In this document: in pieces, positions 1 to 39,439 of the stretch
Layout: each line of letters opens with the position of its first letter
Numbering within the stretch: the first letter of the stretch is position 1
From: an uncultured Roseburia sp.
GTDB lineage: Bacteria > Bacillota > Clostridia > Lachnospirales > Lachnospiraceae
Assembly: GCA_947383215.1 (NCBI GenBank)
Contig: CANDCP010000030.1
Span: 1 to 39,439, forward strand
Direction of reading: 5' to 3'
DNA length: 39,439 nucleotides
The notes under the pieces: model-generated
Told to the model about the DNA's origin: nothing
Databases searched by the model: none
Seen by the model: only the letters and a program-made list of their open reading frames with translations
Made by a program: the position numbers and the translations under genes

Positions 1-62
1 TAGGACAAAATATTTTTTATTTTTCTATTGACATTTATTAGCTGGACTTTCTTTTGTAGTGA

Positions 63-87
63 AATCCCGCAGAGCGGGATTCTTTTT
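63..87 (+). terminator. Rho-independent terminator
   Basis: Perfect 8-bp stem (AATCCCGC/GCGGGATT) with a 3-nt loop followed by CTTTTT. It ends the transcript of a gene lying left of the window; nothing coding is visible in bases 1-62. Confidence 0.85.
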
Positions 88-155
88 ATAGTGTTTGGAA
101 ATTTGGACAAAAAAATGCATATAATGATAAAGAAATAAAAATAAGGAATGAAGAC

Positions 156-869
156 ATGTATTGTTCAGGAACAGTTACGCATGTAATCAGGCAGGGAGAC
201 ACCATTTATCGTCTGGCAAAAAGCTATGACACAAGCGTGCCGGAGATACTGATGCGCAATCCCGGGGTAAATCCGTATAATTTGCAGGTTGGCAGCACGC
301 TTTTAATTTGTCCGGGGGGAAATACCAATACCGGTTGGGACAGTGAGATGGAGCTGAATCAGAAGCTGCGAAGATTATGGGAGCAGTTTTCTTATTGGAT
401 GCGCATGTACATTCTGTCAGTCGGAAAGGACGACGAGGACGGCGCGCAGATCAGAGAACGGCTGGAGAAAATTCCGATAGAGATGGGAACGGTGTTCGCC
501 GACTATTATCCGCCGGAGATTGCGGACCGCCTGCGGCAGAAGCTGGTAGAATTTACAAACGGCATGATGCGGCTTGTCTCGCTTGTGAAAGAGGGCAAAA
601 CGGAGGAGACGGACAGACTTGACGTGGAATTAGAGCAGGATGTAGTGTCTTTGGCGGAAATATTGAGCAATATGAATATCAATTTTGATAAAGAGAGTCT
701 GGAGCGGGAGCTTGGAGAGTATCTGATGCTGACAAAGCGCGAGATCGTTGCTAGACTTTCCGGGGAATATGCGGATGACGTGGATACGTTTGACGAATTG
801 GAGCGCCAGGCATTGAAGCTTGCCGACTATTTTTCAAACGGAATTACAAGACAGCGGCAGACGAAATAA
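156..869 (+). CDS. LysM-domain protein with C-terminal helical bundle
   Basis: A 237-aa protein. Residues about 6-53 form one LysM peptidoglycan-binding domain (HVIRQGDTIYRLAKSY, then an NPGVNPYNLQVGSTLLI segment). Residues about 60-237 are charged, helical and rich in Leu/Glu, with conserved-looking WEQFSYW, DYYPPEIA and LTKREIVARL segments. I recall this C-terminal pattern from a family of spore-former helical proteins often mislabelled acetylglutamate kinase, but no kinase motif is visible. There is no signal peptide, so the route to the wall is unclear; spore-coat or forespore use is conceivable but unproven. The start is the ATG after AAGGAATG. A TATAAT at 120-125 with a poor -35 (TTGGAA, 19-bp spacing) may be its promoter. 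It stands alone, separated from glf by 264 bases. Confidence 0.8.
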   Translation: MYCSGTVTHVIRQGDTIYRLAKSYDTSVPEILMRNPGVNPYNLQVGSTLLICPGGNTNTGWDSEMELNQKLRRLWEQFSYWMRMYILSVGKDDEDGAQIRERLEKIPIEMGTVFADYYPPEIADRLRQKLVEFTNGMMRLVSLVKEGKTEETDRLDVELEQDVVSLAEILSNMNINFDKESLERELGEYLMLTKREIVARLSGEYADDVDTFDELERQALKLADYFSNGITRQRQTK

Positions 870-886
870 ACTTAAGTTTTAGGGCG

Positions 887-947
887 CCGTTGAGCCGGTT
901 GCAAAACGGAGATCGAATTCCGAAAGGCAAAAGCCCGGGCCTTGCCT
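887..947 (+). other. Structured intergenic segment with competing hairpins
   Basis: Three potential hairpins are packed together: CCGTT/AACGG (887-909), CGGA/TCCG (907-922), which shares CGG with the first so both cannot form, and AGGCAA/TTGCCT (925-947). A T-rich run follows but not directly. It lies upstream of the glf promoter, so it belongs to the 3' end of the LysM transcript or to an unrecognised RNA. I could not match it to a riboswitch class. Confidence 0.35.
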
Positions 948-1021
948 ATGGGGTTTGGTTTCTGTTTTTCAACGGTTTTATCCTGGCGTTCACGGAATAG
1001 AGGAAAAAAGAGCTTTTTTTG

Positions 1022-1050
1022 TTGAACATTTCCATAGAAAGCTATATGAT
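1022..1050 (+). promoter_or_regulatory. Sigma-A promoter of glf
   Basis: TTGAAC at 1022-1027, 17-bp spacer, TATGAT at 1045-1050. Transcription would begin near 1057, giving a leader of about 77 nt. The leader contains a hairpin CAACGAAA/TTTCGTTG at 1062-1080. Confidence 0.75.
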
Positions 1051-1133
1051 AGTAGGAGGAAACAACGAAAGGTTTCGTTGGAGACGGGAACCGAGACTAT
1101 GAGAGAGAAAATAAGGACAGTGGGGGAAAGAAC

Positions 1134-2225
1134 ATGTACGATTATTTAATAGTGGGCGCGGGGCTGTACGGAGCCGTATTTGCGAACGAAGCGATGAAAA
1201 AGGGAAAGAGGGTTCTTGTGGTGGACAAGCGTTCCCATGTCGGAGGAAATATCTACACGGAGCAAATCGAGGGGATTCAGGTGCACAAATACGGGGCGCA
1301 TATTTTTCACACCAGCGATAAAAAGGTCTGGGATTATATCAATCAGTTTGCCGAGTTTAACAACTATGTAAACAGTCCGATCGCCAATTATAAGGGCGAG
1401 ATTTATAATATGCCGTTCAATATGAATACGTTCTCGAAGATGTGGAACGTTTTTACGCCGCAGGAAGCGCGGGCGGTGATCGAGGAGCAGAGAAAAGAGA
1501 TTGCAGGAGAGCCGCGCAATCTGGAGGAGCAGGCGATCTCCCTTGTGGGGCGCGATATATATGAGAAGCTGGTAAAAGGTTACACGGAGAAACAGTGGGG
1601 CAGAAGCTGTAAGGAGCTTCCGGCGTTTATCATCAAACGCCTGCCGGTGCGGTTTATCTATGACAATAATTATTTTAACGACCGTTATCAGGGGATCCCG
1701 ATCGGCGGATATACCGCGATTATAGAAAAGATGTTAAGCGGAGCCGATGTGCGCCTTGAGACGGATTATCTTGCAGACAGGGACGGGTTAGACCGGCTCG
1801 CGCAGAAAGTTATTTATACGGGGCCGATCGACGCGTATTTTGAGTACCGACTGGGAGCGCTGGAATACAGAAGCGTGCGTTTTGAGACGGAAGTCTATGA
1901 TATGGAGAATTATCAGGGAAACGCGGTTGTCAATTATACGGACCGCGAGACGCCGTATACGCGTGTGATAGAGCATAAGCATTTTGAGTTCGGCACACAG
2001 GAGAAGACGGTGGTAAGCCGCGAGTACAGCGCGGAGTGGAATGTGGGGGACGAGCCGTATTATCCGGTGAATAACGAGAAAAATACGGCGCTTTATGAGG
2101 CGTATAAAGAGCTGGCGAAACAGCAGAGCGGCGTCTTCTTTGGCGGGCGTCTCGGCGAGTATAAGTATTATGATATGGACAAGGTAATTGCGGCGGCGCT
2201 TGATTTTTGCGGCAGAGAATTATAG
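1134..2225 (+). CDS. glf: UDP-galactopyranose mutase
   Basis: A 363-aa flavoenzyme that interconverts UDP-galactopyranose and UDP-galactofuranose, supplying Galf for cell-surface polysaccharides in the cytoplasm. The N-terminal FAD-binding motif is GAGLYGAVFANEA (residues about 7-19), followed by VVDKRSHVGGNIYTE and the family hallmark HKYGAHIFHTS. The central ELPAFIIKRLPVRF and GIPIGGYTAIIEKM segments and the C-terminal GGRLGEYKYYDMD are all typical, and the length is normal (about 365-390 aa). The start follows a GGGGGAAAG ribosome site, under its own good promoter (1022-1050). A VanZ-like gene follows after 11 bases. A galactofuranose step next to a CpsBCD module suggests Galf-containing surface glycans whose transferases are encoded elsewhere. 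Confidence 0.96.
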   Translation: MYDYLIVGAGLYGAVFANEAMKKGKRVLVVDKRSHVGGNIYTEQIEGIQVHKYGAHIFHTSDKKVWDYINQFAEFNNYVNSPIANYKGEIYNMPFNMNTFSKMWNVFTPQEARAVIEEQRKEIAGEPRNLEEQAISLVGRDIYEKLVKGYTEKQWGRSCKELPAFIIKRLPVRFIYDNNYFNDRYQGIPIGGYTAIIEKMLSGADVRLETDYLADRDGLDRLAQKVIYTGPIDAYFEYRLGALEYRSVRFETEVYDMENYQGNAVVNYTDRETPYTRVIEHKHFEFGTQEKTVVSREYSAEWNVGDEPYYPVNNEKNTALYEAYKELAKQQSGVFFGGRLGEYKYYDMDKVIAAALDFCGREL

Positions 2226-2236
2226 GAACGGTTGTT

Positions 2237-2770
2237 ATGGATTTTTATCTGATTCAGGAGTATTTTCTGTCGGCCGTGATTATCGGGCTTGCGGTCTTTA
2301 CCGCGCAGAGCATTTTGGAACGGAGGACGAAAAGGCGGCGCCTGCTCCGGTTTCTGTCGGCGTTGGCCTGCCTGTTCTATCTTCTGGCGCTCTATGAGGC
2401 GACGATTGGCGGGCGGATACCGTATGAGGGAAAACATCTGCAGACAACGCTGTTTTGGTCTTACCGGGAGATTTGGGAAAACGGCAATCGTTTTTTGATG
2501 CGGCAAAATCTCGAAAATATATTTGCTTTCTTACCGCTCGGCGTATTCTTTGAGGATTTTTTTGGAGAAAAGATGCGATGGTATTTTGTTTTTGCGGCGG
2601 GCGCGCTGCTCAGCGCGTCGATTGAGCTGGCGCAGTATCTGTTTAAACTGGGATTGTTTGAATTTGACGATATTTTTCACAATACGCTTGGGGCAATGAT
2701 TGGCTATGCCATCGCAAAAATTATAAAAAATCTGGTAAATCTGGTAATAAAAAAGAGGAACTATATATAG
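2237..2770 (+). CDS. VanZ-like membrane protein (first of two)
   Basis: A 177-aa protein with four predicted membrane segments, among them YFLSAVIIGLAVFTAQSI and WYFVFAAGALLSASIELAQ. The VanZ-family signature is seen: NIFAFLPLGVFFEDF, then SIELAQYLFKLGLFEFDDIFHNTLGAMIGY. VanZ-family proteins are linked to teicoplanin resistance and lipoglycan or envelope tuning, but the biochemical role of most members is unknown. I chose the ATG at 2237, preceded by AGGAAC at 7-nt spacing; an in-frame start 30 bases upstream would overlap glf and has no better ribosome site. It is probably co-transcribed with glf and ends in a terminator that overlaps its stop codon. Confidence 0.85.
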   Translation: MDFYLIQEYFLSAVIIGLAVFTAQSILERRTKRRRLLRFLSALACLFYLLALYEATIGGRIPYEGKHLQTTLFWSYREIWENGNRFLMRQNLENIFAFLPLGVFFEDFFGEKMRWYFVFAAGALLSASIELAQYLFKLGLFEFDDIFHNTLGAMIGYAIAKIIKNLVNLVIKKRNYI

Positions 2771-2788
2771 TAGTTTCTCCTTTTTTTT
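2755..2788 (+). terminator. Rho-independent terminator of the glf unit
   Basis: An 8-bp stem, GAGGAACT/AGTTTCTC with one G-U pair, followed by CTTTTTTTT. It overlaps the end of the VanZ-like gene and separates it from the CpsBCD operon. Confidence 0.8.
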
Positions 2789-2915
2789 CAATTTGAAGCT
2801 AGTCAAAATAAAAGAACTGTGTTATATTAAGATACATGATTTTTATGTTTGTGTGACAGGATCAAAAGAAGAGAGTGGAATGACCGGAAATCCGGCGGAA
2901 AGACAGGGAAAGAAA

Positions 2916-3647
2916 ATGAACTTGAATTATATGGATATTCATTGTCATATCCTTCCGGGCGTTGACGACGGTGCAAAGAATATGGAACAGTCGCTGGAGA
3001 TGTTAAGCGTCGCCTATGACGAGGGGTGTCGTGGAATTGTGCTGACGCCGCACTATGAGCGGGGACGAAACAGCTATAAGCCGGAGGAATTAGATCAGAT
3101 ATTTTCAAATCTTAAGAGCGAGGCGAAAAAACGGTTTCCCGATATGGAACTGTATTTGGGAAACGAGCTGCTTTATGAGGACGGGATCGTAGAGGATATC
3201 AAAAACGGGCTGGTGCACACGATGGCGGGTACGAAATATGTGCTGGCGGAATTTAATATCCAGATTTCTTATCAGGGAATTTACAGGGCGATGAAGGAAT
3301 TGACACAGGCCCGTTTTCGTCCGATTATTGCGCATGTAGAGCGCTATCATTGTCTGGCGGGACATATGGAGCGCATGGAGGAGCTGGAAGAGATGGGGAT
3401 CTATTTCCAGATGAACGCAGAGAGCGTCCTTGGAAGTTTTTTTGACGAGGGCGTGCGCTGGTGCAGGAAGCTTATGAAGCAGGAGAAAATCAGTTTTCTG
3501 GGAACGGATGCGCATAATTTGGAAAACCGGGCGCCGAATATGCGGGAGGCGTTAGAGTGGATGTACCGTAAACTGGATGCTGCGTATATGGACGCCGTGA
3601 CGGCGGAGTATCCGCAAATGATGGTGGAAAACAAATATTTAGATTAG
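2916..3647 (+). CDS. CpsB/CapC-type PHP-family protein-tyrosine phosphatase
   Basis: A 243-aa metal-dependent phosphatase of the PHP fold that dephosphorylates the tyrosine tail of the partner BY-kinase. Metal-ligand motifs are all present: DIHCHILPGVDDGA at residues about 7-20, GNELLYED in the middle, RPIIAHVERY, and FLGTDAHN near the C terminus. Length is normal for CpsB/YwqE. The ATG at 2916 after AGGGAA was chosen; starts at 2793 (TTG) or 2880 would add a tail not typical of the family. It is the first gene of a tight three-gene operon (phosphatase, polysaccharide co-polymerase, kinase). A -10-like TATATT at 2823-2828 with a weak TAGTCA -35 (2800-2805) could be the promoter. Confidence 0.92.
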   Translation: MNLNYMDIHCHILPGVDDGAKNMEQSLEMLSVAYDEGCRGIVLTPHYERGRNSYKPEELDQIFSNLKSEAKKRFPDMELYLGNELLYEDGIVEDIKNGLVHTMAGTKYVLAEFNIQISYQGIYRAMKELTQARFRPIIAHVERYHCLAGHMERMEELEEMGIYFQMNAESVLGSFFDEGVRWCRKLMKQEKISFLGTDAHNLENRAPNMREALEWMYRKLDAAYMDAVTAEYPQMMVENKYLD

Positions 3648-3664
3648 AGTACAAGGAGAAGAAC

Positions 3665-4444
3665 ATGGAAACCAACCGAAATGAAGAATTTGAGATTGAT
3701 TTGCAGGATTTGTTTTTTGCGTTGCTGAATAAGGTCTGGATGATCATTGCCGCGCTTGTGATCGGCGCGGTGATTGCGGGGTTGTATACGACGCTTGCGA
3801 TTACCCCGATGTACAGCTCGAAATCCAGTATATTTATTTTGAATCAGACGACCGATTTGTCTTCGTTGTCGATGACGGATCTGCAGGTGGGATCCGCATT
3901 GACGAATGATTACCGTATCCTTGTAAAATGCCGCCCGGTATTGAATAAGGTAATCAGCAATCTGGAGCTGGATATGTCGTATGAGGAGCTTAACGCCAAT
4001 GTCACGACAGACAATCCGGATAATACGCGTATTCTTGACATTACCGTTTCCAATCCCGATCCTTATATGGCAAAGACGATTGTAGACGAAGTGACGCAGG
4101 TGGCGATTAAATATGTGGCCGAAATTATGGATACCGTAGAGCCGAACATTTCGGAGGAGGGTACGGTGAATACAAAGCCGATCAGTCCGAATCTGAAGAG
4201 AAACGTTGTGATGGGCGCGCTGATAGGTTTCATTCTTGCCGCGGGAATTGTAATCGTCAGATTCCTGATGAACGATTCAATCAAGACGTCCGAGGACGTT
4301 GAGAAATACCTCGGATTAAATACGCTCGGCGTAATTCCGGTGGCAGAGGGAGAGACGAAGGCAAAAATGCGCAGGCGTGATTTGATGGAAGATAAAATCC
4401 AGAGAAAGCATCGTTCAAAGAAGAATGGAAAGGAGACAAAATAA
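3665..4444 (+). CDS. CpsC/YveK-type polysaccharide co-polymerase (Wzz domain)
   Basis: A 259-aa membrane protein that sets polymer chain length and activates the adjacent BY-kinase through its cytoplasmic ends. Two membrane segments are visible: VWMIIAALVIGAVIAGLYTT (residues about 19-42) and VVMGALIGFILAAGIVIV (about 179-200). They flank an extracytoplasmic Wzz region (MYSSKSSIFIL ... ILDITVSNPDPYMAKTIVDE), with a basic cytoplasmic tail after EKYLGLNTLGVIP. This is the Gram-positive split arrangement in which the kinase is a separate gene. Its stop overlaps the kinase start by one base (TAATG), implying translational coupling. Confidence 0.93.
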   Translation: METNRNEEFEIDLQDLFFALLNKVWMIIAALVIGAVIAGLYTTLAITPMYSSKSSIFILNQTTDLSSLSMTDLQVGSALTNDYRILVKCRPVLNKVISNLELDMSYEELNANVTTDNPDNTRILDITVSNPDPYMAKTIVDEVTQVAIKYVAEIMDTVEPNISEEGTVNTKPISPNLKRNVVMGALIGFILAAGIVIVRFLMNDSIKTSEDVEKYLGLNTLGVIPVAEGETKAKMRRRDLMEDKIQRKHRSKKNGKETK

Positions 4445-5178
4445 TGAAGGTCAGTTTTGAAAAAGTAAAAAAGCTTGATTTCCGTTCTAATGAAGCATAT
4501 AAGACATTGCGTACAAATATCAGTTTTTGCGGGGAAGACGTAAAAGTAATCGCGTTTACCAGCTCTACCCCGAACGAAGGAAAGTCGGTTGTCTCTCTGC
4601 GCCTGGCGGAGGCGTTCGGGGAGGACAACAAAAAGGTTCTGTTTATCGACGCGGACATCCGCAAGTCGGTTTTGATCTCGCGTTACGGCGCGGATCAGGA
4701 GACGAGAGGAATGAGCCATTATCTGACAGGTAAGGCGAGTATTGAGGAGGTGATCTGTGAGACAAGCATAAAGAATGTAGATATGATATTTACCGGACCG
4801 GCTGCGCCGAATCCGTCCGAGCTTTTGGGAAATAAGAAGTTTGAGAGACTGATATCCGAGGTTCGGCAGGCGTACGACTACGTTATTCTGGACTGTCCGC
4901 CGATTGGAAGCGTTATCGACGCGGCGATCGTCGCAAAACAGTGCGACGGCGTGATTATCGTTGTGGAGAGCGATAATGTGAGTTATAAGATGGTTCAGAA
5001 GGTGAAGAGCCAGCTGGAAAAAAGCGGCTGCCGTATTTTGGGCGCCGTACTCAATAAAGTTGAGGTCGGCGGCAAGGGATACGGATACGGAAAGTATTAC
5101 GGCAAGTATTACAGTAAATATTATGGCAAGTATTATGGCGGCTACTACGGAGACGATTATTACGGAAAGAGTGAATAA
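4444..5178 (+). CDS. CpsD/CapB-type bacterial tyrosine kinase
   Basis: A 244-aa cytoplasmic BY-kinase. Visible are the activating-patch segment RSNEAYKTLRTNI (residues about 16-28), Walker A STPNEGKSVV, Walker A' VLFIDADIRKS and Walker B YVILDCPPIG. The tail, from about residue 213, is exceptional: mostly KYYG-type units with 14 tyrosines in about 32 residues, including six adjacent YY pairs. In this family the tail is the autophosphorylation cluster that controls oligomerisation with CpsC and is reset by CpsB. It is the last gene of the operon; no glycosyltransferases follow. The gene start overlaps the upstream stop. Confidence 0.95.
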   Translation: MKVSFEKVKKLDFRSNEAYKTLRTNISFCGEDVKVIAFTSSTPNEGKSVVSLRLAEAFGEDNKKVLFIDADIRKSVLISRYGADQETRGMSHYLTGKASIEEVICETSIKNVDMIFTGPAAPNPSELLGNKKFERLISEVRQAYDYVILDCPPIGSVIDAAIVAKQCDGVIIVVESDNVSYKMVQKVKSQLEKSGCRILGAVLNKVEVGGKGYGYGKYYGKYYSKYYGKYYGGYYGDDYYGKSE

Positions 5179-5264
5179 GGCTGCAATTTGCATAACGAGG
5201 CGGGAGAGAATACGAAAAAATTGTGAAAATGCACTCAAAATACAGTTTGGCGAGTGAGATTATC

Positions 5265-5293
5265 TTGACCTTTTGAAAGGAAAAATATATAAT
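5265..5293 (+). promoter_or_regulatory. Sigma-A promoter overlapping the lipoprotein start
   Basis: TTGACC at 5265-5270, 17-bp spacer, TATAAT at 5288-5293. The -10 includes the first two bases of the upstream-most ATG (5292) of the next gene, so transcripts from here would begin near 5300 and could not use that ATG. Confidence 0.6.
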
Positions 5294-6035
5294 GGATTTG
5301 ATTATGAATAAGCTATTAGGAGGAACAGCATCAAAAAAGGATGTGGCAGTGAGGAAGTTTGTTTCTGCCGGAATTATCTCGCTAAGTATGCTGGCGGCGG
5401 CCGGATGCAGCGGAAAGGGAGCTGCGCATAAGGATACGACAGATAAATATGGATACAATGTCTGGGATTATGTGGAGCTTGGGTCCTATGAGGGGCTGAA
5501 AACGGAAGCGATTGCAGAAGGCGAGGCCGAGGCGTCAGAGATAAGAGAGAACCTGATCGATGATTTATGGAGCCAGATTCAGGAGAATTCGACCGTAACG
5601 GGATATCCACAGGAGTTGTACGATGCGATGGCGGATTACTATGCGACAGAGCTGGAATCGGAAGCCGCGGCATGGGAGATGGAAGTGGAGGAATATCTCG
5701 ATTTCTTCTATGAATATTCCAAAGAAGAATACATAGAGGAGTGCTTGCAGGGAGAGCTTTTGATGGAGGCGGTCGTCACAGCGACAGGAGTTTCGCTGGA
5801 GGATGGCGACTATGATAACATGGTCGGGGAGTACTTAGAAGATATGGGATGTGAGAGCGTAGAGGAAGCGGAGGAATTGTATAGCAGGGAAGAGATTGAA
5901 GAGTATCTTCTGACCCAGAAAGTATATGATTTCCTGATTGAGCATGCTACGATTACAGAAGTCAGCTATGATGAATATTACGGGACAGATACGGAGGAAC
6001 TTTGGGACACCGAGGAGTTGACGGAATCGTTATAG
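5292..6035 (+). CDS. Lipoprotein resembling the trigger-factor C-terminal chaperone domain
   Basis: A 247-aa exported lipoprotein. The lipobox is LAAAGC, and an N-region RKFVSAGIISLSMLAAAGC precedes it. The body begins with VELGSYEGLKTE, a phrase typical of trigger factor, then an acidic helical region (ELYDAMADYYATELESEAAAWEMEVEEYLDF-like pattern, split here for its Tyr/Glu richness) that resembles the TF/SurA C-terminal arm; no peptidyl-prolyl isomerase domain is visible. An extracytoplasmic holdase for the secreted proteins encoded next to it is a reasonable inference. The start is uncertain: ATG 5292 has AAAGGA 10 nt upstream; GTG 5349 has AAAAGG and gives a compact 19-residue signal peptide that fits the overlapping promoter better. 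Confidence 0.75.
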   Translation: MDLIMNKLLGGTASKKDVAVRKFVSAGIISLSMLAAAGCSGKGAAHKDTTDKYGYNVWDYVELGSYEGLKTEAIAEGEAEASEIRENLIDDLWSQIQENSTVTGYPQELYDAMADYYATELESEAAAWEMEVEEYLDFFYEYSKEEYIEECLQGELLMEAVVTATGVSLEDGDYDNMVGEYLEDMGCESVEEAEELYSREEIEEYLLTQKVYDFLIEHATITEVSYDEYYGTDTEELWDTEELTESL

Positions 6036-6046
6036 CGGCTTATAAT
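6018..6046 (+). promoter_or_regulatory. Sigma-A promoter of the Big_2 surface protein
   Basis: TTGACG at 6018-6023, 17-bp spacer, TATAAT at 6041-6046, lying across the 3' end of the lipoprotein gene. With the strong TTAGGAGGAA ribosome site at about 6083-6092 this predicts high expression of the next gene. Confidence 0.75.
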
Positions 6047-6098
6047 CTCATAAAACACTAATAGTGAATGAACAATATTAATTTAGGAGGAAGTATTC

Positions 6099-8156
6099 AT
6101 GAAAAAAACTAATTTTTTCAAAAAACTTTGCATGCTTGGTCTTGCGGCTGCACTTGTCGGAACGAGTGTTGATGCTTCATTGTTAGAGGTGCAGGCTGCA
6201 TCCAAGGTGACACTGTCAACGAAAAAGAAAACCATCGTGACAGGGCAGTCCTTTACTTTAAAAGTAAAAGGCAAAGGCGTTAAGGCAAAATTTAAATCCA
6301 GCAACCCGAAAGTTGCGAAGGTGGCAAAGAGCAAAGCCGTTTCATCTGTAAAGATTACAGGTAAAAGCGCAGGAAGCGCTACAATTACAGCTACTTCCGG
6401 AAAGAAAAAGGCTACATGTAAGGTGACCGTAAAACAGGGCGCAAGCAAAGTAACCCTGAATGCAAAGAAGGCGACGTTAGGATATAAGAAGTCTATGCAG
6501 TTAGTCGCTACGGTTACACCGGCCGCTGCTTCAAAGGCAGTAAAATGGTCCGTAGACAAGAAGGGTAAGAAAGTTTTATCCGTAAACAAAAAGGGTAAAG
6601 TAACCACAAAGAAAAAAGCCGGAAAAGCAAAAGTTACGGCGACGGCAAAAGACGGAAGCAAGAAGAAAGCAACCGTTACGATTACCGTGAAGAAGAAAGT
6701 GACGCTTGCAAAGAGCGTAACATTGAATACGACGGCGGCGCGTGTGAACGTAGGCGCAAAATATTCGCTTAAGGCTACGATCGCTCCGGCTAAGGCAAGC
6801 AATAAGAACGTATACTGGACCAGCAGCAACGCAGGCGTTGCGTCGGTAGACCAGAACGGCGTTGTTACAGCGGCGAAGGCAGGTACGGCAACGATCACAG
6901 CAACGGCAAACGACGGAAGCAAGAAGAAGACGACGGCGACAATTACGGTAGTTGCACCGAGCATTGCGGTAACGCCGGCAACGGCAAGCGTTCAGGAAGG
7001 CGCGTCCGTTCAGCTCACAGCGACGGTTAACGATGCGCTGGGAACAACAGTAGTATGGACGAGCAGCAATAATGCGGTTGCAACGGTTGCAGCAGGCAAG
7101 GTAACCGGCGTGAAGGCGGGTACGGCAGTAATCACAGCGACAAGCATGAGCGGCCTGAAAGCGACGGCGACAGTTACGGTAACGGCAAAACCAGGTCCTG
7201 GACCGGACGTACCGTCAGACGTTCCGACAACGGGAATTACATTAGATAAGACAGAGCTTAAATTTACGACGACAGACAGCGATCAGACAAAGACGCTTAC
7301 AGCGACGGTAGCGCCGGCAAATGCGACAGATAAGACAGTGACATGGACATCATCGGATGAGACGATTGCGACGGTAGCGGACGGCGTGGTAACGGTAGCG
7401 GCAAATACGCCGGCAGGAAAGAAGACGGCGACAATCACAGCGACGACAAAGGGCGGACAGACAGCGACATGTACAGTTCAGGTGATCGGCAAGAACAACG
7501 CGCTCGATAAAGACGGCGAAGAAGTAGTGTTTACGCTGGATAAGAACGCGGACGCTGCAAGCCTGACAAAGGGCGACAAGACAATCGAGAAGCTTCAGGA
7601 TTATATTGAGGCGAAGATCGAGGAAGCAAAGAGCAAAGACTACATTCTGATGGGTACAGACGCACAGGAGGCTCTTAATAAGGCTTGGAGCAAGCTTGTA
7701 AGCCGTTCCAGCGATGGCGTAGAGCTTACGGTTGAAGACGTAGACGCAAATACCAAGAATGTGACCGTATCTTTCAACGGAAGCACAAAGAGCGCGACGC
7801 TTGTAAAGGGTACAGACAGCGTTGAGATTACTTCCGGCAACAGAGTGGTACTTGTTAAGGATATCACAGTAAATAAAGGAACAGTAACGTTTAAGGTTGA
7901 CGCGACCGTAGATGGCGTGGCGACTGTGACAGACAAGGCGTTTGTAGCGACATTGACAGTCGACGCCAACGATCTGTATTCCGCAAGCCTGAAGACGGCG
8001 GACGGCAGCGAGATTGTTTCCTGCGTTGAGAGTGAGGACGATATTGTTGTAAAAGTAAATAAAGAGGCAGCAAACAAGGTATTTGAGGCGCTTGGAAGCA
8101 ACAGAACGATTGATTCCGTTCTTTCAGATGTATCTGCATTCAATATTTACAAATAA
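6099..8156 (+). CDS. Secreted surface protein with five Big_2 Ig-like domains
   Basis: A 685-aa protein. A signal peptide ends near VQAA (residue about 34). Five Big_2 (bacterial Ig-like group 2) domains follow at about 35-112, 114-200, 203-287, 288-365 and 377-462, recognised by recurring WTSSN..VATV...G.VTA...AGTATITAT patterns. A PGPGPDVPSDVP linker separates domains 4 and 5. Residues about 463-685 form a C-terminal region I do not recognise. The first two Ig domains are extremely lysine-rich, which could favour binding to anionic wall polymers; there is no LPXTG, SLH or LysM anchor. Promoter, ribosome site and terminator mark it as an independent, probably highly expressed gene. The adjacent lipoprotein could help it fold. 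Confidence 0.88.
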   Translation: MKKTNFFKKLCMLGLAAALVGTSVDASLLEVQAASKVTLSTKKKTIVTGQSFTLKVKGKGVKAKFKSSNPKVAKVAKSKAVSSVKITGKSAGSATITATSGKKKATCKVTVKQGASKVTLNAKKATLGYKKSMQLVATVTPAAASKAVKWSVDKKGKKVLSVNKKGKVTTKKKAGKAKVTATAKDGSKKKATVTITVKKKVTLAKSVTLNTTAARVNVGAKYSLKATIAPAKASNKNVYWTSSNAGVASVDQNGVVTAAKAGTATITATANDGSKKKTTATITVVAPSIAVTPATASVQEGASVQLTATVNDALGTTVVWTSSNNAVATVAAGKVTGVKAGTAVITATSMSGLKATATVTVTAKPGPGPDVPSDVPTTGITLDKTELKFTTTDSDQTKTLTATVAPANATDKTVTWTSSDETIATVADGVVTVAANTPAGKKTATITATTKGGQTATCTVQVIGKNNALDKDGEEVVFTLDKNADAASLTKGDKTIEKLQDYIEAKIEEAKSKDYILMGTDAQEALNKAWSKLVSRSSDGVELTVEDVDANTKNVTVSFNGSTKSATLVKGTDSVEITSGNRVVLVKDITVNKGTVTFKVDATVDGVATVTDKAFVATLTVDANDLYSASLKTADGSEIVSCVESEDDIVVKVNKEAANKVFEALGSNRTIDSVLSDVSAFNIYK

Positions 8157-8181
8157 GCAGTTGAATTATAAACTGTAAATA

Positions 8182-8217
8182 AATATCCCGGCTGTTTGAA
8201 ACGGTCGGGATATTTTT
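8182..8217 (+). terminator. Rho-independent terminator after the Big_2 gene
   Basis: A 9-bp stem AATATCCCG/CGGGATATT followed by TTTT. The next gene begins only 22 bases later, so that gene seems to depend on read-through. Confidence 0.85.
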
Positions 8218-8238
8218 GTATTAATAAGGAGGAAATGT

Positions 8239-9963
8239 GTGAAAAGGTTTTTTTATACACTTTTGACGACGGCAGGGATTACGGTTTTATCTTTTGTGCC
8301 GTGTATGGCGGGCGGGATGAACGGGGAAGAGGCGCGCGTTTACGCCGCCGCTTCGGGCAGCTTTACTTACAGTGGGGAAACTTACTATGCAAACAGCGAG
8401 TATTTGGCTCAGCTTAACGCATATCTGTGCAGAGACGATGTGGACCTGACTGCCGAGCAGGCGGATTCCGCGATTCGTTCTATGAGGAGAAAGACGAATA
8501 TAAAAAAAGCCATAGACAGCGGTTATATCTCGAAAGCGTCCTCAGGCGGGGGGGCGGAGCCGTCCACCGAAGGCCAGGGGGGGACGGAAAACGGGTCGAC
8601 GCCATCGACCGAGGGAAATGCGCCGAAGGATACGGAGCGCAATACCGAATCGGGAAAGGAGCCGGATACCGAGCGCGACACGCAGACGGGCGGTACAAAG
8701 GGCGGCGGAAAAAATGAGAAAGAGAAGCCGGGAAAAAACGAGAATGTGAACCAGAATGATACACAGACGGCGGAAGGAGGCGTCAAAAATCCGGGAAATA
8801 CAACCGTATTCGATTCGGCGGGACAGGCGGATGAGGCTTATCTGAATGAAGAGAAAAAGCAGGAGCGGGAGGATATCTTAGCGACCAGACCGAAAAAGGA
8901 TGAGGCCGAAAACGGAGAGATTACGTATGATACGGTGAACAATCAGATTATATTTAGCGGGAGCAAAAATCAAAAGATTGTAATTCCAAATGCATTCAGG
9001 TATATAAAAGGAACACACACAAGAAGTATGTTTACCGTAGTTGAGCTGATTCTGCTCACAATTACGGTGATAAGCATTGGAACGCTGTTTGTATTCCGGT
9101 GTTTTAGTTTTCAGAAGAAGAAGCATAAATTATCTTACAGCAATCATAAAAGGCGCAGAGTGCTGCGGAAAATATTCGGCGCGGTATTGGTAGCCGTGCT
9201 GGCGGCAAATATTTTTGTAACCGCCGTGGGAGCCGGAGTGCAGCTTGGACTATTCCAGAGTTCCAGAATTACCGATATGTTAAGTTCAAGCGGGTATTAT
9301 CATGAGTCTTTTGACGATCTGCAGGATGAAATTCGCGGAATAATGGAGGAGAGCGGCTGCCCGAAGGATGCCTGCGACAGTGTCGTGACGTACGACCGTT
9401 ATCTGTTTGCGACAAGAAATCATGTGCAGCTGACGTTAAAGGGGCAGAAGCCTTCCGCGGAATATACGGATATCAGCGCCGAGGTTCGGGACGCGTTAGA
9501 CGGGGTGCTGTATCTGACGGATGAAAGCAAGGACGAGATCGGCGAGGCTGTTCTTACGATCTACCGGCAGAGCGTAAAAAATATTATCGGAGAGACGCTT
9601 TATGGGATCAAGCGGATCTTTTGGAACGTATTTCGAATAAATCTGGCAATTGCGGCGGCAGAGATTGTTCTCTGTATTTTGGCGCTGCTGTTTATGGATC
9701 ATTATAAGCACCGTGCAATGAAGAAAATTGCGGCGGCGCTGTTGGGGGCGTCTTTGCTGATCTGCGGAGTGGCCGCAGTGATTTTGATTGGAAAGCCGTA
9801 CACAAGCCTCTATATTGAGCCGGATTATCTCTATTTATTTGCGGTGGAATATATCCGCTGGGTGACAAAGGTGTTTGCGGTTCTCGCGGCCGTGGGAGCG
9901 CTTGCGGCGTTTCTTGTGTGGATGGCGGGAAAAGGCATGAAGCGGACGATGCAGGAAAAGTAG
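8239..9963 (+). CDS. Exported protein with low-complexity linker and five membrane segments
   Basis: A 574-aa protein of unknown family. An N-terminal signal peptide (to about VYAAASG, residue 40) precedes a short domain. Residues about 95-185 are a low-complexity Glu/Thr/Gly/Ser/Asn linker with repeated PSTEG and DTERDT-type units. Membrane segments lie near 264-288, 311-335, 469-487, 500-519 and 545-565. Positive charges (KKKHKLSYSNHKRRR; DHYKHRAMKK) fit a topology with the N terminus and the 130-residue loop at 336-468 outside. The start is GTG 8239 after AAGGAGG. Only a terminator and no promoter precede it, suggesting low-level read-through expression. It abuts the VanZ-like gene with zero gap. 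Possible roles include an envelope sensor or an anchor for neighbouring surface proteins; no function can be assigned. Confidence 0.8.
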   Translation: MKRFFYTLLTTAGITVLSFVPCMAGGMNGEEARVYAAASGSFTYSGETYYANSEYLAQLNAYLCRDDVDLTAEQADSAIRSMRRKTNIKKAIDSGYISKASSGGGAEPSTEGQGGTENGSTPSTEGNAPKDTERNTESGKEPDTERDTQTGGTKGGGKNEKEKPGKNENVNQNDTQTAEGGVKNPGNTTVFDSAGQADEAYLNEEKKQEREDILATRPKKDEAENGEITYDTVNNQIIFSGSKNQKIVIPNAFRYIKGTHTRSMFTVVELILLTITVISIGTLFVFRCFSFQKKKHKLSYSNHKRRRVLRKIFGAVLVAVLAANIFVTAVGAGVQLGLFQSSRITDMLSSSGYYHESFDDLQDEIRGIMEESGCPKDACDSVVTYDRYLFATRNHVQLTLKGQKPSAEYTDISAEVRDALDGVLYLTDESKDEIGEAVLTIYRQSVKNIIGETLYGIKRIFWNVFRINLAIAAAEIVLCILALLFMDHYKHRAMKKIAAALLGASLLICGVAAVILIGKPYTSLYIEPDYLYLFAVEYIRWVTKVFAVLAAVGALAAFLVWMAGKGMKRTMQEK

Positions 9964-10473
9964 ATGACGGGAAAGAGATATAAATTAGTTACGCTTTTTG
10001 TTTTGATGTTGTGGCTTATGTTTATTTTTTATATGTCGCATCAGCCGGCGGAAGAATCATCTGCCATATCGGATACCGTTTCCTACCGTGCAGTGGCCGC
10101 GCTTGACCAGATTTGCGGTTGGAATCTGAAACAAGAGCAGATTGAAGCGCGTGCAAAAAAGATACATTATCCGGTAAGGAAGGCTGCGCATATGACGGAA
10201 TACGCGATTCTTGCGATATTGTTGCTGCTGCACTTGTCCGCGTATCGTATATCGGGAAAAAGACGGTATGCTTTGTCGGCGGTTTTGGCTGTTTTATATG
10301 CGGCGACAGACGAGTATCATCAAACGTTTGTCGAGGGGCGGTATGGAAGCCCGGCGGATGTGGCGATCGATTGCGCGGGCGTTTTGATCGGTTTGTCGTT
10401 TGTATTGTCCGCGAGCCGTATAGCAGGCAGGCATAGGCGGGAGCATAAGAACAGATTAAGAAGTGGAAAATAA
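9964..10473 (+). CDS. VanZ-like membrane protein (second of two)
   Basis: A 169-aa protein with the VanZ-family pattern seen widely in Clostridia: a first TM ending in FIFYMSHQPAEESS, then PVRKAAHMTEYAILAILLLL, AVLYAATDEYHQTFVEGR and GSPADVAIDCAGVLIG. Four membrane segments are predicted. The ATG follows directly after the stop of the five-TM gene, so the two are almost surely translated together. It is distinct from the first VanZ-like protein at 2237-2770. Family members are tied to envelope or antibiotic phenotypes, but this subtype lacks an assigned reaction. Confidence 0.9.
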   Translation: MTGKRYKLVTLFVLMLWLMFIFYMSHQPAEESSAISDTVSYRAVAALDQICGWNLKQEQIEARAKKIHYPVRKAAHMTEYAILAILLLLHLSAYRISGKRRYALSAVLAVLYAATDEYHQTFVEGRYGSPADVAIDCAGVLIGLSFVLSASRIAGRHRREHKNRLRSGK

Positions 10474-10509
10474 TTGCGGAAAGAATAATTGGCAAGGGAA
10501 GAGGTTTAT

Positions 10510-12366
10510 ATGAGGAAAAGGTTAAAGAGAATTTCGGCCGCTGCGGTGTGCGTGTGCTTGTTGTTTGCCAATATGACGGTTTTGACCGCACAGGAAGATA
10601 TGACGGGGTCGCAGTTTTTAAGTGCGGAAGCGACGGAAGACGATTTTGAAATTGATGAGCAGGGAGTCTTAGAGGAGTATACCGGAACTGCCAGGGAAGT
10701 AACGATTCCGGATGGCGTGAAAGTGATTGGAAGCGGTGCGTTCGCATTGTGTGAAACGATGGAAAGCGTTTCGATTCCGGAGAGTGTGACATGGATCAAA
10801 TCACACGCGTTCAACGGCTGCAAGGGTCTGAAGGACGTTTGGATTCCGGACAGTGTGGAGTCTATGGGTGACGCTGCGTTTGGTTACTGTGAGAATCTTG
10901 TCAGCATAAGATTGCCGGATAATTTGTCGGCGATTCGCTCAAATACATTTACCGGGTGCGTATCACTTGAAAACGTGACGATGCCGGAAGGACTTTTGAG
11001 CATTGGCAGTATGGCGTTTAAAGGCTGCAAAAGTCTTAGGGAACTAGATATTCCGATCAATGTGACGGAACTCTCGTCTCATTTATTCGACGACTGTACC
11101 GGTTTGAAACAGGTTTCGATTACGCCGGGTGTAACGTATATCGGAATCAATACATTTTTTTGCTGCAGCAGTCTGGAGTCGGTTTCTATACCGGACAGCG
11201 TGACAGAGATTGACCACGGTGCGTTTGCCGGCTGCAGCAGTCTGAAGGAAGTTACGATCCCTTCGGAGCTGACCAGCTTGGGACAAGATGTATTTGGTTA
11301 TTGCGACAGTCTCAAAGAAATTAATGTTTCGCCGAAAAATACGGCGTATTCTTCTTATGACGGATGCCTGTATAACAAAAATCAGACAATGCTTATAAGC
11401 TGTCCCGGCGGGAAGGAGAGCGTGGCGTTTCCGGACAGTGTGGAGGTGCTCGGAACGGATGCGTTTAGGGGCAGCGCTAATCTGAAGGAATTAACCGTCC
11501 CGAAAAGCGTAAAAGAAATTGACGGGGCGGCGATATCCGGCAGCAAGAGCCTGCAGCAGCTGCATGTGGCGCCGGATCATCCGTATTTTGCGGAGTATGA
11601 AGGATGTCTGTATAACACAGACAAGACAATGTTTTTGTTTTGTCCGCCGGCAAGGACAGAGGTGACGATTTTAGACAGCGTAGAGCAGTTTGGCCCGCGT
11701 GCATTTGAAAGATGCAGCAGTCTGAAGGCGGTTGTTCTGCCGGATACCATAAAACACATAGGGTATTGTATGTTTAGTGACTGCATGGCACTGACCGAAA
11801 TAGTGATTCCGGCGGGAGTTGAATATATTGCCGATCGCGCGTTTGAGAACTGCACAAGTTTGACCGAAATAGTGATTCCCAAAGGCGTTTCGCGTATCGG
11901 AAGCGCCGCTTTTATGTACTGTATTGGATTAAAAAAGGTTTGGATACCGGAAACAGTCACGGAAATTGAGCCGTGGGTGTTTAATAAATGCAGTGAAGAT
12001 ATGGTTATTTATGGTAAAGAGGGGTCTTTTGCGCAGAAATATGCAAGTGAAAACGGAATCCGTTTTTCCTACGCGGATCTTTTAGAGTGCGGGATCACGA
12101 TAACGCCGGAAACGGTTGAATACAATGGAAAACCGCAGAAACCGTCTGTTACGGTTCGTTATGGGAACAGTATTTTGAAAGAAGGAACGGATTATACGGC
12201 TGTCTATGAAAACAATACAGAGATCGGGACGGCGAGAGTGATTCTTACAGGTAAAGGGAATTATACTGGAGTTGCAGAAAAAACATTTACGATCAAAAAA
12301 GGAAGCCGGAAATTAGGCAGTGCAAAAAATATAAAGCGGCATATGGAAGCAAACCGTTTGCATTGA
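10510..12366 (+). CDS. BspA-type leucine-rich repeat surface protein, N-terminal part (frameshifted)
   Basis: A 618-aa secreted protein. The signal peptide is MRKRLKRISAAAVCVCLLFA, with the mature start near TAQE. About fifteen LRR_5 (BspA-type, treponemal) repeats follow, with the recurrent SIPDSVTEIDHGAFAGCSSL pattern, interrupted by two DGCLYN..KTM hairpin-type inserts. Near residues 535-610 is an Ig-like segment (VEYNGKPQKPSVTVRYG ... TGKGNYTG) usual in such proteins. The reading frame then leaves homology after KLGSAKN and stops 12 residues later; the natural continuation is in the -1 frame (12330-12845), beginning YKAAYGSKPFALN. The A6 run at 12324-12329 is the shift point. The start is ATG 10510 after GGGAAGAGG. 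These proteins usually mediate adhesion or host and matrix binding. Confidence 0.88.
   Translation: MRKRLKRISAAAVCVCLLFANMTVLTAQEDMTGSQFLSAEATEDDFEIDEQGVLEEYTGTAREVTIPDGVKVIGSGAFALCETMESVSIPESVTWIKSHAFNGCKGLKDVWIPDSVESMGDAAFGYCENLVSIRLPDNLSAIRSNTFTGCVSLENVTMPEGLLSIGSMAFKGCKSLRELDIPINVTELSSHLFDDCTGLKQVSITPGVTYIGINTFFCCSSLESVSIPDSVTEIDHGAFAGCSSLKEVTIPSELTSLGQDVFGYCDSLKEINVSPKNTAYSSYDGCLYNKNQTMLISCPGGKESVAFPDSVEVLGTDAFRGSANLKELTVPKSVKEIDGAAISGSKSLQQLHVAPDHPYFAEYEGCLYNTDKTMFLFCPPARTEVTILDSVEQFGPRAFERCSSLKAVVLPDTIKHIGYCMFSDCMALTEIVIPAGVEYIADRAFENCTSLTEIVIPKGVSRIGSAAFMYCIGLKKVWIPETVTEIEPWVFNKCSEDMVIYGKEGSFAQKYASENGIRFSYADLLECGITITPETVEYNGKPQKPSVTVRYGNSILKEGTDYTAVYENNTEIGTARVILTGKGNYTGVAEKTFTIKKGSRKLGSAKNIKRHMEANRLH
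12324..12330 (+). other. Frameshift point: A6 tract, possible slippery heptamer A AAA AAT
   Basis: In the frame of the upstream gene the bases read gcA AAA AAT, which matches the X XXY YYZ slippery pattern for -1 slippage. One extra A here would join the two frames into a single 778-aa protein. A 1-base deletion, an assembly error or programmed slippage cannot be told apart from one sequence. Confidence 0.6.
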
Positions 12367-12845
12367 ATATCCCGGGAGATGCCGGAGACGGAAGCATGAC
12401 GTATTTAAGCTCAAATAAAAAGGTTGTCACGGTTGATAAAAAGGGAATCGTAAGGATTACAGGCACGGGAAGAGCGACGATTACTATTAAAGCGCCCGCA
12501 ACCGTAAACTATGAGGCCGCAGAATTGAAAGTTGGCGTAGAGATTGTTCCGGCAAGACAAAAAATAAAAACGCTGAAAAAAACAGACGGGCTGCTGACGG
12601 TAAAATGGAAGCGGGATAAGAGAGCAACCGGATATCAGATCCAGTATGGTACAAAAAAGAATTTTAAAAAGGCATCCAAAAAAACGGTAACGAAGAAAAA
12701 GGCGACATCGGGAAAACTGGTCAGTCCGGTGAGCGGTAAAAAGTATTATGTCAGAGTTCGTTCTTATAAAACCGTGAAAGAGAACGGAAAGCGCCGGAAG
12801 TTGTACGGAGCATGGAGTAAGGCGAAAACGTTTAAAACCAGGTAA
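12330..12845 (+). pseudogene. C-terminal part of the frameshifted BspA-type protein (Big_2 and FN3-like domains)
   Basis: Continuation of the preceding gene in the -1 frame; a formal ATG exists at 12371 but no ribosome site precedes it. It holds a Big_2-like domain (YLSSNKKVVTVDKKGIVRITGTGRATITI) and a C-terminal FN3-like domain (GLLTVKWKRDKRATGYQIQYG ... KKYYVRVRSY). This domain order after an LRR_5 array is the common architecture in Lachnospiraceae BspA proteins, so this is one gene, not two. Without frame restoration the product would lose the domains that likely place it on the surface. I see no terminator between it and the next gene. Confidence 0.75.
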
Positions 12846-12865
12846 ATGGAGCGGGAAAATAGGAA

Positions 12866-13561
12866 ATGAAAGTATTGGAGAGAAACAGGAGGATACGGGC
12901 CGAACTTGAGGCGCTTGCGGAAGAGAAATACAAAAGCTTTTCTTCCGCGTTGATTCCGGGAGAGGATAATATGCTTGGCGTGCGTCTGCCGGCACTGCGG
13001 GGAATGGCAAAGAAGCTGGCGAAAGGAGACTGGAGAGAGTATCTTGAGCAAGCAAGCGACGATTCCATGGAGGAGATTGTGCTTCAGGGAATGACCATCG
13101 GCTATGTGAAGGCGGAGTTTCGGGAGTTGATTCCTTATCTGGACGCGTTTGTGCCGAAGATCAGAAACTGGTCAGTCTGCGACAGTACCTGCAATTCGCT
13201 GAAGATTGCAAAAAAGGAGCCGGAGGCCGTATGGGAATACTTGCAGACATATCTTGCGTCAGAACAGGAATTTGAAGTGCGTTTCGGGCTGGTTATGCTG
13301 TTGTCGCATTTTGTCAATGAGAATTATTTGGAGCGGATTTTCGCATGGCTCGATAAAATTCGCCATGAGGGATATTATGTCAAAATGGCGGCTGCCTGGA
13401 ATCTGGCCGCCTGCTTTGCAGAATTTCCCGAAGAAACAATGCGTTATCTGCAAAGAAGCGCGATGGACGACTGGACGTACAACAAGGCAATACAAAAGAT
13501 GACGGAGTCTTACCGGGTAAGCGGACCGGATAAGGAGAGGCTTCGTCAAATGAAACGATAA
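12866..13561 (+). CDS. AlkD-like DNA alkylation repair protein
   Basis: A 231-aa all-helical HEAT-repeat protein of the DNA alkylation repair family, which excises N3- and N7-alkylpurines without base flipping. Key features: GVRLPALRGMAKK near residue 34, NWSVCDSTCNSL (the Trp and Asp that position the damaged nucleotide in B. cereus AlkD), FEVRFGLVMLLSHF, YYVKMAAAWNLAACFAEFP and the C-terminal NKAIQKMTESYRVS. Length is normal. The ribosome site is weak (GCGGGA or AGGAA close to the ATG). It sits 20 bases after the surface-protein gene and 31 bases before prfB, with no obvious promoter of its own. Confidence 0.92.
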   Translation: MKVLERNRRIRAELEALAEEKYKSFSSALIPGEDNMLGVRLPALRGMAKKLAKGDWREYLEQASDDSMEEIVLQGMTIGYVKAEFRELIPYLDAFVPKIRNWSVCDSTCNSLKIAKKEPEAVWEYLQTYLASEQEFEVRFGLVMLLSHFVNENYLERIFAWLDKIRHEGYYVKMAAAWNLAACFAEFPEETMRYLQRSAMDDWTYNKAIQKMTESYRVSGPDKERLRQMKR

Positions 13562-13592
13562 AAAATAAAATAAAAAGAAAGTTGGTGAGACT

Positions 13593-14724
13593 GTGGTAGA
13601 ATTAGATCCTTTTCGGACAAAATTAGGGGCTTATAAAGCTCCGCTGCAGGAAGTGAGGGATTCACTTTGACCTGGCGAATAAGGCAAAGCGGATTGAAGA
13701 GTTAGAGCGCGAGATGGAAGCGCCGGATTTCTGGAATGATCCGGACGTTTCACAGCGCAAAATGAAAGAATTAAAAGGCTATAAAGACGACGTGGAGATA
13801 TACCGCGGCCTGGAAGTAAAACTTGAGGATATCGCGACGTTGATTGAGATGGGCGACGAGGAGAACGATCCGGAGATTGTTTCAGAGGTAGAACAGGAGA
13901 TCGCGGAGTTTGAGGAAACCTTTGAAAGAATAAGGATTAAGACGCTGTTGTCGGGCGAATACGATAAAGATAACGCCATCGTGTCGCTGCATGCCGGCGC
14001 GGGAGGGACGGAATCCTGCGACTGGGCTTCCATGCTCTATCGGATGTATGCGAGATGGGCGTCGGATAAGGGCTTTGAGCTGGAGGTTTTAGATTCGTTA
14101 GACGGCGACGAGGCTGGAATTAAGTCTATCACCTTCCAGGTAAACGGCGAGAACGCCTATGGCTATTTAAAATCGGAGCACGGCGTGCACCGGCTTGTGC
14201 GCATTTCCCCGTTTAATGCGGCGGGCAAGCGTCAGACGTCGTTCGTCTCGTGCGACGTTATGCCGGACATTGAGGAAGAGATTGACATTGAGGTGAAGGA
14301 CGACGATATCCGCATTGACACATACCGTTCTAGCGGCGCCGGGGGGCAGCATATTAATAAAACCTCGTCGGCGATCCGAATTACGCATTTTCCGACGGGA
14401 ATCGTGGTGACCTGCCAGAACGAGCGATCTCAGCATATGAATAAGGATAAGGCTATGCAGATGTTAAAGGCGAAGCTTTATCTGTTAAGACAGCAGGAGA
14501 ATGCCGATAAGGCCGCGGGGATCCGCGGGGAAGTGACCGAGATTGGCTGGGGCAATCAGATCCGCTCCTATGTGATGCAGCCGTATACGATGGTGAAGGA
14601 TCACCGCACCGGCGCGGAAACCGGCAATGTGGACAGCGTAATGGACGGAAATATTGATTTGTTTATAAACGGCTATTTAAAATGGCTTTCGCTCGGGCGC
14701 CCGAAAAATACGGAGGAATCTTAA
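13593..14724 (+). CDS. prfB: Peptide chain release factor 2 with programmed +1 frameshift
   Basis: RF2 recognises UGA and UAA and releases the finished peptide. Frame one starts at GTG 13593 (MVELDPFRTKLG...) and runs 25 codons to an in-frame TGA at 13668-13670. A +1 slip on CTT at 13665-13667 enters the main frame (DLANKAKRIEELERE) from 13669, giving 376 aa. The catalytic GGQ lies in SSGAGGQHINKTSSAIR, and the RF2 stop-codon tripeptide SPF in RISPFNAAGKRQ. The frameshift is the classic autoregulation: low RF2 lets the ribosome pause at UGA and shift. It is the only gene here whose two frames must be joined by design. Confidence 0.96.
13656..13671 (+). promoter_or_regulatory. prfB frameshift signal
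   Basis: An internal Shine-Dalgarno-like AGGGA (13656-13660), then 4 nt, then CTT TGA C (13665-13671). This is the known RF2 recoding element: SD-like sequence, slippery CUU, UGA with a following C. Confidence 0.93.
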
Positions 14725-14729
14725 ATCGC

Positions 14730-14758
14730 TTGCACTTCCGGTCGGAATGTGATATTAT
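14730..14758 (+). promoter_or_regulatory. Sigma-A promoter of the threonine-pathway operon
   Basis: TTGCAC at 14730-14735, 17-bp spacer, TATTAT at 14753-14758, 50 bases upstream of the ACT-protein start. No T-box or leader peptide is visible in the short leader. Confidence 0.65.
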
Positions 14759-14807
14759 CTTTCTGGTAAATACAGTTGTGTTTCTGCTACAAACACTGGA
14801 GGGAAAG

Positions 14808-15245
14808 ATGGCAGAGAAATATTTTGTATTGAAGGAAAAAGCCGTACCGGAAGTGCTTTTAAAAGTGGTGGAGGCAAAACGCCTTTTGGAATCCGGGCGC
14901 GTCGCTTCTGTGCAGGAGGCGGCGGAACGCGTAGATATCAGCCGAAGCTCTTTTTACAAGTACAGGGACGATATATTTCCGTTTCATGATAACGTAAGAG
15001 GGAAGACAATTACGATCGTGATTCAGCTCGACGATGAGCCGGGGCTTTTGTCTCTGATTTTAAATATTGTGGCAGAGTTTCGCGCAAATATTCTGACGAT
15101 ACATCAGTCCATTCCGGTAAGCGGAATTGCGTCCCTGACATTGAGCGTTGATATTTTGCCCAAAACCGGCGATCCGGCGCAGATGGTTGAGGCGATTGAA
15201 GGGACGGAAGGCATACATTATGTAAAAATACTGGCCAGGGAATAG
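14808..15245 (+). CDS. pheB: UPF0735 ACT-domain protein (PheB-like)
   Basis: A 145-aa small regulator-like protein. Residues about 30-60 (SVQEAAERVDISRSSFYKYRDDI) look like a helix-turn-helix. Residues about 69-145 are an ACT domain (ITIVIQLDDEPGLLSLILNIVAEFRANILTIHQS), which usually binds an amino acid. This matches the UPF0735/PheB family of Firmicutes. Being 29 bases upstream of homoserine dehydrogenase, it may sense threonine or a related amino acid for this operon; that is inference. ATG 14808 is chosen because GGAGGG precedes it at ideal spacing. Confidence 0.85.
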   Translation: MAEKYFVLKEKAVPEVLLKVVEAKRLLESGRVASVQEAAERVDISRSSFYKYRDDIFPFHDNVRGKTITIVIQLDDEPGLLSLILNIVAEFRANILTIHQSIPVSGIASLTLSVDILPKTGDPAQMVEAIEGTEGIHYVKILARE

Positions 15246-15274
15246 AACGGTCAAAATCTGGAGGAATAAGAGAA

Positions 15275-16477
15275 ATGATTAAAGCGGCAATCATGGGGTA
15301 CGGGACGATTGGTTCCGGCGTTGCGGAGGTATTAAAGACAAATCAGGAAAGTATTGCGAAGCGTTCGGGCGATGGGATAGAAGTGAAGTATGTTCTCGAT
15401 TTAAGGGAGTTTCCCGGGGATCCGATTCAGAATAAAATCGTACATGATTATCAGGTAATAGCCAATGACCCGGAGGTTTCTATCGTAGTTGAGACCATGG
15501 GCGGCGTGGAGCCGGCATATACGTTTGTAAAAGCGATGTTAGAGGCAGGCAAACATGTGACGACTTCAAATAAGGCGCTGGTTGCGGAGAAGGGCGCGCA
15601 GTTAATTGCGCTCGCGAAGGAAAAGAACGTAAACTTTATGTTTGAGGCGAGCGTGGGCGGTGGAATCCCGATTATACGCTCCTTAAACGCGTGTCTGACC
15701 GCCGATGAGATTGAGGAGATTACCGGAATTTTAAACGGGACGACGAATTATATGATGACGAAGATGAGCGAAGAGGGGCTCGAATTTGACGACGTGTTGA
15801 AAGACGCGCAGGAGAAGGGGTATGCCGAAAAAGATCCGACTGCGGATATTGAAGGGCATGACGCGTGCCGGAAAATTGCAATTCTGACGTCTCTTGTCTG
15901 CGGGCAGCAGGTAGATTTTGAGGATATTCACTGCGAGGGGATTACGAAGATTTCTGCAGACGACATGAAGTATGCGAAGGCGATGGGCAGGGCGATTAAG
16001 CTGCTTGCGACAAGCAGGAAGGCGGGAGATAGCTACTGTGCGATGGTAGCGCCTTGTATGCTGGTTCCGGGGCACCCTCTTTACCCGGTAAACGACGTAT
16101 TTAACGCGGTGTTTGTGCGTGGGAATGTGCTGGGCGAAGCAATGTTTTACGGCAGCGGGGCGGGAAAGCTTCCGACTGCGAGCGCGGTAGTGGCGGATAT
16201 GGTAGACATCGCAAAGCATTTGAACCGGAATATTTTTGTCGAGTGGAGTTCTAAGAAAATGGAGCTGACAGATTACAGAAATCTGGAAAACCGATTTTTT
16301 GTCCGGACGACGAGCGACATTTCGGAGGCGGAGAATGCGTTCGGCCGCATCGAAGTCGTGAGAGCGGAAGGCGTGACGGGGGAGCTTGGATTTGTGACAG
16401 AGAAAATGACGGAAGCGGAGTATGAGCAAAAGGCCGCAAAGCTTGGCGGAATTTTACAGATGATTCGTGTCAACTGA
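15275..16477 (+). CDS. hom: Homoserine dehydrogenase
   Basis: A 400-aa enzyme reducing aspartate semialdehyde to homoserine with NAD(P)H, at the branch to threonine and methionine. The Rossmann motif is GYGTIGSGVAEVL (residues about 8-20). The substrate region holds FEASVGGGIPIIRSLNACLTADEI, GILNGTTNYMMTKM and AQEKGYAEKDPTADIEGHDACRK. The C-terminal segment from about residue 345 is a shortened ACT-like tail, so allosteric feedback may be reduced or supplied by the separate upstream ACT protein. The start follows GGAGGAATAAG. The next gene begins 20 bases later, forming an ACT-hom-apgM operon. Confidence 0.95.
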   Translation: MIKAAIMGYGTIGSGVAEVLKTNQESIAKRSGDGIEVKYVLDLREFPGDPIQNKIVHDYQVIANDPEVSIVVETMGGVEPAYTFVKAMLEAGKHVTTSNKALVAEKGAQLIALAKEKNVNFMFEASVGGGIPIIRSLNACLTADEIEEITGILNGTTNYMMTKMSEEGLEFDDVLKDAQEKGYAEKDPTADIEGHDACRKIAILTSLVCGQQVDFEDIHCEGITKISADDMKYAKAMGRAIKLLATSRKAGDSYCAMVAPCMLVPGHPLYPVNDVFNAVFVRGNVLGEAMFYGSGAGKLPTASAVVADMVDIAKHLNRNIFVEWSSKKMELTDYRNLENRFFVRTTSDISEAENAFGRIEVVRAEGVTGELGFVTEKMTEAEYEQKAAKLGGILQMIRVN

Positions 16478-16497
16478 GAGAAACAGAGGTAGGGAAT

Positions 16498-19687
<3,190 letters not shown>

Positions 19688-19764
19688 GGCAATTATTCTC
19701 CGTGTGCATATACGGGCGGTAACATACCGAGTATAACAGGCGGGCGGGGGATTGTCAAAACATG

Positions 19765-19793
19765 TTGTTTTTAAAAGCGGCGCGTGATACAAT
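19765..19793 (+). promoter_or_regulatory. Sigma-A promoter of the HEQEH/CxxC protein
   Basis: TTGTTT at 19765-19770, 17-bp spacer, TACAAT at 19788-19793, followed by a leader of about 50 nt and an AAAGGGGG ribosome site. Confidence 0.65.
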
Positions 19794-19849
19794 ATAAGAA
19801 ATCGAAAGTAAGCGGATAGCAGGTATTGACAGTGAAAGGGGGATGAAAG

Positions 19850-20419
19850 ATGATTGGAGGAATTGGAACGTCGGCGTGGAATTATTACGGTTTCGGCGGC
19901 GGTGTGAGAGAGAGCGCATTTGTATCGGGAGCGTCCGTGAACGGAACCTCTTTGCAGGAGGCGTCTGTCCGGGGGGCGAACGGGGACCGGGAGGATAGAG
20001 GCGTTATTTTAGAGCTGAGCGAGCAGGGAAAAAAGGCGGAGAGAGGGATGCGCGCTTCGTCTTCCGAGGAGTGCCAGACGTGTAAGGAGCGCAAGTATGT
20101 GGACGGATCGGATGAGAACGTATCCTTTAAGTCGGCCGCCCATATTTCACCGGAGGCCTCCGCGTCACGCGTAATGGCGCATGAGCAGGAGCATGTTTCT
20201 AACGCGTACACAAAAGCGGCGAAAGGGGACGGAAAAGTCGTTTCCGCCAGTGTAAGCCTTCACACGGAGATCTGTCCGGAGTGCGGCAGAAGTTTTGTGG
20301 CCGGCGGCGTGACGAATACAATGATTAAGTACGGCAATGAGAAGAATCCGTATCAGCAGCAAAAGAAATCTATGGACGCGATGTCCTTAGTCGGCAGGAA
20401 TATCGATTATGTGGCGTAA
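19850..20419 (+). CDS. Putative metalloprotease-like protein with HEQEH motif (SprA-related type)
   Basis: A 189-aa protein. Residues about 77-90 contain CQTCKERKYVDGSD, then VSFKSAAHISPEASASRVMAHEQEHVSNAY, in which HEQEH fits the HExxH zinc-protease pattern, then SLHTEICPECGRSFVAGG with a second CxxC. The two CxxC pairs around the HEQEH suggest one or two metal sites. I recall this pattern from the SprA-related putative metalloprotease family common in Lachnospiraceae; activity is undemonstrated. No signal peptide is seen. Its stop overlaps the start of the DUF975 gene by 11 bases, so the two are coupled. A good promoter precedes it. Confidence 0.75.
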   Translation: MIGGIGTSAWNYYGFGGGVRESAFVSGASVNGTSLQEASVRGANGDREDRGVILELSEQGKKAERGMRASSSEECQTCKERKYVDGSDENVSFKSAAHISPEASASRVMAHEQEHVSNAYTKAAKGDGKVVSASVSLHTEICPECGRSFVAGGVTNTMIKYGNEKNPYQQQKKSMDAMSLVGRNIDYVA

Positions 20420-21155
20420 TTCGGCAGAGCTGAAGAGGCAGGCAAGGGAAATTCTGACGCACCGTTACAAAACGCCGATGGGCGCTATGGTTGTCACGGA
20501 GCTGATAACGGTAATTTTGCTTTTGCCGTTTTCATGGAACATAACGGATGAGTCATCCGTCAGGGAGTGGACAATTTATTATTTTGCGGCGTTTATTATA
20601 TCGCTGATTGCGTCTCTCTTTCGCGCGGGATGTTTGCGGATTGCCCTCAACATGGCGCGCGGGGAGCGCGATTCGTTTTCGGAGCTCTTCTATGTGTTTC
20701 GGAATCATCCGGATAAGTATATTCTTGCAACCTTAGTGCTCACCTTGCTGTCTTTTGTGCCGGCGGTTCCTTTTTTGGCGGTTGTCTGGCTGATTGAGAC
20801 GCCAAAAATAAGCGCGGCTCTTCTTGCGGCGCTTATTTTATCCGGAGTAGTTATGCTGGCGGGAATCGTCCTTCTGTTTTTAAATTACGGGATGTATTCT
20901 TATATTTTGCTGGATCGGCAACAGATCGGCATAGCGGAAGCGTTTCGTGAGAGCAGACGTATGATGCGGGGGAATAAAGGGCGTCTGCTTTATTTAAATC
21001 TTGCATTTCTCGGCTGGCAGGCGCTTGGCGTACTGTCGCTTGGAATCGGATTTCTGTGGGTACAGCCGTATATGACGCAAACGCAGACGTGCTTTTACCT
21101 GGAGGTGTCGGGGGAGCGTCCGTTAAACGGAGAGCGTAAGGAGAAGAATTATTGA
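20409..21155 (+). CDS. DUF975 integral membrane protein
   Basis: A 248-aa protein beginning MWRNSAELKRQAREIL, the usual DUF975 opening, with about five membrane segments: VVTELITVILLLPF, IYYFAAFIISLIASLF, YILATLVLTLLSFVPAVPFLAVVWLI, LLAALILSGVVMLAGIVLLFL and a last one near LAFLGWQALGVLSLGIGFLW. The segment IGIAEAFRESRRMMRGNKGRLLYLNLAFLGW is the family motif. Function is unknown. It overlaps the upstream HEQEH gene and converges, with a seven-base overlap, on the DUF4190 gene. Confidence 0.88.
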   Translation: MWRNSAELKRQAREILTHRYKTPMGAMVVTELITVILLLPFSWNITDESSVREWTIYYFAAFIISLIASLFRAGCLRIALNMARGERDSFSELFYVFRNHPDKYILATLVLTLLSFVPAVPFLAVVWLIETPKISAALLAALILSGVVMLAGIVLLFLNYGMYSYILLDRQQIGIAEAFRESRRMMRGNKGRLLYLNLAFLGWQALGVLSLGIGFLWVQPYMTQTQTCFYLEVSGERPLNGERKEKNY

Positions 21156-21526
21156 TAGTATTTCATGTATTGTTCGGCCATTTCGTTGGAGTAGCGCATC
21201 AGCTCGTCGAAGCTTCCGTAATAGCTGACTGCGTAGAACAGCATGACGATATACAGAATGACCGTGACCGTAAGGCCCGAAATCCCGAGGATAAGGCCTG
21301 TTTTTCCGGCGCCGTCGAGCGTTGTCTCCCCGCCTCTTGACAGAAGGGCAAAGATGATAGAGAGCGCGCCAAAGACAATTGCCGAGTAGATACAGCAGCA
21401 TGTCGCGAGCGAGAGAATTCCCATGACAAAGGAAGCTGTCGCCAGCCCGTGAGAGCGCCTGTCCGGATCGCGCCGGTCTTGCGGCGTGCTTTGACGGTCG
21501 AGATTCGCGTTGTTTTGGTAGTCCAT
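21149..21526 (-). CDS. DUF4190-type small membrane protein
   Basis: A 125-aa protein with a polar, Gln/Arg/Asp-rich N-terminal 25 residues followed by HGLATASFVMGILSLATCCC, the typical DUF4190 start, and two further hydrophobic stretches (IYSAIVFGALSIIFALL; GLILGISGLTVTVILYIVMLFY). The C terminus is helical and tyrosine-rich. ATG 21526 on the minus strand is supported by AGGAGG seven bases upstream; the longer open frame is not. A minus-strand promoter lies at 21564-21592. Function unknown; such proteins often sit with DUF975 genes. Confidence 0.82.
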   Translation of the reverse strand: MDYQNNANLDRQSTPQDRRDPDRRSHGLATASFVMGILSLATCCCIYSAIVFGALSIIFALLSRGGETTLDGAGKTGLILGISGLTVTVILYIVMLFYAVSYYGSFDELMRYSNEMAEQYMKYYQ

Positions 21527-21563
21527 AGATCGTCCTCCTGAATGATTAATTGATTTGCCCATA

Positions 21564-21592
21564 AGTATACCATTTTCATCTGCAAAAAACAA
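21564..21592 (-). promoter_or_regulatory. Sigma-A promoter of the DUF4190 gene
   Basis: On the minus strand TTGTTT (21592-21587), 17-bp spacer, TATACT (21569-21564), about 38 bases from the start codon. Confidence 0.65.
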
Positions 21593-21636
21593 TCCAAACA
21601 GATCCCGGAAACCCGATGATTGGCGTTTCTCTTGTT

Positions 21637-21665
21637 TTGCAGACGGGAAAATGATCAGATAGATT
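21637..21665 (+). promoter_or_regulatory. Probable promoter of tex
   Basis: TTGCAG at 21637-21642, 17-bp spacer, TAGATT at 21660-21665, 30 bases before the tex start. The -10 is imperfect. Confidence 0.45.
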
Positions 21666-21694
21666 CGAAAAACGGAAAATAAGGAGACATACGG

Positions 21695-23836
21695 ATGGAT
21701 ATTATCGGTAAGATTTCGGAGGAGCTTGGAATTAAGCGCCATCAGACGCAGGCGGCGGTAAGCCTGATCGACGAGGGGAATACAATTCCATTTATTGCAC
21801 GATATAGAAAAGAGATGACCGGAGCGTTAAATGACGAAGCGCTCCGGAATCTTTATGAACGTTTGAATTATCTGCGCAATCTTGAGGAGAAAAAGGAGCA
21901 GGTAATTGCAAGCATTGAAGAGCAGGGCAAGCTCACCGGGGAGCTGAGAGAGCAGATTCTTGCGGCGCAGACGCTGGTGGTCGTGGAGGATTTGTATCGC
22001 CCGTACCGTCCAAAGCGTCGGACAAGGGCTACAATTGCCAGGGAGAGGGGATTAGAGCCGCTTGCCAATACGATAATGCTTCAGATGACGACGGAGCCGC
22101 TTGAAAGCGCGGCGGAGCAGTTTGTGGACGAGGAAAAGGAAGTGTATACCGCGGAAGACGCGATAAACGGCGCCAAAGATATTTTGGCGGAATACATTTC
22201 GGACGAGGCGGATTATCGCATTCGCATCCGTGATTTGACGGCGGAGAAGGGGAGAATTGTCTCGACGGCCAAAGATCCGGAGGCGGAGAGCGTCTATGAG
22301 ATGTATTATGAGTTTGACGAGGCGGTATCGAAGCTTGCGGGGCACAGGACGCTGGCGCTCAACCGCGGCGAGGCGGAGAAGGTTCTTAGCGTGAAGATCG
22401 AACCTCCGGAGGAGGAGATTTTGTCTTATCTCGCAGGGAAAATCATTGTCAAAGAAAATCCGGTGACGGCGCCGGTGCTGCGGGAGGTGATTGCGGACAG
22501 TTATAAACGTCTGATCGCTCCGGCAATCGAGCGCGAGATCAGAAATGATCTGACGGAGAAGGCCCAGGATGGGGCGATCAGGGTATTTGGCAAGAATTTA
22601 GAACAGCTTTTGATGCAGCCGCCGATTGCGGGACAGGTTGTGCTCGGATGGGATCCGGCATTTCGCACGGGATGTAAGCTTGCGGTTGTGGACGCGACGG
22701 GCAAGGTTTTGGATACGACGGTAATCTATCCGACAGCGCCGCAGAACAAGGTTGAGGAATCGAAAAAAATTGTAAAGCGGCTGATAAGCAAATATGGCGT
22801 TACCTTAATTTCATTAGGAAACGGGACGGCCTCCAGGGAGTCGGAGACGGTGATTGTGGAGCTGATCAAGGAGCTTTCGCATCCGGTGCAGTATGTGATC
22901 GTAAATGAGGCGGGGGCTTCCGTTTATTCTGCGAGCAAGCTTGCAACCGAGGAGTTTCCGAATTTTGACGTCGGGCAGAGAAGCGCGGCTTCCATCGCGA
23001 GAAGGCTGCAGGATCCGCTGGCGGAGTTGGTGAAGATCGATCCCAAATCCATTGGCGTCGGTCAGTATCAGCACGATATGAACCAGAAAAAATTGAGCGA
23101 AGCGCTCGGCGGGGTGGTGGAAGACTGTGTCAATAAGGTTGGCGTCGATTTAAATACGGCGTCTGCGTCGCTTTTAGAATATATTTCTGGGGTGACTAAG
23201 GCGATTGCCAAAAATATTGTGGCTTACAGGGAAGAGAATGGTAAATTTAAGAAGCGCGCGGAGCTTTTGAAGGTGGCAAAGCTGGGGCCGAAGGCGTACG
23301 AGCAGTGCGCGGGATTTTTGCGCATTACGGACGGCGAGAATCCGCTGGATGCGACGAGCGTGCACCCGGAGAGCTATGCGGCGGCCGAGCAATTGCTGAA
23401 AAAGCTGGGGTATACGACCGATGATATCCGGGATGGCAAATTAAAAGGGATTTCAAAAAAGATTGGAAGCGTAAAGACGTTTGCCGCCGAGCTTGGGGGT
23501 GGCGGGATGACGCTTTCGGATATGATAAAAGAGCTGGAAAAACCTGCGCGCGACCCGCGGCTTGATATGCCGAAGCCGATTTTGCGCAGCGATGTGCTGG
23601 AGATGAAGGATTTGACAGAGGGCATGGTGTTGAAGGGAACCGTTCGGAATGTCATTGATTTTGGCGCCTTTGTAGATATCGGCGTGCACCAGGACGGACT
23701 CGTACATATCTCGCAGATGAGCGAGCGGTATATCAAACATCCGCTGGAGGTCGTGAGCGTCGGAGATATTGTCGAGGTGAAGGTTCTGAGCGTGGATTTA
23801 AAGAAGCAGAGGATACAGCTTACAATGAAGATTTAA
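21695..23836 (+). CDS. tex: Tex-family RNA-binding transcription accessory protein
   Basis: A 713-aa cytoplasmic nucleic-acid-binding protein. Order of parts: N-terminal helical region with IPFIARYRKEMTGALNDEALRNL (residues about 31-53), a RuvC/YqgF-like domain (VVLGWDPAFRTGCKLAVVDATGKVL, about 325-349), helix-hairpin-helix units (SIGVGQYQHDMNQKKLSEALGGVVEDCVNKVGVDLNTAS) and a C-terminal S1 domain (GMVLKGTVRNVIDFGAFVDIGVHQDGLVHISQMS, about 645-678). Length is normal for Tex/YhgF. It is transcribed alone and ends in a strong terminator. Confidence 0.96.
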   Translation: MDIIGKISEELGIKRHQTQAAVSLIDEGNTIPFIARYRKEMTGALNDEALRNLYERLNYLRNLEEKKEQVIASIEEQGKLTGELREQILAAQTLVVVEDLYRPYRPKRRTRATIARERGLEPLANTIMLQMTTEPLESAAEQFVDEEKEVYTAEDAINGAKDILAEYISDEADYRIRIRDLTAEKGRIVSTAKDPEAESVYEMYYEFDEAVSKLAGHRTLALNRGEAEKVLSVKIEPPEEEILSYLAGKIIVKENPVTAPVLREVIADSYKRLIAPAIEREIRNDLTEKAQDGAIRVFGKNLEQLLMQPPIAGQVVLGWDPAFRTGCKLAVVDATGKVLDTTVIYPTAPQNKVEESKKIVKRLISKYGVTLISLGNGTASRESETVIVELIKELSHPVQYVIVNEAGASVYSASKLATEEFPNFDVGQRSAASIARRLQDPLAELVKIDPKSIGVGQYQHDMNQKKLSEALGGVVEDCVNKVGVDLNTASASLLEYISGVTKAIAKNIVAYREENGKFKKRAELLKVAKLGPKAYEQCAGFLRITDGENPLDATSVHPESYAAAEQLLKKLGYTTDDIRDGKLKGISKKIGSVKTFAAELGGGGMTLSDMIKELEKPARDPRLDMPKPILRSDVLEMKDLTEGMVLKGTVRNVIDFGAFVDIGVHQDGLVHISQMSERYIKHPLEVVSVGDIVEVKVLSVDLKKQRIQLTMKI

Positions 23837-23855
23837 CAAAACAGGTGCGGATGAA

Positions 23856-23885
23856 CCTCCAGGTCGGCAGATCTGGAGGCTTTTT
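23856..23885 (+). terminator. Rho-independent terminator after tex
   Basis: A 7-bp stem CCTCCAG/CTGGAGG with a 10-nt loop followed by CTTTTT. Only 21 bases separate it from the histidine-kinase start, leaving no room for a promoter downstream of it. Confidence 0.88.
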
Positions 23886-23906
23886 CAAAGTAAGAGGGGG
23901 TTAGCG

Positions 23907-25673
23907 ATGGCGCGGCGAATGAAGAATATGAAAATTCAAATCAAAATTATATTTCTGTACTTTTTGGCGCTTATTTTGTCTTTTTTTCTGACGTTTTCTG
24001 CGATTTTTGTGATCAATAAAAAATATATGGAGCAGGAGGTCGGAACAACGGGCGTTCAGACAATCAAAGCATTAAAAGGAAATTTAAATCTGATTTTAGA
24101 AAATGTACGGCAATTTTCGGATTTGATTTATTTTGACGGCAATGTGCAGGAGGCTTTGCGGAAGATTGATTCGAGCAATATAGATCCGGTGATTCAACAG
24201 ACGATTCAGAAAAGCCTTGTGAAGATGATTTTATCGGGAGAGTATATCTCTACGGCGAATATTTTCGATATTTATTATAACGACTACAATTCGTATAAAA
24301 TCGGCCCGATTTTTGCGGAGGGAGAAAAGATAGAGGGTACAGAGTGGTTTCGAAAGATGCAGTCTGCGGACGGCGGAAGTTTTTTTATCCATAAAAGCGA
24401 AGGGGTATTGAGTTTTCCCACGAGAGCAGAAAAAAATTATATTTCTCTGGTGCGCGAAATCTGTGATCAGGAAACCTATGAGCATCTAGCGATTCTTTTG
24501 CTGACGATTGACGAGGAGACCTTGCAGTCCTATTTCAGGGAGGTCAGCGGGCCCTACGAATCCAGTTTTTTTATTGTGGATGGGGCGGGGAATTATATTA
24601 TTTCGCCGAAGGAGATGACGCACGACTGGAAAAGGTATCTCCCGGAAACTTCAATGGACGGCTCCGGTTATGAGGCGGTGACCGTGGACGGAAGAAAAAT
24701 GATATGTGTCTATCAGAACATGGAGGTTGAGGACTGGATTTTAATCGGAATGATGCCGATGAATGAAGTAGGGATACATTCCTCTTTTCCCTCTTATTTG
24801 GTGGTGCTGATTACCGGATTGAATCTGTTTTTCCTGTTTTTATGCTCCGCAATGCTCTCAAAGCTGATATTCTCGCCGCTGGCAAAGGTTGTCAATCACA
24901 TGAAGCTTGTGGAGGAGGGCTCTTTTTCGAGAATGGACGTAGATGACCGGAACAATGAAATTAATACTTTAAAGCGCGGCTTTAATCAGATGATGGAGTC
25001 GATGGAAAGGCTGATTTGCAGGGTGAAGGAGGAGGAGAAGGTTATCGCGAAAAATGAGCTGGATATTATTCAGGCTCAGATTAATCCTCATTTTTTGTAT
25101 AACACCCTCGACGCGGTATCGGCGCTGGCGCTGATTAATGATAACGAGAGCTGCTTTAAGATGACGCAGGCGCTCGGCAGCTTTTACCGGAACAGCCTAA
25201 ACAGCGGCAGAGATATTGTATCGGTCAAGGATGAGATTGCGTGTATAAAAAGTTATATTACGATATTAAATATAAGATACGATGATAAAATTCTGGTATC
25301 GTATGATATTGAGGAGAGAATCATGTCCAGGCAGATGTTAAAGCTTATTTTGCAGCCGGTGATTGAGAACGCCGTACATCATGGAATCCAGGAGAAGGGA
25401 AACAGCGGTCATATTACGATTAAGGGGTACCAGGATGAAAACGAGTTGATTTTCATTGTCAACGACGACGGGTGTGGAATGGATGAAGAGCGCATTGAGG
25501 CGATTATGAGGGGGGAGACGCAGACAGGAAAAAGCGGGTTTGGGTTGTACAGTCTGATACAGAGAGTTTCCCTCTATTATCAGATCGACAATCCGGTTCT
25601 GATTCACAGTGAGGTGGGGAGCGGGACAGAGGTAACAATTCGTATAGGAGTATTGGACGGTGAAAAGTCATGA
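23907..25673 (+). CDS. YesM-type sensor histidine kinase
   Basis: A 588-aa membrane kinase of the LytS/YesM class. TM1 is at residues about 12-34, then an extracellular Cache-like sensor of about 260 residues, TM2 at about 296-318, and HAMP at about 319-370 (SPLAKVVNHMKLVEEGSFS). The phospho-acceptor is His395 in INPHFLYNTLDAVSAL. The ATP-binding boxes are PVIENAVHHGIQ, VNDDGCGMDEE and GFGLYSLIQRV. Such kinases pair with YesN-type AraC regulators to control sugar transport and polysaccharide use. The start follows AGAGGGGG. Its stop overlaps the regulator start (ATGA). With the tex terminator directly upstream, its promoter may lie inside tex or expression may rest on read-through. Confidence 0.94.
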   Translation: MARRMKNMKIQIKIIFLYFLALILSFFLTFSAIFVINKKYMEQEVGTTGVQTIKALKGNLNLILENVRQFSDLIYFDGNVQEALRKIDSSNIDPVIQQTIQKSLVKMILSGEYISTANIFDIYYNDYNSYKIGPIFAEGEKIEGTEWFRKMQSADGGSFFIHKSEGVLSFPTRAEKNYISLVREICDQETYEHLAILLLTIDEETLQSYFREVSGPYESSFFIVDGAGNYIISPKEMTHDWKRYLPETSMDGSGYEAVTVDGRKMICVYQNMEVEDWILIGMMPMNEVGIHSSFPSYLVVLITGLNLFFLFLCSAMLSKLIFSPLAKVVNHMKLVEEGSFSRMDVDDRNNEINTLKRGFNQMMESMERLICRVKEEEKVIAKNELDIIQAQINPHFLYNTLDAVSALALINDNESCFKMTQALGSFYRNSLNSGRDIVSVKDEIACIKSYITILNIRYDDKILVSYDIEERIMSRQMLKLILQPVIENAVHHGIQEKGNSGHITIKGYQDENELIFIVNDDGCGMDEERIEAIMRGETQTGKSGFGLYSLIQRVSLYYQIDNPVLIHSEVGSGTEVTIRIGVLDGEKS

Positions 25674-27238
25674 AGGTAAAAGTATTGATCGTGGATGATG
25701 AAAAGTTGGAGAGAGTTTTGATCCGAAACGGATATGCGTGGGAGGAGAACGGCTTTGCGATTGTCGGGGAGGCCGGTTCCGGCGCAGAGGCTCTTGAAGC
25801 AGTGGAAAGAAAACGCCCGGATCTTGTGCTCACGGATATTCATATGCCGCACATGGACGGGTTAGAGCTCGCCGAGAGGATCCGAAAGATGAATGCGGCG
25901 TGCCGTATCGTGATTATTACGGGCTATCGTGAATTTGACTATGCGAGGAAAGCCGTGCGGGTCGGCGTGGAGGATTTTCTATTAAAATCTCTGGACATGG
26001 AAGAACTGGGGGAGACGGTAAGCAAATTGAGAGAGCAGATTATACAGGAAAAGCAGTCGATGCAGGAAGAGGAGGAGCGCCGGGACGCCGTTTCTGCCGA
26101 TTATGATATCGTGAGGGAGAGCCTTTGCCAGAGGCTTGTGGAGGGGCGCGTGCCCGACGAGGAGGCTGTCAGGCGCCTGGATTTATATGGCGCTACGGAT
26201 TTGCTTGCAGGCTGTATCTGCATCAATATCGAGTTGGGCGGCGAGGATTCGCAGGAAGGGCAGAGCGAATGGTCAAAGAAGCTTCTTGCGCTGGTACAGC
26301 GGCAATTTGCGCCTACGCTTTGTTTTGTGCACTATACGTTTCACGTTCTGGCATATTTTTCATCCGACAGCGCCGACGAGGGACTGGGCAGGAGAATCCA
26401 TGACAAGTTAAAAGAAAGCTTCGGCGTAGAGGTAAATATCGGAGTCAGCGAGGTGCAGAAAGGAACGGAGGGGATTGTCGGGGCATACAGACAGAGTGAG
26501 CGGGCGCTCGGCGCGGTTGTAGTATTCGGAAGAGGGAGCTGCATTGCATACAGAGATTATTTATCCATTGAAAATGAAAATGAGAATGAGGTGGAGATTG
26601 CGTGGAACGATTTTTTGTATGCGGTGCAAAACGGGATACGGGATAAAGTTGAGCTGTATGTAGAACAGTATATCGAAGAGATCCGCAGCGCAGGTGTGAT
26701 GAATCTCGAGTATCTGCGGTTGATGACAATGAATATTATTTCAAAGGCGGGCGGAACCCTGAACCGTTACGGAAAGAGCGCTATGGAGCTGTTAGGCGGG
26801 GAAAAGCTGTACCTGGAGATTGGAAAGATTTCTACAATCGACGAAATGCGCGCGCTTCTGCTTCATAATATGCAGCAGATTATGGATTTTCACTGCGGGA
26901 TTCATGTCAGAAAAAATAACGGGCTGATCAATAAGGCGGTGCAGTATATTGAAGAGCATTTGACAGAGCCGAATCTCTCGTTGAAAACCGTGGCGGCCAG
27001 CGTGTACGCAAATGAAAGCTACCTCAGCCGGATTTTCAAAAAAGAGATGGGGGAGAGTATGATAGAGTATGTTACAAAGAAGCGTATCGCAGAGAGCATT
27101 CGGCTGCTGAATACGACGGATTTAAAGGTATATGAAATTGCGGAGCAGGTAGGATTTCGGGATTCTCATTATTTTAGTATCTGTTTTAAAAAGCAGGTGG
27201 GCGTTACCGTAAAGGAATTTAAACAGTCTGGTTCTTAA
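25670..27238 (+). CDS. YesN-type response regulator, AraC family
   Basis: A 522-aa transcription factor. The receiver domain, residues about 1-120, has DD (9-10), the phosphorylation site Asp56 in LVLTDIHMPHMDG, and the lysine in FLLKSLD. A long middle region follows. The DNA-binding domain, about 415-515, carries two helix-turn-helix units of AraC type (SLKTVAASVYANESYLSRIFKKEMG; KVYEIAEQVGFRDSHYFSICFKKQVG). It overlaps the kinase gene by four bases and is 20 bases before the binding-protein gene. Likely targets include the sugar-binding lipoprotein and possibly the nearby glucanase. Confidence 0.95.
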   Translation: MKVKVLIVDDEKLERVLIRNGYAWEENGFAIVGEAGSGAEALEAVERKRPDLVLTDIHMPHMDGLELAERIRKMNAACRIVIITGYREFDYARKAVRVGVEDFLLKSLDMEELGETVSKLREQIIQEKQSMQEEEERRDAVSADYDIVRESLCQRLVEGRVPDEEAVRRLDLYGATDLLAGCICINIELGGEDSQEGQSEWSKKLLALVQRQFAPTLCFVHYTFHVLAYFSSDSADEGLGRRIHDKLKESFGVEVNIGVSEVQKGTEGIVGAYRQSERALGAVVVFGRGSCIAYRDYLSIENENENEVEIAWNDFLYAVQNGIRDKVELYVEQYIEEIRSAGVMNLEYLRLMTMNIISKAGGTLNRYGKSAMELLGGEKLYLEIGKISTIDEMRALLLHNMQQIMDFHCGIHVRKNNGLINKAVQYIEEHLTEPNLSLKTVAASVYANESYLSRIFKKEMGESMIEYVTKKRIAESIRLLNTTDLKVYEIAEQVGFRDSHYFSICFKKQVGVTVKEFKQSGS

Positions 27239-27258
27239 GAAGGACTTGGAGGTGGAAT

Positions 27259-28557
27259 ATGAAAAAAAAGATGGCTGCGTTTTTGGCGTTGTTTGGAATG
27301 GTATGGCTTGCCGCGTGCACGGGAGGCGGTCAGGCGGACGGCACGGAGAGGGAGAGCGAGGAGAAGATAACGCTGCACGTCTGGCATCAGTGGACCAATG
27401 ATACGAATGAGTTGAAGAAATTGTACGATAACGCGGTTGAACGGTATATGAGCGAGCATGAAAATCTTGTGATTCAGACGCATACGCTGGATACAGAGGC
27501 GTACAAAACAAAGATTTCGGCGGAGTTTGCGGGTGCGGCCGACGGGATCGATGTGTTTTATTACTGGGGGGCGTCTACGGCCAGAAAATTGGTAGAGGCG
27601 GACAAGCTTCTGCCGTTGGACGACTATATTACGGAGGAGATACGGGAGCAGATTCTGCCGGAGTCAGAAGCGGCTTTTCAGTACAATGGAAAGACATATT
27701 CCCTTCCTTCATTTTCCTGGTATCTCACGCTGTTTTGTAACCGTGATATTTTTGAGGAGGCGGGCGCGTCGATTCCCTCTACCTATACCGAGCTTTTGGA
27801 CGCCGTGGGGCAGATCAATGACTTAGGCGCCGTAACGCCGATTGCCGCCGGTGCGAAAGACGGCTGGAATCTTGCGCTTATTTACCAGGCGCTTGCCATG
27901 CGTGAAGTTGGCGCGCAAAATGTGAACCGTATGTTAAACGGCGAGATTTTGTTTGAGGATGCGGGGTACAGGGAGGGGGCCGAAAAGCTGGTTGAGCTGT
28001 ATAATCAAAATGCGTTTGGTAAGAATCCGCTGGATTCGGGGAACGACGAGGCGAACCGCATGTTTGTCAAAGGGGATGCTGCAATGCGGATCATGGGGAG
28101 CTGGTTTGCGAATCAGATCTATACGGATGAGGCCGCGTCGATAAATCCCGACCATGTTGTGGCGGTCGGGATTCCGATGATTGAGGGAAAAGGAAATGAG
28201 AGCGATTATTGCGGCGGTTTTGTGGAGTCTTTTTGGGTGAATAAGAGTACCGCGTACGAGAGCGAAGCGGCAGAGTTTGCGATCTATATCAATGAGGCCA
28301 TCGGAAACGCCGCGTATGAGTCGGGCAGCGGATTTAGCGGATGGAAGACAAGACAGGAGAAAAAGGAATTGAATCCCTTGTTTGTTCAGATTGAGAAGCT
28401 GCTGCTTGACGGAAGAACCGGCGTGCTTGCGTGGGACACTTCCTTAGATCCTCATGCCGCGGCCGTACACAATGATCTGGTACAGTTTTTGTGTACGCCC
28501 GATGCGGATATAGACTCATTTATCGAAAAGCATAAAAAGGTGATTAATGTGAAATAG
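27259..28557 (+). CDS. Extracellular solute-binding lipoprotein, sugar ABC family 1
   Basis: A 432-aa lipoprotein with lipobox LAAC (Cys20) after a 19-residue signal peptide. It shows family 1 binding-protein features: ITLHVWHQWTNDTNELKKLYDNAVERY, GIDVFYYWGASTARKLVEADKLLPLDDY, YSLPSFSWYLTLFCNRDIFEEAG, DAAMRIMGSWFANQI and GNESDYCGGFVESFWVNKS. The expected ligand is a sugar or oligosaccharide. No permease or ATPase gene follows, and a terminator comes 24 bases after the stop. It may serve distant permeases or act as a ligand receptor for the adjacent kinase. It is transcribed with the kinase and regulator. Confidence 0.92.
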   Translation: MKKKMAAFLALFGMVWLAACTGGGQADGTERESEEKITLHVWHQWTNDTNELKKLYDNAVERYMSEHENLVIQTHTLDTEAYKTKISAEFAGAADGIDVFYYWGASTARKLVEADKLLPLDDYITEEIREQILPESEAAFQYNGKTYSLPSFSWYLTLFCNRDIFEEAGASIPSTYTELLDAVGQINDLGAVTPIAAGAKDGWNLALIYQALAMREVGAQNVNRMLNGEILFEDAGYREGAEKLVELYNQNAFGKNPLDSGNDEANRMFVKGDAAMRIMGSWFANQIYTDEAASINPDHVVAVGIPMIEGKGNESDYCGGFVESFWVNKSTAYESEAAEFAIYINEAIGNAAYESGSGFSGWKTRQEKKELNPLFVQIEKLLLDGRTGVLAWDTSLDPHAAAVHNDLVQFLCTPDADIDSFIEKHKKVINVK

Positions 28558-28574
28558 GCACATACGCCTGCAGC

Positions 28575-28609
28575 AAAAAAAGAATCCGGCAAAGCCGGAT
28601 TCTTTTTTT
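28575..28609. terminator. Bidirectional rho-independent terminator
   Basis: A 10-bp stem AGAATCCGGC/GCCGGATTCT with an AAA loop, T7 on the right and A7 on the left. It ends both the binding-protein transcript (+) and the repeat-protein transcript (-), overlapping the stop codon of the latter. Confidence 0.9.
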
Positions 28610-31277
28610 ATTCTTTTACGGTAACGGTGAATTTCTTTTTTACGCCGTTTGCTGTAACGGTGATTTTTGCTTTTCCAATGCCCTTTGCCGTTACCTGTCC
28701 CTTTTTCGATACGGTTGCCACCGCCTTATTATTCGATTTATAAGAAATTTTCTTCGCCGGCGTCGCGGTTGCGCGAATTTTAATTTTTTTGCCGACAGTC
28801 AATGTCGCTTTTGATTTCTTTAATTTCAGCGACGGTTTTTTTACGGTAACGGTGCATTTTACGGTAACGCCTTTGTATGTGGCGGAAATTGTTGTCTTTC
28901 CTTTTTTCCTCGCCGTGATTTTGCCGTTTTTGACAGAGGCAATTTTTGGATTGCTGGAAATCCATGTTACGGCTGTTCCTGAGAGCTTCGTGCCGTTAGC
29001 GGCAGCCGAGATCGTGAGCGTCTTCTTTCCCTTAGTATAGAGGGTCACGGTCGTATTTGTCAGAGACAGATTCGTGGAAGAAGACTGGGAAGCTTTCAGC
29101 TGCTTTAGCGCGGCCTCCGCGCTTGTCAGGACATCATAGTTAATAACCAGGGCCTTCTGATCGTTTGTCAGCGCATTGTAGGCGTTTCGCGCCTTGATAA
29201 TATTAGGCTCGTTGCTTAAGGTGATGCTTCCGATCTGTGAGATGGCGTCAATTACAGCGGATGCGGCAAGATTGTCCGCCTCGTCTTTTTGGGCCTTGTC
29301 AAACGCAGCCTTCATGTCGGCATAAGAGCGTTCCGCATTTGTCAGAACGTCATAGTTTGTGACAAGAGCCTTCTGTTCGGAAGTCAACGCGTTGTAAGCC
29401 GTTCTTGCGATACGGATATCTTCTTCGCTGTTTAAAGTGATAAATCCGATCCGCTCGATTTTAGTCATAACAGAATTTGCGGCAGCGCGGTTTGCTTCCT
29501 CCTGGTCGTCCGGCGTCCCTGTTCCGTTTTTCAGCTCGTCAAGCTTCTGTTCCGCCGCCGTCAGCGTCGTGTAATTGCGCACAAGCGCTTTCTGGTCGGC
29601 AGTCAGCGCGTTGTAGGCGTTTCTCGCACGTACAATCGAGCTTTCGCTTTCTAAGGTTACGTTTCCGATCTGAGAGATCAGGTCGGATACGGCGGAAGCC
29701 GCCAATTTATCGGCCTCGGCTTTTTCTGCATTTTCAAACGCTTCCTTCAATTCCTGGTGCCTTTTTTCCGCGCTTGTTAAAACGTCGTAATTTGTAACGT
29801 AAAGCTTTTGCGTATCGGTCAATGCATTATAAGCATTCCTTGCGTTTTGGATATCCTCTTCGCTGTCTAACGTGATATATCCGAGCTGTTCTATTTTAAT
29901 CATGACAAGGTTTGCGGCGGCGCGGTCCTGTTTTTCCTGCTCGTCGAGTTCCTGCTGCTCTTTCAGGCGTCTGAGCGTGTCTTCCGCAGAGCTTAGAATC
30001 GTGTAGTTGGTTACGAGTCTTTTCTGATCGGATGTTAACGCGTTATAGGCGTTTCTTGCGTTATTGATGGCGATTTCGCTTTCTAAGGTTACGTTTCCGA
30101 TCAGGGAAATGCTGTCCATTACGGCGGTGGCTGCAATCTTATCGGCCTCGGCTTTTTCCGCGTTTTCAAACGCCTCTTTTAATTCGGCGTAAGTCGATTC
30201 CGCGTTTGTCAGAACGTCATAATTTGTGACAAGATCTTTCTGCTCCTTGGTTAATGCTTCATAGGCGCTTCTTGCATTGCTGATCAACGTCTCGCTTTCC
30301 AGGGTTACGTTTCCGATCAGTGAGATTTTATCCATAACGTTTTTGGCCGCGGCCTGATTTTCCTTATCTTTTTCATCAGGAGGCAAATTTTCCTGTTTCA
30401 GTTCCGCGAGTTTTTGTTCCGCTTCGATTAACAGGGTGTAATTCGTTACAAGCGCCCGCTGCGCCGGGGTCAGATCATTATAGGCTTCCCTCGCTTTAGT
30501 AATATACGGTTCGCTTTCTAAAGTTACGAATCCAATTTGAGAAATCAGGGTAACGACTTTGTTCGCGATAACTGCGTCCGTGTTATCCTGTTTTTCGTTA
30601 AACTGGATATTGTTTGCCGCTGCAAAGGATTCGGCATAGGAACCCTTCGGGGCGATAATCGTCAGATTCGGGTCGCATCCTTCAAAGACCTTGGAGCCGA
30701 TCGACGTTACGGATGCCGGAATCGTAATTTCCTTTAAGGATGAGCAGGACATAAACGCTTCATCCTCTAAAACGGCGACGCCGTCGGGCAGAATAACGCT
30801 GGAGAGATTTGTACAGCCGCCGAAAGCTTCCAGCATGATCGCGTGGACTGAAGCGGGAATAGAAACGCTCGTTAATCCTCTGCACCCGTAGAAAGTATAT
30901 GGGGCGATCGTATCGACGCCTTCCGGAATGGTAATGTTTTTTAAGCTGCTGCAGCCCTCGAACGCCATAGAGCCGATCGATTTTATGGTAACCGGCATGG
31001 AAATATCGGTCATAGCAGCGTTTCCGCTGAACGCCTCGTAGCCGATTTCCGTTACGACAGTTCCTTCTATTGTATTAGGTATATTTATATTCTGGTCAGA
31101 ACCCTTATAAGCCGTGACGCAGCCTGTCGCTGCTTCAAACGCAAAATCGCTTTCCATAGAGTAGGCAACGCCGGCGTGTACGGCTTCGGTATACCGAAAA
31201 TCCGGCGCGGCAGAGATACTTAAGGAGAGGATAAGAGCTCCTGCGACCAGTTTTGGAGCAAGTGTTCTTCTTTGCAT
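28608..31277 (-). CDS. Secreted BspA-LRR protein with seven helical repeats and Big_2 tail
   Basis: An 889-aa exported protein. Signal peptide: MQRRTLAPKLVAGALILSLS, cleaved near AVHA. Residues about 54-230 are LRR_5 (BspA-type) repeats. Residues 240-729 hold seven tandem repeats of about 72 residues, each reading like VMDKISLIGNVTLESE, then ARNAYNALT.DQK.LVTNYDVLT.AE, then a charged helix of variable length. Residues about 735-889 are two basic Big_2-like domains (VTWISSNPKIASVKNGKITA; SYKSNNKAVATVSKKGQVTA). There is no LPXTG or SLH anchor; the basic Big_2 tail may hold it to the wall. ATG 31277 is chosen because AGAGG sits eight bases upstream; an in-frame ATG at 31295 lacks such a site. 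It is divergent to the glucanase gene. Confidence 0.87.
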   Translation of the reverse strand: MQRRTLAPKLVAGALILSLSISAAPDFRYTEAVHAGVAYSMESDFAFEAATGCVTAYKGSDQNINIPNTIEGTVVTEIGYEAFSGNAAMTDISMPVTIKSIGSMAFEGCSSLKNITIPEGVDTIAPYTFYGCRGLTSVSIPASVHAIMLEAFGGCTNLSSVILPDGVAVLEDEAFMSCSSLKEITIPASVTSIGSKVFEGCDPNLTIIAPKGSYAESFAAANNIQFNEKQDNTDAVIANKVVTLISQIGFVTLESEPYITKAREAYNDLTPAQRALVTNYTLLIEAEQKLAELKQENLPPDEKDKENQAAAKNVMDKISLIGNVTLESETLISNARSAYEALTKEQKDLVTNYDVLTNAESTYAELKEAFENAEKAEADKIAATAVMDSISLIGNVTLESEIAINNARNAYNALTSDQKRLVTNYTILSSAEDTLRRLKEQQELDEQEKQDRAAANLVMIKIEQLGYITLDSEEDIQNARNAYNALTDTQKLYVTNYDVLTSAEKRHQELKEAFENAEKAEADKLAASAVSDLISQIGNVTLESESSIVRARNAYNALTADQKALVRNYTTLTAAEQKLDELKNGTGTPDDQEEANRAAANSVMTKIERIGFITLNSEEDIRIARTAYNALTSEQKALVTNYDVLTNAERSYADMKAAFDKAQKDEADNLAASAVIDAISQIGSITLSNEPNIIKARNAYNALTNDQKALVINYDVLTSAEAALKQLKASQSSSTNLSLTNTTVTLYTKGKKTLTISAAANGTKLSGTAVTWISSNPKIASVKNGKITARKKGKTTISATYKGVTVKCTVTVKKPSLKLKKSKATLTVGKKIKIRATATPAKKISYKSNNKAVATVSKKGQVTAKGIGKAKITVTANGVKKKFTVTVKE
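29091..30560 (-). repeat. Seven tandem ~216-bp coding repeats
   Basis: In-frame repeats encoding about 72 residues each; starts near codons for NKVVTLISQIG, NVMDKISLIG, AVMDSISLIG, LVMIKIEQLG, AVSDLISQIG, SVMTKIERIG and AVIDAISQIG. Odd and even copies differ in the spacer (FENAEKAEAD type against short Gly/Gln types), which suggests duplication of larger units. The length makes recombination-driven copy-number change likely. Confidence 0.85.
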
Positions 31278-31474
31278 GATGGATACCTCTTTCATTCATC
31301 TTTTTATTTGCTTTTTACTATGTAGTTCGTGGTTAATGGATAATTTAATTCTATCCTACCATAAATAAAGAAGATTGCAATGCCTGTGCGGGCAGGCACA
31401 AGAAAAATGAAATAAGAAGTAAAAAAAGTTACGTTTTGAGAAAAAAAATTGGATTGCGGTTTATCGCGGTTTTT

Positions 31475-31489
31475 TGTAAACTGTTTACA
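31475..31489. promoter_or_regulatory. Perfect palindrome, likely operator of the glucanase gene
   Basis: TGTAAAC-T-GTTTACA, a perfect 7-bp inverted repeat with one central base, 83 bases upstream of the glucanase start. It resembles LacI/CcpA-type operators but has an odd-length centre without CG. The 294-base divergent gap (31278-31571) also holds AT-rich promoter-like sequence; I could not fix -10 and -35 boxes with confidence. Confidence 0.55.
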
Positions 31490-31571
31490 GTGGTTATTTC
31501 GGATAATAAGTGATTGTGTGGAGAAAGTTTTTATGGGAGAACGATTAAATTTTAAAAACAGGGAGGTCAAA

Positions 31572-33572
31572 ATGAAGCACATAAAAAACCGAAAAAATCA
31601 TTTGCTGGCGGGAATATTTTTATGTCTTTCCGCTGCATTGTGTCTGTTTTTCATGTTGGGGATGAGCGGCAGAACACAGGCGGCAGAGACAGTGATCGGA
31701 TCGACGGCAGATTATTCCGTAAAAGTGACGGAGGGGGCGAGTTCGGGCTGTAAGGTTATTTTTGAGTCCACAAAAGACGCGCAGTACGTAATTGCCCATT
31801 ATAAGGTGAATAACGGGGACGGGCAGAATGTAGGTATGACGGGAAGCGGCAAGAGCTGGGAGCTTTCGCTCGGTTCCGCGAAAAGCGGCGACATTGTTGA
31901 GATATCATTTACATATAATGTCGGCACTCAATATGATAGTGAAGTGATGACATATACCGTAGGATCGTCTCTTAATACGAGGATTGAGGCGGAGTCCTAC
32001 ACGAGCATGTCGGGCGTTGTGAAGGAAGGAACACAGATTCGCGGCCTGGGTGCGAACGACTGGATGCGTTATCAGATGCCGGTGAGCGAGGCGGGAAAAT
32101 ATCGCATTGCGGTACATGGAAAATCGGCGGGCGCGTCGGACGGAAAGATTATATTCAGAGACGAAAACGGACGCATTGCGAGTGTGGGGATACGCAGCGG
32201 CGGTTCGGATTTCGCGAATTATGACAGCGAGACTTTTGAGCTGACGGCCGGGGAAAAGCAGCTTACAGCGATTGTAGTGGCGGGGGACATTACGGTTGAC
32301 TGGTTTGAGCTTCGTCCGGTTCAAAGCGGCGGAAACAGGCCGGATCCGGGTCTGCCGGACGATACGGAGTTTGATCCGGAGATTCCTACCGAGGTGGAGC
32401 CGCCGGAGCAGGATACGACAATTGAGAAACAGAAGGATAAGATTATTTTCCAGCTGAACAATAAGACGGGCGGAAAATACAGCGACGATCAGATTTACTG
32501 GAGTATACTGGGATACGACTGGAATACAGGAAAATTGTGCTATGTTGACGCGCAAGGAAATCTGATACCGGCGACGGCGGATCTGAATACAATTCAGGTG
32601 GGCGACCGGATGTGCGCAAAGATCTATAATACGCTTGCCGAGAATAAGCATGTGTACATGCCGAGTATTCAGTCGGGAAGAATGTATATAAGTTACGGAG
32701 AGCCGGTTTATATTACGATCAATCAGGCTTCAAATGGGGTTACCGGATTTGCGGGACCGGATTTGAATAATCCTGGCGATCCGAACGCGCATGTTTTATT
32801 CGAATTTATGGAATTTACGATCGGAAGCAATATCGGTAAGGAGAATGCGAATGCGGTAGAATATTGGGGAAATACCACAAGAGTTGATAATTTCTGCTTC
32901 CCGGTAGTCACAAGGCTGATCGGTGAAAACGGCGAGGACGCCGGAAAACATTATGATGTATTTGACAAGATGGTGGGAGATTTGGGCAGCAGAGCCGCGT
33001 TGTTTGCGAAGTTTAAGTCCGAAGCTCCGGATGAATTTAAGGATTTGGCGGAGACATACCGTATCATAGCGCCGTGTAAGGGCAGCTTTAACGAGGGCAA
33101 AGAAAACGGAGATTATTTCCAGAGCTACATCGATGCGTTCTGGGATAAATATTCCAGAGAGGATTTGCAGTTCGAGTGCGAGGGCGGTAAATTTACAGCC
33201 CGCGTAAACGGAGACGTCTTAAACTTCACGGAAGAGAGAAGCAAGCAGACGGGAACCGTGAAAAAGCCGAATACGCAGGAAGTACTCGAAGGAAAGGGAG
33301 CTTTTGATTCTGGTTCGTCAATTGAAAAGGTGCTGGAGGCGCAGCTGTGCGCGGCATTTAACAGAGGCGTTGCGCTTCATCCGGAAAATTGGTATAAGCC
33401 GGAAATGTATTATCAGGATTCGTCCGTGCCATGTAATTATTATTCCAAATTCTGGCATGAGCACAGTGTCAACGGGCATGCGTACGGGTTCTGCTATGAC
33501 GATGTATTTGACCAGGCGACGTTGCTGCACTTCACAAATCCAACATCACTTATTATTGATTTACGGTGGTAG
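31572..33572 (+). CDS. Secreted GH64 beta-1,3-glucanase with CBM56 and CBM6 modules
   Basis: A 666-aa secreted enzyme. Signal peptide residues about 1-36 (LLAGIFLCLSAALCLFFMLG). Residues about 37-128 look like CBM56 (YSVKVTEG ... VIAHYKVNNGDGQNVGMTGSGKSWEL ... FTYNVGTQYDSE). Residues about 134-252 look like CBM6 (IEAESYTSM ... GLGANDWMRYQMPV ... DWFELRPV). An acidic Pro-rich linker leads to GH64 (about 287-666). By comparison with known GH64 enzymes Glu414 (FMEFTIGSN) and Asp439 (TRVDNFCFP) are the likely catalytic pair. The predicted action is cleavage of beta-1,3-glucan (laminarin, curdlan, yeast wall), typically to pentaose. ATG 31572 follows GGGAGG. It ends in a strong terminator. Confidence 0.88.
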   Translation: MKHIKNRKNHLLAGIFLCLSAALCLFFMLGMSGRTQAAETVIGSTADYSVKVTEGASSGCKVIFESTKDAQYVIAHYKVNNGDGQNVGMTGSGKSWELSLGSAKSGDIVEISFTYNVGTQYDSEVMTYTVGSSLNTRIEAESYTSMSGVVKEGTQIRGLGANDWMRYQMPVSEAGKYRIAVHGKSAGASDGKIIFRDENGRIASVGIRSGGSDFANYDSETFELTAGEKQLTAIVVAGDITVDWFELRPVQSGGNRPDPGLPDDTEFDPEIPTEVEPPEQDTTIEKQKDKIIFQLNNKTGGKYSDDQIYWSILGYDWNTGKLCYVDAQGNLIPATADLNTIQVGDRMCAKIYNTLAENKHVYMPSIQSGRMYISYGEPVYITINQASNGVTGFAGPDLNNPGDPNAHVLFEFMEFTIGSNIGKENANAVEYWGNTTRVDNFCFPVVTRLIGENGEDAGKHYDVFDKMVGDLGSRAALFAKFKSEAPDEFKDLAETYRIIAPCKGSFNEGKENGDYFQSYIDAFWDKYSREDLQFECEGGKFTARVNGDVLNFTEERSKQTGTVKKPNTQEVLEGKGAFDSGSSIEKVLEAQLCAAFNRGVALHPENWYKPEMYYQDSSVPCNYYSKFWHEHSVNGHAYGFCYDDVFDQATLLHFTNPTSLIIDLRW

Positions 33573-33606
33573 TAGAAAATTTTTATAAACGATAGATGTA
33601 AAACCG

Positions 33607-33647
33607 AACCCAAAGAGACGGAAAGGGGCTGTCTCTTTGGGTTTTTT
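33607..33647 (+). terminator. Rho-independent terminator after the glucanase gene
   Basis: A 13-bp stem AACCCAAAGAGAC/GTCTCTTTGGGTT with T6 following the GGG arm. Confidence 0.92.
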
Positions 33648-33696
33648 GTATAGGACTTGACATGCCGTGGTAGAATATTTCCAGAGGTGGATAAAG

Positions 33697-34581
33697 ATGG
33701 AATGGAAAGAGATCGCATTAGAGGACGGAACATGGATAACGCAGAAAATGAGAGAGGATGACCGCAGGGGATGCGAGTACAGCTTCTGTAATAATTTTAT
33801 CTGGCGTAATGTCTATAAAGTGCTGGTAACGGAGCTTTGCGGCTGTTGTATTATAAAGTTTGACGCGGGGGGAGAGGAATGTTTTGCGTTTCCGATTGGC
33901 GGCGGGGACAAACGGCGGGCGATCGAGCTGCTGATAGAGGAAGCGGACGGGAAGAAGCTTTGTTTGGACAGCCTTTTGACACAGGATAAAGAACTGCTGG
34001 AAAAATGGTTTCCGGGGCAGTTTTCTGTCAGCGAGGAGAGGGACGGATTTGATTATCTCTACACCGTGGAAAAGCTGACAAGTCTTGCCGGAAAGAAGCT
34101 GCACGGCAAGAGAAATCATATTGCAAGATTTAAAGAGAGTAATGATTGGCGCTACGAGCCGATGACGTCAGAAAATAAGACGGAGTGCCTTGTGATGAAC
34201 AGACGCTGGTGCGACAGGCAGCAGTGCAAATGGAACCGCTCGATGGAAGACGAATTTTGTGCCGTGCAGGAGGCCATCGAGCATTTTGAGGAGCTTTCCC
34301 TCGTGGGCGGCGTGCTGTATTCGGGGGAGGAGATCGTAGCGTTTACAATCGGGGAGCCGTTAAATTCCGATACGTTTGTGGTGCATATTGAAAAGGCGTT
34401 TCCCGATATCCAGGGGGCGTATCCGATGATCAACCAGCAGTTTGTGGAACATGAATGCCAGAATTTTACTTATGTAAACAGGGAGGAGGATACGGGGGCG
34501 GAGGGACTCCGCCGCGCTAAGCTTTCGTACTATCCGGATATCCTGTTGGAGAAATTTTCTGCAAAATATATTGGAGAGTAG
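33697..34581 (+). CDS. DUF2156 (phosphatidylglycerol lysyltransferase C-terminal-like) protein
   Basis: A 294-aa soluble protein of the GNAT-like DUF2156/LPG synthase C-terminal fold. Signatures: SFCNNFIWRNVYKV, CFAFPIGGGDKRRAIELL, DYLYTVEKLTSLAGKKLHGKRNHIARF, the acceptor-like GGVLYSGEEIVAFTIGEPLNSDTFVVHIEKAF and YPMINQQFVEHE ... FTYVNREEDTGAEGLRRAKLSYYPD. In MprF the related domain transfers lysine from Lys-tRNA to lipid; in stand-alone members the substrate is unknown. ATG 33697 after AGGTGG is preferred over 33667. A GNAT gene follows four bases after the stop, so both form one unit. Confidence 0.88.
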   Translation: MEWKEIALEDGTWITQKMREDDRRGCEYSFCNNFIWRNVYKVLVTELCGCCIIKFDAGGEECFAFPIGGGDKRRAIELLIEEADGKKLCLDSLLTQDKELLEKWFPGQFSVSEERDGFDYLYTVEKLTSLAGKKLHGKRNHIARFKESNDWRYEPMTSENKTECLVMNRRWCDRQQCKWNRSMEDEFCAVQEAIEHFEELSLVGGVLYSGEEIVAFTIGEPLNSDTFVVHIEKAFPDIQGAYPMINQQFVEHECQNFTYVNREEDTGAEGLRRAKLSYYPDILLEKFSAKYIGE

Positions 34582-34585
34582 AGCA

Positions 34586-35461
34586 ATGCGGGATGATGTG
34601 GAGATTGTATTTGCAGACCGTGAAATGATACCGGACTTAAAAGAGCTTTGGATGGAAGCGTTTGAAGACGACAGAGAGTATGTGGATTTTTATTTTGCAA
34701 ACAGGTTTGCGCGGAAGAATATGCTGGTGATGGCGGCGCAGGGCCGTCCGCTATCTATGGTAAGCCTGCTGCCGGCATATCTGCACTGCGCGCGGGGGCG
34801 CGTGAAGGCGCGCTATATTTACGCGGTTGCCACAAAAAGAGAGTACCGCCGTCTCGGGTATGCCGGGAGGCTTCTGAGAGAGGGGTATGAGAGGATAGGG
34901 GAGCCGTTTTTTTTAGAACCGGCGGACGCACGCCTCGCGGCATACTATCGGAAAATCGGATTCTATGACGCTTTTAGAATAGCGGAATATGAGTTAAAAG
35001 CGGGCGAAGAGATGGCTGGACTTATCAGAGCGGCGGAGCTTTGCGCATTTTCGGACGAAGACAAAGGAGCGGCGGCCGGGCGTTATGGGGTTCTTTCAGT
35101 AACGCCGGAGGAATATAAACGTATTCGCGACGACCGTTTTTGCGGCGGCGGTTATGTGGAGTGGGACAGGGAAGCGATCGCCTATGCGCTGCTTGAGAAT
35201 GATTTCTGCGGGGGATACGCTTATAAGGTTCTCCATGGCGGCGGGGAAGATCTCATACTGTTTCGCATGGAGGAAGGAACGCTTCGGGTTATTGAGACGA
35301 CGCTTGGCGACCGGGATTTGACAGGCCTGATTCAGAAACTGCGTCTGAGCCCCGACCGGATATTTGTGCGCCGCCCTGCGTCGGAAAGGGGCGAAGGTTT
35401 TGGTATGATTTACGGGAATGATATGGTAGAAAACGGATATTTGAATCTGACATTGGATTAA
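34586..35461 (+). CDS. GNAT-family N-acetyltransferase
   Basis: A 291-aa protein with an N-terminal GNAT domain: EIVFADREMIPDLKELWMEAF, then the acetyl-CoA loop AVATKREYRRLGYAGRLLREGYERI (R-R-x-G-x-A form) and EPADARLAAYYRKIGFYDAF. The C-terminal half (about 150-291) resembles the sterol-carrier-like extension found in Eis-type and similar long GNATs. The substrate is unknown. It follows the DUF2156 gene with GGAG ten bases upstream and is probably co-translated. It is the last host-type gene before the mobile element. Confidence 0.87.
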   Translation: MRDDVEIVFADREMIPDLKELWMEAFEDDREYVDFYFANRFARKNMLVMAAQGRPLSMVSLLPAYLHCARGRVKARYIYAVATKREYRRLGYAGRLLREGYERIGEPFFLEPADARLAAYYRKIGFYDAFRIAEYELKAGEEMAGLIRAAELCAFSDEDKGAAAGRYGVLSVTPEEYKRIRDDRFCGGGYVEWDREAIAYALLENDFCGGYAYKVLHGGGEDLILFRMEEGTLRVIETTLGDRDLTGLIQKLRLSPDRIFVRRPASERGEGFGMIYGNDMVENGYLNLTLD

Positions 35462-35508
35462 ATCGGACAGGCTGTGAGCTGCGAGCGTAAATTTAGTGGG
35501 GCGGATGA

Positions 35509-35551
35509 TTGACAAAATGGATTTTATAAGATAAACTAAAAGAATAGTTTA
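35509..35551 (+). promoter_or_regulatory. Regulated-looking promoter with no gene behind it
   Basis: TTGACA at 35509-35514, 17-bp spacer, TAAACT at 35532-35537. A perfect inverted repeat TAAACTA-N6-TAGTTTA (35532-35551) overlaps the -10. A second, extended -10 promoter-like TGGTATAAT lies at 35596-35604. Both point at the terminator at 35613, beyond which the next gene is on the other strand. Confidence 0.5.
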
Positions 35552-35612
35552 ATGTAAAAAAATTTTCAAAAATGGAACCAATTTGAGGAATAATATGGTA
35601 TAATGTTGACAG

Positions 35613-35656
35613 AAAGCCCCGTATTGCTTGATTTTCCGGCAATACGGGGCTTTTTT
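35613..35656 (+). terminator. Strong terminator at the element junction
   Basis: A perfect 15-bp stem AAAGCCCCGTATTGC/GCAATACGGGGCTTT with an 11-nt loop and T-run (35651-35656). It sits five bases before the integrase stop codon and may mark or overlap the attachment site. Confidence 0.85.
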
Positions 35657-35660
35657 GTTA

Positions 35661-36662
35661 CTAATTCGTTATTAGTTCAATGTTCATTTTGAGTTCTTCT
35701 ATATTTTTATGGGTGTAAACCCGTTCACCCGTCCCTTTCGACTTATGCCCCATAATTCGATCAATACACACCTTGTTTGCCCCAGCAGAATCAAGGCGGC
35801 TTCTGAATGTGTGGCGGCACTCATGCGGGGTATGTTGCATTTTCAGCTTCCCCATGATTTCAGCCCACAATTCCCTATATTGTGTTTGGTTCAGCTTTTT
35901 CCCGTTGTATTCAAACAGATACCCGCTTTTTGATTGTTCAATCCTCTTTTGAACAATACTTTGAATTTTTGAATGAATGGGGACAAGTCGATTTTTCCCG
36001 GCAGCGGTTTTTGTTCCCCCGGTGATCGTTCCGGCTTCAAGGTCAACCGTTTCCGTTTTCAGGTCTATCATTTCCGAAATCCTGAATCCGGTGTAAAGGA
36101 AGAATAGGATTGAATCAACCCATTCCAATTTCTGGTTGTCCCATATCCGGGCAACTTCTTCATCCGTGAAAATCTCCTTGCTTGTTTCCGGTATTGGTGC
36201 AGAGGTAAGCAGATCGGAACAGCACTTTGAAATTATGTCCAGTTCCATAGCGAAACGGTCAAGGTGTCCGAACAAGTTTTTGATTGCCCCTTGTGTGGAA
36301 TAACCCTTTCCGCAGCTATCAATACAATCTTGCATTTGGTAAGATTTGATTTGCTTATATTTCACCTTTTCCAGCTTCACACAATGTTTGTATGCAGATT
36401 TCAGGGAACTTTGATTTGAAGCCCCCAATTTGACAGCCCGCTTTTCCAGCCACAATTTATATAGTTCCTGAAATGTGATTTTGTCCGTCTGTATATCCCA
36501 CGGATCATTATTGTATTGAGCAAGAAGGATAAGTCCTTCTTCCCGTGTGGCGGTATATCCTATGGGCTTTTGCTTCCCGGATATACCTTCCTTCACAACG
36601 TATGGTTTGCGGCGATTCCCTGATAGCTTAGTCACCGTACCATACCCATTTGGTAACTTCAT
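35661..36662 (-). CDS. int: Tyrosine recombinase / integrase
   Basis: A 333-aa site-specific recombinase. The N-terminal region (KLPNGYGTVTKLSGNRRKPYVV) is the arm-binding AP2-like domain; a SAM-like core-binding domain spans about 60-160. The catalytic domain carries the full set: Arg in FLYTGFRISEM, Lys in GGTKTAAGKNR, HxxR in HECRHTFRSRLDSAG, His in IMGHKSKGTG and Tyr in RVYTHKN. It reads toward the host junction, the usual layout for integrases next to attL. I chose ATG 36662 on the minus strand, nine bases after AAGGAAAGG; the in-frame ATG at 36671 is too near that site. Confidence 0.95.
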   Translation of the reverse strand: MKLPNGYGTVTKLSGNRRKPYVVKEGISGKQKPIGYTATREEGLILLAQYNNDPWDIQTDKITFQELYKLWLEKRAVKLGASNQSSLKSAYKHCVKLEKVKYKQIKSYQMQDCIDSCGKGYSTQGAIKNLFGHLDRFAMELDIISKCCSDLLTSAPIPETSKEIFTDEEVARIWDNQKLEWVDSILFFLYTGFRISEMIDLKTETVDLEAGTITGGTKTAAGKNRLVPIHSKIQSIVQKRIEQSKSGYLFEYNGKKLNQTQYRELWAEIMGKLKMQHTPHECRHTFRSRLDSAGANKVCIDRIMGHKSKGTGERVYTHKNIEELKMNIELITN

Positions 36663-36689
36663 AAAAATCATCCTTTCCTTGATTTTGGA

Positions 36690-36752
36690 AGGATGAAGTG
36701 GTATGATAAGTATGTGAACTGCCTATAATATCACTTCATCCTGAATTATAGG
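36690..36752. other. Two mutually exclusive inverted repeats in the integrase leader
   Basis: AGGATGAAGTG (36690-36700) pairs with CACTTCATCCT (36732-36742), extendable to about 15 bp. CCTATAAT (36722-36729) pairs with ATTATAGG (36745-36752). The two stems interleave, so only one can form. On the minus strand TATAAT (36750-36745) with CTGCAA (36774-36769) at 18 bp may be the integrase promoter. Confidence 0.55.
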
Positions 36753-36757
36753 TCACG

Positions 36758-36792
36758 TCCCGCTGGTGTTGCAGCACTGGCGGGAATTTTTT
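36758..36792 (+). terminator. Forward-strand terminator with no forward gene upstream
   Basis: Stem TCCCGCTGGTGT/GCACTGGCGGGA (three wobble pairs, TGCA loop) followed by AATTTTTT on the plus strand. Nothing on the plus strand between 35.66 and 36.76 kb codes for protein, so it ends either an unannotated RNA or antisense transcription across the integrase. Confidence 0.65.
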
Positions 36793-36797
36793 GTTTC

Positions 36798-37388
36798 TCA
36801 TAGTTCGATTTGAACCCCTGAATTTGTATTCAGTTCATGGAATTCTTTAACCAGTTTTGATGCAGAAGGGGGATTATTTTTAATATCGAAACCAATATAT
36901 TTCAACTCCCCTTGCTCCCCGGTATAGGTAATAATTAAATATTGGGTAGTGGTTTTCACCTTTTTATTTTTTGTCCTTCCCCCGATTATCGCACCCAAAG
37001 TCCCAAACATCACGCCTCCAGCGATTGCCCCACCAATACTTGAAACCGCCTGACTTTGAATTTCAGTGTCGGTTTTGATGGACATATCAGTGATTTTCTC
37101 TCGTGCCAGCTTGATGCTGGTTGTCCCGGCTTTGAATTCAATTCTATCCGAAAAAGATTTAATTTCACATAAGGTATTTTCTGGAATCTGTAGCCCGTCC
37201 ACATGATGAAATGCGGTATAAGATAAAATTCCGCTTTGTCGGATAGCTTCTTTGTTAGCTTTTGCCCTTTTCCGGGATTTTCTAATCATTAGCACAATCA
37301 GAACCATAACTGGAATTATAATCAATGGCGGCAACCATTCGGGAAAAGTCGCCGAACCGACAGAATTTGTTGTACCTGCAAGTAACAT
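36798..37388 (-). CDS. Small membrane protein with glycine-rich segment, unknown
   Basis: A 196-aa protein of unknown family. A short N-terminal stretch leads to one membrane segment, PPLIIIPVMVLIVLMI (about 20-36), then a basic KSRKRAKANK stop-transfer. The cytoplasmic part has a beta-rich region (LCEIKSFSDRIEFKAGTTSIKLAREKITDMSI) and a Gly-zipper-like hydrophobic run SSIGGAIAGGVMFGTLGAIIGG, then KTTTQYLIITYTGEQGELKYIGFDI. The layout recalls bacterial PH-like domains of element-encoded proteins, but I cannot assign it. ATG 37388 after AAAGGAG is preferred over 37442. It lies between integrase and repressor on the same strand and may act in immunity or stability; that is speculation. Confidence 0.7.
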   Translation of the reverse strand: MLLAGTTNSVGSATFPEWLPPLIIIPVMVLIVLMIRKSRKRAKANKEAIRQSGILSYTAFHHVDGLQIPENTLCEIKSFSDRIEFKAGTTSIKLAREKITDMSIKTDTEIQSQAVSSIGGAIAGGVMFGTLGAIIGGRTKNKKVKTTTQYLIITYTGEQGELKYIGFDIKNNPPSASKLVKEFHELNTNSGVQIEL

Positions 37389-37530
37389 GATAATCTCCTT
37401 TCTGATTTTTGAAATAAATTTTTCAAAGTGCAAGTAGTTCAAGATAAACCAGTTATTTATTACTATATTTATTTTTAATTTTCATCATAAATTTATGATG
37501 ATTTCTTCCTTTTGCTTAGAAGTTGGAAGT

Positions 37531-37611
37531 AACTTGGTGCATCTTGAATTTTCTTGATTTTATGCGGTTTTTAACTTGAACCGCAACTTGAACCATCTTG
37601 GTGCCAACTTG
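37531..37611. repeat. Helically phased WWCTTG direct repeats
   Basis: Seven hexamers of AACTTG/ATCTTG/TTCTTG begin at 37531, 37541, 37551, 37573, 37585, 37595 and 37606: steps of 10, 10, 22, 12, 10 and 11 bases, about one helical turn. This 334-base non-coding interval (37389-37722) otherwise holds AT-rich sequence and the promoter at 37646. Such arrays bind proteins on one face of the helix, as integrase-arm or excisionase sites do. Confidence 0.6.
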
Positions 37612-37645
37612 GATTTATCTTCCACCTTCACCTTAACCGCTTGTC

Positions 37646-37674
37646 TTGACAGCCGAACATATGTTTGGTATAAT
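37646..37674 (+). promoter_or_regulatory. Consensus promoter with LexA-like operator in its spacer
   Basis: TTGACA at 37646-37651, 17-bp spacer, TATAAT at 37669-37674. The spacer includes CCGAACATATGTTTGG (37653-37668), a 16-bp palindrome with a single mismatch that matches the Gram-positive LexA/DinR box (CGAAC-N4-GTTCG) except for one base. A bound repressor would block polymerase completely. Confidence 0.75.
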
Positions 37675-37722
37675 TTCTGTATCGCTACCATAGAACGTGC
37701 GGCTACATAGAGGGTGAGAAGC

Positions 37723-37824
37723 ATGGACTATAAACAACTCATTATTGAGTTGCTTGATAAAGCGTCAGCCAATCAACTTAGACGGCTATATCACTTTATC
37801 AGGATGTATTTGGGGCTGGACTGA
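37723..37824 (+). CDS. 33-aa micro-ORF under SOS-box-like control
   Basis: Encodes MDYKQLIIELLDKASANQLR followed by RLYHFIRMYLGLD: one or two amphipathic helices (hydrophobic I/L/Y/F spaced every three to four residues), with no membrane segment. GAGGGTGAG precedes the ATG at good spacing, and a terminator overlaps its stop, so it is a complete transcription unit of about 160 nt. It runs against the end of the repressor gene. Small Firmicute phage and ICE proteins of similar look are known to me only as hypotheticals. An SOS-induced antirepressor or an RNA acting on the repressor mRNA 3' end are candidate roles. Confidence 0.7.
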   Translation: MDYKQLIIELLDKASANQLRRLYHFIRMYLGLD

Positions 37825-37842
37825 TGTTCAGCCCTCTTTTTC
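37813..37842 (+). terminator. Terminator of the micro-ORF
   Basis: Stem GGGCTGGAC/GTTCAGCCC (one G-T and otherwise paired) with a TGAT loop, followed by TCTTTTTCT. It overlaps both the micro-ORF stop and the convergent repressor stop. Confidence 0.8.
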
Positions 37843-38214
37843 TGTGTCATCAGCGGCAAGTTCTTTCGCTTTCTTTTCTAAAAATTCCCATTCGCTATCA
37901 GATAAACCCATGAGCATAGTTACAAACCGCTTTTTAAACTTGGAATCTTGACCGCCTAAAACTTTTCCAGCCCATGCCATTAGTTGATCTTCCATGTCCA
38001 ATTCTGCAAACATTTCTCCATTCCCATGTCGGAGCCAATTTTCATTGACATTGAATTTGGTGCAGATCAGGGAGATTACAGCATCACTGGGAGCATTTTT
38101 GCCAACTTCATATGCTCCAATATTTCCCCTTGATATTCCTATCTTGTCTGCAAATTCCTGCTGTGTTAAATCTAACTCCCTTCTTAGCTTTTTAATCCGA
38201 TCTTTCAAAATCAT
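37828..38214 (-). CDS. XRE-family repressor (CI-like)
   Basis: A 128-aa DNA-binding protein. Residues about 3-58 are the HTH_3 domain (RIKKLRRELDLTQQEFADKIGISRGNIGAYEVGKNAPSDAVISLICTKFNV pattern, with recognition helix at SRGNIGAYE). The phrase NENWLRHGNGEMF directly after it is typical of phage and ICE repressors. The acidic helical C-terminal half lacks the S24 autocleavage domain (no Ser/Lys dyad seen), so SOS inactivation by RecA is not expected to act on this protein itself. ATG 38214 after AAAGGTGG is chosen; the longer open frame would cover its own promoter. It likely binds the repeats at 38267-38315. Confidence 0.9.
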   Translation of the reverse strand: MILKDRIKKLRRELDLTQQEFADKIGISRGNIGAYEVGKNAPSDAVISLICTKFNVNENWLRHGNGEMFAELDMEDQLMAWAGKVLGGQDSKFKKRFVTMLMGLSDSEWEFLEKKAKELAADDTEKEG

Positions 38215-38233
38215 CACCACCTTTCTGTTACTA

Positions 38234-38262
38234 ATTATAAAGTCAAAAATGTTGCTTGTCAA
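38234..38262 (-). promoter_or_regulatory. Consensus promoter of the repressor gene
   Basis: On the minus strand TTGACA (38262-38257), 17-bp spacer, TATAAT (38239-38234): a perfect sigma-A consensus. Confidence 0.88.
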
Positions 38263-38266
38263 CAAA

Positions 38267-38315
38267 ATGTTGGTTAATTTCAAAAAAATGCTTGACAAAA
38301 GATATTAACCAACAT
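38267..38315. promoter_or_regulatory. Paired operator: 12-bp inverted repeat
   Basis: ATGTTGGTTAAT (38267-38278) and ATTAACCAACAT (38304-38315) are perfect reverse complements 25 bases apart. The right copy ends at the first base of the early -10 and fills the spacer; the left copy lies just upstream of the repressor -35. Further ATGTTG, CAACA and ACCAACA half-sites lie at about 38249, 38261 and 38329. Confidence 0.7.
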
Positions 38316-38320
38316 ATAAT
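38292..38320 (+). promoter_or_regulatory. Consensus early promoter
   Basis: TTGACA at 38292-38297, 17-bp spacer, TATAAT at 38315-38320: perfect sigma-A consensus, driving the SprT-like gene and those behind it. Confidence 0.88.
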
Positions 38321-38363
38321 TGCAATATACCAACAAAACAAGTAACAGAAAGGGTACTGGATC

Positions 38364-39026
38364 ATGGCAGAACAGAGTTTGAAACCTATAATTGATAAAC
38401 TTGAAAATTTATTTTCAAAGTTCAATGAAAAGTTTTACGGCGGTGAACTTCAAAAGCCGATTATCACCGTAAGCCCGGACACCACAAAAGGGGCTTATGG
38501 ATGGTGTACCGCATGGAAAGCGTGGAGCAACAAAGAGCCGAAAGCGATTTCCGAAATGAAACCGGAAGAAGTGGAAGCTATGAAAAATGAAGGGTTCTAT
38601 GAAATCAACCTTTGCGCTGAACACCTTGCAAGACCTTTTGAACACGTTGCTGAAACCCTCTTACATGAAATGGTTCATCTTTGGAACTTGCAGCAGGGAG
38701 TTCAGGACACTTCCAGAAGCGGGACTTATCACAATAAGAAATACAAGGAAGCTGCTGAACAACATGGTTTGACCGTTGAAAAAGATGCAAAATACGGGTG
38801 GACGAGAACAAGCCTGAACCCGGAAGCAAAAGCCTTTGTTGACAGCTTGCAGGACAAGAAATTTCAGCTTTTCAGGAAGCCTGAACTGAAACTTCCGGGA
38901 GCGTCCAAAACCAAACAATCAACCCGGAAATATGTCTGTCCCGGATGCGGTTGCATTATCAGAGCAACAAAAGAAGTGAATGTTATTTGTGGCGATTGTG
39001 AAATGAAGTTTGAGGAAGCGGAGTAA
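38364..39026 (+). CDS. SprT-like zinc metalloprotein
   Basis: A 220-aa protein of the SprT/Spartan-like family. The region FSKFNEKFYGGELQKPIITVSP near the N terminus, HExxH in ETLLHEMVHLWNLQQGV (about 97-113), a downstream HNKKYKEAAEQHGL and a C-terminal zinc ribbon YVCPGCGCIIRATKEVNVICGDC are all in place. Eukaryotic Spartan proteins cut DNA-protein crosslinks; bacterial plasmid and phage SprT-like proteins are often the first early gene but have no proven substrate. It is the first gene behind the early promoter. The stop lies in an 8-bp hairpin (GGAAGCGG/CCGCTTCC, 39014-39037) without a T-run, perhaps an mRNA-processing or coupling element. Confidence 0.9.
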   Translation: MAEQSLKPIIDKLENLFSKFNEKFYGGELQKPIITVSPDTTKGAYGWCTAWKAWSNKEPKAISEMKPEEVEAMKNEGFYEINLCAEHLARPFEHVAETLLHEMVHLWNLQQGVQDTSRSGTYHNKKYKEAAEQHGLTVEKDAKYGWTRTSLNPEAKAFVDSLQDKKFQLFRKPELKLPGASKTKQSTRKYVCPGCGCIIRATKEVNVICGDCEMKFEEAE

Positions 39027-39053
39027 AACCCGCTTCCCGGAAAGGTGGAGAAT

Positions 39054-39314
39054 ATGACATTAAGAAAATTTCTGGAAGTGCTGGCGGTAAGTATGCCGTT
39101 CACGGTTGGGACAATAGAAGGTCAGGGCTGGATCGTTTACTATGACGGGGAACACGAAATTGAAGTTCCTGATGATCTGGCAGACAGACCGATCACGAAT
39201 ATTTATCCTAGAAATGAACGGGAAAGAACGGTTGTCTGTGGTGTGGAAACTTGCTGTGAACTGAAAGCTGGACTTGTGATAGTGGTTGAAGGCTGTGAAA
39301 ACGGCAGTATTTAA
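39054..39314 (+). CDS. Small element protein, unknown
   Basis: An 86-aa protein beginning MTLRKFLEVLAVSMPFTVGTI, with a beta-rich body (GQGWIVYYDGEHEIEVPDDLADRPITNIYPRN) and a Cys-containing C-terminal part (VVCGVETCCELKAGLVIVVEG). No family is recognised. ATG 39054 after AGGTGG was chosen. It lies 27 bases after the SprT-like gene on the same transcript. The next gene opens with a similar MTLKK motif. Confidence 0.72.
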   Translation: MTLRKFLEVLAVSMPFTVGTIEGQGWIVYYDGEHEIEVPDDLADRPITNIYPRNERERTVVCGVETCCELKAGLVIVVEGCENGSI

Positions 39315-39332
39315 AGAAAGGCGGTAACGGAT

Positions 39333-39439
39333 ATGACATTGAAGAAAGTGCATGATTTAGGGCTGATTGATGATAACACGGTGGTTTGGGTTCGTGGAGC
39401 TGATCTCCATCTGATTACAAGCGGAAACTGGTATCAGGA
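39333..39439 (+). CDS. Unknown element protein, cut by the window edge
   Basis: The first 35 residues are visible: MTLKKVHDLGLIDDNTVVWV, then RGADLHLITSGNWYQ. The AAAGGCGG ribosome site and ATG at 39333 follow the previous stop by 18 bases. The frame is open to the end of the window. The start resembles that of the preceding gene. Confidence 0.65.
   Translation, partial: MTLKKVHDLGLIDDNTVVWVRGADLHLITSGNWYQ

What the first reader, a model, noticed from the sequence alone, without database searches (positions are those of the whole stretch)
37646..37842. SOS-box-like promoter driving a self-contained 33-codon transcript beside the element repressor
Seen: a perfect TTGACA-17-TATAAT promoter whose spacer is a 16-bp near-perfect palindrome (one mismatch) matching the Gram-positive LexA box, then a good ribosome site, a 33-aa amphipathic micro-ORF and a terminator, all in about 200 bases. 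It converges on the XRE repressor gene and overlaps its stop. Known: several phages relieve repression through LexA-controlled antirepressors when the repressor itself is not cleavable, and this repressor lacks a visible S24 domain. Inference: the micro-ORF or its RNA is the SOS-responsive trigger of element induction. I know of no described member of this type in this setting.
Basis: partly seen in the sequence, partly recalled or inferred. Interest (0 to 1): 0.75.

Follow-up and report, generated by a model that had tools for sequence, protein, structure and literature searches.

The report
SOS-controlled mini-antirepressor in gut phages
A prophage in a gut bacterium carries a tiny 33-residue gene, apparently switched by the cell's DNA-damage alarm, that looks like a copy of part of the phage's own repressor; dozens of relatives carry the same arrangement, so it is probably the trigger that wakes the phage.

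Summary
In detail: a consensus promoter with a LexA-type box in its spacer, a 33-codon ORF (37723-37824), and a terminator reaching the convergent XRE repressor's stop. This box pattern occurs at two places in the 2.86-Mb genome; the other is at recA. The host encodes LexA.

Box and ORF are conserved. Among 140 distinct repressor relatives examined, 57 of 95 short ones (<=135 aa) have a convergent micro-ORF of this family, 37 of those 57 with a LexA-type box; 1 of 45 longer ones has it. Substitutions favour third codon positions, so a peptide is selected. No credible Pfam, PHROGs or NCBIfam match.

New here: the peptide is predicted as a two-helix hairpin whose profile aligns end to end with the repressors' C-terminal hairpin (0 of 200 column shuffles reach the score). 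Its divergence tracks that domain more than the HTH. Best explanation: a LexA-controlled antirepressor microprotein that imitates the repressor's C-terminal domain and breaks its assembly, working like SinI on SinR and filling the role of Gifsy antirepressors. Binding and induction are inferred; a cognate-versus-noncognate test was negative. LexA is one of several inputs. A copy in another genome shows the element is a prophage.

The parts
37646..37674 (+). sigma-70-type promoter TTGACA-17-TATAAT
37654..37667 (+). LexA-type (SOS) box CGAACATATGTTTG in the promoter spacer; with one flanking base each side a 16-bp palindrome with one mismatched pair
   Evidence: same box pattern at recA; a LexA-type box lies upstream of 37 of 57 micro-ORFs
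37681..37688 (+). ATCGCTAC at the expected transcription start; TCGCTAC is found in 14 of 34 LexA-box promoters of viral contigs
37692..37705 (+). AGAACGTGCGGCTA, perhaps a decayed second LexA box (L195 and L318 read AGAACGTGCGTTTG at the like place)
   Evidence: inference
37710..37719 (+). ribosome-binding region GAGGGTGAGA before the ATG
   Evidence: sequence
37723..37824 (+). 33-codon micro-ORF, predicted two-helix hairpin, proposed antirepressor
37812..37842 (+). intrinsic terminator, overlaps the stop of the convergent repressor gene
37828..38214 (-). XRE repressor, 128 aa: HTH plus C-terminal helix (74-86) and hairpin (92-102, 106-127); proposed target
38234..38320 (.). divergent repressor and early-operon promoters with inverted repeats holding TGTTGGTTAAT, presumed repressor operators
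   Evidence: inference
35661..36671 (-). tyrosine integrase of the prophage

Best explanation
The 33-codon ORF is a real gene of a tailed prophage. LexA sits on its promoter and keeps it off; DNA damage frees it. The peptide is a two-helix hairpin that imitates the C-terminal hairpin of the convergent XRE repressor, which has no self-cleavage domain. It pairs with that domain, breaks the repressor's dimer or higher assembly, lowers operator binding and so opens the lytic operon. Shown by sequence analysis: promoter, box, conservation, coding signal, hairpin prediction, profile likeness to the repressor C-terminus, shared divergence. Inferred: LexA binding, peptide-repressor binding, loss of repression, induction.
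For: Two exact CGAACN4GTTYG places in the genome, the other at recA. An ORF-blind scan for the LexA core within TTGACA-TATAAT in viral contigs gave 34 loci; 9 of 34 drive a member of this family. A profile search of 397 family genomes found it in 82 at E <= 0.1, 40 of them at E < 1e-3 by my count of the rows. Of the 30 best loci (one is the window), 23 have a convergent HTH gene within 400 nt; controls 0 of 54 and 4 of 400. From the repressor side: 57 of 95 short relatives have it, 37 of 57 with a box within about 200 nt; 1 of 45 long ones; random windows 87 of 2,800, upstream of other ORFs 39 of 889. Substitutions by codon position 409/292/671 in 60 pairs chosen by repressor identity and aligned without regard to frame, 125/85/211 in 19 disjoint pairs. 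Hairpin at pLDDT 95; repressor C-terminal hairpin 92-102 and 106-127. hhalign of 58 micro-ORFs with their 58 C-termini: score 20.8, E 6.9e-5, 31 columns; 200 column shuffles mean 7.5, max 15.2. Mantel partial r 0.44 with the C-terminus given the HTH (0 of 2,000); dereplicated (41) r 0.295 against -0.015 with the HTH.
Against: No wet-lab data. The micro-ORF is not more like its own repressor's C-terminus than like others' (BLOSUM 0.350 against 0.352; 2,602 of 5,000 permutations). Single-sequence profile hits on the C-terminus are weak. The C-terminal coding end is also the part nearest to the micro-ORF, so linkage alone could give part of the Mantel signal; the pre-hairpin part correlates as well (0.283) as the hairpin (0.239), and in the full set the HTH keeps a partial r of 0.18 (13 of 2,000). 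20 of 57 micro-ORFs lack a box at one mismatch and 38 of 95 short repressors lack a detected micro-ORF. The prophage copy also carries a BRO-type Ant gene. No complex was modelled; structure searches could not run.
Confidence: 0.66

Rival explanations
1. It is an SOS-induced small peptide with another target: a TisB-like membrane toxin, a cell-division or host-factor inhibitor, or a partner of LexA like GIL01 gp7. The repressor is just its neighbour.
For: SOS-controlled peptides of this size exist (TisB recalled; gp7 in PMC4551915, start of abstract seen in the listing). Nothing binds it to the repressor experimentally.
Against: Tight convergent pairing with short XRE repressors (23 of 30, controls 0 of 54 and 4 of 400), near absence beside long-tailed repressors (1 of 45), profile likeness to the repressor C-terminus. 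Mean hydropathy of the helices is near zero (0.07 and -0.26), not membrane-like.
Confidence: 0.12
2. It is a co-repressor or modulator that joins the repressor's C-terminus but strengthens or redirects it (MOR- or Lxc-like), so SOS would adjust rather than end lysogeny.
For: Same anatomy would serve; a small co-repressor (Lxc) and a modulator with both roles (MOR) are described in PMC11323111 (passages).
Against: LexA control makes it appear when lysogeny should end; imitation of an assembly domain usually poisons assembly. Both are arguments, not tests.
Confidence: 0.1
3. The RNA is the agent: convergent transcription or antisense pairing at the repressor's 3' end, with the ORF incidental.
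For: Convergent, its terminator overlaps the repressor's stop; the transcript is unusually well folded (z -5.0; -4.3 without the terminator).
Against: Third-position excess (671 of 1,372 substitutions; 483 of 899 in pairs picked by peptide identity). Of 8 sequences folded, window, L223 and L233 give z -4.3, -2.6, -3.6 and share the main stems; the other five give -1.8, -2.1, -2.7, -0.8, -0.9. No Rfam family at gathering score at 37400-38400 (best E 0.17).
Confidence: 0.08
4. The box is not a working LexA site here and the gene answers another regulator or is constitutive.
For: One half deviates (GTTTG), and some relatives have another palindrome beside a small HTH gene instead.
Against: The host's lexA upstream region carries CAAACAACTGTTTG, so GTTTG halves look usable; a box lies upstream of 37 of 57 relatives.
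Confidence: 0.06

Closest known systems
Gifsy antirepressors GfoA, GfhA, GftA (PMC3121763; abstract and one results section read)
   Same: Small protein under direct LexA control; phage repressor that is not cleaved; links the SOS response to induction by binding the repressor.
   Different: [quoted passage not shown] Here the gene is convergent with the repressor, 3 nt from its ORF, about 30-45 codons in relatives, in Clostridia, and resembles the repressor's own C-terminus. Relatedness by sequence was not tested.
SinI / SinR of Bacillus subtilis (PMC6123443, passages; the shared hairpin fold is recalled)
   Same: Short repressor with C-terminal helices for assembly; a small antagonist that breaks the multimer by forming a heterodimer.
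   Different: No Pfam match at all for the peptide or 11 members, no SinR among PDB hits of the repressor profile; SinI is not SOS-controlled (recalled); here it would be a phage switch.
TF-smORF modules of Vibrio and Aeromonas phages, Qtip (PMC10432266, abstract and passages; PMC11323111, passages)
   Same: Small antirepressor gene beside a regulator; 19 of 79 relatives here have a small HTH gene just upstream.
   Different: Those modules are independent of SOS and their small proteins share little or no homology; here a LexA box is the commonest input seen and the peptides form one family.
CI / MOR of Lactococcus phage TP901-1 (PMC4941734, abstract; PMC11323111, passages)
   Same: Repressor with HTH plus helical C-terminal dimerisation domain and a small partner protein.
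   Different: MOR is a 72-aa HTH protein that blocks operator binding; here the partner is half that size and resembles the C-terminal domain.

Membership tests
LexA-controlled phage antirepressor (Gifsy type, as a functional kind) | LexA box in the promoter of the small gene | tested here: met
   box upstream of 37 of 57 relatives; LexA binding itself not testable
LexA-controlled phage antirepressor (Gifsy type, as a functional kind) | Phage repressor without self-cleavage (S24) domain | tested here: met
   HTH-type families only, 128 aa; by sequence only, window repressor only
LexA-controlled phage antirepressor (Gifsy type, as a functional kind) | Small protein binds the repressor and releases it from DNA | not testable with these tools
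   needs experiment; indirect support
LexA-controlled phage antirepressor (Gifsy type, as a functional kind) | Sequence homology to GfoA/GftA | not tested
   no Gifsy sequences compared
LexA-controlled phage antirepressor (Gifsy type, as a functional kind) | Gene outside the immunity region | tested here: not met
   convergent with the repressor, 3 nt apart
SinI family (Pfam model number recalled: PF08671) | Match to the SinI model | tested here: not met
   0 Pfam families for the window peptide (E up to 10) and for 11 members (E up to 1)
SinI family (Pfam model number recalled: PF08671) | Two-helix hairpin | tested here: met
   AlphaFold2 pLDDT 95.3, helices 3-13 and 16-30
SinI family (Pfam model number recalled: PF08671) | Likeness of the small protein to the repressor's C-terminal domain | tested here: met
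   hhalign 20.8, 0 of 200 shuffles; 20.3, 0 of 150; but no cognate excess
SinI family (Pfam model number recalled: PF08671) | Heterodimer with the repressor | not testable with these tools
   no complex modelling offered
TF-smORF module | Adjacent transcription factor that activates the small gene | tested here: not met
   none seen beside the window ORF; a small HTH gene upstream in 19 of 79 relatives; activation not testable
TF-smORF module | Independence of SOS | tested here: not met
   LexA box in the promoter
TisB-like SOS toxin | Hydrophobic membrane peptide | tested here: not met
   mean hydropathy of the two helices 0.07 and -0.26

The most novel reading that the evidence does not exclude
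A large, unnamed family of roughly 30-45-residue antirepressors that imitate the C-terminal assembly domain of their target repressor is a common induction plug of gut Clostridia phages. The repressor C-terminus and the microprotein travel as one unit while the HTH is swapped, and the promoter in front of the microprotein is swapped too: LexA boxes in more than half of those seen, an operator beside a small HTH regulator in others. One plug thus lets phages change both immunity and trigger independently.
Probability: 0.48. Interest if true: 0.82.

Novelty: new variant of a known kind. Interest (0 to 1): 0.68.

Why it matters
How DNA damage wakes prophages of gut Clostridia whose repressor has no cleavage domain is, to my knowledge, mostly unexplained. 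This gives a concrete, testable trigger found beside 57 of 95 short repressors examined and, by eye, in named phages of Blautia, Terrisporobacter and Clostridioides. It is easily overlooked because the gene is about 33 codons long. If true it also offers a very small, sequence-simple repressor antagonist and a marker for predicting which gut prophages answer SOS-inducing drugs.

Tried and rejected
Wrong frame: (protein 1), 12, 15, 17 and 18 used 37724 as the start, so their results for the micro-ORF are void; found and redone with 37723 or with the typed profile (39, 61-63). The plasmid search was not redone. Alignment A3 was void for the same reason and was not used further.

ImmA alternation: I expected the long-tailed repressors without micro-ORF to sit beside a metallopeptidase. 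HExxH ORFs nearby: 0 of 58 micro-ORF loci, 1 of 38 short without, 1 of 44 long. Dropped.

Cognate similarity: no excess. Reported as evidence against.

RNA family: no Rfam match at gathering score at the locus (its two weak matches had E 0.17 and 0.37); folds not conserved widely.

Named phages by DNA: none near 37600-38400. By peptide in phages: 7 records, best E 2, not credible. PDB sequence search of the micro-ORF profile: nothing credible.

Codon test: the pairs were picked by peptide identity of 60% or more, which favours silent changes; repeated with pairs picked by repressor identity.

Literature: ten searches; no listing names this family. The library lacks most subscription papers, so this is not proof.

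The 135-aa cut between short and long repressors was set after seeing the tails. Loci overlap in part (L195 and L248, L206 and L274, and L064, L065 and L302 are the same places); the 79 loci hold at least one such repeat.

Full report
What is there. The finding reads correctly. TTGACA-17-TATAAT lies at 37646-37674 with the box CGAACATATGTTTG at 37654-37667 inside the spacer. The ORF begins at ATG 37723 and stops at 37822-37824; a terminator follows at 37812-37835 and overlaps the stop codon of the convergent XRE gene (37828-38214). In the whole genome of 2,858,544 bases the pattern CGAACN4GTTYG has two places, against 12 and 12 matches for the pattern read backwards. The second place ends 17 bases before the recA start. 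The genome encodes LexA, and the region before lexA holds CAAACAACTGTTTG and TAAACACTTGTTTG (by eye). So the box matches what this host's LexA should bind. That LexA binds it is inferred.

The element. The window is a whole contig and ends inside the element. In another genome a 95% identical integrase and an identical repressor and micro-ORF peptide have a prophage behind them: PHROGs names terminase subunits, portal, major head protein, tail sheath and tape measure. So the element is taken for a tailed prophage with a contractile tail. Its repressor matches HTH-type families only.

Conservation from three directions. (1) From the repressor: 8 viral relatives. L065-L069 carry a convergent micro-ORF with a LexA-type box; L070-L072, with longer tails, do not. 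(2) From the promoter, blind to the ORF: 34 viral loci hold TTGACA-box core-TATAAT; 9 of 34 drive a member of the family, the rest drive other genes or no clear gene. (3) From the peptide: the profile of 11 typed rows finds it in 82 of 397 genomes of the bacterial family at E <= 0.1, 40 of them at E < 1e-3 by my count; many of the weakest are probably chance. Of the 30 best loci, window included, 10 have a box at up to one mismatch within 220 nt and 23 have a convergent HTH gene within 400 nt, against 0 of 54 and 4 of 400 in controls.

The larger count. The repressor alignment gave the best 80 of 278 genome loci and the best 80 of 411 viral loci. I examined 159 of these 160 (L222-L380; the already held L033 was left out): 143 distinct repressors, 140 with at least 150 nt downstream. 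Of 95 repressors up to 135 aa, 57 have the micro-ORF (profile score over 10; best of 771 shuffled candidates 8.5); 37 of the 57 have a box within one mismatch and 14 an exact one. Of 45 longer repressors, 1 has it (144 aa; no box). Fisher p 2.5e-12, with a length cut chosen after looking. Box controls in the same loci: 87 of 2,800 random windows, 39 of 889 regions before other ORFs.

Translated. In 60 pairs chosen by repressor identity and aligned as plain DNA, micro-ORF substitutions by codon position are 409, 292 and 671; in 19 disjoint pairs 125, 85 and 211. An earlier count on 35 pairs picked by peptide identity gave 260, 156 and 483, a choice that favours silent changes. This is the mark of a selected peptide. 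The transcript of the window is strongly folded, yet the fold fades in relatives. No Pfam match; only weak PHROGs (best E 0.024) and NCBIfam (best E 0.043) matches.

What the peptide looks like. AlphaFold2 gives two helices, 3-13 and 16-30, at pLDDT 95.3. The repressor model (pLDDT 89.4) has its HTH helices, then a helix 74-86 and a hairpin of 92-102 and 106-127. The micro-ORF profile aligns along nearly its whole length with that hairpin: score 20.3 with 32 pairs (0 of 150 column shuffles) and 20.8 with 58 pairs (0 of 200; maximum 15.2). Against the HTH part it scores 7.4 and 9.7. Divergence of the micro-ORF follows that of the repressor C-terminus (r 0.44; partial given the HTH 0.44, 0 of 2,000) more than the HTH (partial 0.18, 13 of 2,000). 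With near-copies removed (41 left) it is 0.295 (partial 0 of 2,000) against -0.015. Against this reading: a micro-ORF is no more like its own partner's C-terminus than like any other, the helix before the hairpin correlates as well as the hairpin, and the C-terminus is also the part of the gene closest to the micro-ORF, so linkage could contribute.

Mechanism. Putting these together, I take the peptide for an antirepressor that imitates the repressor's own C-terminal domain, pairs with it and breaks the assembly needed for repression. SinI does this to the SinR tetramer (PMC6123443, passages), and Gifsy antirepressors do the job under LexA control for repressors that are not cleaved (PMC3121763, abstract and one section). 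The steps from LexA release to repressor release are inferred.

Other inputs. LexA is not the only switch. In 19 of 79 loci a small HTH gene lies just upstream, mostly followed at once by a palindrome. In 11 of the 19 it is of the GTCC...GGAC type, and all 11 also have a LexA-type box. In 4 it is TTTCC...GGAAA (L289, L292, L312, L219), and these have none; L213 has such repeats in its promoter too and no box. Of the last three, L198 and L358 have a box and L370 has not. Counting exact GAACN4GTTC as well, 45 of 79 loci have a LexA-type box. This resembles the regulator-plus-small-gene layout of TF-smORF modules (PMC10432266), though those are SOS-independent.

Named phages. I looked at 6 of the 51 phage records with a repressor match; micro-ORFs there were assigned by eye. 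Blautia phage Montmirail has a convergent 39-residue hypothetical protein, WAK79206.1, with box-like AAAACATATGTTCT upstream; Terrisporobacter phage TPDSL_ph2 has an unannotated one with AGAACAAGTGTTCT; Clostridioides phage ES-S-0173-01 has one with AGAACAAATGTTCC (record without annotation); Butyrivibrio phage Arawn has an unannotated one without a box. Faecalibacterium phage FP_Epona and Clostridioides phage AR1086-1 show no clear member in the stretch read.

Verdict. It is a new variant of a known kind: LexA-controlled antirepression, by an unnamed family of very small hairpin peptides shaped like the target's own assembly domain.

Noticed in passing
window 37681-37688; L033, L035, L042, L044-L046, L049, L051, L054, L057, L059, L060, L063, L064: TCGCTAC at or next to the expected transcription start in 14 of 34 LexA-box promoters, 12 of them exactly 7 nt after TATAAT, before unrelated genes too; only 3 of 119 TATAATN2-14ATCGCTAC places scanned in viral contigs have a LexA box. 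Unexplained.
   Followed up: partly
L328, L329, L258, L262, L312, L219, L289 and others: A small Cro-like HTH gene lies before the micro-ORF in 19 of 79 loci, mostly with a palindrome (GTCC..GGAC or TTTCC..GGAAA) right after its stop: a likely second input.
   Followed up: partly
L385:13885-14616 (prophage copy in another genome): The prophage also encodes a BRO-type anti-repressor Ant (PHROGs), a second candidate antirepressor in the early region.
   Followed up: no
G220:C13:25907-26854, G195:C3:215595-215803, G022:C84:2552-2751, G302:C112:86604-87333, G264:C39:24993-25207: Neighbouring or tandem micro-ORFs of the family in one place; L196, L197, L218, L220 and L221 from these places show no convergent HTH gene within 400 nt.
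   Followed up: no
L222-L380 long repressors (for example L251, L284, L267): Repressors over 135 aa, with extra C-terminal tails such as IDEKVALYRQELEREEK or PEELEKLYPPVD, almost never have the micro-ORF (1 of 45) and only 1 of 44 has a metallopeptidase-like neighbour; how they are induced is open.
   Followed up: partly
window 36798-37388 (-): Protein with an N-terminal hydrophobic stretch (by eye) between integrase and micro-ORF, matching PHROGs of unknown function (phrog_17658, E 1.6e-16).
   Followed up: no
window 38364-39026 (+): SprT-like protein opens the divergent operon (PF10263; phrog_6361).
   Followed up: no
L067:3421-3581 (+) and L033:2364-2617 (-): FuFi-1 RNA and RAGATH-8 RNA a few hundred bases from the repressor gene of related phages.
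   Followed up: no
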